In this document: one piece after another, positions 1-64,000 of the stretch
Layout of the letters: every line of letters starts with the position of its first letter
Position numbering within the stretch: position 1 is the stretch's first letter
Assembly (NCBI RefSeq): GCF_008932115.1
Contig: NZ_CP044543.1
Span: 1,426,001-1,490,000, forward strand
DNA from: Bradyrhizobium betae
GTDB lineage: Bacteria; Pseudomonadota; Alphaproteobacteria; Rhizobiales; Xanthobacteraceae
DNA: 64,000 nucleotides
Direction: 5' to 3'
Notes under the pieces: model-generated
Seen by the model: only the letters and a program-made list of their open reading frames with translations
Databases searched by the model: none
Told to the model about the DNA's origin: nothing
Translations under genes and position numbers: made by a program

Positions 1-2
1 GA

Positions 3-206
3 CGCGGCTTGTCGACCCGCACGGCCAGCTTGTCGGCCGCGCGCGCTGACATTCAGCCGACCATCCTGTCACTGGCGGCCGACGAGAACCTCGATCTCCT
101 CGTGATGGGCGGCTATGGCCATTCGCGATTGCAGGAACGCCTGCTCGGCGGCGTCACCCGCGCCATGCTCGAGGCCATGACGGTCCCCACGCTGATGTCG
201 CATTAG
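3..206 (+). CDS. Universal stress protein (UspA family), C-terminal part
   Basis: The reading frame is open to the left edge, so this is the 3' end of a gene that starts outside the window. The last residues carry the UspA nucleotide-binding signature: a hydrophobic strand (LDLLVMGGYG), then HSRLQERLLGG, then TRAMLEAMTVPTLMSH. This matches the G-2x-G-9x-G pattern of ATP-binding Usp proteins. Such proteins are cytoplasmic and accumulate under stress; the specific role cannot be told from the fragment. The TTG at 9 is only an internal codon. Confidence 0.8.
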   Translation, partial: RGLSTRTASLSAARADIQPTILSLAADENLDLLVMGGYGHSRLQERLLGGVTRAMLEAMTVPTLMSH

Positions 207-225
207 CGAGGTCGCTACAAGGGCT

Positions 226-438
226 TCAAGCTGCGACGGGCGTCTCCCAAACCGCGGCTGCGGCGGCGTCGTCTTGACGCTGAACATTGCACGCGTCGAA
301 ATGCGCCTTCAGCGCGGTCTCGGCGAGATGTTCGAAATGTTCGGCCTGGCCAAGGAGTTGCCAGTTCTGGAGCGGCCGGTAGGCCGCCTGCTGACGGCAG
401 AGGGATGCCAGCGCCCGGTAGCGACGTACGTTCTCCAT
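226..438 (-). CDS. Small conserved protein with ENVRRYR motif, 70 aa
   Basis: Function not recognised. The ATG at 438 is chosen because GAGGGAGG lies just upstream on the coding strand; a longer GTG version from 459 would put that ribosome site inside the gene. The protein starts MENVRRYRALASLCRQQAAY, is mostly helical and polar, and has no membrane segment. It is clearly related to the protein at 15475-15684: both share ENVRRYR-[AG]-[LI]-ASL-x-RQ-x-AA-[YF]-RP, then a Trp and further matches in the next helix. It looks soluble. Its neighbours, a stress-protein tail and a c-di-GMP enzyme, say little about its job. Confidence 0.7.
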   Translation of the reverse strand: MENVRRYRALASLCRQQAAYRPLQNWQLLGQAEHFEHLAETALKAHFDACNVQRQDDAAAAAVWETPVAA

Positions 439-539
439 GAGAGCCTCCCTCGCATTCACAGGGCTTATGGTCCTGATTTACGTCAGGCGGATGGCGGTTG
501 TGCAAAACATTTGCTGTGTGCACAGCTCGCCTGCCAGCT

Positions 540-2396
540 CTAGGCGGAGAGGCGACGTTCCACGGTCACCCCGATCAGATCGAGATACCGTTCGATCGGT
601 TCCGGCCGGCCAATGAGATAGCCCTGCATCTCCTCGCAGGCCTCGCGCGCGAGGAACACCCGCTGCGCTTCGGTCTCCACCCCTTCCGCGACCACCGGAA
701 TCTTCAAGGCGTGCGCAAGGCTCAAGACCGCGCGGACGATCTCGGCTGATTGCGGCGTCGCGTCGAGATCGGAGATGAAGCTGCGGTCGATCTTGATCTT
801 GTCGAACGGGAACGACTGGAGATAGGACAGCGAAGAATAACCGGTGCCGAAATCGTCCATCGCGATGCGGATGCCGAGCGCCTTCAGCCGCCGCAGCAGG
901 TTGAGCGCGCGGGTGAAATCGCCGATCAGAACGCCCTCGGTGATCTCGACCTCGAGCCGCGTGGGCGCCAGCCCCGTCTCCAGCAGGATCTGGTGGATCG
1001 AACGTTCGAGGTCGCCGGCCTGGAACTGGACCGGTGACAAATTGACCGCAACCTGCAACGGCCGCGGCCAGGACGCCGCTTCGCGGCACGCCTCGCGCAA
1101 GACCCATTCACCGATCTGGATGATCAGCCCGTTCTCCTCGGCGAGCGGAATGAACTGGTCCGGCGGCACGAAGCCGCGGGTCGGGTGGTTCCAGCGCACC
1201 AGCGCCTCGAAACCGATGATCTCGCCGTCAATCTGCGCCTGCGGCTGGAAGTAGACGAGCAGCTGGCTCTGCTCCACCGCCTGCCGCAGATCGTGCAATA
1301 GCAGCCTGCGGTCGCGCAGTTCGCGGTCCATCTCGGATTCGAAGAAGCAGACCCGGCCCCGGCCCTCGCGCTTGGCGCGATAGAGCGCCGAATCGGCATT
1401 TGCGAGCAGCGTTGCCGCGTCCACGCCGTCATCCGGAAAGATCGCGATACCGACGCTCAAGCCGACATGAGAGAGATAATCGTCGACCTCGAGCTCGTTA
1501 CCGATCGCCTCGACCAGGCGTTCGCCGAGCGCCAGCACCTCTTCGCGGCAGACATCGTCCGGCATCAGGATCATGAACTCGTCGCCGCCGATACGGGCGA
1601 CGAAGCCGCCGTCGGCTTCCGCGGCAAGGCGCCCGGCCGCAGCCCGCATCAACATGTCGCCGACGGGATGGCCGAACACATCGTTCACTTCCTTGAAGCG
1701 ATCGAGATCGAGGCTGAGTACCGCAAAGCTGGTCGATGCCTCCTGGGCGCGTTCCAGCAGCTCGCTCAGGGCCGCATTGAATGCGCTTCGGTTGGGCAGG
1801 TCGGTCAGCGCATCGTGATGTGCGAGGTGGCTGATGCGTTCCTGGGTGGTGATGCGCTCGGTGACGTCCTCGATCACACCGACCAGATATTGCGGCTCGC
1901 CCGCGGCGTCCGTGATCAGCATCTTGCGTGAGTTGATGACGCGGTCGTGCCCCTTGACGCCGACTTCGAGCAGATGCTCCTCGAGGAACATCGGCATGCC
2001 GCTGGCAACGACCCGACGGTCCTGTTCGTTGACAATGCGGGCGACATCCGCCGGAAAGACTTCCTCGGGCGTCCTGCCCAGCATCTGCTCGCGCGGCAGG
2101 CCGTAGTAATCCTCGCCGGCGCGGTTGAGCAGGATGTAGCGCGAATCCTTCGCGCACTTTGCGAATACGGCGATCGGGATGTTGTCCACGATGGTGTCGA
2201 GGAACTCGCGCGTCCGCAGCAGGTCTTCTTCCACCTGCCCGTGCGTCTTCGCGCGCGCCTCGGTCATCCGCTGGCGATCGCGGTCGCTCGCCTCATAGGC
2301 GGCGCTGACGAGCTCTCCAAGCTTGACGAGCTGGACCTGACCGTCCGCATCGGTGGCGCAGCGAAGCTGCTCGGCGAACAAGCGATGCATGCTCAT
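540..2396 (-). CDS. PAS-GGDEF-EAL cyclic-di-GMP signalling protein
   Basis: This 618-residue protein makes and/or breaks down cyclic di-GMP. In order it has an N-terminal helical stretch, a PAS domain (about 60-180, FLDTIVDNIPIAVFAK), a GGDEF domain (HHDALTDLPNR, then intact GGDEF), and an EAL domain (GFEALVRWNHP, DDFGTGYSSLSYL, AEGVETEAQ). The EAL hallmarks are all present, so phosphodiesterase activity is likely. The GGDEF motif is intact but no RxxD inhibitory site precedes it. I see no transmembrane segment, so it is probably a cytoplasmic sensor. GGAG lies 9 bases before the ATG at 2396. It stands alone; the cbb operon ends 265 bases upstream in the same direction. Confidence 0.93.
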   Translation of the reverse strand: MSMHRLFAEQLRCATDADGQVQLVKLGELVSAAYEASDRDRQRMTEARAKTHGQVEEDLLRTREFLDTIVDNIPIAVFAKCAKDSRYILLNRAGEDYYGLPREQMLGRTPEEVFPADVARIVNEQDRRVVASGMPMFLEEHLLEVGVKGHDRVINSRKMLITDAAGEPQYLVGVIEDVTERITTQERISHLAHHDALTDLPNRSAFNAALSELLERAQEASTSFAVLSLDLDRFKEVNDVFGHPVGDMLMRAAAGRLAAEADGGFVARIGGDEFMILMPDDVCREEVLALGERLVEAIGNELEVDDYLSHVGLSVGIAIFPDDGVDAATLLANADSALYRAKREGRGRVCFFESEMDRELRDRRLLLHDLRQAVEQSQLLVYFQPQAQIDGEIIGFEALVRWNHPTRGFVPPDQFIPLAEENGLIIQIGEWVLREACREAASWPRPLQVAVNLSPVQFQAGDLERSIHQILLETGLAPTRLEVEITEGVLIGDFTRALNLLRRLKALGIRIAMDDFGTGYSSLSYLQSFPFDKIKIDRSFISDLDATPQSAEIVRAVLSLAHALKIPVVAEGVETEAQRVFLAREACEEMQGYLIGRPEPIERYLDLIGVTVERRLSA

Positions 2397-2661
2397 GCCG
2401 TCGCTCCCCGCCGCGTGCAGACCTCATGCCTGCAATTCTCTTCGATCCGCATCCCCGCGCTCTCTTGCGTTCCTAAACCGCAGATTGCGATGCGTAGCAT
2501 TGCGCGGGCGTTAATCGAATTTTCGTGTCAGGCGCGTTGGTTACCCCGGCCTGAAGGAGTTGATCGACTTGCGCGGCATCCTCCGTAGAACCCCGGAGAA
2601 AAGTGGCACGCCTTGGTACAACCAGCACCGGGACGTCGTCGTCACGCGTCCCATCCGTAGT

Positions 2662-3399
2662 CTACCGGATAAGCGCGCCCTCTCGGAGCTGCATCGGCCG
2701 CGCGGGACTATCGCGCAGGATGGGAACCCGAGCGGCCTCCGCCGCGACCCGAATGGCCGCGATGTTGCCGGCATAGTCGGCGCTGCTCTTGCCGCGAAAC
2801 ACGGCGGAACCTGCCACGAGCGTATCGGCGCCTGCGGCGGCGACAGCAGCGGCATTGTCTCGCGTGATGCCGCCATCGACCTCGAGCCGGATCGGCCGGT
2901 CGCCGATCATGCGTCGAACCCGCCTGATCTTCTCGAGCTGGGAGTCGAGGAAGGATTGGCCGCCAAAGCCGGGATTGACGGTCATGACGAGCACGAGATC
3001 GAGACGATCGAGCACGTACTCGATCGCGCCCTCGGGAGTTACCGGACACAGGCTGACGCCAGCCTTCTTGCCCAGCGCGCGGATCGCCTGGAGCGAGCGG
3101 TCGAGATGCGGACCGGCCTCGGCATGGACCGTGATGACGTCAGCACCCGCTTTCGCGAAGCCCTCCAGATAGGGATCAACAGGCGCTATCATCAGATGCA
3201 CGTCAAATATCTTCGACGTCACCGGCCGGATCGCCTTGATGATTTCGGCACCGTAACTGATGTTCGGCACGAAATGGCCATCCATGACGTCACAATGGAT
3301 CCAGTCGGCGCCGGCCGCGTCGATCGCCGCGACTTCCTCGCCGAGGCGCGCGAAATCAGCGGCCAGGATCGACGGGGCAATGATGATCTCCTTGGTCAT
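2662..3399 (-). CDS. cbbE: Ribulose-phosphate 3-epimerase (cbbE/rpe)
   Basis: Interconverts ribulose 5-phosphate and xylulose 5-phosphate in the regenerative arm of the Calvin cycle. The 245-residue TIM barrel shows the family motifs: [31 protein letters not shown] (metal-binding His and Asp), [17 protein letters not shown] and EVDGGI. Length is slightly above the usual 220-230 because of a C-terminal tail after about residue 225. Its ATG overlaps the cbbX stop codon by four bases (ATGA), so translation is probably coupled. It is the last gene of the cbb operon. Confidence 0.95.
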
Positions 3400-4310
3400 G
3401 GCTTGGCACTCCGCGCATCGGCTCCGCCGCTGAAAACACGGCTCGCCAGCACGTCAGCGGGATCGATGGTTTCGAGGTCCGCGATGTCCAGCGTGCGATC
3501 GAGATCGGAGACAAGGCGATCGGCTTGCCGCAGGCGGATGCGGTCGACCGCATTACGAATCGAGCGCGCGTTGGAGAAGAACGGCTGGGTTCGGCGCAGC
3601 GCGATGTATTTCTCGAATGCTTCGCGCGCAGACGCCGAGAAGCGATAGCCACGCTCCCTGAGCATCAGCTCGGCGATGACCAGCAACTCGGCCTCCGCAT
3701 AGTCCGGAAAGTCGATGTGGTGGGCGATCCGCGAGCGGAAGCCTGGATTGGACGCAAAGAAGCTCGTCATCCGCTCGCCGTAGCCGGCGAGGATGACGAC
3801 GAGATCCTCGCGCTGGTTCTCCATCACCTGGAGCAGGATCTCGATCGCCTCCTGGCCGTAGTCGCGCTCGTTGTCGGGGCGGTGCAGGTAGTAGGCCTCG
3901 TCGATGAAGAGCACGCCGCCCATCGCCTTCTTCAGGATCTCCTTGGTCTTCGGCGCGGTGTGGCCGATATATTGCCCGACGAGATCGTCGCGCGTCACCG
4001 AGATCACCTGCCCGCGCCGGACGAAGCCCAGCCCGTGCAGGATCTTCGCCATGCGCAGCGCCACCGTGGTCTTGCCGGTGCCGGGATTGCCGGTGAACGA
4101 CATGTGCAGCGTCGGCGGCGACGATGCCAGGCCGGCACGCTGACGGATGCGCTCGATCAGCAGCAGCGATGCGATCTGGCGCACGCGGTCCTTGACCGGC
4201 CGCAGGCCGATCAGCTCCTGCTCGAGTTGTTGCAGCGTGTCGGTGATCCCGGCGGCTTCGGCCTCCTTGCGGAGATCGAACGCGGTTTCGGTGGTGGGCA
4301 CATCAAGCAT
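3396..4310 (-). CDS. cbbX: Red-type RuBisCO activase CbbX
   Basis: AAA+ ATPase (304 aa) that remodels form IC RuBisCO and frees inhibitory sugar phosphates by pulling on the large-subunit C-terminus. Walker A is GNPGTGKT (74-81), Walker B is VLFIDEAY (133-140), and the pore-loop segment is YIGHTAP (114-120). An arginine-rich sensor region follows ([14 protein letters not shown]). The gene lies 96 bases after cbbS with a strong stem-loop in the gap, and overlaps cbbE by four bases. Presence of CbbX agrees with the red-type large subunit upstream. Confidence 0.96.
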
Positions 4311-4329
4311 CGGCGCCTCGAATAAAATG

Positions 4330-4355
4330 GCTTCGCCGCGGGGCGGCGGCGAAGC
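4330..4355 (-). terminator. Stem-loop between cbbS and cbbX (possible attenuator)
   Basis: A perfect 10-base-pair stem, GCTTCGCCGC / GCGGCGAAGC, with a 6-base loop lies between cbbS and cbbX. On the coding strand it is followed by CCATTTTATT, a short T-rich stretch weaker than a classic terminator. It could give partial termination or protect the 3' end of the cbbLS message, leaving fewer cbbX-cbbE transcripts. The structure is seen; the role is inferred. Confidence 0.5.
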
Positions 4356-4406
4356 AGTTGTCCGCCAAGGATCTGGAGCAGCAAGGCTCCGCGCGGAGAC
4401 GAATGG

Positions 4407-4814
4407 CTATTGCGACGCGTACGCGGCGTTCTTTCGAACGGTGCTGTAGCGGATGGCGCGGCCACCGACCTCGTGCCGCACCAGCTCGAATTCCGCCTCA
4501 TGCGGTGGCCGGTTGACCAGAAACGAAATCCGCACCGACTCCCAACCATGGCTGGAATCGAACCCGCTGATGCGGATGTAACGATCGCCATACACCCGGC
4601 GGCATTCGGCGAGTTCCATCATCACGCCGGCGGCATCCTGCAGATCGAACATCGGCAGGCCCCACATCTCCCAATAGGTGTTGCGGGGATGCGGATCGTC
4701 GGTGAACTCGATGTTCACCGCCCAGCCGTTGGCCAGGCAGTACTGCACCTGCTTGGTGATCTGGTCGTCGGTGAGGTCAGGCAGGAACGAGAAGCAACCC
4801 TGGGTCAGTTTCAT
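4407..4814 (-). CDS. cbbS: RuBisCO small subunit, form IC
   Basis: Small subunit (135 aa) of the hexadecameric L8S8 enzyme. It begins MKLTQGCFSFLPDLTDDQI, contains YWEMWGLPMFDL, and has the C-terminal extension typical of red-type small subunits (after SFLVNRPP). The ATG at 4814 is preferred over a TTG at 4829: GAGGAG lies 8 bases upstream of the ATG, and the TTG would overlap the cbbL stop. It starts 11 bases after cbbL. The next gene, cbbX, is separated by a stem-loop. Confidence 0.97.
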   Translation of the reverse strand: MKLTQGCFSFLPDLTDDQITKQVQYCLANGWAVNIEFTDDPHPRNTYWEMWGLPMFDLQDAAGVMMELAECRRVYGDRYIRISGFDSSHGWESVRISFLVNRPPHEAEFELVRHEVGGRAIRYSTVRKNAAYASQ

Positions 4815-4825
4815 GTTCAGTCTCC

Positions 4826-6322
<1,497 letters not shown>

Positions 6323-7408
6323 TCAGGCTGCGACGTGCTCGCGGGTGTCAATGCGCGGATCGAGTTCGCCGGCGCGGTAACGCCGCGCCATCTCGCTCAT
6401 CGGCACGACCTTGATCTTGCTGGCGTGGCCGGCTGTGCCGAACTGCTCGAACCGTTCGCGGCAGAGGGTGCGCATCGCGTCCATCGCCGGCTTGAGGAAC
6501 TTGCGCGGATCAAATTCGGAGGGCGACTGCCCGGCGACCTTGCGGAACACAGCGGTCATTGCGAGGCGGCAGTCGGTGTCGATATTGACCTTGCGCACGC
6601 CGCTTTTGATGCCGCGGACGATCTCCTCGACCGGCACGCCCCAGGTCTGCGGCATCTCGCCACCGAACTGATTGAACATGTCTTGAAGCGGCTGGGGCAC
6701 GGAGGAGGAGCCGTGCATCACGAGATGCGTGTTGGGCAGCCGGCGGTGGATCTCCTCGACCACTCGCATCGCCAGGATGTCACCATCCGGCTTGCGGCTG
6801 AACTTGTAGGCCCCATGCGAGGTGCCCATTGCGATCGCGAGCGCGTCGACCTTGGTGGCGCGGACGAAGTCCACGGCCTGGTCGGGATCGGTCAGCAACT
6901 GGTCGTGGCTGACCTTGCCCTCGACGCCGTGGCCGTCCTCCTGCTCGCCGCCGCCATGCTCGAGCGAGCCGAGCACGCCGAGTTCGCCTTCGACGGATGC
7001 GCCGACCCAATGGGCGAGATCGACGACGCGGCGGGTGATCGCGACGTTGTAGTCGTAGTCGGCGGCGGTCTTGGCATCGGCCTTGAGCGAACCGTCCATC
7101 ATCACCGAGGTGAAACCGTGGGCGATGGCGCTGGCACAGGTCGCCTCGTCATTGCCGTGATCCTGGTGCATGCAGAGCGGGATGTCGGGATAGGTCCGCT
7201 CCAGCGCGTCGATCATGTGCGAGAGCATGATGTCGCCGGCATAGCTGCGCGCGCCGCGCGAGGCCTGGATGATGACGGGCGCATCGACCTCGGCCGCCGC
7301 CTGCATGATCGCGATGCCCTGCTCCATGTTGTTGATATTGAACGCCGGCACGGCATAGCCGTGACTGGCGGCGTGATCGAGCAATTGGCGAAGGGTGATA
7401 CGGGCCAC
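6323..7408 (-). CDS. cbbA: Class II fructose-bisphosphate aldolase (Calvin cycle type)
   Basis: Condenses dihydroxyacetone phosphate with glyceraldehyde 3-phosphate or erythrose 4-phosphate in RuBP regeneration. The 361-residue protein starts [19 protein letters not shown], has the zinc/catalytic segment HQDHGND (81-87, Asp83 and His84), then [18 protein letters not shown] and [11 protein letters not shown]. This is the zinc-dependent class II subtype found in cbb operons. It lies 14 bases after cbbT. Confidence 0.96.
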
Positions 7409-7422
7409 GATAAATCCTCCTG

Positions 7423-9444
7423 TTATTGCTTGCGGGCGCGGGCGATCGCCCGCCGGGCGGCTTCCGCAATGCCTTGCGAAGTGATGCCGAATTCGCGGTA
7501 GAGCACAGGCGCAGGCGCCGACGCGCCGAAGCCGCGCATGCCGACGAACTCGCCGTCAGAGCCGATCCAGCGATGCCAATCGCCGACGACGGCCGCCTCG
7601 ATGCCGACGCGCGGCGCGGTGCCGAGAACAGCCGCGCGGTAGTCCTCCGGTTGCTCGTCGAACAATGCGAAGCAGGGCGCGGACACGACGGCCGCACGGA
7701 CGTGTTCGGTCGCAAGCAGGCGGGCGGCTTCCAGCGCGATCGATACTTCCGAACCTGTTGCGATCAGCGTCACGTCACGGCCGCCGTCCGGCGAGACCAC
7801 GAGATAGGCGCCCCGCGCAACGCGGTTCCGGCCGCGGGCGTCGCTGCGGAAGGTCGGCAGCGCCTGCCGCGACAGGCACAGCACGGAGGGACGATGCTCG
7901 GACTCGAGTGCGCAGTCCCAGGCCTCCAGCGTCTCGACCGCGTCGGCGGGGCGGAACACCAGCAGATTAGGAATGACGCGCAGCGCGGCGAGATGTTCGA
8001 CCGGCTGGTGCGTCGGACCGTCCTCACCGAGACCGATGGAATCGTGTGTCATCACATGGATGACGCGCAACCGCATCAAGGCCGCAAGGCGGACCGCCGG
8101 CCGGCTGTAATCGGAGAAGGCAAGGAAGGTGCCGCCATAGGGAATGAAGCCGCCGTGCAGCGCGAGACCGTTCATCGCGGCTGCCATGCCGTGCTCGCGG
8201 ATACCATAGTGGATGTAGTCACCCGCGAACGCGCCGCGCGTGACGGGGACCTGTGCCTTGGCGTGTGTCAGATTCGAATGGGTCAGGTCCGCGGAGCCGC
8301 CGGCAAGGCCGGGAATTGTCGAGGCGATATTGTCGAGCACTTGTTGCGAGGCCTGCCGCGTCGCGAGCTTCGGGCGCTCGGTGGCAAAGCGCTCGCGCAA
8401 TTTCGCCGAGGCCTGGGCATAGGCGTTCGGCAGGGCAACGGCCTTGCCCTCGATGAACAGGTCGCGCTGCGCTGGCGTCGCGCATTCGTAGCGATCGAGC
8501 CAGGCCAGACGCTCGACCTGCCCGCGCTGCCCGATCATCCGCCACGCCTTCATGATCGTGACAGGCACCACGAACGGCTGATAGTCCCAGCCAAGCGTCC
8601 GGCGCGCTGCCGCCATCTGCTCGGTGCCGAGCGGCGCGCCATGCGCCTTCTCGGTGCCTTGCCGGTCCGGTGCGCCATAGCCGATGATCGTGCGACAGGC
8701 GATCAGCGACGGTTTTGCGCTCTCACGCTCTTCGGCGATCGCTTGCGCGACGGCTTCGGGATCGTGTCCGTCGACGCGGCGCACCGACCAGCCTGAGGCG
8801 GCGAAGCGCATGAGCTGATCATCCGAGGTCGCGAGCGAGGTCGGACCGTCGATGGAGATGCCGTTGTCGTCGAACAGCACGATCAGCCGCCCTAGCCCGA
8901 GATGGCCGGCGAGCGAGATCGCCTCCTGGCTGATACCTTCCATCAGGCAGCCGTCGCCGGCGATGACATAAGTGAAGTGATCGACGAGCCCATCGCCATG
9001 CCGCGCATTGGCCATGCGCTCGGCGAGCGCCATGCCCACGGCCGTCGCGATCCCCTGCCCCAGAGGTCCCGTCGTGGTCTCCACGCCCGGCGTGTGGCCG
9101 TATTCGGGATGGCCCGGCGTCTTCGAGCCCCATTGCCGAAACGCCTTGAGGTCATCGAGGCTGACATCGCCGCCAGTGAGATAGAGCAGTGCATAAAGCA
9201 GCATCGAGCCGTGCCCCGCCGACAGCACGAAGCGGTCGCGGTCCGGCCAGTTCGGGTGCGCGGAGTCGAATTTCAGGAAGCGCGAGAACAGCACGGTCGC
9301 GACGTCGGCCATGCCCATGGGAAGGCCGGGATGGCCGGACTGAGAGGTCTCGATAGCGTCGACCGCGAGGAAGCGAACGGCGTTGGCGAGATCGCTATGC
9401 ACGACCGCCGTGAGATCGGCTTCGGCACGGACGGAGATGTTCAT
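7423..9444 (-). CDS. cbbT: Transketolase
   Basis: Thiamine-diphosphate enzyme (673 aa) that moves two-carbon units between sugar phosphates to regenerate pentoses. Seen in order: [12 protein letters not shown], the catalytic H-G-S-M segment ([15 protein letters not shown]), the diphosphate motif [13 protein letters not shown], the donor-domain segment [23 protein letters not shown] cut here to its core [10 protein letters not shown], and a C-terminal domain with [13 protein letters not shown]. Length is normal. It starts 12 bases after cbbP. Confidence 0.97.
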
Positions 9445-9456
9445 CGGATCCTCCCC

Positions 9457-10332
9457 TTACTTCAGGTTTCGCTTGCGCTCGATCAACTGCATGATCAGCG
9501 GCGTCAGGATGAGCTGCATTGCGAGATCCAGCTTTGCGCCGGGACACACGATGGAGTTGGCGCGTGACATGAAACTGTGCGGCAACATCGAGAGCAGATA
9601 GGGGAAGTCGATGCCGCGCGGATTCTTGAAGCGGATGACGACCATCGATTCGTCCGGGGTCGGGATCCAGCGCGCGATGAACGGATTGGAGGTGTCCACG
9701 GTCGGAACGCGCTGGAAGTTGATGTCGGTCTCGGAGAATTGCGGGCAAATGTAGTGGATGTAATCGGGCATTCGCCGCAGGACCGTGTCGGTGACGGCCT
9801 CGGTCGAATAGCCGCGCGCGCTGCGATCGCGGTGCAGCTTCTGGATCCATTCGAGATTGATGACGGGCACGACGCCGATCTTGAGGTCGGCATAGCGCGC
9901 GACATTGACCTTGTCGGTCACGACGGCGCCGTGTAGCCCTTCGTAGAACAGCAGGTCCGAATTCTCCGGCAGCCGCTTCCATTCGGTGAAGGTGCCTGGC
10001 GCCGCGCCGTGCAGCGCGGCTTCCTCGACATCGTGGACGTAGTGCCGTGTCGTCGCAGTGCCGGTCTCACCATAATCCCGGAACGCCCGCTCCAGCTCCT
10101 CAAACAGATTGGTCTCGGGACTGAAATGGCTGAAATGCTTGTTGCCGCGCTCGGCTTCATTCGCCATCTGCGTGCGCATTTCGGCGCGGTCATAGCGATG
10201 AAAGGCGTCACCTTCGATGTAGGCGGCATTGACCTTCTCGCGGAAGAATATCTGCTCGAAGGTCCTCTTCACCGAGGTCGTGCCTGCGCCGGAGGAGCCC
10301 GTGATGGAGATGATCGGATGCTTTCTGGACAT
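9457..10332 (-). CDS. cbbP: Phosphoribulokinase
   Basis: Phosphorylates ribulose 5-phosphate to ribulose 1,5-bisphosphate, the step specific to the Calvin cycle. The 291-residue protein carries the P-loop GSSGAGTT (12-19), AYIEGDAFHRYDR (catalytic Asp region), FSPETNLFEELE and YYEGLHGAVV-like FYEGLHGAVVTDKVN. This is the proteobacterial octameric class, which is allosterically activated by NADH in studied members. It lies 12 bases after cbbF. Confidence 0.97.
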   Translation of the reverse strand: MSRKHPIISITGSSGAGTTSVKRTFEQIFFREKVNAAYIEGDAFHRYDRAEMRTQMANEAERGNKHFSHFSPETNLFEELERAFRDYGETGTATTRHYVHDVEEAALHGAAPGTFTEWKRLPENSDLLFYEGLHGAVVTDKVNVARYADLKIGVVPVINLEWIQKLHRDRSARGYSTEAVTDTVLRRMPDYIHYICPQFSETDINFQRVPTVDTSNPFIARWIPTPDESMVVIRFKNPRGIDFPYLLSMLPHSFMSRANSIVCPGAKLDLAMQLILTPLIMQLIERKRNLK

Positions 10333-10344
10333 GCGCCGTTCCTC

Positions 10345-11382
10345 TTACACGCGGAAGAAGCCGCGACGCGCGAACAACGGCGCGGAGCCGCTCGCCACCA
10401 GCAGCGGATCACAGTGCAATTCCTCGACGCGGCACACCTCGGCGCTGGAGCCCATGACCAGCGGCACGCGCTGGTGCAGGCTTTGCGCCGAGAGGTCGAG
10501 GATGCGCTCGCGCCCCGTTGAGGCAGAACCGCCGGCCTGTTCCATGATCATCGCCATGGGATGCGCTTCGTAAGTGAGGCGCAGGCGGCCATCGCCATAA
10601 CCGGGCCGTGCATCGGAGGGATAGAGGAACACGCCGCCGCGGGTGAGGATGCGATAGGCCTCCGCGACCAGCGAGCCGATCCAGCGCATGTTGAAATTGC
10701 GATTGGCGGGCCCGTCGACGCCGGCAAGACATTCGTCGACGAAGGCGCGCACCGGCGGATCCCAATGCCGGCGGTTCGACGCATTGATCGAGAACTCGTC
10801 GCACGCCTCGGCGATCTGAACGCCGCTGCGCGCGAGGCGGAAGCAACCGGACCTGCGATCAAGGGTGAAGATATCGACGCCGTCGCCGAGCGTCAGCACC
10901 AGCGAGGTCTGCGGACCGTAGGTGACGAAGCCCGCCGCAAGCTGCGCCGTGCCGCGCTGGTGAAAGGCGAGATCGAGATCGTCCGGCGTCGGCAGGATCG
11001 AGAAGATCGTGCCGACCGTCATGTTGATATCGATGTTGGAGGAGCCGTCCAGCGGATCGACCGCGACGCAGATTTTTGCTTCGCGATCGCCGATCTGCGG
11101 CTCGCGCATCTCCTCCGACGCCAGCGCCGCGATCGGCAATTTGCCGAGGCAGCGGCGCAGGATCATGTCCGCCTGGACGTCGAGATCACGTTGGAGATCG
11201 CCGTCGCTGTTGCGGCCGGTGGTCAGGCCCGAGGCGTCCGCAAGATCTCCGCTGGCAATGAGGTCGGCGATCTCGATCGCGGCTGCCGCGATGGCATCGA
11301 TTGCTGCCGCCACCGCCAGCGCATGGGGGGCAGTCTCGGAATACCGTTGAAGGTGCTCGTCCAGCCTGAGTTGCCCGGTCAT
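10345..11382 (-). CDS. cbbF: Class I fructose-1,6-bisphosphatase
   Basis: Hydrolyses fructose 1,6-bisphosphate (probably sedoheptulose 1,7-bisphosphate too) in RuBP regeneration. The 345-residue protein has the metal-binding signature [16 protein letters not shown] and the substrate segment [18 protein letters not shown]. Its start is supported by AAGGGGA 9 bases upstream of the ATG. It is the first gene of the cbb operon and is transcribed away from cbbR, with a 119-base shared region between them. Confidence 0.96.
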
Positions 11383-11501
11383 CTGCGTCCATCCCCTTGC
11401 GGGCGCCGCATCCAGTTCCCTCCTCGGCGGAGGTCGGTGCGATCGGTCCCGGCAAGAGAAGATTGACAGGGGAGGCTTAATAAGGAAAATTTCTATTCGT
11501 A
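11383..11501. promoter_or_regulatory. cbbR-cbbF divergent promoter/operator region
   Basis: Only 119 bases separate the divergent cbbR and cbbF start codons. Most of it is GC-rich, but 11477-11503 is sharply AT-rich: CTTAATAAGG, a GAAAATTTC dyad, then CTATTCGTAATG. It holds TTA/TAA half-sites and T-N11-A spacings (for example TTAATAAGGAAAA at 11477-11489 region) as expected for a LysR-type site. In studied cbb systems CbbR binds here, represses its own gene and activates the operon with RuBP or similar metabolites. The exact site is inferred. Confidence 0.6.
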
Positions 11502-12479
11502 ATGAGTGGCAAAGAATTATCTTATAACGGTTCCGGCCATGCGGCGGCCCAGCTCCGGCATCTGACGATCCGGCAGCTCCGATCGCTCGCGGCGCTTTCG
11601 GCCAGGGGCAGCGTCACGGCGGCCTCGAGCCAGCTCGGCCTGACCCAGCCGGCCGTCACCCAGCAACTCCGCCAGCTTCAGGACCTTGCAGGCCTGCCGC
11701 TGGTGCAGCGGACCGGCGACGGCATGCTGTTGACGGAGGCCGGCAGGGAGGTGCTGACGCTCGCCGAGCGCGTCGAAGCCGCGATCATGGACTGCCAGGG
11801 CGCACTCGATCTGCTTGCCGGGCGCACGGGCGGCGCGGTGCATCTCGGCGCGGTCTCGACTGCAAAGTATTTCGTGCCGCATGCGATCGCGGCGTTCTCC
11901 AAGCGGCATCCGAAGATCGAGATCAAGCTGACCATCGGCAATCGCAAGGAGATCCGCGAGGCCATGCACGGCTACGACCTCGACTTCGCCGTGATGGGTC
12001 GGCCACCGGCCGACGTCAGCGTCGACGTGCGTCAGCTCGGGCGCAATCCGCACATCATCGTCGCGCGGAAGGGGCACTGGCTGGAGAAGGATTCAGGCCT
12101 CAGCCTCACCGATCTCGTGCACGAGACCTTCCTCACCCGCGAGCCTGGGTCGGGCACGCGCACGCTGATGGAGGGCATGTTCCAGAAGTCGGATCTCGAG
12201 CCGATCGTCGGCATGGAGATGAGCAGCAACGAGACCATCAAGCAGGCCGTCATCGCCGGGCTCGGCATCGCCTTCATCTCGGCCCACACGGTGGCGCATG
12301 AGCTTGCCGAAGGCCGCCTCATCGTGCTCGACGTCGCGGGCCTTCCCATTGTCCGTCAATGGTACGTGATCCGCCGCAGCGACAAGGTGCTGCTGCCGCC
12401 GGCGCAGGCGATGTTCGATTTTCTGGGCTCGGAAGGCTCGAACTACCTGCCCGACGTGCCCGAGTTCGGTGGGCAATAG
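11502..12479 (+). CDS. cbbR: LysR-family regulator CbbR
   Basis: Activator of the cbb operon (325 aa), divergent from cbbF. The winged helix-turn-helix lies at about residues 22-80 ([20 protein letters not shown], then [13 protein letters not shown]). The effector-binding domain follows (about 100-310), with CbbR-like segments [31 protein letters not shown] and [19 protein letters not shown]. The ATG at 11502 has only a weak purine stretch (AAGGAAA) about 14 bases upstream; the first 20 residues are poorly conserved in type, so a later start is possible. Genomic position makes the assignment firm. Confidence 0.94.
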
Positions 12480-12489
12480 CCTGGCATAC

Positions 12490-12582
12490 TCACCCCATCA
12501 GCTTCATCGCGACCGTGGCCGCCAGAATGACGACGATCTGGAGCAGGCGCTCCGTCGTGAAGATGCGGTTGAAGGTGGTCAT
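12490..12582 (-). CDS. Possible 30-aa single-span membrane peptide
   Basis: A 30-codon frame beginning MTTFNRIFTTERLLQIVVIL and ending in VAMKLMG encodes a short polar start and one hydrophobic helix. GGGGCGAG precedes the ATG at 12582. It lies just after the convergent end of cbbR. No family is recognised. It could be a real small membrane protein or a chance frame. Confidence 0.4.
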   Translation of the reverse strand: MTTFNRIFTTERLLQIVVILAATVAMKLMG

Positions 12583-12682
12583 TGCTCGCCCCGGCTGGCG
12601 TGAAGAGATTTCGGTCCGCATATTGCTAGCATAGCTGCGGACCCGGACAACTCCGGAGCGCCACGGGTTCCGCGTAGGGCGC

Positions 12683-13576
12683 TTACGCCTTCGCTGCAAG
12701 ACGATCGACCCACCACGCAAGATCGCGGTCCGCGCCGGCCTCGAACCCGATGACCGGAACGCCTGCGGTCACGCTGCGGAGACGACCGATTTCGGCGGCA
12801 ATGATCGGCTCGGCATCGACGCCCGTTGCGGCGATGGCGCCGAACCTGACCAGGGGCCGGGCGTCGAGGCGATCGGCGAAATGCTCAATCACGCTACGCA
12901 GGCTGCGCGGCGTGCCGCTGGCGAGATTGACCGCGCCTGTCAGATCGCTGTCGAGCACGGCGGCAATCATGTGGGCGAGGTCATCGACATAGACGAAGTC
13001 GCGAAGCTGGGCGCCATGCGAACAATCGAAGGCTTCCCCTGCGCTCAGCCTCCTGATCAGCGACGGGACGAGGCGCTGCTCCGGCTCGTGCGGGCCGAAC
13101 GGGAAGAACACGCGGCCCCAGGCGGCACTCGCCGCGATGTAGGCCTCGGCGGCACCGAGCTTGGCCTGGCCGTACAGCGTCGTGGGGCGGCACGGGCTGG
13201 ACTCCTCGCAGAGACCGGCTTGCGGGCCGTATTCGAGGCAGCTGCCGATGCCGAGCATCCGCTTTGTGCCGCACGCCTTCGCGCTCGCAAGCAGGTCGAT
13301 GCTCGCGTCCGCCCAGAGCCGGTTGACGGGATCCTCACGATAGCGGCCCGGCCTCGCCTCCCAGGCAAGGTGCACCAGATGCGTCGGGCGAGATGCGGAC
13401 AGCACATCCGCACGACCGGCACCGGACAGCAGATCGGCCATGTGCCAGGTCACGCCGGCCATCGCCGGCTGCGGCGCACGCGCAACGCCATGCACCTCGA
13501 AGCCGCGGTCGCGCAGCACAGGCACCAGCGCGCGGCCGATGAATCCGGACGCGCCCGTGACCAGTGCCCGCTTCAT
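12683..13576 (-). CDS. NAD-dependent epimerase/dehydratase (extended SDR)
   Basis: Nucleotide-sugar epimerase, dehydratase or reductase of the extended short-chain dehydrogenase family (297 aa). The N-terminus has the Rossmann motif TGASGFIG, and YGQAKLGAAEA gives the catalytic Tyr-x3-Lys. The start is set at ATG 13576, which overlaps the stop of the RmlC-like gene as ATGA; the TTG at 13585 is less likely. Context (RmlC-like epimerase upstream, divergent sugar methyltransferase) suggests the last steps in making a modified deoxysugar. The exact substrate is not known. Confidence 0.85.
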   Translation of the reverse strand: MKRALVTGASGFIGRALVPVLRDRGFEVHGVARAPQPAMAGVTWHMADLLSGAGRADVLSASRPTHLVHLAWEARPGRYREDPVNRLWADASIDLLASAKACGTKRMLGIGSCLEYGPQAGLCEESSPCRPTTLYGQAKLGAAEAYIAASAAWGRVFFPFGPHEPEQRLVPSLIRRLSAGEAFDCSHGAQLRDFVYVDDLAHMIAAVLDSDLTGAVNLASGTPRSLRSVIEHFADRLDARPLVRFGAIAATGVDAEPIIAAEIGRLRSVTAGVPVIGFEAGADRDLAWWVDRLAAKA

Positions 13577-14097
13577 GACAGACAAGGCAGCGCGCGATCG
13601 CGCGCGGACAGGATCGGATCGGCAAGCGGCCAGACGATCGCGAGCGACGGATCGTCCCAGCGAATGCCGGCCGCGCCTTGCGCGTCATAGGGCACGTCGA
13701 TGAAGTACATCAACGCGGTCCCGTCCACGAGCGTTTGGAAGCCATGCGCGCATCCGGCGGGAATGAATACGGCGTTGTGACGGTCGGCGGCGAGCTCGAC
13801 CGAGCACCATTGGCCATAAGTCGGCAGCGACCGGCGCAGATCGACGATCACGTCGAAAGCGCGGCCGGCGACGCACCGCACCAGCTTGGCCTCCAACCGT
13901 GCAGCCTGGTAGTGCAGGCCGCGCAAGGTGCCGGCACGCTCGTTGTGGGACAGGCTGTGCTGGGCGAAATGCGTGGGCAGCCCCTGCGCCGCGAAGGCCT
14001 CGATGTCGAACAGCCGGGCGAAGAATCCGCGCGCGTCGGTCTCCGGTTCGATCCCGATTTCCAGGACGCCTGGCAGGGCCAATGGCGTGAACTTCAT
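13573..14097 (-). CDS. dTDP-4-dehydrorhamnose 3,5-epimerase-like protein
   Basis: Cupin-fold sugar-nucleotide epimerase of the RmlC family (174 aa). It shows LRGLHYQ with the catalytic His, AKLVRCVAGRAFDVIVDLR with the conserved Lys, FIPAGCAHGFQTL, and GIRWDDPSLAI near the end. The ATG at 14097 is chosen because GGGAGGGAG lies 9 bases upstream. It overlaps the following SDR gene by four bases. RmlA, B and D are absent nearby, so it may act on a sugar other than rhamnose, for example with the C-methyltransferase across the divergent promoter. Confidence 0.88.
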   Translation of the reverse strand: MKFTPLALPGVLEIGIEPETDARGFFARLFDIEAFAAQGLPTHFAQHSLSHNERAGTLRGLHYQAARLEAKLVRCVAGRAFDVIVDLRRSLPTYGQWCSVELAADRHNAVFIPAGCAHGFQTLVDGTALMYFIDVPYDAQGAAGIRWDDPSLAIVWPLADPILSARDRALPCLS

Positions 14098-14231
14098 GTC
14101 AGGCGCTCCCTCCCGAACACCCATGGCGAAATTCGTTTTTTCATTGCATCGCGCGCAGCGATGTCGGAACTTCTGTGGTTCCAGAGGATTCCCTAGCAGC
14201 CGACGCAGAGCGGCACAACAAGGCGCTTGCC

Positions 14232-15464
14232 ATGACCGGGCACCGATGCCGCTTCTGCGCCGAGGACATCGACGACACTTTCGTCGATCTCGGCCGGTCG
14301 CCCCTGGCGAACTCCTTCGTGCCGCCCGAGCGGGCGGACATCGACGAGCCGGTCTACCCGCTGCAGGCCTATGTCTGCCGCGCCTGCGGCCTGGTCCAGC
14401 TTCCGCAGTTCGAGCCCGCGGCGAGCATCTTCGACCAGTATCTCTATTACTCCTCCTATTCCGAGAGCTGGCTGCGGCACGCCGAGGCCTACGCCGCGGA
14501 GATGATGGCGCGCGCGACGCTCGGAGCAACATCGGAAGTGATCGAGATCGCCAGCAACGACGGCTATCTCCTGCAGTATTTTCGGCGCGCCGGCATCCGC
14601 GTGCTCGGCGTCGAGCCGGCCAGCGGCCCCGCATCGGCCGCGCTCGCCAAGGGCGTTGCGACCAGGACCTGCTATTTCGGCCGTGACACCGCTGCAATGC
14701 TCCGCGCCGAGGGCCACAGGCCCGACCTGATCGTCGCCAACAACGTGCTGCCGCACGTGCCCGATCTCAACGACTTCGTCGCGGGCCTGCGCATCCTCCT
14801 GCCCGAGACCGGGCGCATCACGCTCGAGCATCCCTCTCTCCTGCACCTGATCGAGCAGGTCCAGTTCGACACGATCTATCACGAGCATCTGTCGTATTTC
14901 TCGCTCGCGACGGCCGAGACGATTTTTCGCGCCCATGCCTTGCGGGTCTTCGATGCGGACGAGCTGCCGACGCATGGCGGCTCGCTGCGTCTGCACGTTT
15001 GCCACGAAGCGGCATCTCCTACGCCCTCCCCGGCGCTCGACGGGCTGCGCCGGCGCGAGGCTGCGGCGCGGCTCCACCAGGCTGAGACCTATCGTGATTT
15101 TCGGGAGAGGGTTGCGGCCAAGCGCGAGACGATCCGCGACTTTCTCGTCACGGCGCGGCGCGCGGGCAAGACCGTGCTCGCCTATGGCGCGCCCGCGAAG
15201 GGCAACACGCTGCTGAATTATTGCGGCGTCACGCGCGAATTGATTCCGTTCACCGTGGATCGCAATCCGCACAAGCAGGGCCTGCTGCTGCCGGGAACGC
15301 ATCTGCCGATCCGCGATCCTTCGGCTTTGCTCGCGGCGAGGCCCGATTACGTCTTCATCCTGCCCTGGAATCTGAAGGACGAGATCATCGCCCAACTGCC
15401 GGAGGTTCGCGCCTGGGGCGGGCAGTTCGTGGTGCCCGCGCCCGTTCTGTCGATCGTGTCCTGA
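14232..15464 (+). CDS. Sugar-nucleotide C-methyltransferase (class I SAM-dependent)
   Basis: A 410-residue enzyme resembling the NDP-hexose 3-C-methyltransferases (TylC3/NovU type). The N-terminal zinc-binding region has CRFC and CRAC pairs (residues about 5-50). The middle domain has a SAM-binding segment VIEIASNDGYLLQYF with HEHLSYFS further on. The C-terminal domain contains VLAYGAPAKGNTLLN. The ATG at 14232 puts the zinc region near the N-terminus; a GTG at 14175 is an alternative. It is divergent from the RmlC-like gene and probably works with it on a branched deoxysugar for surface polysaccharide. Substrate is inferred. Confidence 0.85.
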   Translation: MTGHRCRFCAEDIDDTFVDLGRSPLANSFVPPERADIDEPVYPLQAYVCRACGLVQLPQFEPAASIFDQYLYYSSYSESWLRHAEAYAAEMMARATLGATSEVIEIASNDGYLLQYFRRAGIRVLGVEPASGPASAALAKGVATRTCYFGRDTAAMLRAEGHRPDLIVANNVLPHVPDLNDFVAGLRILLPETGRITLEHPSLLHLIEQVQFDTIYHEHLSYFSLATAETIFRAHALRVFDADELPTHGGSLRLHVCHEAASPTPSPALDGLRRREAAARLHQAETYRDFRERVAAKRETIRDFLVTARRAGKTVLAYGAPAKGNTLLNYCGVTRELIPFTVDRNPHKQGLLLPGTHLPIRDPSALLAARPDYVFILPWNLKDEIIAQLPEVRAWGGQFVVPAPVLSIVS

Positions 15465-15474
15465 TGGTTAACGA

Positions 15475-15684
15475 TCAGGCCGCGAGCGAGGTGGCGTAAT
15501 CCGCGCGGGTCGCGAAATAGGTTTCCAGTTCGGACAGCGCCCGCTCTTCCCATTCCCTGGCCTGCTCCAGCAGCGACCAGCGCTGGCCCGGACGGAATGC
15601 AGCGGTCTGGCGATAGAGCGATGCGATGCCGCGGTAGCGGCGCACGTTCTCAAAGATGGCGTGACCGTTGATCTGGCCGTTCAT
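15475..15684 (-). CDS. Small conserved protein with ENVRRYR motif, 69 aa
   Basis: Function not recognised. It begins MNGQINGHAIFENVRRYRGI and is helical and charged. GAGGGAG lies 8 bases upstream of the ATG at 15684. It is a diverged copy of the protein at 226-438, sharing the ENVRRYR, ASL-x-RQ and AA-x-RP positions and the following Trp. It is convergent with the sugar methyltransferase gene, with 10 bases between their stops. No membrane segment or known domain is seen. Confidence 0.72.
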   Translation of the reverse strand: MNGQINGHAIFENVRRYRGIASLYRQTAAFRPGQRWSLLEQAREWEERALSELETYFATRADYATSLAA

Positions 15685-15811
15685 GTCGAAAACTCCCTCG
15701 TCATTCCCGGGGGAGAAATTGCGGCCAAATCTTTTTCGAAAAGTTAGCGGCGCGCGGCAGATGCGCGGATGGTTGCCGGACTGTTGCGCGGGCGCAACGC
15801 GCGCAGCCCGT

Positions 15812-16231
15812 TTATTGCGGATTCGTTGCCGCGTTCTCGCCCGAGGACTTCAGCCCGCCGCGGCTGACGATCGCCGCCGTCTGGCGGCAGAGATCGGCAA
15901 GGCCGATCAGAAACACCACGAGCAGGAAGAACAGGTTGATGGAATCCGCATCGGCACTGGTCAGCGCGCTGAACTGGAAGAATGGCGGCATGAATGCCCA
16001 CCACACCAGCGCAATGGTAAGCAGCGCCGCGAACGTCGCGGCCGGCGCGCCGGCGACGAGCCCGACCACGAAGATGCTGGGCAAAAATGCCGCGAAATAA
16101 AGTTTTGCACCGAGCGCGACGCAGACGCCCTGAAGAGCAGCCGATGCTGCGACGACGGCGAATCCGAGCAGAAACGCCTGCCACGACCATGGCCGTACTC
16201 GCGGTACTCCAAACAGTTCCGCACGCTTCAT
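15812..16231 (-). CDS. DUF4118-type membrane protein
   Basis: A 139-residue protein with about four transmembrane helices in the first 120 residues (WSWQAFLLGFAVVAA, KLYFAAFLPSIFVVGLVAG, AATFAALLTIALVWWAFMPP, INLFFLLVVFLIGLADLCRQ). The pattern resembles the DUF4118 membrane module of KdpD-type sensor kinases, but no kinase, GAF or PAS domain follows. It may be a stand-alone membrane module. It is separated from its neighbours by over 100 bases on each side. Confidence 0.7.
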   Translation of the reverse strand: MKRAELFGVPRVRPWSWQAFLLGFAVVAASAALQGVCVALGAKLYFAAFLPSIFVVGLVAGAPAATFAALLTIALVWWAFMPPFFQFSALTSADADSINLFFLLVVFLIGLADLCRQTAAIVSRGGLKSSGENAATNPQ

Positions 16232-16368
16232 CAGCCTCCCCCTGCCACCTGTTAACCAGGCTCGCTTGCGACCAAAGTACTACAACCGCAGGGAAACCGC
16301 GAGGCGGAAATTGCGCCACGGCGGGCTTGGTAAACCACCGCAGCGCACAATCCCGGCGACGTCGGCGA

Positions 16369-17562
16369 TCATTCGGTGGCGGCGTAGATCAGGCCCGCAA
16401 CGGGCAGCGCGAGGCCGATTGCCGAGGCCAGCGTCCAGCCGCCCTGCGCGAAGGCCCAGGCGCCGACCGCTGAGCCGGCGGCGCCGGCCGCGAAGAACGT
16501 CGCCATATAGAGGCCGTTGAGGCGGCTGCGGTGCTCGTGCCCGAGCAGGAAGATGGCGCGGAAGCCGAGCACGACATTGCCCTGGGCGCCGAGATCGATG
16601 GCGATCGCCGCCACGATCAGGCAGGCGAGGTTCAGCGCCGATCCAGCCGCGCCGATATAGCTGACGAGGAAGCCAAAGGCCGCAAGCAGCATCGCGACGA
16701 AGGTTGCGACGCGGCTATGACCACGGTCGGCGAGCCGTCCTGCGATCGGCGCTGAGAACACGCCGGCGACACCGGCGAGCGCGAACAGCGCGATGCCGCG
16801 CTGGGTGAAGCCGAATTCGCGCGCGAGCTGGAGCGGCGCGACGGTCCAGAACAGTGTGAAGCAACTGAACAGGCTCGCCTGGTACAGCGCGCGGCGCCGC
16901 AGCAGCGGCGTGGTGCGCACCAGATGCGGCATCGACAACAGCAGCGTGCCGTAATGCATGCGCGCAACCGGCTTGCGCTTCGGCAGCGTCATCCACAGCA
17001 CGGCAGCGAGCACGATCATCAGCGCGGCGGAGGCGAAGAACACCGCATGCCACGACAGCGCCGCGGTGACGAAGCTCGACACCGGCCGCGCCAGCATGAT
17101 GCCGAGCATCAGGCCGGTCGAGACGTTGCCGACGACACGGCCCCGGATCGCCTCCGGCGCCAGATGCGCCGCATAGGGAATGATGACCTGCACCGCGACC
17201 GAGCCGACGCCGATGAACAGCGCCGCGACCAGGAACGGCAGCGCATGGGTGGCGAACGCCGCCGCCAGCAACGCCGCGGCACCGAGCATGATGATCGAGC
17301 AGATCAGGGCGCGGTTCTCGACGAGATCGCCGAGCGGCACGATGAACAGCAATCCGGTGCCGTAGCCGATCTGCGTCATGGTGACGATCAGCCCTGCCGC
17401 TGCATGCGACAGGCCGAGCGCGGCGCTGATCGGCGCGATCAGCGGCTGGGCGTAATAGATGTTGGCGGCGATCATGCCACAGGCCGCAGCCAGCACGAAG
17501 GTCAGTCGCTGCGACACCGCATCCGGCCCCGGCGCGGTCTCGATCGTGGCATTCATCGTCAT
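16369..17562 (-). CDS. MFS efflux transporter
   Basis: A 397-residue major facilitator with about 12 hydrophobic helices. It has FVLAAACGMIAANIYYAQPL in helix 1 and the loop 2-3 motif GYGTGLLFIVPLGDLVENR. The family (drug/sugar efflux, YnfM/AraJ-like) usually exports small toxic compounds by proton antiport. It lies 52 bases downstream of a tetR gene in the same direction. An operator-like palindrome sits directly upstream of its start, so TetR control is likely. Substrate unknown. Confidence 0.9.
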   Translation of the reverse strand: MTMNATIETAPGPDAVSQRLTFVLAAACGMIAANIYYAQPLIAPISAALGLSHAAAGLIVTMTQIGYGTGLLFIVPLGDLVENRALICSIIMLGAAALLAAAFATHALPFLVAALFIGVGSVAVQVIIPYAAHLAPEAIRGRVVGNVSTGLMLGIMLARPVSSFVTAALSWHAVFFASAALMIVLAAVLWMTLPKRKPVARMHYGTLLLSMPHLVRTTPLLRRRALYQASLFSCFTLFWTVAPLQLAREFGFTQRGIALFALAGVAGVFSAPIAGRLADRGHSRVATFVAMLLAAFGFLVSYIGAAGSALNLACLIVAAIAIDLGAQGNVVLGFRAIFLLGHEHRSRLNGLYMATFFAAGAAGSAVGAWAFAQGGWTLASAIGLALPVAGLIYAATE

Positions 17563-17575
17563 TTACATGGTCTCC

Positions 17576-17600
17576 GAACAATCGGGAACGATCGTTCTCT
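17576..17600. promoter_or_regulatory. Operator-like site 1 upstream of the MFS gene
   Basis: The gap between tetR and the MFS gene contains GAACAATCGGGAACGATC followed by GTTCTC. The core GAACGATCGTTC (17586-17597) is a perfect 12-base palindrome. The same sequence with few changes occurs directly upstream of tetR (18240-18263). Two related copies at these two places fit an operator for the encoded TetR protein. Confidence 0.65.
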
Positions 17601-17614
17601 AACAAGACAGAAAT

Positions 17615-18235
17615 TCAGGCAAGCAGCTTCATCGCGGCGCCGACGAGGCGGTCCCCGTCGAGCGGCAGGCGCGCCTTGCCGACGACGCGCAGCCCCTGCG
17701 TGATGCAGATCATCAGCCGCGCGGTGTCGTCGACCGCGACATGGCGGGGAATCGAACCGTCGGCCTGCCCCTCGCGAATGAGGCCGGCGATGAAGCTCTC
17801 GTTAGTCTGGAGCTGCGCGCTGACGCGGGCCCCGACGACGGGATCGACCGCCGACAACTCGACCGCGCTGCCGACGACGAGACAGCCACGCCGGCCTTCG
17901 CTGCCCTGGGACTGTTCGACATAGGATAGCAGCACGTGGCGCAGCCGCTCGCGCCCATTTGCGCCGCGCGCCGCGGCACTGCGGGTCTGCTCCTGGCGTC
18001 GCGCCGTGTAGCGCTCGAAGGCGGCGAGAAACACCGCATGCTTGTCGCGAAACGCCTTGTAGATGCTGCCGGTGGCAAGCCGCATCGCCGCGGTGAGGTC
18101 GCCAATCGAGGTGGCGTGATAGCCGCGCTCGCGGAACACCCGCACGGCGCGGTCCAGCGCGATGTCCATGTCGAACTCCCGGGGACGGCCGGGCGGACGG
18201 GCAGAGTGTTGCGGGCGGTGGGTTGCTTTTTGCAT
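17615..18235 (-). CDS. TetR-family repressor
   Basis: A 206-residue regulator. The N-terminal helix-turn-helix covers about residues 18-65 (ALDRAVRVFRERGYHATSIG, LATGSIYKAFRDKHAVF); the rest is a ligand-binding helical domain. The start is ATG 18235 (MQKATHRPQHSARPPGRPRE); upstream in-frame codons run into repeat DNA. It precedes the MFS gene by 52 bases, and matching palindromic sites lie upstream of both. Likely a local repressor of the pump and of itself. Confidence 0.92.
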   Translation of the reverse strand: MQKATHRPQHSARPPGRPREFDMDIALDRAVRVFRERGYHATSIGDLTAAMRLATGSIYKAFRDKHAVFLAAFERYTARRQEQTRSAAARGANGRERLRHVLLSYVEQSQGSEGRRGCLVVGSAVELSAVDPVVGARVSAQLQTNESFIAGLIREGQADGSIPRHVAVDDTARLMICITQGLRVVGKARLPLDGDRLVGAAMKLLA

Positions 18236-18239
18236 TGCG

Positions 18240-18263
18240 GAACAATAGGGAATGATCGCTTCC
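18240..18263. promoter_or_regulatory. Operator-like site 2 upstream of tetR
   Basis: GGAACAATAGGGAATGATCG, continuing CTTCC, lies 4 bases upstream of the tetR ATG. Aligned with the site before the MFS gene it shares GAACAAT-x-GGGAA-x-GATCG-x-T and a final C. The arms GGAA/TTCC are inverted around the centre. This arrangement is expected for autorepression. Confidence 0.62.
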
Positions 18264-18286
18264 GAATCAAGGCACTTGGTTGTGAT

Positions 18287-18296
18287 GGGGGGGGGG
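18287..18296. repeat. Homopolymer of ten G
   Basis: A run of ten G on the plus strand about 52 bases upstream of the tetR ATG. Runs this long are slippage-prone and could vary the tetR promoter spacing, or the length may be an assembly artefact. Confidence 0.8.
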
Positions 18297-18318
18297 CGGT
18301 TAGGCAAAGTTGCCAGGT

Positions 18319-18377
18319 CTCGTGTCCCGGACGCGCTGCAGCGCGTAGCGCTGCTGCGCTGCGTCCGGGGCACAAGA
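18319..18377. repeat. Palindromic repeat (TGTCCCGGACGC type)
   Basis: CTCGTGTCCCGGACGC is inverted as GCGTCCGGGGCACAAGAG about 25 bases later, with a GC-rich centre that also folds (GCTGCAGCGCGTAGCGCTGC). No coding potential. It belongs to the set of hairpin repeats spread through this window. Confidence 0.6.
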
Positions 18378-18405
18378 GCGGAGCGAGCCCGCACTCTCTC
18401 CTCCT

Positions 18406-18485
18406 CGTCATTGCGAGCGCAGCGAAGCAATCCAGATTCTTTACGCGGAGGGCTTCTGGATTGCTTCGCTGCGCTCGCAATGACG
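18406..18485. repeat. Perfect 31-bp inverted repeat (TCATTGCGAGCGCAGCGAAG type)
   Basis: A 31-base arm beginning CGTCATTGCGAGCGCAGCGA and ending GCAATCCAGA is followed by 18 bases and then its exact reverse complement, ending CAATGACG. The folded hairpin would be very stable. A truncated half-copy occurs at 58629-58648. Sequences of this type are, to my knowledge, frequent between genes in Bradyrhizobium and Rhodopseudomonas. Confidence 0.88.
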
Positions 18486-18520
18486 GAGTGTGAGGCGGCA
18501 TACTGATTCTCCAAATGACG

Positions 18521-18643
18521 CTGTCATTCCCCGCGAAAGCGGGGAATCCAGTACGCTGCGGCTTCTCGTTTCAATCACTGCTGTCTCGGAGTACTGGATC
18601 GCCCGCCCCAGTGCGCAAGTGCGCACAAGGCGGGCGATGACAG
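18521..18643. repeat. Inverted repeat (CTGTCATTCCCCGCGAAAGC type)
   Basis: The left half, CTGTCATTCCCCGCGAAAGC then GGGGAATCCAGTAC, has a partly matching right half, GTACTGGATCGCCCGCC through GCGATGACAG. Each half also carries its own small hairpin (CCCCGCGAAAGCGGGG; GTGCGCAAGTGCGCAC). No gene. Confidence 0.65.
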
Positions 18644-18646
18644 CGC

Positions 18647-19250
18647 GTGTGGGGGTGCAAACGTGCATGGTGGTTCTCGCGGCGCGTTTCGCCCGAGCTT
18701 TGCCTCTTCTCTCGGCCCTCAAATCCAAGAGGGCGCAGGGAAGACCGGGTGCCGACAGGCACCCGCGGTCCGCTGCGCGAAAAGCACACGCAGGAAAACC
18801 GCACAGCAGCATACAGGTGTCGCCGATCACTCGGCCTTCCCTGCGCGATGGTTGGACGGCTTATGCCGTGCTCTCCCGGGAGCCGAACTTTCCTTCTGGC
18901 CTCCCTCGCCCCGCGAATTGACGATGCCGTCCGCCCGGTTGGGCTCGCGCGCATCTCCGCGAAAGGCTTGACCGTAGCAACGACGGCCAGGACCACACGG
19001 TTTTGCCGTACGCAGCTCATCCGGCTTCGCCAGGAGGCTTCGCCGAACTTTGGCGCCGCTCGTCCGCACATGGCCACGGGCTCACAGGGACTACCCGCCC
19101 TGCCCGCACCTCTCGCGCACGACGCTGCCGCGTCCACCGCAGGCCCGGCTCGCAACTCGTGACGACGTACGATCGCCCCTCAAGGATGAGCCGGGATGGG
19201 CGACACATACGCCATTTCCGAAATTCGGTAAAGTGGAATATTTTTGGCGA
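18647..19250. repeat. Probable dispersed genomic repeat of about 0.6 kb
   Basis: No convincing gene lies in this stretch, although several frames are open on both strands. The translated strings (GAGKTGCR, PAVRCAKS, HTGVADHSAFPARWLDGL) resemble ones I remember being annotated as short hypothetical proteins many times over in Bradyrhizobium genomes, a sign of a dispersed non-coding repeat. Boundaries are approximate; it follows directly on three hairpin repeats. Identity as a repeat is from memory and needs a nucleotide search. Confidence 0.5.
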
Positions 19251-19301
19251 CGTGCCTTGACACGACGGCGAAACAGGGCGGCGGCGATCACCGTCGGCGC
19301 T

Positions 19302-19409
19302 GTCATTCCGGGGCGCGCCCCTTGGCGCGAGCCCGGAATCCATTGATCTGCATAATATGCCGCCCGATGGATTCCGGGCTCGATGCTGCGCATCGCCCCG
19401 GAATGACGA
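19302..19409. repeat. Palindromic repeat, type A (GTCATTCCGGGGCGCG)
   Basis: GTCATTCCGGGGCGCG and CGAGCCCGGAATCCAT are inverted as ATGGATTCCGGGCTCG and ATCGCCCCGGAATGAC. Related copies are at 33639-33764 and 62632-62735, and a looser one at 31271-31417. It lies directly after the N-carbamoyl-D-amino acid hydrolase stop and may act as its terminator. Confidence 0.85.
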
Positions 19410-19419
19410 GGAGAGGGTG

Positions 19420-20376
19420 TCACCCCTTCCGCACCGGCGTGCCGTCCGCCATCGTCGTCACGCCCTTGCGCTCCACGATCATCCCATACGCCTTCGGCTG
19501 GCGGTGAACGTCGAAATTGAACGTCGTGCGCTTGTAGGAATTGCAGAGATCGAGGTCGCAGCGGGCGAGCGCGATCTCGTCGCCCTTGGTCGTGCATCGC
19601 GCGATGATCTCGCCGGATGGCGCGACGATGCAACTGCCGCCGATGTGATCCACGCCCTCCTCGACGCCAGCCTTGGCGACGCCGACCACGAAGGTGCCGT
19701 TCTGATAGGCGCCGGACTGCATCACCAGATGATTGTGAAACAACGAGAGATCGTCGTGCTCGGGCGCGGGCGGATTGTGCATCGGCGTGTTGTAGCCGAT
19801 CATCACCATCTCGACGCCCTGGAGGCCCATCACGCGATAAGTCTCGCTCCAGCGGCGATCGTTGCAGATCGCCATCCCCATCACGCCACCGAACGCCTCG
19901 GTCACGCCAAAGCCGTTGCCGGGCTCGAAATAGCGCTTCTCCAGATGCTGGAATTCGCGCCACGGCTCGTGCTCGGCATGGCCGGGCAGATGGACCTTGC
20001 GGTACTTCAGGACGGTGGCACCGCTCTTCTCGACCAGAATGGAGGTGTTGTAGCGACTGACAACGCCGGCTTCGACCGTCAGCTCGGCGAAGCCGAGGCA
20101 GAAGCCGATGCCGAGCTCGCGCGCGAGGTCGAACAAGGACTGCGTCTCCGGCCCCGGCATCTCGCGCTCGAAGAAGCTGTCGATCTCGGCCTGATCCTCG
20201 AAATACCAGCGCGGAAAGAATGTGGTCAGCGCGAGCTCGGGATAGACGATCAGGTCGCAGCCGTTGGCGTGCGCCTGCCGCATCAGGGCCATCAGCCGCG
20301 TCACGACCTCGGTTCTCGTTTCGCGTCTTGCGACCGGGCCGAGCTGACCAGCCGCAACATTCACAAATCTCGCCAC
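19420..20376 (-). CDS. N-carbamoyl-D-amino acid hydrolase
   Basis: Nitrilase-superfamily enzyme (318 aa) that converts N-carbamoyl-D-amino acids to D-amino acids, CO2 and ammonia. The Glu-Lys-Cys triad is visible in YPELALTTFFPRW, KYRKVHLPGH and GMAICNDRRW. The segments HLEKRYFEPGNGFGV and GYNTPMHNPPAPEHD are those of Agrobacterium D-carbamoylase. GTG at 20376 is chosen: AAGGAA lies upstream, and the protein then begins MARFVNVAAGQLGPVARRET as family members do; the longer frame adds a basic low-quality extension. No hydantoinase gene is next to it. Confidence 0.9.
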   Translation of the reverse strand: MARFVNVAAGQLGPVARRETRTEVVTRLMALMRQAHANGCDLIVYPELALTTFFPRWYFEDQAEIDSFFEREMPGPETQSLFDLARELGIGFCLGFAELTVEAGVVSRYNTSILVEKSGATVLKYRKVHLPGHAEHEPWREFQHLEKRYFEPGNGFGVTEAFGGVMGMAICNDRRWSETYRVMGLQGVEMVMIGYNTPMHNPPAPEHDDLSLFHNHLVMQSGAYQNGTFVVGVAKAGVEEGVDHIGGSCIVAPSGEIIARCTTKGDEIALARCDLDLCNSYKRTTFNFDVHRQPKAYGMIVERKGVTTMADGTPVRKG

Positions 20377-20618
20377 ACGTCGTTCCTTCGTTCGCTTCTT
20401 GCGTCGCCAAGCACCTTCGCGCGCGGCGCGCCGCAGCACATGCAGATTCCGCGCCTGTAAAGCTTGCCGCTCAAGGACCAGACGCCATGCGGTTCGAATC
20501 AGGGAACCATCGTTGCCGATCTGCAACGGTTCCCGGCGGCCTGAAGCCGGACAAAACAAACACCCATTCCGGCCACGAACCCTGCTCACAACGCCGTGAG
20601 ACTATCAGGGGAACGACG

Positions 20619-20843
20619 ATGCGTGCACAACGCGTTTGGAAAGTGAATGGGGCCGCCAATATCGGGCACCTTCAATCGAGACTGGACGACCTCAACAAGC
20701 GCCTCAGCCAGCTTGAGAACCAGCATCCGGACAGCTGGAAGGTTGAAGAACTGAGATCGAGCGCGCTCAGCCTGTCGCGGGAGATCGACGACATCCGCTG
20801 CGCCGAGGCGACGGCGGCATTGAGCGAGCTGTTGCGGAAATAG
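20619..20843 (+). CDS. Small coiled-coil protein, 74 aa
   Basis: Not recognised. ATG 20619 is preceded by AGGGGA at 7 bases. The sequence starts MRAQRVWKVNGAANIGHLQS and continues with heptad-like leucines (LDDLNKRLSQLENQH, LRSSALSLSREIDDI), so it is probably a short two-helix or dimeric coiled coil. It heads three small plus-strand genes (20619, 20917, 21057) that may be one transcript. Confidence 0.65.
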   Translation: MRAQRVWKVNGAANIGHLQSRLDDLNKRLSQLENQHPDSWKVEELRSSALSLSREIDDIRCAEATAALSELLRK

Positions 20844-20916
20844 CCGGGTCGACGGCCCGCCGCGCCTGGAACCAACCACACTCGCCGCCATTGCCATGCT
20901 GAGCATGGAGCGGATC

Positions 20917-21030
20917 ATGACCAGACACCTGACGCGAGCCCATCTCGCGCGCGGAGTGGCCGGCGCGGTGTCCACGCTGGTCCTGTGCGCGACGATGGCC
21001 TTCACCATCGCGCGCCACTTTGCGTTGTAA
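20917..21030 (+). CDS. 37-aa single-span membrane peptide
   Basis: A short frame with GGAG 6 bases before ATG 20917. It encodes a basic start (MTRHLTRAHLARG) and one hydrophobic helix (VAGAVSTLVLCATMAF) with a short tail. It lies between two other small genes on the same strand, 26 bases before the next. No family is recognised. Confidence 0.5.
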   Translation: MTRHLTRAHLARGVAGAVSTLVLCATMAFTIARHFAL

Positions 21031-21056
21031 GAATCTGGCGCTGTGAGGAGTTTGAC

Positions 21057-21380
21057 ATGACGGATCCCGAGGAGTTGGTGCGGCTGCAAGGCTACGGCGA
21101 GATGACGTTGCGCACGGCCGTCACGACCTTGATGCTGCTTGCGCCGCGCGAACGCACCGACGCCGCCATCTTCCGCGTCCGCGACGACGTGCGGCTTGCC
21201 TCGAGCGAAATTGCCGAACTCGCCTCGGAATGGGGCATCATGCCGGCGCCCGAAGTCAGGTCGCCGAAACTCGCACCCGAGCAGCATTGGACGCACGTGG
21301 TTCGCGGCATGGTGCGCGAGGCGCCGCTGTCGGCGCTGATGGTCGCGTTCATGATCGGCGTGGTGGCAGCGCGGCGGTAG
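21057..21380 (+). CDS. Hypothetical protein with C-terminal membrane anchor, 107 aa
   Basis: GAGGAG lies 7 bases before ATG 21057. The 107 residues are mostly helical and charged, and end with a hydrophobic stretch (APLSALMVAFMIGVVAARR) with a basic end, typical of a tail anchor. No domain is recognised; the shape recalls small DUF883-like membrane-anchored proteins, but I do not see enough to assign it. Confidence 0.6.
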   Translation: MTDPEELVRLQGYGEMTLRTAVTTLMLLAPRERTDAAIFRVRDDVRLASSEIAELASEWGIMPAPEVRSPKLAPEQHWTHVVRGMVREAPLSALMVAFMIGVVAARR

Positions 21381-21412
21381 TCTCGCGACACCGCCGGCTC
21401 CAGCAGGACCGA

Positions 21413-22387
21413 TCACTTCTGCTCGTTGGCTTTCATGTCCTCGGCATAGGGACGCAAAGCCTCGGACATGGCGTCGAGGCGCTTTTGCCACTCGGCACCG
21501 GGCAGAAAGGCAATCACCGGTTCATCGCCCGGCGAGCCCGACAGGTATTCGGGATTGCGCAGGCCTTCGGCGATCCCGGCTTCGAGCTTCCTGACGATGT
21601 CATCCGGCACGGCCTTCGGGACCGCGAAGCCGCGTTCTGCCGTCGACGTGACCGGAAAGCCGACTTCCTCTGCTGTGGGAACCTCTGATAGCGATGCAAA
21701 GCGCTTCTTCGACAGGATCGCGAGGACCCGAAGCGGCCCCTTGGTGTTGCCATGCAATTCGGGGATCTCGCTGAGACTGACCATCCCGACTTGCAGATGC
21801 CCGCCGAGCAGATCGGTCCGCTGTGCCGCCGTTCCCCGGTAGGAGATCTCGTTGGGCTCGACCTTCGCGGCCGCCGCGAGCATGCGAATGGCCAGATGTC
21901 CGTTGGTGCCGGCACCGTTGTGACCGAACGTCACCGAACCCGGCTTGCTGCGCAGTGCGGCGATGACATCCGGCAGAGTGTTGAATTGGCTGTCGGCGGG
22001 CACCACGACCACGTTCGGATCTTCGACGACTCGTGCGACCAGCCGGATGTCGTCCGTGGTGTATTGGGTCTTGCGGGTCATCGGCAGGAAATTGTAGCCG
22101 GGCACGTTGACGACGCCGATCGCATAGGCGTCGGGCGCTGCGCGCGCGATCGACGCAAACGCGATCTCTCCGCCGGCGCCGGGCTTGTTCAGAACGACAA
22201 ACTTCGCCTTGCCGCCCAGCGCGCGCTCGACGAAGGGAAGCAGCTTGCGCGCCATGACATCGGTGCCGCCGCCGGGCGCAAAGCCGACGACCACTTCGAT
22301 GGGCTTGTCTTCCGGCCACGCGGCCCATGCGGGCCCGCAAGCGGCGACGCCAAAAGCTGCAACGAGCGCGACGATTGTCCTGTTCAT
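21413..22387 (-). CDS. Tripartite tricarboxylate transporter binding protein (TctC/Bug family)
   Basis: Periplasmic solute-binding protein (324 aa). It has a signal peptide (MNRTIVALVAAFGVAACGPA, cleaved before WPEDKPIEVVVGF) and the Bug-family segments VGFAPGGGTDVMARKL, NKPGAGGEIAF and GSVTFGHNGAGTNGHLA. Such proteins bind carboxylates or related small molecules. No tctA or tctB membrane gene is nearby, so it is an orphan, as is common in this family. Ligand unknown. Confidence 0.9.
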   Translation of the reverse strand: MNRTIVALVAAFGVAACGPAWAAWPEDKPIEVVVGFAPGGGTDVMARKLLPFVERALGGKAKFVVLNKPGAGGEIAFASIARAAPDAYAIGVVNVPGYNFLPMTRKTQYTTDDIRLVARVVEDPNVVVVPADSQFNTLPDVIAALRSKPGSVTFGHNGAGTNGHLAIRMLAAAAKVEPNEISYRGTAAQRTDLLGGHLQVGMVSLSEIPELHGNTKGPLRVLAILSKKRFASLSEVPTAEEVGFPVTSTAERGFAVPKAVPDDIVRKLEAGIAEGLRNPEYLSGSPGDEPVIAFLPGAEWQKRLDAMSEALRPYAEDMKANEQK

Positions 22388-22850
22388 GATTTCCTGCCCT
22401 GTTTTTTGTTTTTGGCCGATCGCGCCGTCGAAGCTGCGATCGACTGTGGAGTCATCTAGCCGTGGGCTGGACTGACTGGCAACCGGTTATCCCGAGCCCA
22501 GGCGCTCGATGGGCGGTGGCGATTCGCGAGGCAAGTCAGCAAGCGTCAGGGGCGGTCGATCCAAATTCCATGAGGGCAACATTCGCCGGACATCGTCCGC
22601 GAAGTCCCGCGGCGGTCCTTGCCCGCGGCGCTTATGATCGGCTCGCTGGCGGCGAGACGGTCGCCCTCTGACCTACTGCACGAAGGCGGACCATTGATGC
22701 CGGCGAATGACAAGCCATGCCACGTGCACAGGCCGCCCTGCCCGGCCAAATCGGCCGTGGACCCGCCCGGAAAATCGTTGCAGAAAGGGCGCTCCCGAGG
22801 CGTCGTCGGCCGGTCCGCCCGCCTCTGGAAAACGTCAACTTTTGAAATCT
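22388..22850. other. Gap of 463 bases without a supported gene
   Basis: Between the start of the TctC-type gene and the tRNA-Pro gene I see no convincing frame. The open frames on the plus strand run into the antisense of the tRNA and are spurious. The left end must hold the promoter for the minus-strand TctC-type gene. No repeat or stem-loop stands out. Confidence 0.5.
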
Positions 22851-22927
22851 TGGTCGGAGTGGCAGGATTCGAACCTGCGACCCCTGCGTCCCGAACGCAG
22901 TGCTCTACCGGGCTGAGCCACACTCCG
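22851..22927 (-). tRNA. tRNA-Pro (CGG)
   Basis: On the minus strand the acceptor stem is CGGAGTG paired with CACTCCG, with discriminator A and an encoded CCA end. The D arm contains GGCTCAGCCCGGTAGAGCAC, the anticodon stem CTGCG/CGCAG encloses loop TTCGGGA (anticodon CGG), and the T arm has GCAGGTTCGAATCCTGC. All four stems close. Length is 77 bases. Confidence 0.97.
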
Positions 22928-22994
22928 ACAAGAGGCCGGCTTATAGCGTCGGGTGTGGCGCACTGCAAGCTGCCGGTTGAGGAATTTCGTCCCA

Positions 22995-23984
22995 GTGAAA
23001 ACGGGTCTTGAAACGCTGATTTTACCGGCCGGAGCGGCCGCCGCCGAGACCGCCGCCCGGCGGCTGGCCGCCGGCGGGCTGGTCGCATTCCCGACCGAGA
23101 CGGTCTACGGGCTCGGCGCGGACGCCGCCAATGCGGCCGCAATCGCCCATCTGTACGCCGCAAAGGGCCGGCCGGCCTTCAATCCGCTGATCGCCCACGT
23201 CGCGGACCTCGCCGCCGCGCGGGCCATCGGGCGGTTCGATGCCCGTGCCCTGCGGCTGGCGGAGGCGTTCTGGCCGGGGCCGCTGACGCTGGTGGTGCCG
23301 AAAACGGAGGGCTGCCCGGTGGCCGATCTCGCCACCGCCGGCCTCGACACGGTTGCGATCCGCATTCCCGCCCACCCCGTGGCGGAAGCCATCCTGCGGG
23401 CCTTTGGCGGGGCCGTGGTGGCGCCGTCCGCCAACATCTCCGGCCATGTGTCGCCGACGCTGGCCGCCCATGTCGCAAGCGACCTTGCGGGGCGGATCGA
23501 CCTGATCGTCGACGGCGGACCGGTGGCGGTCGGCGTCGAATCGACCATCGTCGGCTGCTTCGACGCGCCGATGCTGCTGCGGCCGGGCGGGCTGTCGCGC
23601 GAACGGATCGAGGCAGTGCTCGGCGCGCCGCTGGCGCGGCCGTCCGTCGACGCCGGGAGCGACGACAGCCAGCCGCTGGCGCCGGGCATGCTGGCCTCGC
23701 ATTACGCGCCGCGCGCCCAGGTGCGGCTCGACGCGCGCGATGTCGCCCCGGGCGAGGCGCTGCTGGCATTTGGCCCTGCGCGCCTGCCCGGCCTTGACGC
23801 CGCGTCCGCGGTCATGAATTTGTCGCCCGCGGCCGATCTCGATGAGGCCGCCGCGAACCTGTTCGGCCATCTTCGCAGCCTCGATGCGAAGGGAGCGCGG
23901 ACGATCGCGGTGATGACGATCCCTGACGAGGGACTTGGCGAGGCGATCAACGACCGGCTGCGCCGGGCGGCGGTGGCGAGATAA
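22995..23984 (+). CDS. L-threonylcarbamoyladenylate synthase (Sua5/YwlC type)
   Basis: Makes threonylcarbamoyl-AMP from threonine, bicarbonate and ATP for the t6A modification of tRNAs reading ANN codons. The YrdC domain (about 15-200) shows FPTETVYGLGADA, AAKGRPAFNPLIAHV and APSANISGHVSPT; a C-terminal Sua5 domain follows (LASHYAPRA). It has 329 residues from GTG 22995, with GAGGAA 10 bases upstream; starts further upstream run into the tRNA. The next gene follows after 21 bases on the same strand. Confidence 0.93.
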   Translation: MKTGLETLILPAGAAAAETAARRLAAGGLVAFPTETVYGLGADAANAAAIAHLYAAKGRPAFNPLIAHVADLAAARAIGRFDARALRLAEAFWPGPLTLVVPKTEGCPVADLATAGLDTVAIRIPAHPVAEAILRAFGGAVVAPSANISGHVSPTLAAHVASDLAGRIDLIVDGGPVAVGVESTIVGCFDAPMLLRPGGLSRERIEAVLGAPLARPSVDAGSDDSQPLAPGMLASHYAPRAQVRLDARDVAPGEALLAFGPARLPGLDAASAVMNLSPAADLDEAAANLFGHLRSLDAKGARTIAVMTIPDEGLGEAINDRLRRAAVAR

Positions 23985-24005
23985 GAGCAAGCAAGAGACG
24001 AGACA

Positions 24006-25433
24006 ATGAACATCAACAAGCCTGCCACTCCTCCGCTTGCGCCCGAGCTGATCGACCAATTCCGCAAGATCGTCGGCGAGCGCCACGCCATCACCGATGC
24101 GGCCGACATCGAGGCCTACGTCACCGAGGAGCGCAATCTGTTCCACGGCCGCTCGCCGCTGGTGCTGCGCCCGGGCACGACCGCGGAGGTCGCCGAAATC
24201 TGCAAGCTCGCCTCCGCGCACAGAATCGCGCTGGTGCCGCAGGGCGGCAATACCGGGCTGGTCGGCGGCCAGACGCCGCACAATGGCGAGGTGGTGGTGT
24301 CGCTGCGCCGCCTCGACAAGATCCGCGAGGTCGACACGGCGTCGAACACCATGACGGTCGAAGCCGGCGTGGTGCTGCAGATCGCGCAAGCGAAGGCATC
24401 CGACGTCGACCGGCTGTTTCCGCTGTCGCTCGGCGCCGAAGGCAGCTGCACCATCGGCGGCAACCTCTCGACCAATGCCGGCGGCACCGCCGCGCTCGCC
24501 TATGGCGTCGCGCGCGAGATGGCACTGGGGCTCGAAGTGGTGCTCGCCGACGGGCGCGTGCTCAACACGCTGTCGAAGCTGAAAAAGGACAACACGGGCT
24601 ACAATCTGCACAACCTCTTCATCGGCGCGGAAGGCACGCTCGGCATCATCACCGCGGCGACGCTGAAGCTGTTTCCGAAGCCGCGCGCGGTCGAGACCGC
24701 CTATGTCGGGCTGAAGTCGCCGGCGGCGGCGCTGAAGCTGCTGACCATCGCTCAGAGCGAGGCCGCCAATTTGCTGACGAGCTTCGAGCTGCTGTCGGAG
24801 ATGGCGGTCGATTTCTCGGTCCGTCACGCCATCGACGTGCGCGATCCGCTTAGCCAGAAGCATCCCTGGTACGTGCTGATGGAATTGTCCTCTCCGGGCG
24901 ACGACGCCCGCACGCCGCTGGAGACGATCCTCGGCCGCGCCATGGAGGAGGAGATCGTCGACGACGCCGTGATCGCGGCCAGCCTCGCCCAGCGCAACAA
25001 TTTCTGGAAGCTGCGCGAGGAGATGTCGGCGGCGCAGAAGCCGGAGGGCGGCTCGATCAAGCACGATATCTCCGTGCCGATCGCCGCCGTGCCTGAGTTC
25101 ATCGAGGAGGCCAACGCCGCCGTGGTGAAGCTGATCCCCGGCGCGCGACCGGTGCCGTTCGGCCATCTCGGCGACGGCAACCTGCACTACAATGTCAGCC
25201 AGCCGGTCGGCGCCGACACCGCGGACTACCTGGCGCGCTGGCACGAGATGAACGCGGTGGTGTTCGCGATCGTGCTGCGCATGGGCGGCTCGATCTCGGC
25301 CGAGCACGGCATCGGCGTGCTCAAGCGCGACGAGCTGCCCGACGTCAAGGACAAGACCGCGATCGAGCTGATGCGCGCGATCAAGGCGATGCTCGATCCG
25401 CTCGGCATCATGAATCCGGGCAAGGTGCTGTGA
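24006..25433 (+). CDS. FAD-linked D-2-hydroxyacid dehydrogenase
   Basis: A 475-residue flavoprotein of the GlcD/D-2-hydroxyglutarate dehydrogenase family. The N-terminal FAD-binding domain carries VPQGGNTGLVGGQTP and GNLSTNAGGTAALAYG. The C-terminal FAD-oxidase domain has VPFGHLGDGNLHYNVSQPV (metal-binding histidines) and GSISAEHGIGVLKRDEL, and ends DPLGIMNPGKVL. It probably oxidises D-2-hydroxyglutarate, D-lactate or a similar acid. It overlaps the GNAT gene by four bases. Confidence 0.9.
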   Translation: MNINKPATPPLAPELIDQFRKIVGERHAITDAADIEAYVTEERNLFHGRSPLVLRPGTTAEVAEICKLASAHRIALVPQGGNTGLVGGQTPHNGEVVVSLRRLDKIREVDTASNTMTVEAGVVLQIAQAKASDVDRLFPLSLGAEGSCTIGGNLSTNAGGTAALAYGVAREMALGLEVVLADGRVLNTLSKLKKDNTGYNLHNLFIGAEGTLGIITAATLKLFPKPRAVETAYVGLKSPAAALKLLTIAQSEAANLLTSFELLSEMAVDFSVRHAIDVRDPLSQKHPWYVLMELSSPGDDARTPLETILGRAMEEEIVDDAVIAASLAQRNNFWKLREEMSAAQKPEGGSIKHDISVPIAAVPEFIEEANAAVVKLIPGARPVPFGHLGDGNLHYNVSQPVGADTADYLARWHEMNAVVFAIVLRMGGSISAEHGIGVLKRDELPDVKDKTAIELMRAIKAMLDPLGIMNPGKVL

Positions 25434-25867
25434 GCGCCTCGCTCACGATCGATGCGATCGGCGATGCCGATGTCGAGCCGGTCGTCGCACTGTGGCAGCG
25501 CTGCGGCCTGACGCGTCCGTGGAACGACCCGCATGCCGATATCGCGCTGGCGCGGCGGCGGGAGAACTCCACCGTGCTGATCGGCCGCGACAATGGCACC
25601 ATCGTCGCCACCGTCATGGTCGGCCATGACGGTCATCGCGGCTGGGTCTACTACGTCGCCGTCGATCCCGATGGCCGCAAGCGCGGCTTTGGCCGCGCCA
25701 TCATGACGGCCGCGGAAGACTGGCTGCGCCAGGCCGGCATCGCCAAGCTGCAGCTGCTGGTCCGCCGCGAGAACGCGCAGGCCAACGCGTTCTACCAATC
25801 GCTCGGCTTCGAGGAATCGACGTCGGTGATGTTCCAGAAGTGGCTCGACGGGCGCGCGCCGGGATAA
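25430..25867 (+). CDS. GNAT acetyltransferase (YpeA-like)
   Basis: A 145-residue acetyltransferase. The acetyl-CoA binding loop lies in VAVDPDGRKRGFGRAIMTAA and the C-terminal NAFYQSLGFEE is the usual GNAT end. Its early TRPWNDPHADI resembles the YpeA subgroup. Translation starts at a GTG overlapping the stop of the dehydrogenase gene (GTGA), so the two are coupled. Acceptor unknown. Confidence 0.88.
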   Translation: MSASLTIDAIGDADVEPVVALWQRCGLTRPWNDPHADIALARRRENSTVLIGRDNGTIVATVMVGHDGHRGWVYYVAVDPDGRKRGFGRAIMTAAEDWLRQAGIAKLQLLVRRENAQANAFYQSLGFEESTSVMFQKWLDGRAPG

Positions 25868-26066
25868 GCCAGCGGGCAAGTACCAAGACCGCCGCGACAA
25901 CCTGCCCCGGCAACGGCCTCGTGCCGCGGCGGCGAATCTTCAGCTCCGCCACTTGATTGGCGGCACGATTTCATACACGTTATGGTAGTTTATTCTTTCT
26001 GCGATCGCGCAACGGATTCCGTGTGCGCACGCGTTTCATTCTTGAAATTGCTTTCAGGGACCTGCG

Positions 26067-27260
26067 ATGAGCAACATGCAGAACACCACGTTGATCGCTA
26101 CAGGCATCGTCGCGTCGCTGCCCTTGATTCCCGTGGGACACTACCTGTGCTTCGGTTGGCCGGTACGCAAACTGCAAATCGTCTCGCGCCTTTCAAATCA
26201 ATCGATCGGCTACTACAGGATGGCCTTTTGCCCGGAGAGCGAGTTCGTCGACAATGTCGGATTCTCGAAGGATTACGACAGGCGATATGGCCGCCCCCTG
26301 TTCCTGGTTCCGATGCTTCTGCTCGCGATCACGCTGTTCGCCTTTTCGTACTATTGCGTATCATGGGTGCTTTCGCATGATTGGGCCGGCGCCCAGGAGG
26401 GCACCGCGAAGATCGCCATCCTGTCGCTTGCCGGCGCCTATATGTGGATCACATACGATCTCATCTTCCGGGCACGGCAGAACGACATCGTGACATCCGA
26501 TGTCAATCGCGCAACGTTGCGCCTGTTGATCTCGCTGCCATTCGGATTTGCCATCTCTGCGTTTTCCGGTGTCGTAACTGGCTCGACGGTCACATTGAGT
26601 ACCGGCGCCCTGGCGTTCTTCGTCGGCGCCTTTCCAACCGATACCGTCCTCAAATTCATGCGCCGTACCGCCGCGATACCGCTCAAGCTCGATGCAGATA
26701 CAAGTGAAGACGGCGTCCAGCAGCTCAAGAAGATCGACGGCATCACCGTGCCAATCGCCGAGCGCTTCATCGATGAGGGCGTGAAGACGGTCGCGCAGCT
26801 TGCCTATGCCGATCCCGTCGCACTCTCGATCAGGTCCGGCATGGATTTTTCGTTCGTCCTGATCTGCTGCAGCCGGGCGATGGTGAAAATGTACTTCGAC
26901 GACGACCAAATGAAGATCGTTCAGAAGTATGGATTGCGTAGCGGCCTCGAAATCAAGACTCTGAACGATTTGCTTCTGGGCTATGACGAGCTCCGCGACC
27001 AGGCTGCAGCAAAAGGCGAACCTGAGCCAGCTCCGACGTCCTCCCAGGCTGCGGCGCAGCGTCAACTGTTGGCCTTCGCGAATGCCGTGACGCTGGACAC
27101 GGATTCCACCCGTTTCGTCCTTGATCAGATTGCCGAAGATCCCTACACACGGTTCGTGTGGTGGATGTGGCCCGATATGCCGGGACTGGCGGATCTGCCC
27201 GACGAGCCCGAAGCGACGGAGACGCCATCGCCCGTTGTCGCGGCGGAACTCACGCAATAG
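26067..27260 (+). CDS. Unrecognised membrane protein with cytoplasmic helix-hairpin-helix-like region
   Basis: A 397-residue protein I do not recognise. The N-terminal half has four or more hydrophobic segments (IATGIVASLPLIPVGHYL, LFLVPMLLLAITLFAFSYY, IAILSLAGAYMWITYDLIF, LLISLPFGFAISAFSGVV and STGALAFFVGAF). The C-terminal half is soluble, with LKKIDGITVPIAERFIDEGV and TVAQLAYADPVAL, which resembles a helix-hairpin-helix repeat. A low-complexity stretch (AAAKGEPEPAPTSSQAAAQ) and an acidic tail follow. The DNA here and in the 200 bases upstream looks less GC-rich than its neighbours, so it may have been acquired. AGGGA precedes the ATG. Confidence 0.75.
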   Translation: MSNMQNTTLIATGIVASLPLIPVGHYLCFGWPVRKLQIVSRLSNQSIGYYRMAFCPESEFVDNVGFSKDYDRRYGRPLFLVPMLLLAITLFAFSYYCVSWVLSHDWAGAQEGTAKIAILSLAGAYMWITYDLIFRARQNDIVTSDVNRATLRLLISLPFGFAISAFSGVVTGSTVTLSTGALAFFVGAFPTDTVLKFMRRTAAIPLKLDADTSEDGVQQLKKIDGITVPIAERFIDEGVKTVAQLAYADPVALSIRSGMDFSFVLICCSRAMVKMYFDDDQMKIVQKYGLRSGLEIKTLNDLLLGYDELRDQAAAKGEPEPAPTSSQAAAQRQLLAFANAVTLDTDSTRFVLDQIAEDPYTRFVWWMWPDMPGLADLPDEPEATETPSPVVAAELTQ

Positions 27261-27366
27261 ATCCGGCAAAAGCCGACCGGCCACTCGCGGATTGCAGGAG
27301 CCGCGCCGATTGAGCTTGGCAGGCTCCATCGCGCGAACAGCGGTGCCGAAAACCAAGGAAGATCTC

Positions 27367-27948
27367 TTGTCCATTTCCGACCGCGTCCGCATCAAGGACG
27401 TCCGCGTGCTCTCGGACGGCTGGACCACCCTGAAGAACACGACGTTCGACTACCGGCGCGCCAATGGCGAATGGCAGACGCAGCACCGGGAAACCTATGA
27501 GCGCGACAATGCCGCCGCCGTGCTGCCGTATAATCGCGCGCGGCGCACGGTGATCCTGGTGCGCCAGTTCCGCCTGCCGGCGTTCATCCGCGGCTACGAC
27601 GATCTCCTGATCGAGGCCGCCGCCGGCGTGCTCGACGACGCCTCCCCCGAAGTGCGCATCCGCGCCGAGGCCGAGGAGGAGACCGGCTACCGCCTGCACC
27701 ACGTCCACAAGGTGTTCGAGGCCTTCATGAGCCCGGGCGCGGTGACCGAGAAGCTGCATTTCTTCGTCGCCGAGTACGAGCCGGAGATGCGGGTCGGCGC
27801 CGGCGGCGGCCTCGAGCATGAGGGCGAGGATATCGAAGTGCTCGAGCTTTCCATCGACGAGGCGCTGGCGATGATCGCCGACGGCCGGATCATCGACGCC
27901 AAGGCGATCATGCTGCTGCAATACGCGGCGCTGCATCTGTTTCGGTAG
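27367..27948 (+). CDS. nudK: GDP-mannose pyrophosphatase NudK-like Nudix hydrolase
   Basis: A 193-residue Nudix enzyme matching E. coli NudK in length and sequence. The Nudix box reads GVLDDASPEVRIRAEAEEET then GY. The flanking segments VLVRQFRLPAF-like (ILVRQFRLPAFIRGYDDLLI), FEAFMSPGAVTEKLHFF and EDIEVLELSIDEAL are also NudK-like. It likely hydrolyses GDP-mannose or related sugar nucleotides. TTG 27367 is chosen since AAGGAA lies 6 bases upstream and the resulting N-terminus fits the family; GTG 27343 is an alternative. Confidence 0.88.
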   Translation: MSISDRVRIKDVRVLSDGWTTLKNTTFDYRRANGEWQTQHRETYERDNAAAVLPYNRARRTVILVRQFRLPAFIRGYDDLLIEAAAGVLDDASPEVRIRAEAEEETGYRLHHVHKVFEAFMSPGAVTEKLHFFVAEYEPEMRVGAGGGLEHEGEDIEVLELSIDEALAMIADGRIIDAKAIMLLQYAALHLFR

Positions 27949-27989
27949 CGCTCTCCGCCGCCAGCGCTACGCCGCCAAGACCGCAGGGA

Positions 27990-28820
27990 TCACACCGGCG
28001 GCAACGCCTTTGGCGTGGAGACGTTCAGATTGTTGCCCCAGGCACCGCCTGCGCGGCCGCCAGCGTAGAAGCCTTCCCACGGATTGGCCGGCGGAGGCGG
28101 CGGCGTGTTGACCCGCGTGCTCGCATAGGCGGCGGAGGCGCGCGCCGGCGGCGCGAACTTGTAGCTCAGGCCGATCGTGACCGTCTGGAATTGCGCATGC
28201 ACGCTCGCGCTGTTCGAGCTCCACCCGGTGAGCGGCGCGGGCGCCGTCATCGCGGGGAGATCGACGGTCCCGAGATCGACGTACTGGTATTCGAAGTTGA
28301 GGACGAGGTTGCGGGTCAGCATGTAATCCGCGCCGAAGCCTCCGACCCAGCCGCCCCTGACGACGGAGCTCTGCCCGCTGAGGGGCGCGATGGAGAAGGT
28401 GTCTCCGAGGGTCCCCAGATTGTAGGTGTTGTTCAGCTTGACGTTGCCGAAGGCGACACCGCCGGTGCCGTAGATCAGGAACGAGCCAACCACCATTCCA
28501 ACCCGCGCCCGCGCCGTGCCGTACCAGTCGATGCGCGCGGTCGCGTCTGCCGACGGATAGACGAACGCCGGGATGCCGCTGGAGAAGGTGCCTGTCGTTT
28601 CGCTCTTGAGGCCTGTCCAGGACAGATCGCCCGCGAAACCGAAGACGACATTGCCCCGCTGCCAATTGTAGCCGGCGACTGCACCGGCCAGCCAGCTCGA
28701 ACTGCTGGCGGACCCGAAGCCGACTGGAGCGACGGTCGCCGGAAGGGCGCTGGCGGATTCGGCCGACGCCAAAGCAAGCAATGCTACGGCGGCCGCACTT
28801 GCGAACGATCGGGATGACAT
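27990..28820 (-). CDS. Outer-membrane beta-barrel protein (Omp25/31-like) with displaced motif
   Basis: A 276-residue outer-membrane protein. The signal peptide (MSSRSFASAAAVALLALASA) is cleaved near residue 25. Alternating strands follow (GAVAGYNWQRGNVVFGFAGD, TARARVGMVVGSFLIYGTGG, GWVGGFGADYMLTRNLVLNF), ending in VTIGLSYKF (214-222), which looks like the usual C-terminal beta-signal. The protein then runs on through a Pro-rich linker to NPWEGFYAGGRAGGAWGNN (246-264), which in this family is normally the first strand after the signal peptide. So either the order is permuted or a second barrel has been cut off. It is transcribed away from the GrdB-like gene. Confidence 0.85.
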   Translation of the reverse strand: MSSRSFASAAAVALLALASAESASALPATVAPVGFGSASSSSWLAGAVAGYNWQRGNVVFGFAGDLSWTGLKSETTGTFSSGIPAFVYPSADATARIDWYGTARARVGMVVGSFLIYGTGGVAFGNVKLNNTYNLGTLGDTFSIAPLSGQSSVVRGGWVGGFGADYMLTRNLVLNFEYQYVDLGTVDLPAMTAPAPLTGWSSNSASVHAQFQTVTIGLSYKFAPPARASAAYASTRVNTPPPPPANPWEGFYAGGRAGGAWGNNLNVSTPKALPPV

Positions 28821-29090
28821 GGAGCGAACACCGGAAATATCGGGAAGTAAGGTCCTACCTTCGCGGCAGGCCTGTTTTAAACGACTCGCACCATGCATGG
28901 CGCGGCAATGGGCGACAAGAACGGGATGGCCCGGACAGGCGCACCGCCATACCGAAATTCCCCAGGTTGCTTCGCTGCTCCACGCAGAATGCAATGCTGG
29001 TGTCCATTTACCCACCGAGTGTTGAGCGACGGGCGGACTACCTCTAGTCTGGCGTGAATAAGGCCTGTGGAAAGAAGAGGAGACGCGCCC

Positions 29091-30020
29091 ATGTCCGCCC
29101 CGCGCGACGACGAGTTCGGCTTTGCGCCCGACTATGATGCCCCCGTCCCCTATATGCAGCGCACGCGGGATTATTACGCCGCGATCGGCTACACCACGGC
29201 CTATCGCTGGGCGCATTACACCGAGGCGCCGTTCCAGCCGCTGAAGAAGCAGCTAGCGCAGTCGCGCGTCACCATCATCACGACCGCCGCGCCGTTCGAT
29301 CCGGCCAAGGGCGACCAGGGACCGGGCGCGGCGTATAACGGCAGTGCGAAATTCTACCAGGTCTATGACGGCGACACGTCGCAGCAGCACGATCTGCGCA
29401 TCTCGCATATCGGTTACGACCGCAAGCACACCACAGCCACTGACAACGGCAGCTGGTTTCCGCTGCCGCAACTCCTGAAGGCGAGCGCCGCGGGACGGAT
29501 CGGCGAAGTCGCCCCGCGCTTCTTCGGCGCGCCGACCAACCGCAGCCACCGCGTCACGCTCGACACCGACGCGCCCGAGATCCTGGCGCGCTGCCTCGCC
29601 GACGCGGTCGACGTCGCCGTGCTGGTGCCAAACTGCCCGGTCTGCCACCAGTCCACGGCGCTGGTAGCGCGGCATCTCGAAGCAGGCGGCATTCCGACCG
29701 TGGTGATGGGCTGCGCCAAGGACATCATCGAGCACGCCGCCGTGCCGCGCTTTCTGTTCTCCGACTTCCCGCTCGGCAATTCCGCGGGCAAGCCGCACGA
29801 CGTCGCCTCGCAGGCGCAGACGCTGGAGCTCGCGCTCAAACTGCTGGAAAGCGCCAGCGGCCCGCAGACCACGATGCAGTCGCCGCTGCGCTGGAGCGAG
29901 GACGCCTCCTGGAAGCTCGACTACAACAACGTCGCGCAGCTTTCGCCGGAAGAACTGGCGCGCCGCCGCGCCGAGTTCGACAAGCAGAAGGAGATCGCGC
30001 GCGGCAACCGCGCCGCCTGA
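29091..30020 (+). CDS. GrdB-like glycine/sarcosine/betaine reductase family protein, Cys form
   Basis: A 309-residue protein resembling the B-type selenoprotein subunits of clostridial glycine reductase. The redox site reads VPNCPVCHQSTALVARHLEA, with C182 and C185 as a CxxC in place of the selenocysteine-x2-Cys of GrdB. GIPTVVMGCAKDIIEHAAVP follows. GAGGAG lies 10 bases before ATG 29091. A family III CoA-transferase follows after 36 bases. No GrdA, thioredoxin or acetyl-phosphate-forming subunit is nearby, so the clostridial reaction is unlikely; substrate unknown. Confidence 0.8.
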   Translation: MSAPRDDEFGFAPDYDAPVPYMQRTRDYYAAIGYTTAYRWAHYTEAPFQPLKKQLAQSRVTIITTAAPFDPAKGDQGPGAAYNGSAKFYQVYDGDTSQQHDLRISHIGYDRKHTTATDNGSWFPLPQLLKASAAGRIGEVAPRFFGAPTNRSHRVTLDTDAPEILARCLADAVDVAVLVPNCPVCHQSTALVARHLEAGGIPTVVMGCAKDIIEHAAVPRFLFSDFPLGNSAGKPHDVASQAQTLELALKLLESASGPQTTMQSPLRWSEDASWKLDYNNVAQLSPEELARRRAEFDKQKEIARGNRAA

Positions 30021-30056
30021 CGTCCTCCAATAACAACAATCATCGGGGAGAGCGAC

Positions 30057-31250
30057 GTGACGCGACCGTTCGAGGGCGTGAAGATCCTGGACTTCACGCA
30101 AGTGCTGGCCGGTCCCTATGCGAGCTACCAGCTCGCCCTGCTGGGAGCGGATGTCATCAAGGTCGAGCGGCGCGAGGGCGAGGACATGCGCCGCACGCCG
30201 CTCAGCCGCGAATGGGCCGAGCGCGGGCTTGCGCCGGCGTTCCAGGCCATCAACGGCAACAAGCGCAGCCTCACGCTCGATCTGCAAAAGCCTGATGCGA
30301 TTGCGATCGTGAAGAAGCTTGCCGCGCAGGTCGACATCGTCATGGAGAATTTTCGCCCGGGCGTGATGGACAAGCTCGGCATCGGCTACGAGGCGCTCTC
30401 GGCGATCAATCCGAAGCTGATCTATTGCGCGGTGTCGGGCTTCGGCCAGACCGGCCCGGACCGCCTGCGGCCCGGCTATGACGGCAAGATGCAGGCGCTG
30501 TCGGGCATCATGGCGATCACGGGCCATCCCGAAACGGGTCCGACGCGCGCGGGCTTTGCGGTGTGCGACGTGCTCTCCGGCGCCACGGCCGCGTTCGGCG
30601 TGTCGAGCGCGCTGTACCAGCGCGACCGCACCGGCAAGGGTCAGTTCGTCGACGTCTCCATGCTGGAGGCGACGATGGCGTTTCTCTCCGGGCAGATCGC
30701 GGACTGGTCGGTCGCCGGTCACCGCCAGCAATTGTCGGGCAACCAGGCGGTGAGCCGCCGGACCACGGCGAATTTGTTCAGATGCGGCGATGGCCACATT
30801 CTGCTCGCCGTCAACAACGAGAAGCAATACCGCGCGCTGATGTCCGCGCTCGGCCGCGAGGACGCGCTGTCCGATCCGCGCTTCGCCGACTGGTTTTCGC
30901 GCAACGAGAACGAGCCGGCGCTGCGTGCCATCATCGAGACGGCGCTGGCGAAAAGGCCCGCACGCGAGTGGGAAACGATTCTGGAAGACGCCGGCGCGCC
31001 CTGCGCCAGCATCTGGAAGGTCGAGGAGGTCATCGATCATCCCCAGATCAAGGCGCGCGGCGCGATCCAGGAACTGGATACGCCCTATGGCCGGCTGCGC
31101 TTCGCCGGCAGCGGCTTCAAGCTCGCGCATGGCGGCGGCAGGCTCGACCGGATGGCACCGGAGCTGGGCGCGGATACGGATGCGGTGCTGGGCGAGTTGG
31201 GGTTCGATGCAAAGGAGATCGCGGGGTTGCGGGAACGGGAGATTGTGTGA
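30057..31250 (+). CDS. Family III CoA-transferase (CaiB/BaiF)
   Basis: A 397-residue acyl-CoA transferase. The N-terminus has KILDFTQVLAGPYASYQLAL and ADVIKVERREGED; MENFRPGVMDKLG and IYCAVSGFGQTGP follow. The catalytic Asp is probably D171 in FAVCDVLSGATAAFG, at the place of Asp169 of formyl-CoA transferase. It moves CoA between carboxylic acids; substrates unknown. It is the second gene after the GrdB-like gene and may act in the same pathway. Confidence 0.9.
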   Translation: MTRPFEGVKILDFTQVLAGPYASYQLALLGADVIKVERREGEDMRRTPLSREWAERGLAPAFQAINGNKRSLTLDLQKPDAIAIVKKLAAQVDIVMENFRPGVMDKLGIGYEALSAINPKLIYCAVSGFGQTGPDRLRPGYDGKMQALSGIMAITGHPETGPTRAGFAVCDVLSGATAAFGVSSALYQRDRTGKGQFVDVSMLEATMAFLSGQIADWSVAGHRQQLSGNQAVSRRTTANLFRCGDGHILLAVNNEKQYRALMSALGREDALSDPRFADWFSRNENEPALRAIIETALAKRPAREWETILEDAGAPCASIWKVEEVIDHPQIKARGAIQELDTPYGRLRFAGSGFKLAHGGGRLDRMAPELGADTDAVLGELGFDAKEIAGLREREIV

Positions 31251-31270
31251 AGGCAGCGCTTCGCATTTTC

Positions 31271-31417
31271 CCGTCATCCCGGGCGCGCGTAGCGCGAGCC
31301 CGGGATCTATAACCACAGGGAGCGATTATGGCGCGAGGTGATAACGACGAGTCGTCGCCAAACTCCGCCCTGTGGCTTGGGATCCCGGATCTGCGCTTCG
31401 TTTGTCCGGGATGACCG
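31271..31417. repeat. Palindromic repeat, related to type A (CGTCATCCCGGGCGCG)
   Basis: CCGTCATCCCGGGCGCG then CGAGCCCGGGATCTATAA is inverted, less exactly, as GGGATCCCGGATC and GTCCGGGATGAC. It lies between the convergent CoA-transferase and SRAP genes and could end both transcripts. Confidence 0.65.
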
Positions 31418-31455
31418 CGGAGTAAATGGCGCCAGCTTGCCCAAGACGCACGCAG

Positions 31456-32208
31456 CTAAAACAACGACCCCTGCCCGTCATCGGCCGATCCCGCCGTCTT
31501 CCGCACGACCTTCTTCGGCTTCATTGCCTCCGCCATCTCCTCCGCGCTGATCGGCAACAGCAACTGGTCGTCGTCGTTGGCGACGCGGTTGACGCGGGTG
31601 GAGACGGGGTGCCAGGCGAATTCGCCGATGCGCGGAGCGGTCATCAGCGGCAGGATCGCATCGATCTCGTCGCCGCGACTGTCGAGCCAGCGCTCGAAAT
31701 CGCGCGGGCTGATGGTCACGGGCACGCGGTCATGCAGCGCGGCGAGATCCTCGCTCGCCGCCGCCGTGACGATCGCCACGGTGTCGAGTTCCTCGCCGTT
31801 CGGTCCGGCCCAGGTCTCGAACAAGGCGGCGAAGCCGAGCGGCGTGCCATCGGCGCGATGGATGAAATAGGGCTGCTTGCGGCCGTCTTCCGCCTTCCAC
31901 TCGTAATAGCCGTCGGCCGCGATCAGGCCGCGGCGCCGGCGAATCGCGTTTTTGAACGCCGGCTTCTCCAGCACCGTCTCGGAACGGGCGTTGATCAATA
32001 ATGTAAATCCGCGAGGGTCCTTGACCCAGCTCGGCAACAGGCCCCAGCGCATAAGCCGGAAATGGCGGGTGCCGTTCTCGACCAGAACGACCGGAATCGG
32101 TTGTGTCGGGGCGACATTGTACCGGGGCGGGAAGTTCGGCTGCTCGATATAGCCGAACAGTTGCCTTAAAGCCGCGGGGGCCGAAGTTATGACAAAGCGT
32201 CCACACAT
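31456..32208 (-). CDS. SOS-response-associated protein (SRAP, YedK/HMCES family)
   Basis: A 250-residue protein that forms a protective covalent link with abasic sites in single-stranded DNA. The invariant Cys2 is in MCGRFVITS, and the other active-site positions are visible: NARSETVLEKPAF, GYYEW with its Glu, and LHDRVPV with its His. The start is fixed because Cys2 must be the N-terminal residue after Met removal. It is convergent with the CoA-transferase gene. A short acidic and basic C-terminal tail (after about 225) is extra. Confidence 0.93.
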   Translation of the reverse strand: MCGRFVITSAPAALRQLFGYIEQPNFPPRYNVAPTQPIPVVLVENGTRHFRLMRWGLLPSWVKDPRGFTLLINARSETVLEKPAFKNAIRRRRGLIAADGYYEWKAEDGRKQPYFIHRADGTPLGFAALFETWAGPNGEELDTVAIVTAAASEDLAALHDRVPVTISPRDFERWLDSRGDEIDAILPLMTAPRIGEFAWHPVSTRVNRVANDDDQLLLPISAEEMAEAMKPKKVVRKTAGSADDGQGSLF

Positions 32209-32269
32209 CCTGGGGCCAATATAGGGTCCGTTGAGGTCCTTTTAACCCCGAACGTTAACACTGCAGCAG

Positions 32270-32767
32270 ATGAGCTCAACGGCCTCCCAACCCGCGACGC
32301 ATGCAAGGACGGGCCCCGAGGCCGCGGCCTGGGCCGAGCGGCTGCGCGTGGCCAACATCAACCCGCGGACCGGGCTTGCCACGGACTATCTCAATCATTT
32401 CAACGAAGCCGTGATGCTGCTCGAAATGATTCCCGACATGCCGGAATGCGCCGAAGACTTCCTGACCTGGACGCCGCTGTCCTATGCCGAGCATTTCACG
32501 GCGTCGAATTTCAAGGCACGGGATCTGGCAATTGAAGCCTATGAGAAGGCCGAACCGTCCGTACGGGCCCAGTTCGACAACATCACCCAGACCCTGCACT
32601 CGATCCTGACCGCGGTCGGCACAGCCATGCGCGAGGTCGAGAAGGACGAGACTCGCGTCAAGCTCGCCGAGCAGGCCACCCTCTGGGTCCAGCCGCTGAT
32701 CGCGGCCTGCGGCGGCGTCATCCATGGCGGCGCGGACGCCGACGTCGATACCATCATGGCGAATTGA
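32270..32767 (+). CDS. Conserved hypothetical protein, 165 aa
   Basis: Not recognised. The sequence is soluble and helical, starts MSSTASQPATHARTGPEAAA, and contains PDMPECAEDFLTWTPLSYAE and HSILTAVGTAMREVEKDETR. No catalytic motif or membrane span is seen. It is divergent from the SRAP gene (61 bases between starts) and is followed after 3 bases by a Nudix gene, so the two are probably in one transcript. Confidence 0.72.
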   Translation: MSSTASQPATHARTGPEAAAWAERLRVANINPRTGLATDYLNHFNEAVMLLEMIPDMPECAEDFLTWTPLSYAEHFTASNFKARDLAIEAYEKAEPSVRAQFDNITQTLHSILTAVGTAMREVEKDETRVKLAEQATLWVQPLIAACGGVIHGGADADVDTIMAN

Positions 32768-32770
32768 GCC

Positions 32771-33205
32771 GTGCCTCCGGTCGTCCAGCCCGCCCGTCCC
32801 CAGCTCGCGGTCAGTGCCGCGATCTTTCGCGGTGGCAAGGTGCTGCTGGCCCGCCGCGCCCGCTCGCCCGCCAAGGGGTTTTATTCGCTGCCGGGCGGCC
32901 GGGTCGAGTTCGGCGAATCGCTGCACCAGGCACTGAGCCGCGAGGTCGACGAGGAAACCGGGCTGAAGATCGAGATCGTCGGCCTTGCCGGCTGGCGCGA
33001 GGTGCTGCCGGCCACGGCCGGCGCCGGCCATTATCTGATCATGTCCTTTGCCGCCCGCTGGGTGGCCGGCGAGCCGGCGCTCAACGACGAGCTCGACGAC
33101 CACCGCTGGATCGCCCCGGACGCCCTGGCGGACCTCGGCGATCTCAAGCTCACCGGAGGGCTGGAGGAGGTCATCCAGTCAGCCCACCGGCTGATCGGGC
33201 CCTGA
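32771..33205 (+). CDS. Nudix hydrolase (ADP-ribose pyrophosphatase-like)
   Basis: A 144-residue Nudix protein. The box is complete: GGRVEFGESLHQALSREVDE then ETGL, matching G-x5-E-x7-R-E-U-x-E-E-x-G-U. The N-terminal AAIFRGGKVLLARRARSP is a typical first strand. Likely substrates are nucleoside diphosphate derivatives. It lies 3 bases after the 165-residue gene and 47 bases before the TIGR02301 gene. It is not closely similar to the NudK-like protein at 27367. Confidence 0.88.
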   Translation: MPPVVQPARPQLAVSAAIFRGGKVLLARRARSPAKGFYSLPGGRVEFGESLHQALSREVDEETGLKIEIVGLAGWREVLPATAGAGHYLIMSFAARWVAGEPALNDELDDHRWIAPDALADLGDLKLTGGLEEVIQSAHRLIGP

Positions 33206-33252
33206 CGGCTCCGCCTTGCGTCATCAGTCCTGAGGGGGCATACAGCCCGCCG

Positions 33253-33630
33253 ATGTCCACGCGATTTCTGGCCATTTTTGTCCTGATTCTCGCCTGCGCC
33301 TCCGAGCCCGCGAGGGCCCAGGGCGTGGCGGCGCCGTTTGACGGCGATTTGCAGCGGCTGGCGGAGATCCTCGGCGGGCTGCACTATCTGCGCGGCATCT
33401 GCGGGGCCAACGAGGGCAACAAATGGCGCAACGAGATGCAGGCGCTGATCGATGCCGAAACCCCCTCGGGCGAGCGCCGCACCCGCATGATCGCCGGCTT
33501 CAACCGCGGCTATAACGGCTTCCAGCAGACCTACCGGAGCTGCACGCCGGCGGCGACGGTGGCGATCCGCCGCTACATCGAGGAAGGCTCGAAGATCTCG
33601 CGGGATCTCACGGCGCGTTACGCGAATTAA
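33253..33630 (+). CDS. TIGR02301 family exported protein
   Basis: A 125-residue protein with a signal peptide (MSTRFLAIFVLILACASEPA, cleaved near ARA). The mature part has LAEILGGLHYLRGICGANEG and FNRGYNGFQQTYRSCTPAA, which I recognise as the TIGR02301 pattern of Rhizobiales; two conserved cysteines may form a disulfide. Function is unknown. ATG 33253 is the first Met before the signal peptide. A palindromic repeat follows the stop. Confidence 0.8.
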   Translation: MSTRFLAIFVLILACASEPARAQGVAAPFDGDLQRLAEILGGLHYLRGICGANEGNKWRNEMQALIDAETPSGERRTRMIAGFNRGYNGFQQTYRSCTPAATVAIRRYIEEGSKISRDLTARYAN

Positions 33631-33638
33631 TCTCTCTC

Positions 33639-33764
33639 CGTCATTCCGGGGCGCGCGCAGCGCGAGCTATGATGCGCAATTGCGCATCTGAGAATCCATC
33701 AGGCCGCAGAGTTAGTGGCACGATGGATTCCGGCGCGCGACTTCGTCGCGCCCCGGAATGACGA
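33639..33764. repeat. Palindromic repeat, type A (CGTCATTCCGGGGCGCG)
   Basis: CGTCATTCCGGGGCGCG at the left is inverted as CGCGCCCCGGAATGACG at the right, with further inner pairing and ATGGATTCCGG. It is the same family as 19302-19409 and 62632-62735. It lies 8 bases after the TIGR02301 stop. Confidence 0.85.
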
Positions 33765-33923
33765 GAGCAGGTCGATGCGGCCGCGCCACGGGAACCCTGT
33801 CATCGTCTTTGTCCACCGCCATTAACCGTTCCTAAAGATGTGGCCTAGCGGTCGTTAATGCGCGTGCTACACCTCTGGTACAGCGCATCGCCGTGGATCG
33901 CGCCCCAGCCCTGATCGAGTTTC

Positions 33924-34190
33924 ATGAGCCAGCCGATTTCCTACGCCCCCGCCCGCGCGCCGCTGCCCGACCACGAGCAGAAACAGGCCGCACTGAGCTA
34001 TCTCAACGAGGCCTGGGCCGAAGCGCGCCATGACGGCGTCGACGGCGACTGCCTGGCGCAGGCGAGCCTGTTCGCGGCGCTCGCCGAGCTCGTCGGCACC
34101 TATGGCGAGGACGCGGTGGCGAAGTTCGTCGAGGGTTTTCCCGGCCGCATCCGCAACGGCGAATTCTCCGTCGACATCTCCCGGCAATAA
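33924..34190 (+). CDS. Conserved hypothetical protein, 88 aa
   Basis: Not recognised. The protein starts MSQPISYAPARAPLPDHEQK and contains LSYLNEAWAEARHDGVDGDC and LVGTYGEDAVAKFVEGF, a compact soluble helical fold. There is no signal peptide or membrane span. The ribosome site is weak. Base composition and codon use look like neighbouring genes, which supports it being real. Confidence 0.65.
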   Translation: MSQPISYAPARAPLPDHEQKQAALSYLNEAWAEARHDGVDGDCLAQASLFAALAELVGTYGEDAVAKFVEGFPGRIRNGEFSVDISRQ

Positions 34191-34349
34191 GCGCCGTCTC
34201 GAAAATGACCCCGCCACACGGGCGGGGCCAGTCTACGGATGAATGACTTGGCGAACGGGATTGGCGAACTGGTTCGCGAAGTCTGCAGCGTTTTTCGCAC
34301 GGAAGCCGCCTCCCCCGGACAAGCATTAGTCTCGCGATGACCGGGACAT

Positions 34350-34370
34350 ATTCCCGCTACCATCGGGAAT
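34350..34370 (-). terminator. Stem-loop downstream of the cupredoxin gene
   Basis: ATTCCCG and CGGGAAT form a perfect 7-bp stem with a 7-base loop, 15 bases past the cupredoxin stop on its strand. There is no T run, so it is a weak terminator or an mRNA end structure. Confidence 0.4.
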
Positions 34371-34385
34371 GCGCTTCCTTCTCCC

Positions 34386-34706
34386 TCACGGCGCGACCTT
34401 GAGCGTCGCTTTCATGTTGGGATGATAGCGGCAGTAATAATCGACCGTTCCCGCCTTCCTCAGAACAAACGTCGCCGACTTCTTCGGTGGCAGCATCACG
34501 TCGAAATCGCCGTTCTTCGCCGTGGCAGTGTGCGCGAACACGTCCTTGTTGATCCATTCGATGGTATCACCGACCTTCGCGAACGTTTCGGCCGGTGAGA
34601 CCACGAGATTTTCCATTGTGATCTGAATGGTCCCGGCGCGCGCCGGGACGACGATCGACAGCAAGACGACCGCAAGCGCGATCGAAGCGAGGCGTCCCGG
34701 CTTCAT
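34386..34706 (-). CDS. Cupredoxin (plastocyanin/amicyanin-like copper protein)
   Basis: A small exported copper protein (106 aa). The signal peptide is MKPGRLASIALAVVLLSIVV, cleaved near ARA. The type 1 copper ligands are visible as His in VFAHTATAK and Cys, His and Met in YYCRYHPNM. Such proteins carry electrons or bind copper in the periplasm. It follows the DUF4142 gene by 10 bases in the same direction, so it is probably in the ECF-sigma-linked transcript. Confidence 0.92.
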   Translation of the reverse strand: MKPGRLASIALAVVLLSIVVPARAGTIQITMENLVVSPAETFAKVGDTIEWINKDVFAHTATAKNGDFDVMLPPKKSATFVLRKAGTVDYYCRYHPNMKATLKVAP

Positions 34707-34716
34707 CCCACACCCC

Positions 34717-35250
34717 CTATTTCAGCTCGGCCGCGACATGCTCGGCGTGCTGCTGATGGCCCTGAAAAATCTTCAGGCCGGTCTGCAACAGGCTCTTGAG
34801 CTCGGCATTCCCGGCGGACGGGATGAGCTGGGTTTCCAGCGCGCCGTTGACCGCCTTGTGGTAGGCGACCTCGTTCGCGACATAGGCCTTGTCGAAGGCC
34901 GCGCCGCTCAGCTTGTCGAGCTCAGCCAGCTTGTCGCTCGCCTGCTTCGACAGCGCCTTGCTGGTATCGTTGTCTTCGGGCGTAACGTTCAGCTTCTTGA
35001 CCAGCGCCAGCGCCTGCTTGTTGACCGCCTCATGGTCGCGCAGCATGTCCTCTGCAAACGCCTTGACGTCCTTGTTCTTGGCCTTTTTCTGCGCCTGCAT
35101 GGCCGCGTTGATGTCGATCACGCCCGCGGTGTAGGCGATGTGAGCGATCTGCGGATCGGTGGGCTTGTCGGCTGCGCCGGCGCCCCGAAGCAGCGCGGGA
35201 CTCGACAACAGAATTGCCGCGGCGAGCGCCGCGCTCCATCGGGTGAACAT
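34717..35250 (-). CDS. DUF4142 exported protein
   Basis: A 177-residue exported protein with a signal peptide (MFTRWSAALAAAILLSSPAL). The mature helical part (DPQIAHIAYTAGVIDINAAM, DVKAFAEDMLRDHEAVNKQA, HAEHVAAELK) is the ferritin-like DUF4142 domain. Family function is not established. It lies 88 bases after the ECF sigma gene and has its own promoter-like pair identical in form to that of the sigma gene. The cupredoxin gene follows after 10 bases. Confidence 0.9.
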   Translation of the reverse strand: MFTRWSAALAAAILLSSPALLRGAGAADKPTDPQIAHIAYTAGVIDINAAMQAQKKAKNKDVKAFAEDMLRDHEAVNKQALALVKKLNVTPEDNDTSKALSKQASDKLAELDKLSGAAFDKAYVANEVAYHKAVNGALETQLIPSAGNAELKSLLQTGLKIFQGHQQHAEHVAAELK

Positions 35251-35299
35251 GTTTGAAACTCCTGTGCTGCCGGACGGTTTGCCGGCGTTGCTTCACAGG

Positions 35300-35332
35300 C
35301 ATTGGATGGGATCTTCGCGCAAACGTTCCCGA
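35300..35332 (-). promoter_or_regulatory. ECF-type promoter upstream of the DUF4142 gene
   Basis: On the coding strand TCGGGAACGTTT is followed by CATCCAATG, with 16 bases between GGGAAC and CATCCAATG. The promoter-like sequence upstream of the sigma gene (36058-36090) has the same two elements and exactly the same spacing. It lies 50 bases before the DUF4142 ATG. GGAAC is the usual -35 core of many alphaproteobacterial ECF sigma factors. Confidence 0.72.
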
Positions 35333-35338
35333 AAAACT

Positions 35339-36028
35339 TCAGCCGCCGCTGCCGAGCCGCTTCAGCACTGATACGGTCAGCCGCTCGCAGCGCCACCCGG
35401 CGAACGGGAACGCATCCATCACCACCGGGCCGATCTCCTTCTCGACGTTCTCGCGCAGCATGTTGCGCGCACGGTGCAGCCGCGTCTTCACGGTCTCGGG
35501 CTTGACGCCGAGCAGATCGGCGGTCTCCTCGATGTTCATCCCCTCCATGACGCGCGCGACGAAGACCATGCGGAACACATCCGGCAGTTCGTCGATTGCG
35601 CGTTCGACGACGCGCTGGATTTCACGTTGGGCCATGGTCCTTTCCGGATCGCCTGCGGGAGAAACGGGAAATTTTATGATCTGTGCGTCGAGCGCCTCTT
35701 CCGGCAGCGCGCCGAGCTCGACATGCGGCTTGCGGCTTCGCGCCCGGCCAAGTGCCTCGTTGATGGCAATACGGGACAGCCAGGTCGAGAGCCCGGACTC
35801 GCCGCGAAAGCCGTCCAGATGTGTGAAGGCCCGGACATAGGTTTCCTGCACCACGTCCTCGGCTTCGCTGTCGCTGCGCAGGATACCGCGCGCTAGACGG
35901 TAGAGCCTGCGGTTGTTGGCCTGCATGATCTCGCGCAGTGCGGCCTCGTCACGGCCCCGTGCGCGGTCGACAAGTTCGGCTTCCGATGCTCTGGCGCCGG
36001 CGGACAGGCCGGCTGCGGTCCGCTGCAT
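35339..36028 (-). CDS. ECF-family RNA polymerase sigma factor
   Basis: A 229-residue sigma factor. Region 2 covers about 20-90 (LYRLARGILRSDSEAEDVVQ, then ETYVRAFTHLDGF and GLSTWLSRIAINEALGRARS); region 4 covers about 130-195 (IDELPDVFRMVFVARVMEGM, IEETADLLGVKPETVKTRLH). A 34-residue tail follows. ATG 36028 is chosen because AGGTGA lies 6 bases upstream; the longer frame runs through the promoter. No anti-sigma gene is adjacent. It appears to drive its own gene and the DUF4142-cupredoxin genes. Confidence 0.93.
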   Translation of the reverse strand: MQRTAAGLSAGARASEAELVDRARGRDEAALREIMQANNRRLYRLARGILRSDSEAEDVVQETYVRAFTHLDGFRGESGLSTWLSRIAINEALGRARSRKPHVELGALPEEALDAQIIKFPVSPAGDPERTMAQREIQRVVERAIDELPDVFRMVFVARVMEGMNIEETADLLGVKPETVKTRLHRARNMLRENVEKEIGPVVMDAFPFAGWRCERLTVSVLKRLGSGG

Positions 36029-36057
36029 GATGGTCACCTGTTTCCATTCGTTCCGGA

Positions 36058-36090
36058 CATTGGATGCAGGCCTGCGATAAAGGTTCCCGA
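36058..36090 (-). promoter_or_regulatory. ECF-type promoter upstream of the sigma factor gene
   Basis: TCGGGAACCTTT and CATCCAATG lie on the coding strand with 16 bases between GGGAAC and CATCCAATG, 30 bases before the sigma gene ATG. The same pair is found before the DUF4142 gene, suggesting autoregulation. Confidence 0.72.
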
Positions 36091-36134
36091 CTTTCTTCCT
36101 ACTCTCCTCTGGAGGGGGAGGGTAAGCGAGTTCC

Positions 36135-37001
36135 CTAATCTGTCTCGATCGGCAGCGCCGGATCTCTCGCCCACTCCCCCATCGAGGCGTCATACAGCGT
36201 CAGCTTGTCGTAGCCGAGCTGCGTCAGCAGCAGCAGGTCGATCGTCGCCGAGATGCCGCCGCCGCAATAGCAGATCACGGTCTTGTCGCGCGTGACGCCC
36301 TGGGCCGCGAAGCTGGCTTCAGCATCGGCAAGATTCGTCAGCGTCTTGTCGGCATTGGTGAGCGATGCGGCCGGAACATTGACGCTGCCGGGAACGCGGC
36401 CGGGCCGGCCATAGCGGCTCGGCTCGAGGCCGCGATGAAACTGCGGCCCAAGCGCGTTGACGGTCACGGTCGAGGGATCGCCGATGCGCGCCTTCACGGC
36501 GGTCTTGTCGACGAAGAAGCCCGCGCGCGGCGCGGCCTTGAAGGTCGTGGCCGGATAGCCCTTCGGTGCGCCCGTCTCGATCGGCCGCCCCTCTTGCTTC
36601 CATTTGTCGAAACCACCATCGAGCACGCGCGCGTCGACACCGAGCGAGCGCAGCATCCACCAGAACCGCGTCGACCACATCATCGTGCCGATGCTGTAGA
36701 GCACGATGGTCTTGGATGCATCGAGGCCGTGGCGGCCGAAGCCGGCTTCGAGCTGCGCCACGCCGGGCATCATGAAGAACTGCTCCGCCGAACTGTCGGA
36801 GAACTCGCCTTGCAGGTCGAGGAAGTCGGCGCCCGGGATGTGGCCGGCTGCGAAGGTCTTGTCGCCGGGCACCGCGCGATAGGGCACCTCGCTGCCGGGT
36901 GGCACAGGTTCGTTGTAGGTCGTGCAGTCGTAGAGGCGGAGATTGGGATCGCCGAGGATGGCTGCGAGTTGCTCGGTGGTGATGAGGGCATTCCGACTCA
37001 T
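36135..37001 (-). CDS. sseA: Sulfurtransferase, two rhodanese domains (SseA-like)
   Basis: A 288-residue enzyme with two rhodanese domains. The first (about 1-140) includes HIPGADFLDL and IVLYSIGTMMWSTRFWWML and is inactive. The second has the active Cys in VICYCGGGISATIDLLLL, with loop CGGGIS close to the CGSGVT of 3-mercaptopyruvate sulfurtransferases. It probably moves sulfur from 3-mercaptopyruvate or thiosulfate to thiol or cyanide acceptors. GGGAGA precedes the ATG. Confidence 0.9.
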   Translation of the reverse strand: MSRNALITTEQLAAILGDPNLRLYDCTTYNEPVPPGSEVPYRAVPGDKTFAAGHIPGADFLDLQGEFSDSSAEQFFMMPGVAQLEAGFGRHGLDASKTIVLYSIGTMMWSTRFWWMLRSLGVDARVLDGGFDKWKQEGRPIETGAPKGYPATTFKAAPRAGFFVDKTAVKARIGDPSTVTVNALGPQFHRGLEPSRYGRPGRVPGSVNVPAASLTNADKTLTNLADAEASFAAQGVTRDKTVICYCGGGISATIDLLLLTQLGYDKLTLYDASMGEWARDPALPIETD

Positions 37002-37031
37002 TGGATGTCTCCCGTCATATGCTCACGATCT

Positions 37032-37159
37032 CCGTCACCCTGAGGTGGCCGCTTCTTCAGCGGCCCTCGAAGGGCGACGGCCACCAGCGGGGCCGCTCTT
37101 CCTTCGAGGCTTGCCATGCGGTGCAAAGGCACCGCATGGCGCGCACATCAGGATGACGG
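37032..37159. repeat. Palindromic repeat (CCGTCACCCTGAGGTGGCCG type)
   Basis: CCGTCACCCTGAGGTG at the left faces CACATCAGGATGACGG at the right. The inside holds further hairpins (GCCGCTTCTTCAGCGGC; CCATGCGGTGCAAAGGCACC then GCATGG). It lies between the sulfurtransferase start and the end of the dihydroorotase-like gene. Confidence 0.72.
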
Positions 37160-37177
37160 TTTAAAGAGCAGCAGCGC

Positions 37178-38512
37178 CTACTGCTTCAGCGTCTCCAGGA
37201 ACCGCACCGGCTCGCCTTGCGACGGCGTCACCAGTTCGCCCTGCCACATCACGCGGCGGCCGCGGATGAAGGTGCCGACGGGCCAGCCCGTGACGCGGAC
37301 GCCGTCATAGGGCGTCCAGCCCACCTTGGACGCGACCCATTTGTTGGTGATGGTCTCGCTGCGCTTGAGATCGACGACCGTGAAGTCGGCGTCGTAGCCT
37401 GCGGCAATGCGGCCCTTGCAGGCCATGTTGTAGAGACGCGCAGGGCCGGCGCTGGTGAGGTCGACGAAGCGCGCAAGCGACAGGCGGCCGGCGTTGACGT
37501 GGTCGAGCATGAGCGGCACCAGCGTTTGCACGCCGGTCATGCCGGAGGGCGATGCCGGATAGGTCTTCGACTTCTCTTCCAGCGTATGCGGGGCATGGTC
37601 GGAGCCGAGCACGTCGATGATGCCCTGCTCGATGCCGCGCCAGATGCCGGCGCGGTGATCGGCGCCGCGTACCGGCGGGTTCATCTGCGCCAGCGTGCCG
37701 AGCCGCTCGTAGCATTCGGGTGCGACCAGCGTCAGGTGATGCGGCGTCGCCTCGCAGGAGGCGACGTCCTTGTGGTCGCGCAGGAATTCGATCTCTTCCC
37801 TGGTCGAGATATGCAGCACATGGATGCGCTTGCCGGTCTCGTGCGCGAGCTTGACCAGACGCTGCGTCGCCATCAGCGCCGCGGTCTCGTCGCGCCAGAC
37901 CGGATGCGAGCGCGGATCGCCCTCGATGCGCAGCGGCTTGCGCTCGTTGAGGCGGTACTCGTCCTCGGCGTGGAACGCGGCGCGGCGCCGGATCACCTGG
38001 AAGATGCGGCGCAGGCTCTCATCGTCCTCCACCAGCAGCGCACCAGTCGAGGAACCGATGAACACCTTGACGCCGGCGCAGCCCGGCGCGCGTTCCAGCA
38101 CGGGCAGGTCCTGCACGTTCTCGCGGGTGCCGCCGATAAAGAAGGCGAAATCGCAGTGCATGCGATGATGGGCGCGCTTCACCTTGTCGGTGAAGGTAGC
38201 CTCCGTCACCGTGAGCGGCGCCGTGTTCGGCATCTCGAACACGGCGGTGACGCCGCCCATCACGGCGCTGCGCGAGCCGGTTTCGAGATCTTCCTTCTGC
38301 TCCAGCCCGGGCTCGCGGAAATGCACCTGCGTGTCCATCACGCCGGGCAGGATGTGCAGGCCCTTGCAGTCGATCACTTCGGCGGCGGAGGCCTGCGACA
38401 GCGGGCCCAGCTCGGCGATACGGCCATTGGCGATGCCGATATCGCGAACACCCTCGCCGTCCTGGTTGACGACGGTGCCGCCCTTGAGGATCACGTCGAA
38501 GCGCTGGGTCAT
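37178..38512 (-). CDS. Dihydroorotase-like amidohydrolase with altered metal motif
   Basis: A 444-residue amidohydrolase of the dihydroorotase/hydantoinase group. The first metal motif reads DTQVHFREPG (60-69), with Gln62 where DHOase normally has His (D-x-H-x-H-x-R). The others are kept: GVKVFIGSSTG (Lys149), FHAEDEYRLNE, HVLHISTREE and GSDHAPHT. I recall this variant in other Rhizobiales proteins named dihydroorotase, so it is a stable subgroup, not a local defect. It is not next to pyrB. Divergent from ygfZ. Dihydroorotase activity is likely but not certain. Confidence 0.82.
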   Translation of the reverse strand: MTQRFDVILKGGTVVNQDGEGVRDIGIANGRIAELGPLSQASAAEVIDCKGLHILPGVMDTQVHFREPGLEQKEDLETGSRSAVMGGVTAVFEMPNTAPLTVTEATFTDKVKRAHHRMHCDFAFFIGGTRENVQDLPVLERAPGCAGVKVFIGSSTGALLVEDDESLRRIFQVIRRRAAFHAEDEYRLNERKPLRIEGDPRSHPVWRDETAALMATQRLVKLAHETGKRIHVLHISTREEIEFLRDHKDVASCEATPHHLTLVAPECYERLGTLAQMNPPVRGADHRAGIWRGIEQGIIDVLGSDHAPHTLEEKSKTYPASPSGMTGVQTLVPLMLDHVNAGRLSLARFVDLTSAGPARLYNMACKGRIAAGYDADFTVVDLKRSETITNKWVASKVGWTPYDGVRVTGWPVGTFIRGRRVMWQGELVTPSQGEPVRFLETLKQ

Positions 38513-38613
38513 GGCTGAAGGCCTCTCTCGTCCCCAAGCGCGGGGCTTGAGGTCTTGTCGTTTATGCCTCGCGGGCTTACGTTCCGGAGCACCATGTCGC
38601 AAGAGATTTTCGC

Positions 38614-39495
38614 ATGAAATCAGCGTTTCTTCCCGACCGGGGCGTGGTCAAGGTCGCGGGCGAGGATGCACGCAACTTCCTCAACGGCCTGATCACGACC
38701 GATCTCGACAAGCTCAAGCCGGGCCTGGGGCGATTCGGCGCGCTGCTGACGCCGCAGGGCAAGATCATCGTGGACTTCCTGATCACGGAAGCGCCCGCCG
38801 GCCATGGCGGCGGGTTCCTGATCGACTGCCCGAAGGCGCTCGCCGACGGCCTCGCCACCAAGCTGAAATTCTACAAGCTTCGCGCCAAGGTCACGGTGGA
38901 AAACCTCTCCGACGATCTCGGCGTGCTCGCGGCCTGGGACGGCACGCCTGCGGCCCAGCCGGATCTGGCCTTCGCCGATCCGCGCCATGCGGAACTCGGC
39001 ACGCGCATCCTGATCCCCGAAGATCTCAAGCAGAAGCTCTCCGACCTGATCGGCGCGGAGCTGGTCGATGCGGCCGCCTATGAGGCGCATCGCATTGCGC
39101 TGGGCGTGCCGCGCGGCGGGCTCGATTTCACCTACAGCGATGCCTTCCCGCACGAGACCAACATGGACCGTCTCGCCGGCGTCGATTTCGACAAGGGCTG
39201 CTATGTCGGCCAGGAGGTCGTTTCGCGCATGCAGCATCGCGGCACCGCGCGCACCCGCAGCGTCAAGGTGCTGCTCGACGACTTCTCGCCGGAGGCCGGT
39301 GTCAGCATTCTCGCCGGCGACAAGCCGGTCGGCACCATGGGCTCGTCGGCGCAGGGCAAGGGCATCGCACTGGTGCGCATCGATCGCGTCGCCGACGCGC
39401 TCGACGCCGGCCAGCCGCTCACTGCCGGCGGCCTCGCCTTGACGCTCGCCGAACCCGAGGTCGTACGCATTCCGACGAAGCAACCCATCGCATGA
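38614..39495 (+). CDS. ygfZ: Folate-binding protein YgfZ
   Basis: A 293-residue protein of the YgfZ/IBA57 family, which uses tetrahydrofolate to help build or repair certain iron-sulfur enzymes. The signature KGCYVGQEVVSRMQHRGTAR is present, along with FLNGLITTDLDKL and LLTPQGKIIVDFLI near the N-terminus. Its stop overlaps the tag start by four bases (ATGA). It heads a three-gene run ygfZ-tag-HD hydrolase. Confidence 0.93.
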   Translation: MKSAFLPDRGVVKVAGEDARNFLNGLITTDLDKLKPGLGRFGALLTPQGKIIVDFLITEAPAGHGGGFLIDCPKALADGLATKLKFYKLRAKVTVENLSDDLGVLAAWDGTPAAQPDLAFADPRHAELGTRILIPEDLKQKLSDLIGAELVDAAAYEAHRIALGVPRGGLDFTYSDAFPHETNMDRLAGVDFDKGCYVGQEVVSRMQHRGTARTRSVKVLLDDFSPEAGVSILAGDKPVGTMGSSAQGKGIALVRIDRVADALDAGQPLTAGGLALTLAEPEVVRIPTKQPIA

Positions 39496-40118
39496 GCCGT
39501 GCCCCCCGCCTGCATGCCGACGGAAAGACGCGTTGCCCCTGGCCGGGCGAAGATCCGCTCTATGTCGCCTATCACGACACCGAATGGGGCGTGCCGGAAT
39601 ATGACGACCGCGCACTCTATGAAAAGCTGATCCTGGACGGCTTCCAGGCCGGCTTGTCCTGGATCACGATCTTGCGCAAGCGCGACAATTTCCGCAAAGC
39701 CTTCGACGATTTCCAGCCGGAGAAGATCGCGCGCTACAACGACAAGAAGGTGCACGCGCTGATGAACGATGCCGGCATCGTGCGCAACCGCGCCAAGATC
39801 GACGGCGCAATCCTCAGCGCCAAGTCGTATCTCGACATCATGGAGAAGGGGCCGGGCTTCTCGAAGCTGCTGTGGGACTTCATGGACGGGAGGCCCAAGG
39901 TCAACCAGTTCAAGACCACCGCGAGCGTGCCGACATCGACGCCGCTCTCGGTGCAGATCTCCAAGGAGCTGTCGTCGCGCGGCTTCAAATTCGTCGGCCC
40001 GACCATCGTCTATGCCTTCATGGAGGCGACCGGCATGGTCAACGACCATCTCGTCGACTGCCATTGCCACGCGAGCTGCGGCAAGACGCAGCGCAAGCAG
40101 CGCCTCAAGGTCAAATGA
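39492..40118 (+). CDS. tag: DNA-3-methyladenine glycosylase I
   Basis: A 208-residue repair enzyme that removes 3-methyladenine. Zinc ligands and active-site segments are visible: TRCPWPGEDPLYVAYHDTEW, LDGFQAGLSWITILRKR with catalytic Glu region nearby, and the C-terminal NDHLVDCHCHASC. It overlaps both neighbours by four bases, so the three genes are probably translated together. Length is normal apart from a short N-terminal lead. Confidence 0.95.
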   Translation: MSRAPRLHADGKTRCPWPGEDPLYVAYHDTEWGVPEYDDRALYEKLILDGFQAGLSWITILRKRDNFRKAFDDFQPEKIARYNDKKVHALMNDAGIVRNRAKIDGAILSAKSYLDIMEKGPGFSKLLWDFMDGRPKVNQFKTTASVPTSTPLSVQISKELSSRGFKFVGPTIVYAFMEATGMVNDHLVDCHCHASCGKTQRKQRLKVK

Positions 40119-40729
40119 GCGCGAAGAAGGCGGCACGCGGCGCGGACACCCGCGCCTGGCAGCGCATGCTGTCGGGCCGGCGGCTCGACCTGCTCGATCC
40201 CTCGCCGCTCGATGTCGAGATCGCCGACATCGCACATGGGCTGGCGCGCGTCGCGCGCTGGAACGGGCAGACGACCGGCGCGCACATCTTCTCGGTCGCG
40301 CAGCACACGCTGCTGGTGGAGACCGTGCTGCGGCACGAGATGCCGCGCGCCGATCAGCGCCTGCGGCTCGCCGCGCTGCTGCACGATGCGCCCGAATACG
40401 TGATCGGCGACATGATCTCGCCGTTCAAGGCCGTGCTCGACGGCCACTACAAGGCGGTGGAGAAGCGCCTGCTCGGCGCCATCCACATCCGCTTCGGCCT
40501 GCCGCCGGAGCTGCCCGACGAGATCACCCACGCCATCAAGGCGGCCGATCGCGGCGCGGCCTACCTCGAGGCCACCGAGCTTGCCGGCTTCAGCGATGCC
40601 GAGGCCAAGCGCCTGTTCGGCAGGGATCCCGGCCTCTCCGACAGCGTCCGGCGCGACTATCTCACGCCCTGGACCGCCGCGCGGGCCGAGAAGCAGTTTC
40701 TGGAGCGGTTTGGCGCGGTGTTTGCGTAG
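40115..40729 (+). CDS. HD-domain phosphohydrolase (YfbR-like)
   Basis: A 204-residue protein with the HD-domain pattern: HIFSVAQHTLLVE, LLHDAPEYVIGDMISPFK and a later Asp in IKAADRGAAYLEATE. Close relatives are 5'-nucleotidases such as YfbR. ATG 40115 overlaps the tag stop (ATGA). A palindromic repeat follows directly after the stop. Confidence 0.87.
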   Translation: MSAKKAARGADTRAWQRMLSGRRLDLLDPSPLDVEIADIAHGLARVARWNGQTTGAHIFSVAQHTLLVETVLRHEMPRADQRLRLAALLHDAPEYVIGDMISPFKAVLDGHYKAVEKRLLGAIHIRFGLPPELPDEITHAIKAADRGAAYLEATELAGFSDAEAKRLFGRDPGLSDSVRRDYLTPWTAARAEKQFLERFGAVFA

Positions 40730-40733
40730 GTCT

Positions 40734-40831
40734 CGTAGGGTGAGCAAAGCGTAGCGTGCCCACCAACTTAAGCAAGGCGCACGCGGTGCGAAATGGTGGG
40801 CACGGCGCGATGCGCCTTTGCCCACCCTACG
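40734..40831. repeat. Palindromic repeat (CGTAGGGTGGGCAAAGGCG type)
   Basis: CGTAGGGTGAGCAAAGCG then TGCCCACCA is inverted as TGGTGGGCA and CGCCTTTGCCCACCCTACG. This repeat type is widespread in proteobacteria. It sits between the HD hydrolase and phosphatase genes. Confidence 0.85.
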
Positions 40832-40867
40832 GGCGACCGCTATAATCGCCGTCAAAAAGGTCCCCTC

Positions 40868-41374
40868 ATGATCCACGTCTGCTCCCTTGCCGCCCTGCCC
40901 GAAACCGTCCGCCTCACCGGGGCCAGCCACGTGCTGACCGTGATGGCCAATGTCGAGCAGGTGGCGCGGCCGGTGTCGGTGCTGCCGGCCAACCATCTCA
41001 AGGTGTCGATGGACGACATCACCGAGGAGATGGACGGCTTCACCGCGCCGTCAGAGAACCATATCGACCAGGTGTTGAACTTCGTGCGCGGCTGGGACCG
41101 CAATGCGCCGCTGGTGGTGCATTGCTATGCCGGCATCAGCCGCTCCACCGCGAGCGCGTTCGCGGCCGTCTGCGCGCTCAATCCGGATCGCGACGAAATC
41201 GAGATCGCGAAGAAGATCCGCGCGGCCTCCCCGATCGCCTCGCCGAACCGGCGCATCGTCGGCCTCGCCGACCGCGCGCTGGGACGCAACGGCCGGATGC
41301 TGCGCGCGCTCGACGAGATGGGCCCGGGCGCGATGATGGTCGAGGGCCGCCCGTTCTTGATCGAGCTCGAATGA
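40868..41374 (+). CDS. Tyrosine phosphatase family protein
   Basis: A 168-residue protein with the phosphatase loop HCYAGISRS (Cys-x5-Arg) and an upstream Asp region (KVSMDDITEEMDGF) that can supply the general acid. It starts MIHVCSLAALPETVRLTGAS at ATG 40868. The family acts on phosphotyrosine or phosphoinositide-like substrates; the target is unknown. Palindromic repeats flank the gene on both sides. Confidence 0.87.
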   Translation: MIHVCSLAALPETVRLTGASHVLTVMANVEQVARPVSVLPANHLKVSMDDITEEMDGFTAPSENHIDQVLNFVRGWDRNAPLVVHCYAGISRSTASAFAAVCALNPDRDEIEIAKKIRAASPIASPNRRIVGLADRALGRNGRMLRALDEMGPGAMMVEGRPFLIELE

Positions 41375-41401
41375 CAGCTGCCCGCCACAACGCAGGTACG
41401 G

Positions 41402-41487
41402 CGTCATGGCCGGGCTCGTCCCGGCCATCCACGAACTTTCCCGCAGCACGAAGAACGTGGATGCCCGGGACAAGCCCGGGCATGACG
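41402..41487. repeat. Palindromic repeat, type B (GTCATGGCCGGGCTCGTCCC), copy 1
   Basis: GTCATGGCCGGGCTCGTCCC and GGCCATCCACG are inverted as CGTGGATGCCCGGGACAAGC and CCGGGCATGAC. The copy at 56796-56881 is almost the same over 85 bases except for the central loop. Confidence 0.88.
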
Positions 41488-41519
41488 GGTTTGTGGCAAC
41501 ACCTGCGACCTTCAGCTGA

Positions 41520-42488
41520 ATGAGCGACAAGCTCCTCACGCCGATCGAGATCGGCCTGACCGCCGCGATCGTTGCGATCGAGGATCATGAGCCGCTGATC
41601 CTCACGGCGCGCGGCAGTGACGGGCTGGCCGGCCTGCCGTTCGGTCCGTTCGACGCGCTGACGCACCGCACCTTCGAGATCGGCCTGCGCGCCTGGGTCG
41701 AGGCGCAGGCAGGCTTGCGGCTCGGCTATGTCGAGCAGCTCTACACCTTCGGCGACCGTGGCCGGCACGCGGAGGCCGGAGACACCGGCGCGCATATGGT
41801 GTCGATCGGCTATCTCGCGCTGACGCGCGCCGTCGGTGGCGAGCTCGCGGCGACGGGGGCAAGCTTCGAGCCGTGGTATCGCTTCCTTCCCTGGGAGGAC
41901 TGGCGCGAGGAGCCGCCCGCGATCATCGCGCGCGACATCATTCCGGCGCTGACCGATTGGGCCGAGCAGGAGACACCCGAGACCACGCGCGCCTTGCCGC
42001 GCAAGGATCGCATGCGCTTCTACTTCGGCCTCGACGGCGCGCCCTGGGACGAGGAGCGCGTGCTCGACCGCTACGAGCTGCTCTACGAGGCAGGCCTGAT
42101 CGAGGAGGCGCGGCGCGACGGCCGTCCTGCGGCATTAGCGCGCAAGGCGCTTCCGCTCCTCGGCACTTCCATGCGCTTCGACCACCGCCGGATTCTCGCC
42201 ACCGCGATCGCGCGACTGCGCGCAAAGCTGAAGTATCGTCCTGTGGTGTTTGAACTTTTGCCCGCCGAATTCACACTCACTGAGTTGCAGTATACGGTGG
42301 AGGCGATCTCCGGCCGGCACCTGCACAAGCAGAACTTCCGCCGCCTGGTCGAAATGGAAGCCCTGGTCGAACCGACCGGGGTGATGTCGACACAGACCGG
42401 CGGACGGCCGGCTGCGCTCTACCGCTTCCGCCGCGACGTGCTCCAGGAGCGGCCCGCGCCGGGCTTGCGCGTGCGCTCCCGGCGCTAA
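41520..42488 (+). CDS. nadQ: NadQ-type Nudix-related transcriptional regulator
   Basis: A 322-residue protein with an N-terminal Nudix-like domain whose catalytic box is lost (about 10-150: EIGLTAAIVAIEDHEPLILT, PFGPFDALTHRTFEIGLRAW) and a C-terminal winged helix (about 240-300: FTLTELQYTVEAISGRHLHK, NFRRLVEMEALVEPTG). This is the layout of the alphaproteobacterial NAD-biosynthesis repressor NadQ as I remember it. The nadABC genes lie 11 kb downstream and carry two copies of one palindrome. The family assignment is from memory. Confidence 0.78.
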   Translation: MSDKLLTPIEIGLTAAIVAIEDHEPLILTARGSDGLAGLPFGPFDALTHRTFEIGLRAWVEAQAGLRLGYVEQLYTFGDRGRHAEAGDTGAHMVSIGYLALTRAVGGELAATGASFEPWYRFLPWEDWREEPPAIIARDIIPALTDWAEQETPETTRALPRKDRMRFYFGLDGAPWDEERVLDRYELLYEAGLIEEARRDGRPAALARKALPLLGTSMRFDHRRILATAIARLRAKLKYRPVVFELLPAEFTLTELQYTVEAISGRHLHKQNFRRLVEMEALVEPTGVMSTQTGGRPAALYRFRRDVLQERPAPGLRVRSRR

Positions 42489-42539
42489 CCCGAAAGATAT
42501 GCGTGATCGGCCCCTGCCCGCCGGTTGCCTGGAGGCTTC

Positions 42540-45242
42540 ATGTTCGACGGCCCGTTTGACGTCTTTGCACTGATCATTGCGATCGTCGCTGTCCTGATCG
42601 CGATCAAGGCTTCCAGCCAGGCGGCCGAGCTGCGCCGCAAGCTGAACGCGCTCGAAGAGATGTTTTACGCGCAGCGGCGGGTGGTTCAGCCGCCGCCGCT
42701 GATGCCGGCACAGGTTCAGCCGGAGGCGCCCGCCACGACGGCCACGGAGCCAGCCCCGCTAGCGCCGGAGGTCGAGACGGCGCCGCCTCCGCTCGTCACC
42801 GAGGATGTTTCGCCGCCCGCGCTCGCAGCGAGCACGGAGGCTGCTGCGCCGCCGCCCCTGCCCGCACCCGCGCCCGGCTTCGAGGAGCGGCTCGGCACGC
42901 GCTGGGTGGTGTGGATCGGCGGCCTTGCGCTCGCGCTCGGCGGCTTCTTCATGGTGCGCTATTCGATCGAGGCCGGCCTCGTCGGCCCCGGCGTGCGCGT
43001 GTTCCTCGGCGGACTTTTCGCGCTGGCGCTGCTGGGTGCCGGCGAATGGTCGCGACGCAAGGAGAGCATCTCCAACATCGCGGCGCTGCCGATCGCCAAC
43101 ATCCCCGCGATCCTCACCGCGGCCGGAACGGCGGTGGCGTTCGCGACCATCTATGCGGCCTACGCGCTCTATGGCTTCCTCGTGCCCGCCACCGCCTTCG
43201 TGCTGCTCGGCATCGTCGCGATGGCCACGCTGGCCGCGGCGCTCCTGCACGGGCCTGCGCTGGCAGGTCTCGGCGTGGTCGGCGCGTTCGTGACGCCGAT
43301 CCTGGTCTCCAGCGGCAAGCCGGACTATTGGGCGCTGTACATCTATCTCGCCATCGTCACCGCCGCGAGCTTCGGCCTCGCCGGCATCCGGCTGTGGCGC
43401 TGGCTGGCGGTGACCACCATCGTCTTCGCCGTGCTCTGGATCTTCCCGGGCCTCGACACCGGCGACCTGCAGGTGGCGCCGCACGCCTTCCATGCGATCG
43501 CGGGCTTCGTGCTCGCCGCGCTGCTCGTCGTCTGCGGCTTCATGTTCGGCCCAACCATCGAGGACGGTGAAATCGAGCCGGTGTCGTCGAGTTCGCTCGG
43601 CGCCTATTTGTTCGGCGCGATGCTGATCGTGCTGTCGAGCGATCATGCGGATCTGGCGTTGATCGCTTTCGCGCTTCTGGTCGGTGCGACGCTGCTCGTC
43701 GCCTGGCGCGCACCGGCGGCTACCGGCGCGCTCGGCGCGGCCGCGGCGACCGTCTTCGTCGTGTTCGCAGAATGGGCGGTACGCGCCAATCCGGACATGC
43801 TGGTGCTGCCGGGCGGCCCGCTGCCCGGCGTTGGACCGGTCGCGACCGACAGCGCGGTGACGCTGCATCTGGTGATGGCCGCGATCTTCGCTGCCGGCTT
43901 CGGTATCGCGGGCTTCCTCGCACAGGGCCGCTCGAACTCCGCGATCATTCCGGTGGTATGGTCGGCGGCGGCGGTGGCGACGCCGATCTCGATCCTGGTT
44001 GCGCTCTACGCGCGCATCGCCCATCTCGACCGCTCAATCCCATTCGCCATCCTTGCGGTGCTGCTCGCCGCGGCCTTCGGCGCTGCGACCGAAGCTCTCG
44101 CACGCCGCGAAGATCGGCCGGGGGCCACGACCTCCGTCGCGCTGTTCGCGACCGGCACCCTCGGCGCGCTGGCGCTGGCGCTGACCTTCGCGCTGGAGAA
44201 GGGCTGGCTCACCATCGCGCTGGCGCTGATGTCGCTCGGCACCGCATGGATCTCGATGCAGCGACCGATCCCGGTGCTGCGCCGGCTCGCGGCCGTCTTC
44301 GCAGCGATCGTCACCGCGCGCATCGGCTATGATCCGCGCATCGTCGGCGACGCCGTCGGCACGACGCCGATCTTCAACTGGCTGTTGTGGGGCTATGGCC
44401 TGCCGGCGGCCTCATTCTGGGGCGCGAGCATCTTCCTGCGCCGCCAAGGCGACGATCCCACGCTGCGCGTGGTCGAGACCGCCGCGATCCTGTTCACCGC
44501 GCTGCTGGCGTTCATGGAGATCCGTCACTTTGCAACCGGCGGCCACATGGCCGACGCCCCGTCGCTGCTCGAATGCGCGCTGCAGGTCTGCGTCATGCTC
44601 GCGATGGCGATCGGGCTGGAGCGGCTGCGGCTGCGCAGCCATAGCGTCGTTCACAATGTCGGCGCGGTCGCGCTCACCGCGATCGCCGGGCTGATCAGCG
44701 TGTTCGGCCTCCTGATCCTGGAGAACCCGCTGATCTGGCGCGTCGATGTCGGCGGCGCGGTGTTCAACCTGCTGCTGCTCGGCTATGCGCTGCCGGCGGC
44801 GCTGATGCTGCTGCTCTCCTACGCGGTGGTTGGCCAGCGCGGCAAGGTCTACGCCAACACGATTGCGGGCGGCGCGCTGCTGTTCGCGCTCGCCTATGTC
44901 ACGCTGGAGATCCGCCGCTTCCATCACGGCCCGATCCTCTCGACCGGACCGACCACGGGCGCGGAGCAATACAGCTATTCGATCGGCTGGCTCGGCTTCG
45001 GCGTGGTACTGCTCGGCGTCGGCATTCTCGTCAACTCGGAGCGAGCGCGGCTCGCGTCCGCAGCCGTGATCGCGCTGACGATCCTCAAGGCGTTCGTCAT
45101 CGACATGTCGACGCTGACCGGCGTCTACCGGGCGCTGTCCTTCATGTGCCTCGGCATCGTGCTGGTCGCGATCGGCTGGCTCTACCAGCGTATACTGTTC
45201 CGGCGGCAGGCTCCGCCGCCGGCACCGCAGACCAGCGGTTGA
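42540..45242 (+). CDS. DUF2339 large membrane protein
   Basis: A 900-residue protein with about two dozen or more hydrophobic helices. One helix at the N-terminus (VFALIIAIVAVLIAIKASSQ) is followed by a short coiled stretch and a Pro/Ala/Glu-rich linker (about 45-115). The FEERLGTRWVVWIGGLALAL motif then opens the DUF2339 polytopic region. GGAGG lies just before ATG 42540. Function is not known; the repeated helix pairs suggest a channel, transporter or sensor. It starts 51 bases after nadQ on the same strand. Confidence 0.85.
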   Translation: MFDGPFDVFALIIAIVAVLIAIKASSQAAELRRKLNALEEMFYAQRRVVQPPPLMPAQVQPEAPATTATEPAPLAPEVETAPPPLVTEDVSPPALAASTEAAAPPPLPAPAPGFEERLGTRWVVWIGGLALALGGFFMVRYSIEAGLVGPGVRVFLGGLFALALLGAGEWSRRKESISNIAALPIANIPAILTAAGTAVAFATIYAAYALYGFLVPATAFVLLGIVAMATLAAALLHGPALAGLGVVGAFVTPILVSSGKPDYWALYIYLAIVTAASFGLAGIRLWRWLAVTTIVFAVLWIFPGLDTGDLQVAPHAFHAIAGFVLAALLVVCGFMFGPTIEDGEIEPVSSSSLGAYLFGAMLIVLSSDHADLALIAFALLVGATLLVAWRAPAATGALGAAAATVFVVFAEWAVRANPDMLVLPGGPLPGVGPVATDSAVTLHLVMAAIFAAGFGIAGFLAQGRSNSAIIPVVWSAAAVATPISILVALYARIAHLDRSIPFAILAVLLAAAFGAATEALARREDRPGATTSVALFATGTLGALALALTFALEKGWLTIALALMSLGTAWISMQRPIPVLRRLAAVFAAIVTARIGYDPRIVGDAVGTTPIFNWLLWGYGLPAASFWGASIFLRRQGDDPTLRVVETAAILFTALLAFMEIRHFATGGHMADAPSLLECALQVCVMLAMAIGLERLRLRSHSVVHNVGAVALTAIAGLISVFGLLILENPLIWRVDVGGAVFNLLLLGYALPAALMLLLSYAVVGQRGKVYANTIAGGALLFALAYVTLEIRRFHHGPILSTGPTTGAEQYSYSIGWLGFGVVLLGVGILVNSERARLASAAVIALTILKAFVIDMSTLTGVYRALSFMCLGIVLVAIGWLYQRILFRRQAPPPAPQTSG

Positions 45243-45244
45243 GA

Positions 45245-46933
45245 TCAGGCCGCGCGGACCGACTCCAGGAACTGCGCGACCTCGACCTTGAGGCGCGTGC
45301 TGTCGGTCGCCAGCGATTTCGCCGCCGACAGCACCTCGCTCGAGGCCTCGCCGGTCTCGATCGCACCGCGCTGCACGTCGGTGATGTTCGCCGAGACCTC
45401 CTGCGTGCCGATCGAGGCCTGCTGGACGTTGCGCGAGATCTCCTGCGTGGCCGCGCCCTGCTCCTCGACCGCGGCGGCGATCGCCGCGGACACTTCGGAC
45501 AGCCGCTCGATGGTGCCGCCGATCTCCTGGATGGCGCTGACGGATTCCTGCGTCGCGGACTGGATACCCGACACCTGCGTGCCGATCTCTCCGGTCGCCT
45601 TGGCGGTCTGCTCGGCCAATGCCTTGACCTCGGAGGCGACGACGGCGAAGCCGCGGCCGGCTTCACCGGCGCGCGCCGCCTCGATGGTCGCGTTCAGGGC
45701 CAGCAGGTTGGTCTGGCCCGCGATGGTGTTGATGAGCTCCACGACGTCGCCGATGCGGGAGGCCGCCTGCGACAGCGCGTTGACGCGGTCGTTGGTCCGC
45801 GCCGCCTGCTGCACGGCTTCCGCTGCCATGCGCGCCGAATCCTGCACGCGGCGGCTGATCTCGGTGATGGACGAGGACAGCTCTTCCGAGGCGGACGCCA
45901 CGGCCTGGACGTTGGTTGAGGCTTCCTCGGACGCGGCCGCAACGACGGTTGCGAGCTCCTGCCCGCGCTGCGCGGTGCCGGTCAGCGTCGTTGCAGAGGC
46001 CTCGAGCTCGGTCGAGGCAGACGACACGGTCCCGACGACCTCGCCGATCATGGTTTCGAACTTGCGGGTGATAGCGTCGACGCGGCGGCCGCGTTCGATC
46101 TTGGCTTCGGCATCGGCCGCGGCGGCCTCGTCCGCGGCCCGCTTGGCGATCAGCGCCTCCTTGAAGATCTGGAGCGCATCGGCCATCGAGCCGATTTCGG
46201 TCTTCTCGCCGCGATGCGGCACCTCGGCCGAGAGGTCGCCCTCACCGAGCGACTGCATCGGCTTGATGATGGAGGCGATACCGCGCGAGACGTCACGCAC
46301 GAGATAATAGGCGGCACCGATCGCAATCACGACCGAAAGCACGATGATGCCGACCAGCACGCGGAAGATCGTGGCGTAGCTGTCGGCCGCCTGCTTCGTC
46401 TCAAGCTCGGCACCCCGGTTGTTGAGTTCGATGCCCTTCTGGAGGAATGGATCAGCAGCCTGGGCCATCTTGGCGACCTTGGTCTGCAACATCTCGTTGG
46501 CGTCGGTCGGGAAACGGCCGATGTTCTTGCGCGACAGCGCCATCACTTCCTGCACGCCGCCCATGTACTCGGCCCATGCCTTGGCCCATTGCCCATAGAG
46601 CGAGCGCTCCTCGGCAGAGGTGATCAGCGGCTCGTAGACCTTGCGGGTCTGGTCGATGCGCGCCTGCAACGAGGCGAGGCGCTTTTCGGCGGCGTCCTTG
46701 CCTTCAGCCGTATCCTGCATCAGGTGCAGGCGGAGCGCGACGCGCAGCTCGTTGACATCCGCACGGATCGAGCCGAGCGCACGCACGCTCGGCAGCCAGC
46801 TCTCGGCGATTTCGACGGTATGGGAATTGATGCTCTGCATGGTGCCGATCGCCGTCACGCCGACGCCGGCGAGCGAGAGCACGAGGACCGACAACACGGT
46901 CAGAAGCTTGAAGGCGATCGATAATTTCGACAT
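45245..46933 (-). CDS. Methyl-accepting chemotaxis protein 1
   Basis: A 562-residue chemoreceptor. It has an N-terminal membrane helix (LLTVLSVLVLSLAGVGVTAI), a periplasmic four-helix-bundle sensor (about 35-190), a second helix (VLVGIIVLSVVIAIGAAYYL), a HAMP domain (about 210-265) and a long signalling coiled coil. The hairpin tip contains [20 protein letters not shown]. No CheR-binding pentapeptide is seen at the end (FLESVRAA). A stretch of 59 residues around the tip is identical to that of the next receptor. ATG 46933 is preferred over a GTG further up. Confidence 0.93.
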   Translation of the reverse strand: MSKLSIAFKLLTVLSVLVLSLAGVGVTAIGTMQSINSHTVEIAESWLPSVRALGSIRADVNELRVALRLHLMQDTAEGKDAAEKRLASLQARIDQTRKVYEPLITSAEERSLYGQWAKAWAEYMGGVQEVMALSRKNIGRFPTDANEMLQTKVAKMAQAADPFLQKGIELNNRGAELETKQAADSYATIFRVLVGIIVLSVVIAIGAAYYLVRDVSRGIASIIKPMQSLGEGDLSAEVPHRGEKTEIGSMADALQIFKEALIAKRAADEAAAADAEAKIERGRRVDAITRKFETMIGEVVGTVSSASTELEASATTLTGTAQRGQELATVVAAASEEASTNVQAVASASEELSSSITEISRRVQDSARMAAEAVQQAARTNDRVNALSQAASRIGDVVELINTIAGQTNLLALNATIEAARAGEAGRGFAVVASEVKALAEQTAKATGEIGTQVSGIQSATQESVSAIQEIGGTIERLSEVSAAIAAAVEEQGAATQEISRNVQQASIGTQEVSANITDVQRGAIETGEASSEVLSAAKSLATDSTRLKVEVAQFLESVRAA

Positions 46934-47297
46934 CACGACAAATCCCCATGATACCTGGCACGCGCCAGTCAACTGCGCCGCGATCGCTACGATGAGCTAT
47001 GGGACGGCGGTCATTCCAACAATGCTGGCTGGTTCTTATGCAGTAGGATTACGCACATAATTGCAAACAGCCGTTAACAGGACCCCACGTAAAACTACGG
47101 CTTCGCTATCGCCGGCGTTCAACGTTCCGCAATCATGCGTTGCAGCAGGACCGACATCCCGTGTTGCAACGCAGCCGTACGGATACCGCTTTGCAGCATT
47201 CGCGCACGACTCCCTCAGGCAGCAATATAAAAGAAAACGACCGCCGCGCTTCAGGCGCGACGGTCGCTGGATCAAATCGGAACCGAGCGTGGGCGTG
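46934..47297. other. Gap of 364 bases between the two chemoreceptor genes
   Basis: No gene is seen. The right-hand part (about 46975-47060) is AT-richer and lies upstream of receptor 1, so it probably holds its promoter. A rho-independent terminator for receptor 2 lies at 47229-47266. The middle has no obvious structure. Confidence 0.6.
47229..47266 (-). terminator. Rho-independent terminator of chemoreceptor 2
   Basis: On the minus strand CGACCGTCGCGC and GCGCGGCGGTCG form a 12-bp stem (one G-U pair) with loop CTGAA, followed by TTTTCTTTT. It lies about 30 bases past the receptor 2 stop. Confidence 0.88.
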
Positions 47298-49040
47298 TCA
47301 GGCCGCGCGTACCGTCTCCAGGAACTTGCCGACCTCGAGCTTGAGACGATCGCTGTCGCTGGACAGCATCTGCGCCGCGGACAGGACCTGCGAGGACGCC
47401 GATCCGGTTTCGCTTGCGCCGCGCTGGATGTCGGTGATGTTGGACGAGACCTGCTGGGTGCCTTGCGCGGCCTGCGCCACGTTGCGGGAGATCTCCTGCG
47501 TCGCCGCGCCCTGCTCTTCCACCGCCGCCGCGATGGTCGAGGAAATTTCCGACAACCTTTCGATGGTGTCGCTGATGTCCTTGATAGCGCCGACCGAATG
47601 CTCGGTTGCGGTCTGAATGCCCGCGATCTGCTGCCCGATCTCGCCGGTTGCCTTCGCGGTCTGCTCCGCCAGCGCCTTGACTTCGGAAGCGACGACCGCG
47701 AAGCCGCGGCCGGCTTCACCGGCGCGGGCCGCCTCGATCGTGGCATTGAGCGCCAGCAGATTGGTCTGGCCTGCGATGGTGTTGATCAGCTCGACGACAT
47801 CGCCGATCCGCGTTGCCGCCTGCGACAGCTCACTGACGCGATCGGTCGTGGTGCGGGCCTGCCCGACCGCCTCGCTGGCGACCCGGGCGGATTCCTGCAC
47901 CTGCCGGCTGATCTCGGTGATCGAGGACGACAGCTCCTCTGTCGCCGACGCGACCGACTGAACGTTGGTGGATGCCTCCTCGGAGGCCGCAGCAACCACG
48001 GCCGTCACCCCCTGCGCGCGCTCAGCAGTCGAGGTGAGCGTGGTGGCCGACGCCTCGAGCTCGTTCGATGCCGACGACACCGTGTGGACGATCTCGCCGA
48101 CCGCGGATTCGAAACTGTCGGCGAGCCTGCGCATCTCCGACTTGCGCTGCTCGGCTGCGATCTGGTCCTGCCGCATCTTGGCTTCCGCTTCCTCGCGCGC
48201 CTTCTGCTCGGACACGACCTTGAATTTCTCGACGGCGCCGGCAACTTCTCCGACCTCGTCCTTGCGGCCGAGACCGGGCAGCACGACCGAGAAATCGCCG
48301 CCGGCAAGCTTCTCCATCGCGAACGTCAGCGCGCGCATCGGACGCGCGATGCTGAAGACGGAGAAGATGCAGGCGCCGATCAGGACAAGCGCAACCAGCA
48401 CGCCGGTGATGAACGACGTCCGAGCAACCGATTCAGCTTCTGCTTCCGCTTCGGCGCGAGCATCGGCACTCCTCTTCTTGGCGAAACCAGTGATTTGGTC
48501 GGTCAGTTCCGATATCTCTTGATTGATCGGCGCCAGAGTCCCCTTGCGGATGCCATCGACCTCGGCCACCAGCTTCGCGAATTGCGCCGCCGCTTCGCCG
48601 TCCTTTTTTCCTTCGAGCGCGAGCTCTTGCCTGCGGATCGCCTCGATCTGCTGCTGGCCTTTGCTGAAATTGCCGACCAGCTCGGTCAGACGGTCGATCC
48701 GCTTTCGGTTCTCCGGCGAACGGGAGAGCTTCGCCATCTCGCCCGCGTACTGCAGGGCTGACCTCTGCCGATCGTTGAAATAGGCGACGGTCTTCTGCAA
48801 TTCGGCGAGCGAGGACGACGTCAGGATGTCGCGAATGCCGATCTGCATCCCGCGGACCGAAGCCTTGGCTTCCGCAGCATTTTGCGCAATCGCCTGCTGT
48901 CCCGACGCCCCGCTACTGAGCCTCTGGACATCCGCATCGCCGCGCATCTGGAGGAGGATCATCAGCGCGACGAGCGCGATGGTCAGCGCCGAGGTGACGG
49001 CGAGCTTGGTGCCAATTCGCAGGTTCTGAATGAACATCAT
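47298..49040 (-). CDS. Methyl-accepting chemotaxis protein 2
   Basis: A 580-residue chemoreceptor with an N-terminal helix ([18 protein letters not shown]), a helical periplasmic region (about 30-195), a second helix ([20 protein letters not shown]), HAMP (about 225-280) and the signalling coiled coil. The sensor differs completely from that of receptor 1, but the signalling part is close to it, including 59 identical residues at the tip. It ends FLETVRAA, with no CheR pentapeptide. A strong terminator follows. Confidence 0.93.
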
Positions 49041-49257
49041 TGAAGTATTCCCGGGATACGCATTGCCGCGACGAAGCGCGTGAATAGCCCGGGAAGGCTA
49101 ACCGGCAGGCCACTCGTTAACGTTAAGTGCAGCCGCCGCGCCCCGGGTAGAAATACGGAATTCGCTGCTCAAATTATCGAACTTGCGCAGCTTTCACGTG
49201 CAGAACGCAGATGCTTCGCGAATTTGCAGGCCTTCAGCCAGTCGACGCTATCGCTCC

Positions 49258-49491
49258 TCAGCCCATCGTCTCGCCGACGAGGCTGATGCGAAACACAGGC
49301 GTCTTGTTCTCGTCGAGCAGCTCCATCCGCCACTCGGCATCCCGCTTGAGGCCGCGCGCGATGGTGCCGAGCAGATTGGCGCAGACCTCGGTCATCTCGG
49401 TCCACGCGGCCGCGCGATCCTCGAACTCGTACGGCTGATCGGCTGCGCCGGAATAGCGACCGGTGCTGATGCGAAAGAAGTACAGCGACAT
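49258..49491 (-). CDS. DUF6894 family small protein, 77 aa
   Basis: A 77-residue protein that starts MSLYFFRISTGRYSGAADQP and contains EFEDRAAAWTEMTEVCANLL and WRMELLDENKTPVFRISLVG. The pattern MPLYFF-like start, a middle helix and a C-terminal strand fits the DUF6894 family, which is abundant in Bradyrhizobium. Function unknown. ATG 49491 has AAGG upstream; the longer frame starting at 49524 adds residues that do not match the family. Confidence 0.78.
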   Translation of the reverse strand: MSLYFFRISTGRYSGAADQPYEFEDRAAAWTEMTEVCANLLGTIARGLKRDAEWRMELLDENKTPVFRISLVGETMG

Positions 49492-49645
49492 CGTGGTAAC
49501 CTTATGCCCCCCGGCCCTACGCAAACTGCGGCGCGAGTCGCTACCAACGCATGAAAACCGCCGTCCGTACGACTACGGCGCGGCGGCTTTGCTGTGCATG
49601 AAGATCTTCAACGAGAAGGTGTGCGAAGAGTCCCGCACAGCCAGA

Positions 49646-50245
49646 TCACTGGGTGGAACGGCGCAGCTCCAGCGGAGCGTCGTTCTTCGCAGGTTCAGAT
49701 TTGGCTTCCGACTTCACCGGTTCGAGCCGGGTGCTCTCGACACGCGGTGTCTCGACGCGCGCGGCGACTTCGGTGTTGGGCGCGCCGACGGAGCCGGTGT
49801 GCTCCGACGAGCGCAGCGAGCGCGGACGCGCCACGGCACGCGCCATCAGCATCTGATTGCCGCCCTGATGGTGGAAGTCGCAATAGGCGAAGCCCATGCC
49901 CGACACCGAGCCGCGGAAGCTGCGATCGTCAGTCTTCTCCAGATTGAAGCAGGGCTCGAACGGGATGCCCTTGATCGAGGCGCAGACGTTCTGGCCACGG
50001 ATCTGGAGCGTGTTGCCGGGAAGGCGGAGGTGTTTCACCGGGCCTGCGCCCGAGAACTGCACCGCACCGGCGGCGCCGAGGTCTTCCAGGATGCGGCCTG
50101 CGCCGCGGGTACCGTCGAAACAGGTGAAGGCGAACACCTTACCGGCCACGAAACGGCGCGCCTCGTCGGCGTTCATGCCTCCGGCAATGGCCGGCGCAAT
50201 CGTCACTGCCGCCGTGACAGCCCCCAACACAATACGCGCAAGCAT
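49646..50245 (-). CDS. Exported hypothetical protein, 199 aa
   Basis: Not recognised. It has a signal peptide (MLARIVLGAVTAAVTIAPAI, cleaved before GGMNADEARR). The mature domain (about 22-135) has four or more cysteines (FTCFDGTRGAG, NVCASIKGIPFEPCFNLEK, GFAYCDFHHQGG) that could form disulfides. A charged low-complexity tail rich in Glu, Arg, Pro and Ser follows (about 140-199). Likely periplasmic or secreted. Confidence 0.75.
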   Translation of the reverse strand: MLARIVLGAVTAAVTIAPAIAGGMNADEARRFVAGKVFAFTCFDGTRGAGRILEDLGAAGAVQFSGAGPVKHLRLPGNTLQIRGQNVCASIKGIPFEPCFNLEKTDDRSFRGSVSGMGFAYCDFHHQGGNQMLMARAVARPRSLRSSEHTGSVGAPNTEVAARVETPRVESTRLEPVKSEAKSEPAKNDAPLELRRSTQ

Positions 50246-50358
50246 GCTCTACTCCGAACCAACCCCCGCAGCGGGCGATGCCTTATCTCTTTACCCGCTG
50301 CTTACCATACTAACCATGGCGACATTGAAGCAGCTTGGTTGGTAAAGTCTGAACGTCG

Positions 50359-51345
50359 TTAAACAATTTTTACCACGATGCGGCCGCGGACCTGGCCGGC
50401 CAGGATTTTCGCGCCCCACTCCGGAACCTCATCGAGCGAAATTTCGTGAGTAATTTCAGAGAGTTTTGTCCGATCCAGATCGGACGCCAGGCGCTGCCAG
50501 GCGGCTTTGCGCGGCTCGATCGGGCACATCACGGAATCGATGCCGAGAAGGCACACCCCGCGCAAAATGAAGGGTGCGACAGAAGACGGCAGGTCCATGC
50601 CGGCCGCGAGGCCGCAGGCCGCAATCGCACCACCGTATTTCGTCATCGACAGGAGATTCGCCAGCGTGGTCGAGCCGACGCTGTCCACGCCGCCCGCCCA
50701 ACGCTCCTTGGCCAGGGGCTTGGCCGGCGCCGACAATTCATTGCGGTCGATGATCTCGGCCGCGCCGATCCCTTTCAGATAGTCCGCTTCCGAGGCGCGC
50801 CCGGTCGAGGCGATGACGTGGTAGCCGATCTTCGACAGCACGGAGATGGCGACCGAGCCAACGCCGCCCGCCGCGCCCGTGACCACCACGGGGCCGCCCT
50901 TCGGTGAGAGGCCGTGCTTCTCCAGCGCCAGCACGGACAGCATCGCCGTGAAGCCGGCGGTGCCGATCGCCATGGCGTCGCGCGCCGACAGGCCCTGCGG
51001 AAGAGCGACCAGCCAGTCGCCTTTCACCCGCGCCTTCTGCGCATAGGCGCCGAGATGGGTCTCACCCATGCCCCAACCGGTGCAGACGACCTTGTCGCCG
51101 GCCTTCCATTGCGGATGCGAGGACGCTTCGACGGTGCCTGCGAAATCGATGCCGGCGATCATCGGGAAGCGGCGCACCACCGGCGCCTTGCCGGTCAACG
51201 CGAGGCCGTCCTTGTAGTTCAGCGTCGACCATTCCACGTGGACGGTGACGTCGCCGTCCATCAGCTCGGCCTCGTCGAACTGCGCCAGCTGCGCGGTGGT
51301 GCCCTTGTCCGCCTTGTCGATCCGGATCGCTTTGAACGTGGCCAC
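50359..51345 (-). CDS. acuI: Acrylyl-CoA reductase-like oxidoreductase (AcuI/YhdH family)
   Basis: A 328-residue zinc-independent medium-chain reductase. NADPH is bound by [33 protein letters not shown] and [13 protein letters not shown] mark the YhdH/YhfP subgroup, and [20 protein letters not shown] is typical of its C-terminus. Studied members reduce acryloyl-CoA to propionyl-CoA, protecting cells from this toxic intermediate. The neighbouring MFS gene is 42 bases upstream in the same direction. Confidence 0.9.
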
Positions 51346-51386
51346 AGCAAGAACTCCCTGACTTGTTTCAGGCGATGTTTAGCCGA

Positions 51387-52640
51387 TCAGGCCGGCTGCG
51401 CAACCGCTCGCTGAACCGGTTTCTCGACGATCGGAAGATTGATCAGCGCCGAGAGCACACCGAACAGGATCGAGAGCCACCAGATCGGCGTGTAGGAACC
51501 GAACTTCTCGAACACGATGCCGCCGAGCCAGACGCCGAGGAAGCCACCGACCTGATGGCTGACGAAGGCGAAGCCGTAAAGCGTGGCGAGCCAGCGGGTG
51601 CCGAACATCAGCGCCACCAGCGCCGAGGTCGGCGGCACCGTCGACAGCCAGGTCAGTCCGGAGAATGCACCGAACGCAATTGCCGAGAACGGCGTGATCG
51701 GGAACGAAATGAAGGCCAGCGTCGCAAGCGCGCGGGTGAAATAGATCACGGAGAGGATGTAGCGCTTGGGCAGCGAGTTCTGGAGATAGCCGACGCTGAG
51801 CGAGCCGATGATGTTGAACAGGCCGATGGCCGCGATCACCCAGCCGCCGGTTTGCGTCGAGATGCCGCGATCGACCAGGAAGGCCGGCAGATGCACGGTG
51901 ATGAAAGCGAGCTGGAAGCCGCAAGTGAAGAAGCCGAGCACCAGCAGCACGTAGGAGCGATGCCCGAAGGCTTCGGAAAGCGCTTTGGTGAAGGTCTGCT
52001 CATCCGCGGGCGCAGCGTTGGCCGTGCTTGCAACCGGCGGCGTCGAGAGCGCCAGCGACAGCGGGATGATCAGCAGCATCAGGAAGCCGAACACCGTGAG
52101 CGCCTGCTGCCAGCCGAAATTGTCGATCAGCGCCACGCCGATCGGCGCGAACAGGAACTGGCCGAACGAGCCCGCCGCGGTGCCGGCGCCAAGCGCAAGG
52201 CCGCGCTTCTCGGCCGGCAACAGCTTGCTGAACGCCGACAATACCAGATTGAACGAGCAGCCGGCGAGGCCAAAGCCGACCATCACGCCCGCGCCGATGT
52301 CGAGCGACAGCGGCGTCGAGGAGTAGCGCATCAAGAGCAGGCCGCCAGCATAGAGCAGAGCGCCAACGGACATCACCCGGAACAGGCCGAAGCGGTCGGC
52401 GACCGCGCCGGCGATCGGCTGGCCCAATCCCCACAACAAATTCTGGAAGGCAATGGCTAGGCCAAACACGTCGCGGCCCCAGGCGAACTCATGGCTCATC
52501 GGCTGCACGAAGAAACCGAGTGCCGAACGCGGGCCGAAGCCGAGCATGCCGATGGCGCAGCCGCAGAGAATGATGATCGCCGGCGTGCGCCAGGAGGAAG
52601 GCCGGGAAACCGGACCGAGCTCGCCCGCTTGTGTCGACAT
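51387..52640 (-). CDS. MFS transporter
   Basis: A 417-residue major facilitator with about 12 helices and a central loop (about 205-230). Visible segments include CGCAIGMLGFGPRSALGFFV in helix 1 and LLWGLGQPIAGAVADRFG (loop 2-3 motif). The type resembles oxalate/formate or monocarboxylate porters. ATG 52640 is chosen because GAGGAA is suitably spaced upstream; ATG 52652 is an alternative. It may be co-transcribed with the AcuI-like gene. Substrate unknown. Confidence 0.87.
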   Translation of the reverse strand: MSTQAGELGPVSRPSSWRTPAIIILCGCAIGMLGFGPRSALGFFVQPMSHEFAWGRDVFGLAIAFQNLLWGLGQPIAGAVADRFGLFRVMSVGALLYAGGLLLMRYSSTPLSLDIGAGVMVGFGLAGCSFNLVLSAFSKLLPAEKRGLALGAGTAAGSFGQFLFAPIGVALIDNFGWQQALTVFGFLMLLIIPLSLALSTPPVASTANAAPADEQTFTKALSEAFGHRSYVLLVLGFFTCGFQLAFITVHLPAFLVDRGISTQTGGWVIAAIGLFNIIGSLSVGYLQNSLPKRYILSVIYFTRALATLAFISFPITPFSAIAFGAFSGLTWLSTVPPTSALVALMFGTRWLATLYGFAFVSHQVGGFLGVWLGGIVFEKFGSYTPIWWLSILFGVLSALINLPIVEKPVQRAVAQPA

Positions 52641-52865
52641 ACGCTTCCTCATCTGTCGCTGGCGGGTCCGGAATAGGCAACCGCGAGTCAGGCGTTTAAT
52701 GCAAGTGCATGGAAATCCCAAGCCGAAAATGATTGCGTCCTACGAAGAGCTGCTGCCGGAGCATTGCGTTTCTTCGAGGCCTCGCTCGGAGACGGCGATC
52801 GTGTTTTGACGAGAATGTGTCCGGCGAGGGCTGGCAGCCGCGTCAGTCGCGTGTTACCTTCAATC

Positions 52866-52880
52866 TACTCATATTGAGCA
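52866..52880. promoter_or_regulatory. NadQ operator candidate, distal copy
   Basis: TACTCATATTGAGCA: arms TACTCA and TGAGCA around a 3-base centre, one mismatch in the dyad. An identical pair of arms with the same spacing lies 75 bases downstream, about seven turns of the helix away. Assignment to NadQ is inferred from gene content. Confidence 0.68.
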
Positions 52881-52940
52881 TATCGAAGTCCTAATGAAAT
52901 CCCACCCGGCCTCTCGGCCGGATTTCTCAGGCTCCAAATA

Positions 52941-52955
52941 TACTCATAATGAGCA
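52941..52955. promoter_or_regulatory. NadQ operator candidate, proximal copy
   Basis: TACTCATAATGAGCA, preceded by ATA and followed by TAATT, lies 25 bases before the nadA ATG, where bound repressor would block the promoter or early transcription. Same arms and spacing as the distal copy. Confidence 0.72.
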
Positions 52956-52980
52956 TAATTGATATGTACGGGAGGCTTCG

Positions 52981-54087
52981 ATGCCGATCACTGGACTTTA
53001 CGGCCCCGACGACTTTGCCAACCGGCCTCAGGGCCAATCCACCATCCCGCCCCGCCCCGCGCCGGCGCGGTCGGGCCCCGCACTGCCGATGCCCTCGCTG
53101 GAATGGACGCCGGAGGTCGAGCGGGCCACCGCGCCGCTCTACGAGCGCATCAAGCACGTGATCCCGCCGATCGAATGGCCGCTGATGGCGCCGACCATCA
53201 AGGCGATCAACGAGTTGAAGCAGGCGCGCGGCGCAGTGATCCTCGCGCACAATTACCAGGCGCCGGAGATCTTTCACGGCGTCGCCGACATCGGCGGCGA
53301 CTCGCTCCAGCTCGCCGTCGAAGCCTCCAGGGTGAAGGCCGGCATCATCGTCCAGTGCGGCGTACACTTCATGGCGGAGACCTCGAAGCTGCTCAATCCG
53401 GACAAGACGGTGCTGATCCCGGATTCGCGCGCCGGATGCTCGCTCGCCGCCAGCATCACGGGTGCGGACGTCCGCCTGCTCCGCGAAAAATTTCCCGGCG
53501 TGCCCGTGGTTGCCTATGTCAACACGTCGGCGGAGGTGAAAGCCGAGGTCGATATCTGCTGCACCTCGTCGAACGCAGTGCAAGTGGTCGAGAGCCTGAA
53601 CGCGCCCAGCGTCATCTTCCTGCCCGATCGCTATCTTGCGACCTACGTCGCCTCGAAGACCGACGTGAAGATCATCGCCTGGAAGGGCGCCTGCGAGGTG
53701 CACGAGCGCTTCACGGGCGAGGAGCTGCGCGCCTATCGCGAGGCCGATCCGTCGGTGCAGATCATCGCGCATCCCGAATGCCCGCCGGACGTTCTGGCGG
53801 AGGCCGACTTCACAGGCTCGACCGCGCACATGATCAACTGGGTCCGAGAAAAGCGGCCGCGGCGGCTCGTGATGATCACGGAATGCTCGATGGCGGACAA
53901 TGTGCGCGCCGAGCTGCCTGACGTGGAGATGTTGCGCCCCTGCAATCTCTGCCCGCACATGAAGCGCATCACGCTATCCAACATCCTGGAGAGCCTGCTG
54001 ACGCTGCGCGAGGAAGTGACGATCGATCCGGTGCTTGCGGAACGGGCGCGGCGCTCGGTCGAGCGGATGATCAATCTGAAGAACTAG
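52981..54087 (+). CDS. nadA: Quinolinate synthase A
   Basis: Condenses iminoaspartate with dihydroxyacetone phosphate to quinolinate, using a 4Fe-4S cluster. The 368-residue protein shows [34 protein letters not shown] (first cluster Cys), AHPECPPDV (second) and [13 protein letters not shown] (third). An extra N-terminal stretch of about 60 residues precedes the core. GGGAGG is 5 bases upstream. It is the first of the nadA-nadB-nadC run, and two palindromes lie upstream. Confidence 0.96.
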
Positions 54088-54101
54088 CAAAACACACAGC
54101 T

Positions 54102-54261
54102 GTCGTCCCGGACAAGCGAAGCGCAGATCCGGGTCCCCCGCGCGAGCGCTCTACGCTCGTCGCGATAACCACAGGACGATGTCTGGCGAAGAAAGGCGTT
54201 GCAGAGCTTCGCTAAACAACATCCGCCGCGGCGTATGGGTCCCCGCGTTCGCGGGGACGAC
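54102..54261. repeat. Palindromic repeat inside the nad operon
   Basis: The 196-base gap between nadA and nadB contains TGTCGTCCCGGACAAGCG then CAGATCCGGGTCCC, and at the far end TATGGGTCCCCGCGTTCGCG then GGGACGACGG. The outer ends GTCGTCCC and GGGACGAC are inverted, and CCCCGCGTTCGCGGGG folds on itself. It looks like a hairpin repeat inserted between two genes of one pathway. Confidence 0.62.
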
Positions 54262-54283
54262 GGCAGGGTAGATGGAGACGTTC

Positions 54284-55888
54284 ATGACAAACATCCACAA
54301 CCTCACCCGCAGCACCGACGACGTCGTCATCGTCGGCGGCGGGCTCGCTGGACTCTTCTGCGCGCTGAAACTCGCACCACGGCCGGTGACGCTGATCTCG
54401 GCGGCTCCGCTCGGACAGGGCGCATCTTCCGCCTGGGCGCAAGGCGGCATCGCCGCCGCAATGGCCGAGGGCGATACGCCGGAAGCGCATGCCGCCGACA
54501 CCATCGCGGTCGGCGGCGGCATCGTCGATGAGGCGGTCGCGCTCGGGATCGCGCGCGAGGCCGCGGCGCGGATCCACGATCTGCTCGGCTATGGCGTGCC
54601 GTTCGACCGCGATCTCGAAGGCCGTCTCGCTGTCGGGCGGGAGGCCGCGCATTCGGCGCGGCGCATCGTGCATGTGCGCGGCGACGGAGCCGGCGCGGCG
54701 ATCATCGCAGCACTGAGCGACGCCGTGCGCCGCACGCCGTCGATCCGCCTGATCGAAGGCTTTGTCGCCGAAGCGCTGCTGACCGAGGATGGCGCGGTGA
54801 GCGGCCTGCAATTGCGCGAGGCTGGAAACGTCTCGGCGAGGCCGACGATGATCGCCTCGCGCGCGGTGGTGCTCGCGACCGGGGGCATCGGCCATCTCTA
54901 TGCCGTCACCACAAATCCGGATGAGGCCAGCGGATCGGGCCTTGCGATCGCCGCGCGCGCCGGTGCTGTCATCGCCGACCCCGAATTCGTGCAATTCCAC
55001 CCGACCGCCATCATGGCCGGGCGCGACCCGGCGCCGCTCGCGACCGAAGCGCTGCGCGGCGAAGGCGCGACGCTGGTCAACAACCATGGCGAGCGCTTCA
55101 TGGCGGCGCTCCATCCACTCGCCGAGCTCGCACCACGTGACATCGTGGCCCGCGGCGCGTTCGCGGAGATCGCGGCCGGACGGGGCGCGTTCCTCGATGC
55201 GCGCGATGCGCTGGGCAGCCGCTTCGCCGACAGATTTCCGACGGTGCATGCGAGCTGCATCGCCGCCGGTATCGATCCCGCGATACAGGCCATCCCGATC
55301 GCACCGGCCGCGCACTACCACATGGGCGGCATCGCAGTGGATGCACGCGGCCGCAGCTCGATCGACGGTCTCTGGGCCGGCGGCGAAGTGTCGTCGACCG
55401 GCGCGCATGGCGCCAACCGGCTTGCCTCGAATTCGCTGCTCGAGGCCGTGGTCTATGCCGCCCGCATCGCCGACGACATCGCCGGCCGCGCCATCCCCTC
55501 GCCTGCCCGCCTCCCCGACGGACTGGTGACGCCGCGCACCGGCGCACCGGATGCGGTGGCCGTGAAGCGGCTGCGGGCGATGATGAGCGCGCGCGTCGGC
55601 GTGATCCGCGACGGTGACGGACTTGCCGAGTCGGTGCGCAGCTTCGCCGCGCTCGAGCGCGAAGCCACGAGCATCCCTGTCCGCAACATGGCGACAACGG
55701 CCCTGCTGGTCGCCGTCTCGGCGTGGAGCCGGCGCGAGAGCCGCGGTGCCCATTTCCGCATCGATCATCCGGCGGATGTGCCCGCATTGGCGCAACGAAC
55801 GATGACCACGCTCGCCGTAGCGCGCGCGGTGGCGGAGAGCTTGAGCGAGCATCTCCAGCCGCGCACCGCGCAACCCATGATCGCCTGA
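54284..55888 (+). CDS. nadB: L-aspartate oxidase
   Basis: FAD enzyme (534 aa) that oxidises L-aspartate to iminoaspartate, the first step of NAD synthesis. FAD binding: [18 protein letters not shown]. Active-site segments: [40 protein letters not shown] and [23 protein letters not shown] 54284 has GGAG 8 bases upstream; ATG 54272 is a near alternative. nadC starts 12 bases after the stop. A repeat separates it from nadA. Confidence 0.95.
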
Positions 55889-55900
55889 AGGAGGCCCCCC

Positions 55901-56779
55901 ATGATCAACCCGACCTCACTGCTCTATCCCGATGCCTTCCTCTCGCCGCTCGCGATCGACGCGGCCGTGCAGCGCGCACTCGACGAGGATCTCGGCCGCG
56001 CCGGCGACATCACCTCGCTCGCGACGATTCCGGAAGCGAGCAAGGCGCAGGCGATCCTGGTGGCGCGGCAGTCCGGCGTGATCGCCGGCTTGCCGCTGGC
56101 GCTGGCGACGCTGCAAAAGCTCTCGCCCGACATCGAGGTGCGCCCGAATGTCCGCGACGCCGCACGCGTTGCCCGCGGGCAGCAGGTGCTGACGATCACG
56201 GGCCCGGCGCGCGCCATTCTGGCGGCCGAGCGGACCGCGCTGAACTTCGTCGGCCGCCTGTCCGGCGTCGCGACGCTGACGGCCGATTACGTCGCGCGCA
56301 CCGAAGGCACCAGGATGCGCATCTGCTGCACGCGAAAGACCACGCCGGGGTTGCGTGCGCTGGAGAAATATGCGGTGCGCTGCGGCGGCGGCTTCAACCA
56401 CCGCTTCGGCCTCGACGATGCGATCCTGATCAAGGACAACCACATCGCGGTCGCCGGCGGCATCCGCCCGGTACTGGAGCGCGCCCGCGCCCGTGCCGGA
56501 CACCTCGTCAAGGTCGAGATCGAGGTCGATACGCTGTCGCAACTGCGCGAGGTGCTCGACAGCGACATGGCTGACGCCGTGTTGCTCGACAACATGGATC
56601 TCGCGACCCTGCGCGAGGCCGTCAAGCTCAACGAGGGCCGCCTCGAGCTGGAGGCATCCGGCGGGATCACACTGGAGTCGATCGCGGCGATTGCAGCAAC
56701 GGGTGTCGACTACGCGTCATCTGGCGCGCTGACGCATTCGGCGCCGAACTTCGACTGTGCGCTGGATATCGCGGCGTGA
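55901..56779 (+). CDS. nadC: Nicotinate-nucleotide diphosphorylase (carboxylating)
   Basis: Converts quinolinate and PRPP to nicotinate mononucleotide. The 292-residue protein has [57 protein letters not shown] and [16 protein letters not shown], all typical. GGAGG precedes the ATG. It ends the nadABC run and is convergent with the SleB-type gene, with a type B repeat between. Confidence 0.96.
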
Positions 56780-56795
56780 GGCCGGCTTCCCTCTC

Positions 56796-56881
56796 CGTCA
56801 TGGCCGGGCTTGTCCCGGCCATCCACGCCCTGCAACTCGGTACAAAGAACGTGGATGCCCGGGACAAGCCCGGGCATGACG
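56796..56881. repeat. Palindromic repeat, type B, copy 2
   Basis: CGTCATGGCCGGGCTTGTCC and CGGCCATCCACG are inverted as CGTGGATGCCCGGGACAAGC and CCGGGCATGACG. Nearly the same as 41402-41487. It lies between the convergent nadC and cell-wall hydrolase genes. Confidence 0.88.
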
Positions 56882-56895
56882 AACTCTTGTGAATG

Positions 56896-58350
56896 CTACC
56901 TTCGCTCGCTCACACCCATCTCGGCGGAACTCTTGGCTTCCTGCGCGAGCTCGGCGGAGAGCGCGGCGGTTTGCGCCGGGGTGCCCCAGCTCGGTTCCTC
57001 GCTGCCGTCGCCCCAGGCGCGCGGACGGTAGAAGGTGTGCACGCCGGTCTTGTACATCTTCTTCATCTCGGCGACCCAGGACGGGCGCACCCAATAGGCG
57101 TGATAGTGCGTCGACTTGCCGACCTCGGGCAGCCAGACCTGGCCGTCGAGCATTGCCTTCGAAATCTTCTTCGCGCGCTCCCACATCTCGGGCTCGCGGA
57201 TCACGTCGGCATTGTTGTCGCAGGCAAAGGTGAACTGGCAGGCGAGATGGCGGTGCTTGTTCTGATAGACCGCGCCGCACACAGTGTCGGGATATTTGCC
57301 GGAGAATACGCGGTTCAATACCACCTGCGCCACCGCGATCTGGCCGCGAACCGCCTCGCCGCGGGACTCGAAATAGACCGCTTCGGCGAGACACTTCTCC
57401 GATTTCGCGCGCGACTTGTCGTCGAGTCCCAGCCGCTCGGCCGGCGATCTGGCGCGCTGGTTGTCGGCATTGACCTCGCCCTTCGGCGCGACACTCTCGC
57501 CGCTCTCGATATCCCCAGCGATCGCCTCCGTCGGCGGTGACAGCGAGGCCGTCACCTTCATGTCGGGATCCGGCATCACGATCAGCGGCTCTGCGCCGGG
57601 CTGCCAGCTCTCGATGCTCTCGACACTGCCGCCGAGCGAAGAACTGCCGAAGAACAGGTTCGAGGTCTTGACGCTGAAGGGATCGCGCACGGGCGTGGTC
57701 GGCGCGGTGGCTCGCTTCAGCGCCTCCAGCGGCTGCACCGCGAACGAGCGCGCGAGGTCGCTGGCCTGGGGCGCATTGGTGTATTGCGGCAGCGGCGGCG
57801 CGCGCAGCGCTTCCGCGAGCTCGGGATCGAGTGCGGCTGCGGACTCGGGCGACATTGCTTGTGGCAACGCGACGGTCTTGGCGCCGAACACCGAGCTGTT
57901 CGAGTTCGCCGGATCCTGGCCCGCTGGTGCTGCGCTAGGTGTGGCCGTCTCGGGCGCCTGCGTCGGCGTCACGGTTGCGAGGCGGTCACCCTTCATGGAG
58001 CGATCGACCTTGGGAAAATCGGCGGCCTGGTAGCGCGGCGGGGCCTGCAGCGCCGGATTACGGCCGAGCGCGCCGGTGACGTCGCGACCGTCGAGGCTCG
58101 CGAGGCGAACCATCGCGCTCTGCGGAACCGACGTGCCGATGGGACGGGAAAAACTGTAGGTGGCGAGCTGAATCGAGGACGCCGCGGAGAACACCTGCTT
58201 CTGCCAACGCTCGGCGACGCCGGGCTGACGCGCCAGCAGGGAGGCAATATCCTGATAGCCGGTCTCTCTCGGCATCAATGCGAAGATGCAGAGACCGATG
58301 CCGAAGGACGCGAACCGCGCGCCCTTCGGATGGTTACGCAACACAGACAT
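56896..58350 (-). CDS. Cell-wall hydrolase, SleB family
   Basis: A 484-residue protein with an N-terminal hydrophobic segment (FASFGIGLCIFALMPRETGY), a long low-complexity middle (about 90-350, rich in Pro, Ala, Ser) and a C-terminal SleB/Hydrolase_2 domain (about 355-465). The domain shows EAVYFESRGEAVRGQIAVAQ, VLNRVFSGKYPDTVCGAVYQ and STHYHAYWVRPSW. The Glu of YFESRGE is the likely catalytic acid. It probably cuts peptidoglycan, anchored or exported to the periplasm. ATG 58350 is taken; GTG 58362 is possible. Confidence 0.87.
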   Translation of the reverse strand: MSVLRNHPKGARFASFGIGLCIFALMPRETGYQDIASLLARQPGVAERWQKQVFSAASSIQLATYSFSRPIGTSVPQSAMVRLASLDGRDVTGALGRNPALQAPPRYQAADFPKVDRSMKGDRLATVTPTQAPETATPSAAPAGQDPANSNSSVFGAKTVALPQAMSPESAAALDPELAEALRAPPLPQYTNAPQASDLARSFAVQPLEALKRATAPTTPVRDPFSVKTSNLFFGSSSLGGSVESIESWQPGAEPLIVMPDPDMKVTASLSPPTEAIAGDIESGESVAPKGEVNADNQRARSPAERLGLDDKSRAKSEKCLAEAVYFESRGEAVRGQIAVAQVVLNRVFSGKYPDTVCGAVYQNKHRHLACQFTFACDNNADVIREPEMWERAKKISKAMLDGQVWLPEVGKSTHYHAYWVRPSWVAEMKKMYKTGVHTFYRPRAWGDGSEEPSWGTPAQTAALSAELAQEAKSSAEMGVSERR

Positions 58351-58628
58351 CGATACGCTCACGCTACGCTTACAAAAATCGAGATGCAGTACATCCGTGC
58401 AATTCGATCTTTCTCGTGAGTATCTAATTTAGGTTGCCGGGGCGTTAATCGACGTTGCGCGCGCGGCACACTCAAGCGGTCTCAGGTGTTTTCACGGGGT
58501 GATTGCGAGCGTGGTAAATGTCCGCTGACGTCAAGCGGTAAACAATCGGTCAACGCGAATGGTGAAGGAACCCTTGCACGTGCGTATCATTACGGGACGC
58601 GCGATGAGTTCCCGCTGTTGCACACACT

Positions 58629-58648
58629 CGTCATTGCGAGCGCAGCGC
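58629..58648. repeat. Half-copy of the 31-bp inverted-repeat element
   Basis: CGTCATTGCGAGCGCAGCG matches the left arm of the element at 18406-18485, then breaks off. The rest of the arm and the partner arm are missing, and the ppdK terminator begins directly afterwards. Confidence 0.7.
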
Positions 58649-58650
58649 GC

Positions 58651-58685
58651 AAAACGAAAGAGGCGGGGCCAAAGCCCCGCCTCTT
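58651..58685 (-). terminator. Rho-independent terminator of ppdK
   Basis: AAGAGGCGGGGC and GCCCCGCCTCTT form a perfect 12-bp stem with a 4-base loop. On the minus strand it is followed by TCGTTTT after the final TT of the stem. It lies about 22 bases beyond the ppdK stop. Confidence 0.92.
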
Positions 58686-58707
58686 CGCATTCAACATTTG
58701 AAATCGC

Positions 58708-61635
58708 TTACGCCTGGCTCGCGACCGCCTTGCCGAGCGCAGCTTGCGCCGCTGCGAGGCGGGCGATCGGCACGCGGTAGGGCGAGCAAGAGACGTAGTC
58801 GAGGCCGATGTTGTGGCAGAAGGCGACCGAGGCGGGATCGCCGCCGTGCTCACCGCAGATGCCGACCTTGAGCTTGGGCCGCGTCTTGCGGCCGCGCGCG
58901 ACGCCGATCTTGACGAGCTCGCCGACGCCTTCCTGGTCGAGCGCGACGAACGGATCGATCGGCAGGATCCCCTTGGACACGTAGGTGCCGAGGAAGCTCG
59001 CGGCGTCGTCGCGGCTGATGCCGTAGGTGGTCTGCGTCAGGTCGTTGGTGCCGAACGAGAAGAATTCGGCGCTCTCCGCGATCTCGGCCGCGAGCAGGCA
59101 GGCGCGCGGCAGCTCGATCATGGTGCCGACCTGATAGGCGATCTTGGTGCCGGTTTCGCGCATCACCGCCTTCGCGGTGGCGTCGATACGCGCCTTGACG
59201 AGGTCGAGCTCCATCTTGGTCGCGATCAGCGGTACCATCACCTCGAGGCCGACGGCCTTGCCGGTGCGCTTCTCGGCCTCGACCGCCGCCTCGAAGATCG
59301 CACGCGCCTGCATCTCGGCGATCTCCGGATAGGCGATCGCGATACGGCAGCCGCGGAAGCCGAGCATCGGATTGAATTCCGAGAGCTCGCGCGCGCGGTC
59401 GGCGAGGCGCCGCGGGTCGGTGTTCATGGCACGCGCCACTTCCTCGACCTCGGCATGGGTGTGCGGCAGGAACTCGTGCAGCGGCGGATCGAGCAAGCGG
59501 ACCGTGACGGGCAGGCCCTTCATGATCTCGAACAGCTCGACGAAGTCGGCGCGCTGCATCGGCAGCAGCTTGGCTAGCGCGGCGCGGCGCGACTGCTCGT
59601 CCTCGGAGAGGATCATCTCGCGCACCGTGCGGATGCGCGTCTCCTCGAAGAACATGTGCTCGGTACGGCAGAGGCCGATGCCCTCCGCGCCGAACTTGAT
59701 CGCGGTGCGGGCGTCGTCCGGCGTATCGCCATTGACGCGCACGCCGATCTTGCGGACCTGGTCGGCCCACTTCATCAGCGTGCCGAACTCGCCGGAGAGC
59801 TCCGGCTCGATCATCGGCATGCGGCCGGCGAGCACCTGACCGAGCGAGCCGTCGATGGTGATGACGTCGCCGGTCTTGAAGCTGCGCGAGCCGATGCTCA
59901 TGGTGCCGCGACCGTAATCGACGCGGATGGTGCCGCAGCCGGAGACGCAGGGCTTGCCCATGCCGCGCGCGACCACCGCAGCATGCGAGGTCATGCCGCC
60001 GCGCGTGGTCAGGATGCCTTCGGCGGCATGCATGCCGTGGATGTCTTCGGGGCTGGTCTCGATGCGGACCAGAATGACCTTGCGACCGTCGGCCTGAAGC
60101 TTGGCCGCCTCGTCCGAGGAGAACACGATCTCGCCGGAAGCCGCACCAGGCGAAGCCGGCAGGCCCGTCGCGATCACGTCGCGCTTGGCGTTGGGATCGA
60201 TGGTCGGATGCAGCAGCTGATCGAGCGAAGCCGGATCGATCCGCATCACCGCTTCCTTCTTGGTGATCAGGCCTTCGTTGGCGAGCTCGACCGCGATGCG
60301 GAGCGCCGCTTTCGCGGTCCGCTTGCCGCCGCGGGTCTGCAGCATCCACAGCTTGCCCTGCTCGACCGTGAACTCCATGTCCTGCATGTCGCGGTAGTGC
60401 TTCTCGAGCAACGTGTAGATCCGCGTCAGCTCCTTGAAGGCCTCCGGCATCGCCGCTTCCATCGACGCCTTGTCGGACCCGGATTCCCTGCGCGCTTCTT
60501 CGGTGATGTCCTGCGGCGTGCGGATGCCCGCCACCACGTCCTCGCCTTGCGCGTTGATCAGGAACTCGCCGTACAGCTTGCTCTCGCCGGTCGAGGGGTT
60601 GCGCGTGAAGGCGACGCCGGTGGCCGAGGTCTCGCCCATGTTGCCGAACACCATGGCCTGCACGTTGACCGCGGTGCCCCAGGATTCCGGAATGTCGTGC
60701 AGCTTGCGATAGGTCACCGCGCGCGCGTTCATCCAGGATGAGAACACCGCACCGATCGCGCCCCACAGCTGGTCGTGCGGATCCTGCGGGAAGTCCTTGC
60801 CGGTCTCGCGCGCGACCGCGTCCTTGTACTTGCCGACCAGATCGACCCAGTCCTCGGCGGACAGATCGGTGTCGAGCGTATAGCCCTGGCTGTCCTTGAA
60901 CGTGTCCAGGATTTCCTCGAAGTGATGATGCTCGAAGCCGAGCACCACGTCCGAATACATGGTGATGAAGCGGCGATAGCTGTCGTAGGCGAAGCGGCGG
61001 TCACCCGACAGCTCCGACAGCGCTTCCACGGTCTGGTCGTTGAGGCCGAGGTTGAGCACGGTGTCCATCATGCCCGGCATCGAGGCGCGCGCACCGGAGC
61101 GCACGGAAACGAGCAGCGGGTTCTTGGTGTCGCCGAAGATCTTGCCGGTCAACTTGCCGACATGGTCGAGCGCCTTCTCAACCTGCGACTGCAATTCCTT
61201 GGGGTAGGACTTGTCGTGTGCGTAGAAGTAGGTGCAGACCGAGGTCGGGAGGGTGAAGCCCGGAGGCACCGGCAGGCCGAGATTGGCCATCTCGGCGAGA
61301 TTGGCGCCCTTGCCACCCAGCAGGTCGCGCATTTCGGTGCGGCCTTCGGCCTTGCCGTCGCCGAATGTGAAGACCCACTTACCGGCCTTGGCCGTGGCTG
61401 GCGCCGCCTTGGCGGGGGCTGCCTTCTTCGGCGCTGGCTTGGCAGCGCCCTTCGGAGCAACGGGCCTGGTCACAGCTTTCGCAGCCGGCTTGGCTGCGGG
61501 CTTGGCAACAGCCTTTGCAACGGGCTTCGGGGCAGTCTTCGACAGCGCCTTTCGGGCCGCCGGCGCGGCCTTCGCCTTGGCGGAAGGCTTTGATTTCGCT
61601 GGGAGTTTCTTAGGCTTCGAGGCGGCTTTGGCCAT
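58708..61635 (-). CDS. ppdK: Pyruvate, phosphate dikinase with Ala/Lys-rich N-terminal tail
   Basis: Interconverts pyruvate, ATP and phosphate with PEP, AMP and diphosphate. The protein has 975 residues; the core begins at about residue 87 (GKWVFTFGDGKAEGRTEMRD). ATP-grasp: LGGKGANLAEMANLGLPVPP. Phospho-histidine domain: TRGGMTSHAAVVARGMGKPC. PEP-binding barrel: LCRTEHMFFEE and VGICGEHGGDPASVAF with the catalytic Cys. The first 86 residues are almost only Ala, Lys and Pro, like a histone H1 tail, and are absent from most homologues. No in-frame ATG lies between the tail and the core start. A strong terminator follows. Confidence 0.95.
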   Translation of the reverse strand: MAKAASKPKKLPAKSKPSAKAKAAPAARKALSKTAPKPVAKAVAKPAAKPAAKAVTRPVAPKGAAKPAPKKAAPAKAAPATAKAGKWVFTFGDGKAEGRTEMRDLLGGKGANLAEMANLGLPVPPGFTLPTSVCTYFYAHDKSYPKELQSQVEKALDHVGKLTGKIFGDTKNPLLVSVRSGARASMPGMMDTVLNLGLNDQTVEALSELSGDRRFAYDSYRRFITMYSDVVLGFEHHHFEEILDTFKDSQGYTLDTDLSAEDWVDLVGKYKDAVARETGKDFPQDPHDQLWGAIGAVFSSWMNARAVTYRKLHDIPESWGTAVNVQAMVFGNMGETSATGVAFTRNPSTGESKLYGEFLINAQGEDVVAGIRTPQDITEEARRESGSDKASMEAAMPEAFKELTRIYTLLEKHYRDMQDMEFTVEQGKLWMLQTRGGKRTAKAALRIAVELANEGLITKKEAVMRIDPASLDQLLHPTIDPNAKRDVIATGLPASPGAASGEIVFSSDEAAKLQADGRKVILVRIETSPEDIHGMHAAEGILTTRGGMTSHAAVVARGMGKPCVSGCGTIRVDYGRGTMSIGSRSFKTGDVITIDGSLGQVLAGRMPMIEPELSGEFGTLMKWADQVRKIGVRVNGDTPDDARTAIKFGAEGIGLCRTEHMFFEETRIRTVREMILSEDEQSRRAALAKLLPMQRADFVELFEIMKGLPVTVRLLDPPLHEFLPHTHAEVEEVARAMNTDPRRLADRARELSEFNPMLGFRGCRIAIAYPEIAEMQARAIFEAAVEAEKRTGKAVGLEVMVPLIATKMELDLVKARIDATAKAVMRETGTKIAYQVGTMIELPRACLLAAEIAESAEFFSFGTNDLTQTTYGISRDDAASFLGTYVSKGILPIDPFVALDQEGVGELVKIGVARGRKTRPKLKVGICGEHGGDPASVAFCHNIGLDYVSCSPYRVPIARLAAAQAALGKAVASQA

Positions 61636-61731
61636 AGCTTGCACACAACCTGCGAGAGGAATGGGAAATCGCGCGCCTTACACCACTTTGGGCAGGGTCG
61701 CGCAAGTCGAAGAGTTCCGGAAAATGAAGGC

Positions 61732-61887
61732 CTAGAGATGGAGCCACTTCAACAATCCGAGCCCGATCGCGCCATTTATGATGAGAAAGATCGCGACGAT
61801 CAGGTTGAGCAGGCGCGGCATGATCAGGATCAGCACGCCCGCAAGCAGCGACAGGATCGGCGAAATGTGGGCGACGGTGATGTGCAT
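61732..61887 (-). CDS. DUF3096 membrane peptide, 51 aa
   Basis: A 51-residue protein starting MHITVAHISPILSLLAGVLI and ending LGLLKWLHL. It has two closely spaced hydrophobic helices joined by MPRLLN. This matches the DUF3096 family of short two-helix membrane proteins as I know it. GGAAAG lies 8 bases before the ATG. It is 96 bases upstream of ppdK in the same direction. Function unknown. Confidence 0.8.
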   Translation of the reverse strand: MHITVAHISPILSLLAGVLILIMPRLLNLIVAIFLIINGAIGLGLLKWLHL

Positions 61888-62110
61888 GAATTGTCTTTCC
61901 GTACGTTAAGGCGAATCGCTGGCGGATCATAGCGGACCGGGTTCCGCGGGTAGAGACGCGCAAGAGGCGAGCGGGTTCCCGGCTTCGCGAAAACTGCCCG
62001 AAATTGCCGCTGATGCGGCAAGGCTTTCCCGGAACATTGCGAAGGGGGCATGCATTGGCCAACCGGTCGCGCCGCTGGCGCCGGCTGAAATCATGTCCAA
62101 GGAGTTTTGC

Positions 62111-62464
62111 ATGCGGAACAGGATTCTTGCTCTTGCAGCGCTCGCGGCCGCGATCGGTTCGCCCGTCGCGGCGCAGGCGCAAACCGGAATCACAGTGGGA
62201 CGCGCGCCCGTCGTGGTCGATAGTGGCCCGACGATTGCGGTCGAACAGCGGCCGGCCTTCCGAGACTATGTCGTCGAACAACGTGTACCGGCCTTCAGCA
62301 TTCCAGATCGCGTGGTGGTCGGCAGCACCTTACCCGAGAGCGGCGTCACCTATTATGACGTACCGCAACGTTTCGGCGCCACGACCTATCGCTACACCGT
62401 CGTGAACGGCGCGACCGTGCTGGTCGAGCCGCGTTCGCGGCGCATCGTCGAGGTGATGGACTAG
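62111..62464 (+). CDS. DUF1236 exported protein, 117 aa
   Basis: A 117-residue exported protein with a signal peptide (MRNRILALAALAAAIGSPVA, cleaved near AQA). The mature part has RDYVVEQRVPAFSIPDRVVV, LPESGVTYYDVPQRFGATTY and VVNGATVLVEPRSRRIVEVM, as in DUF1236 proteins of Rhizobiales. AAGGAG lies 7 bases before ATG 62111, which decides between it and the ATG at 62093. Function unknown; probably periplasmic. Confidence 0.85.
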   Translation: MRNRILALAALAAAIGSPVAAQAQTGITVGRAPVVVDSGPTIAVEQRPAFRDYVVEQRVPAFSIPDRVVVGSTLPESGVTYYDVPQRFGATTYRYTVVNGATVLVEPRSRRIVEVMD

Positions 62465-62473
62465 CTCTTGTTT

Positions 62474-62524
62474 GGACGCGTTTTCGTCACGCGAACCAGT
62501 CCCCACTTCGCTCGAAAACGCTCT
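62474..62524. repeat. Rhizobial palindromic repeat (GCGTTTTCGAGCGAAGTGG type)
   Basis: GCGTTTTCG and CGAAAACGC are inverted at the two ends, with GTCACGCGAACCAGTCCCC and ACTTCGCT inside. Its reverse complement reads GCGTTTTCGAGCGAAGTGGG then GACTGGTTCGCGTGACG, a pattern I know from many rhizobial intergenic regions. Confidence 0.75.
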
Positions 62525-62589
62525 GCACAACTCGATGTCCGGCGCGTCACTTCAATCAGGCTGGCGCGTGCAGCTTGTTGCGGACATCA

Positions 62590-62629
62590 GGCCCCGCCCG
62601 GTCTTCCCCCCGCCGGGTGGGGCTTTTTT
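62590..62629 (+). terminator. Rho-independent terminator (plus strand)
   Basis: GCCCCGCCCGG and CCGGGTGGGGC form an 11-bp stem (one G-U pair) with a C-rich loop, followed by TTTTTT. It lies about 130 bases past the DUF1236 stop, after the rhizobial repeat, so it may end that transcript or a short RNA of its own. Confidence 0.85.
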
Positions 62630-62631
62630 GC

Positions 62632-62735
62632 GTCATTCCGGGGCGCGCCACTTGGCGCGAGCCCGGAATCCATTTCTCAACGTCACGCGCGGCACGATGG
62701 ATTCCGGGTTCGCGCTTCGCGCGCCCCGGAATGAT
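62632..62735. repeat. Palindromic repeat, type A (GTCATTCCGGGGCGCG)
   Basis: GTCATTCCGGGGCGCG with GCGAGCCCGGAATCCAT is inverted as ATGGATTCCGGGTTCGCG and CGCGCCCCGGAATGAT. Same family as 19302-19409 and 33639-33764. It lies between the terminator and the end of glyS. Confidence 0.87.
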
Positions 62736-62761
62736 AGTGGTGTTTGCCGCGCGACTGTGCC

Positions 62762-64000
62762 TCAATCCTGGATCTTCGAGAAATCCGCCACCGCCCGCGT
62801 GGCGCTGCGGATCTCGTTCAGCAGCTTCAGGCGGTTCTCACGCACCTTCGCATCGTCGTCATTGACGCGAACTTTTTCGAAGAACGCATCGACCGGCGGA
62901 CGCAGCTTTGCCATCGCGGTCATCGCCGCGGCAAAGTCTTCCCTGGCGACCGCGGCACTTGCTTCCGCCGTCACCTCGCCGATCGCCTTCGCCAGCGCCT
63001 TCTCCTCGTCGAGGCCATAGAGCGCAGCATCGGGCGCGCCATCGAAGCTGCGCTTGTCCTTCTTCTCCTCGATGCCGAGGATATTGCTGGCGCGCTTGAT
63101 GCCGGCGAGCAGGTTCTTGCCGTCGTCGGTCTCAAGGAATTTGCCGAGCGCATCGACACGGCGAACGACCATCAGGAGATCGTCCTGGCCGCCGAGCGCG
63201 AACACGGCGTCGACGAGATCGTGACGTGCGCCCTGCTCGCGCAGCTGAACTTTCAGGCGGTCTGCGAAGAAGGCGAGCAGATCGCTCGAAAGCTTCTGCG
63301 CATTGGCAGCCTTCACCGACAGACCGGCGAGTGCCGACGACGCCACCTTGGTGAGCGACAGACGCAGCGCGTTCTCGGCAATCAGCCTGATCACACCCAG
63401 CGCCGCGCGACGCAGCGCGTAGGGGTCCTTGCTCCCCGTCGGCTTCTCGTCGATCGCCCAGAACCCGACGAGCGTGTCGATCTTGTCCGCCAACGCGACC
63501 GCGACGCTGACCGGATCGGTCGGCACGCGATCCGCGGGCCCCTGCGGCTTGTAGTGCTCTTCGCAGGCGGCGGCTACGGACTCATCCTCGCCCTGGGCCA
63601 GCGCGTAGTACTTGCCCATCAGGCCCTGCACTTCAGGAAATTCGCCGACGACCTCCGTCAGCAAATCCGCCTTTGCCAGATGCGCGGCACGCGTCGCTTT
63701 GGCGACATCGGCGCCGACCAGCGGCGCGATCTCCGCCGCAAGCCGCTCGATACGCTTGATGCGCGCGGCCTGCGTGCCAAGCTTCTCGTGGAACACGATC
63801 TGCTCGAACTTCGGCAGACGCTCTTCCAGCTTCGTCTTCAGGTCCGTCTCGTAGAAGAACTTCGCATCGCTCAGCCGCGCGCGGATCACGCGCTCGTTGC
63901 CGGCAATGATGGTCTTGCCGCCGTCGGTGGCCTCGATGTTGGCGACCAGGATGAACTTGTTGGCGAGCTTGCCCTGATTGCTCTTGGGATCGCTGACGAC
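62762..64000 (-). CDS. glyS: Glycyl-tRNA synthetase beta subunit, C-terminal part
   Basis: The frame is open to the right edge, so 413 codons of the 3' part are present and the start lies outside the window. The sequence ([77 protein letters not shown] and [19 protein letters not shown]) is that of bacterial GlyS, the partner of GlyQ in charging tRNA-Gly. The internal ATT at 63889 is not a real start. The C-terminal DALR-like anticodon-binding region is complete. Confidence 0.96.

Follow-up and report, generated by a model that had tools for sequence, protein, structure and literature searches.

A stretch of 64,000 nucleotides of Bradyrhizobium betae (the window) carries an ECF sigma factor gene with genes for a DUF4142 protein and a cupredoxin behind it, and the same ECF29-type promoter stands before the sigma gene and before the DUF4142-cupredoxin unit. 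Very probably one sigma factor serves both promoters, its own and that of its neighbours; this is the best reading because both elements are of the ECF29 type and both are conserved across relatives. The feature is real, well conserved and already described in kind, since the locus is, judged from its sequence, the orthologue of rpoE8-SMb20593-amcY of Sinorhizobium meliloti. What we add is evolutionary support for the second promoter, a set of alternative partner proteins, and an unlinked target, a second folE gene, in congeneric genomes.

Gene content and promoter motif of the window

The initial annotation of this DNA had described a shared signature with a 16-base gap before the sigma and DUF4142 genes, and the sequence confirms it. 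On the minus strand, TCGGGAAC-CTTTATCGCAGGCCTG-CATCCAATG lies upstream of the sigma gene and TCGGGAAC-GTTTGCGCGAAGATCC-CATCCAATG upstream of the DUF4142 gene, with 16 bases between GGGAAC and CATCCAATG at both. The -35 GGGAAC and -10 GCATCCAA that define an ECF29 promoter are present upstream of the sigma gene. In the window, GGGAAC-N(15-18)-CATCCAA matched twice, whereas 100 shuffled sequences gave 0.00 matches on average. The genome-wide scan that the same annotation had proposed returned these two sites, both at this locus, as the only exact matches to GGGAAC-N(15-18)-CATCCAA in the whole 7,419,402-base genome; the reversed pattern matched once.

Table 1. Positions (window coordinates) of the features described, and loci outside the window with the same type of promoter
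Feature	Position or loci	Strand	Details
ECF29-type promoter of the sigma gene	36060-36088	-	-35 GGGAAC 36083-36088, 16-base spacer, -10 CATCCAA 36060-36066
ECF sigma factor gene, 229 aa	35339-36028	-	Regions 2 and 4; domain search; NCBIfam PRK11922
Codons for FPFAGWRC, residues 207-214	35387-35410	-	C214 is the sole cysteine of the sigma factor
Weak terminator-like hairpin	35339-35355	-	At the stop codon of the sigma gene, close ahead of the DUF4142 promoter
ECF29-type promoter of the DUF4142-cupredoxin unit	35302-35330	-	-35 GGGAAC 35325-35330, 16-base spacer, -10 CATCCAA 35302-35308
DUF4142 protein gene, 177 aa	34717-35250	-	Helical bundle, ferritin-like; N terminus judged by eye to be of secretion type
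Cupredoxin gene, 106 aa	34386-34706	-	Type-1 copper ligands H59, C92, H95, M98
Second-folE loci with ECF29-type N16 motif	L127-L131, L136-L165, L175-L177, L180-L185

Relaxed scans of the genome added little. With one mismatch and a fixed N16 there were seven further matches, against four for the backwards control (at most one mismatch). Five of the six sites inspected (L108-L113) lay inside or opposite a long ORF; the nearest ORF start to site L111 was at least 242 bp away, and L114 repeats the sequence of L113. On these counts a wider regulon in this genome was rejected. The looser pattern GGAAC-N(16-18)-CATCCAA yielded one extra place (L003), and a scan that also allowed CGTCCAA as the -10 element found the two known sites and no third, with four matches in its backwards control. 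Separately, a further copy of CATCCAATG (window 36999-37007, minus strand) coincides in part with the rhodanese start codon, with no GGGAAC at the right distance, probably by chance.

The window sigma factor has the ECF architecture of regions 2 and 4 only and scored 325.6 bits against NCBIfam PRK11922 (cut-off 204). The helical bundle of the DUF4142 protein contains conserved His, Asp and Glu residues. The cupredoxin carries the His, Cys, His and Met ligands of a type-1 copper site, each shared by 98% or more of 81 sequences and aligned with amicyanin, and it scored 31.5 bits against the amicyanin equivalog TIGR02657, below the cut-off of 110.2. The DUF4142 and cupredoxin genes are separated by 10 bp and are therefore probably on one transcript. 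The upstream neighbour encodes a rhodanese-type sulfurtransferase; among the best 80 of 501 relatives, 44 loci (L017-L060) have this gene near sigma and 36 do not. Terminator-like hairpins numbered six in the region against 1.9 in shuffled sequence, which is weak evidence, and an Rfam search of 33500-38000 returned no RNA element at gathering score.

The absence of an adjacent anti-sigma gene, also stated in the initial annotation, held up. No linked anti-sigma gene was found among the window ORFs or when ORFs of four loci (the top 14 listed per locus) were compared with all 80 related loci; the most widely shared ORFs overlap the sigma, DUF4142 or cupredoxin genes, and no conserved anti-sigma gene was found nearby.

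Conservation in relatives and candidate targets outside the locus

A contig scan supplied the related loci, of which the best 80 of 501 were all used; these are close relatives rather than independent events, the nearest named one to the sigma factor being Bradyrhizobium barranii (98%). Among them, DUF4142 was present in 79 loci and the cupredoxin in all 80. When up to two mismatches in 13 positions and spacers of 14-19 were permitted, the sigma promoter was recovered in 78/80 loci (60 exact, 15 with one mismatch, three with two) and the DUF4142 promoter likewise in 78/80 (67 exact, ten with one mismatch, one with two), and the spacer was 16 in every promoter found. The sigma promoter was missed at L088 and L089, and the DUF4142 promoter at L077 and at L071, which lacks DUF4142.

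The motif also follows the genes through rearrangement. Where the order is DUF4142-cupredoxin-sigma (L009, L102) or TTHB210-like protein-cupredoxin-sigma (L010, L098), a single exact N16 motif stands at the head; where sigma is divergent from DUF4142-cupredoxin (L100, L101), each locus has an N16 and an N17 motif, one exact and one with a single mismatch. The second promoter is thus best regarded as functional, because it is found in 78/80 loci, its spacer is fixed at 16 and the motif stays at the heads of rearranged operons. A TTHB210-like exported protein together with a larger cupredoxin was seen near the sigma gene in five loci; the motif is exact in L010 and L098 and was not found in L014, L015 and L016. 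A literature search on TTHB210 found no paper. Eight further sigma loci (L011-L013, L103-L107) have neither motif nor cupredoxin within about 1.5 kb on each side, so the association applies to part of the larger sigma family.

L088 (3873-3900) and L089 (3906-3933) carry an ECF29 motif on the minus strand before a divergent gene for a DUF2231 membrane protein; an invertible promoter was considered there and rejected, as the listed inverted repeats do not frame the motif in the manner of a switch. L099 encodes, downstream of sigma and behind a one-mismatch motif, a histidine-rich, probably helical exported protein (2599-3344) with no significant Pfam match. One DUF4142 protein (P0001) has an internal duplication, and on one contig an open frame (P0004) leads from sigma region 4 into DUF4142, which looks like a frame that just runs through the intergenic region.

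Across 195 congeneric genomes, an exact match (N15-17) occurred somewhere in all 136 sigma-bearing genomes, with at least two matches in 111, and in 10 of the 59 genomes without the sigma factor, none of which had two. Among the matches listed, one lay within 1.3 kb of sigma in 66/69 sigma-bearing genomes, the exceptions being G015, G024 and G120. In a class-wide set of 385 genomes, GGGAACCTT-N13-CATCCAA was present in five (the window genome included) and the backwards control in none; all five belong to the 11 genomes that have this sigma factor. As motif and sigma gene share one locus, the co-occurrence comes mostly from linkage, and the counts mainly show that the motif is kept at the locus and is rare elsewhere. 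A single in-frame stop interrupts the sigma gene in G023, G024, G028, G099 and G103 (137 matches in 136 genomes), which suggests occasional loss. Other congener matches lay inside or opposite long ORFs (L115, L116, L119, L132-L134) or were sigma loci (L118, L120). One match in a genome without sigma (L117, in G021) is an exact GGGAAC-N16-CATCCAA whose spacer starts differently; an ORF begins 224 bp downstream of it, and its sequence was also matched in G059, G111, G124 and G185. Another exact motif, in a single genome (L135 in G005, at 1466 on the minus strand), lies 110 bp before an ORF that by eye resembles an exported truncated-haemoglobin-type protein.

The exact motifs away from sigma in G001, G024, G050, G099 and G114 all lie just before folE, the folate-pathway gene for GTP cyclohydrolase I (L127-L131), and belong to second copies of that gene. 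A search with this protein found folE in 193/195 congeners, many of them with two copies. The 30 best matches were all of the second type and unlinked to sigma, and all 30 had the motif with N16 (12 exact, 17 with one mismatch, one with two), as did nine of nine further second-type genes picked by hand. No motif was found before the eight housekeeping folE genes examined, before more distant second copies in G008 and G026, or before the second folE of the window genome itself, which is 68% identical to the query. With no motif at that gene and no third site, the regulon in this genome looks confined to one locus. In the 30 loci the -10 element is CATC in half and CGTCCAA in half. Over all 39 genes, every one of the 15 CATC forms is in a sigma-bearing genome, while the 24 CGTCCAA-like forms divide into 19 with sigma and five without (p 0.14); the five sigma-less genomes imply that another sigma factor may read the CGTCCAA variant. 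In two cases folE adjoins the sigma gene itself: in L099 (747-1407; exact motif, N16) and in a Mesorhizobium locus, L122 (1680-2405; one mismatch, N16).

An unlinked gene behind the same kind of promoter offers a lead to the purpose of the response. GTP cyclohydrolase I belongs to the zinc enzymes, and for this reason a spare FolE could stand in for one damaged by metal.

Regulation of the locus

From the observed sequence, its conservation and the orthology, we infer how the promoters would be used in this strain. Polymerase carrying the 229-residue sigma factor would read GGGAAC-N16-CATCCAA before its own gene and before the DUF4142-cupredoxin pair, with starts predicted about 10 bases past CATCCAA, near 36050 for sigma and 35292 for DUF4142. 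The output would be a type-1 cupredoxin together with a ferritin-like DUF4142 protein, both exported. The sigma factor would probably be present at a low level and inactive until a signal freed it, through its FPFAGxRC tail or an unlinked factor, and positive feedback would then amplify the response. In those relatives that have such a promoter at the second folE, GTP cyclohydrolase I would be part of it as well.

The initial annotation had proposed a self-activating sigma factor over the DUF4142 and copper proteins. The conserved ECF29-type promoters at both genes favour this proposal, whereas its self-activation part meets mixed evidence in the available text of the 2018 S. meliloti study (PMC6180224): one mapped rpoE8 start falls on the motif, and yet 126-fold over-expression of RpoE8 produced no detectable target and raised neither SMb20593 nor amcY. 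Over-expression without effect most likely means that the activity of the sigma factor, and not its amount alone, is controlled, and control through the tail or an unlinked factor fits these observations. The tail extends about 30 residues past region 4, as expected of the ECF29 C-terminal extension, and contains FPFAGxRC in 81/81 sigma sequences. In the structure model this region is a low-confidence loop followed by a short helix, and the mean pLDDT of 69 is too low to place the tail. The sigma factor has one cysteine in 74 of the 81 sequences and two in seven. Relatives that lack the promoter motif or the cupredoxin also retain the cysteine, within looser forms of FPFAGxRC. A role of the tail as a copper sensor was set aside as no more than speculation, given that C214 is single and that the cysteine also occurs in such relatives.

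The DUF4142 protein looks exported. DUF305/CopM and Dps are equally good matches to its modelled fold, and the Pfam DUF305 profile gave 19.6 bits, under the curated cut-off of 27. The protein may bind metal; this role, like that of the tail as a control point, is suggested by fold and conservation. A tentative and rather doubtful extension, on a metal or redox theme, is that of a copper- or oxidant-responsive ECF29 factor, silenced by its tail, that supplies the cupredoxin and an exported metal-handling partner (the CopM-like DUF4142 or the TTHB210-like protein), with a spare FolE in some relatives. If true, it would explain the null result of RpoE8 over-expression (PMC6180224, available text) and would link the signal to FolE damaged by metal. 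Our confidence in any specific inducing signal is low.

Other arrangements have to be weighed against one sigma factor serving two promoters. The S. meliloti data lend themselves to a division in which the sigma factor serves its own promoter and the DUF4142-cupredoxin unit is mainly under another sigma factor or indirect repression, the second motif being minor or a relict: in addition to the lack of activation on over-expression, the available text of PMC6180224 reports a 2.6- and a 3.2-fold rise of amcY in strains deleted for rpoE8-SMb20593. We nevertheless hold this decidedly unlikely, as the second motif is kept with fixed spacing in 78/80 loci and is exact more often than that of sigma (67 against 60), and a search of 34200-37200 found no sigma-70-like promoter (0.3 expected). 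Also improbable, in our estimate, is government of the sigma gene from outside the locus, by the general stress sigma factor EcfG for example or by read-through from the gene upstream, with feedback a minor matter. The sigma genes of L088 and L089 have lost the self-type motif; in its place stands GGAAC-N16-CGTT, a sequence we take to resemble an EcfG promoter. The target rows for RpoE2/RpoE5 in Table 1 of PMC6180224, as far as that table is available, look alike, and 46 bp separate the end of the rhodanese gene from the -35 element of the sigma promoter in the window. Against such outside control, the self-type promoter is kept in 78/80 loci with no EcfG-like site in the stretch scanned at those 78, and in the window CGTT, expected 16-17 bases after GGAAC at an EcfG (ECF15) target, is absent, the -10 element being CATCCAA.

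The initial annotation had also named the DUF4142 protein as a candidate for sensing. In such a scheme its periplasmic state would control sigma, and the tight linkage in 79/80 of the best 80 of 501 loci speaks for such a part. The scheme is not supported, and we regard it as very unlikely: the protein has a secretion-type N terminus and its model shows no confident membrane-spanning link, and it is missing at L071 and replaced at L010 and L098, loci that keep sigma, promoter and cupredoxin. It is extremely improbable that the repeated element is a coincidence or the binding site of a different regulator, since the shuffles, the two genome sites, the 78/80 conservation, the 30/30 second folE genes and the published rpoE8 start on the same element (PMC6180224, available text) all speak against it.

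Comparison with known systems

A literature search for ECF sigma factors combined with DUF4142 found no paper on the pairing; in the available text of PMC11317620, which deals with DUF4142 alongside a sigma factor, the cluster has its own sigma/anti-sigma pair. ECF29, with a Bradyrhizobium lablabi example, is listed under 'Others' among the groups with regulatory extensions in the available part of PMC8999054 (Table 2). In Azospirillum brasilense Sp7, the sigma factor RpoE8 is reported, from a lacZ fusion assayed in E. coli, to drive its own promoter, and its operon includes a protein annotated as a periplasmic heavy metal sensor (PMC12826043). This system has the name alone in common with the window locus; the term ECF29 does not occur in the available text of that paper, and the likeness is one of description. 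CorE/CorE2 of Myxococcus and OrbS of Burkholderia have an on-board metal sensor and, like the window sigma factor, a C-terminal extension in place of an anti-sigma factor. They differ in having cysteine clusters (PMC9023288, available text), whereas the window sigma factor has one cysteine and no CorE/OrbS-type cluster in its tail.

The closest system is that of S. meliloti, for which the available text of the 2018 paper (PMC6180224) already describes the ECF29 promoter, the gene trio and the missing anti-sigma factor. There RpoE8, of group ECF29, is encoded upstream of SMb20593 and the amicyanin-like AmcY; its promoter is GGGAAC / GCATCCAA with a 5'-RACE start that fits the motif (Table 1), the same motif stands before SMb20593, where no start site was found, and no anti-sigma factor is given for RpoE8. 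In S. meliloti strain Ak57 (L121) the triad is present with annotated DUF4142 and cupredoxin, identities to the window proteins are 59% (sigma), 75% (DUF4142) and 51% (cupredoxin), and both promoters have N16. Compared by eye, 31 bases of the second L121 promoter are identical to the published sequence, and the first promoter has a single difference. The triad, the two promoters and these identities together identify the window locus, at the level of sequence, as the rpoE8-SMb20593-amcY orthologue, with the same gene order, two N16 promoters and no anti-sigma gene. The upstream neighbour differs, being an acylphosphatase gene in S. meliloti and the rhodanese gene in the window, and SMb20593 is called a putative outer membrane protein in the available text of PMC6180224, whereas its Ak57 copy is annotated as DUF4142. 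As far as its available text goes, that paper left open the meaning of the second motif and the control of the sigma factor; the conservation of the second promoter and the second folE now make the unexplained RpoE8 null result testable.
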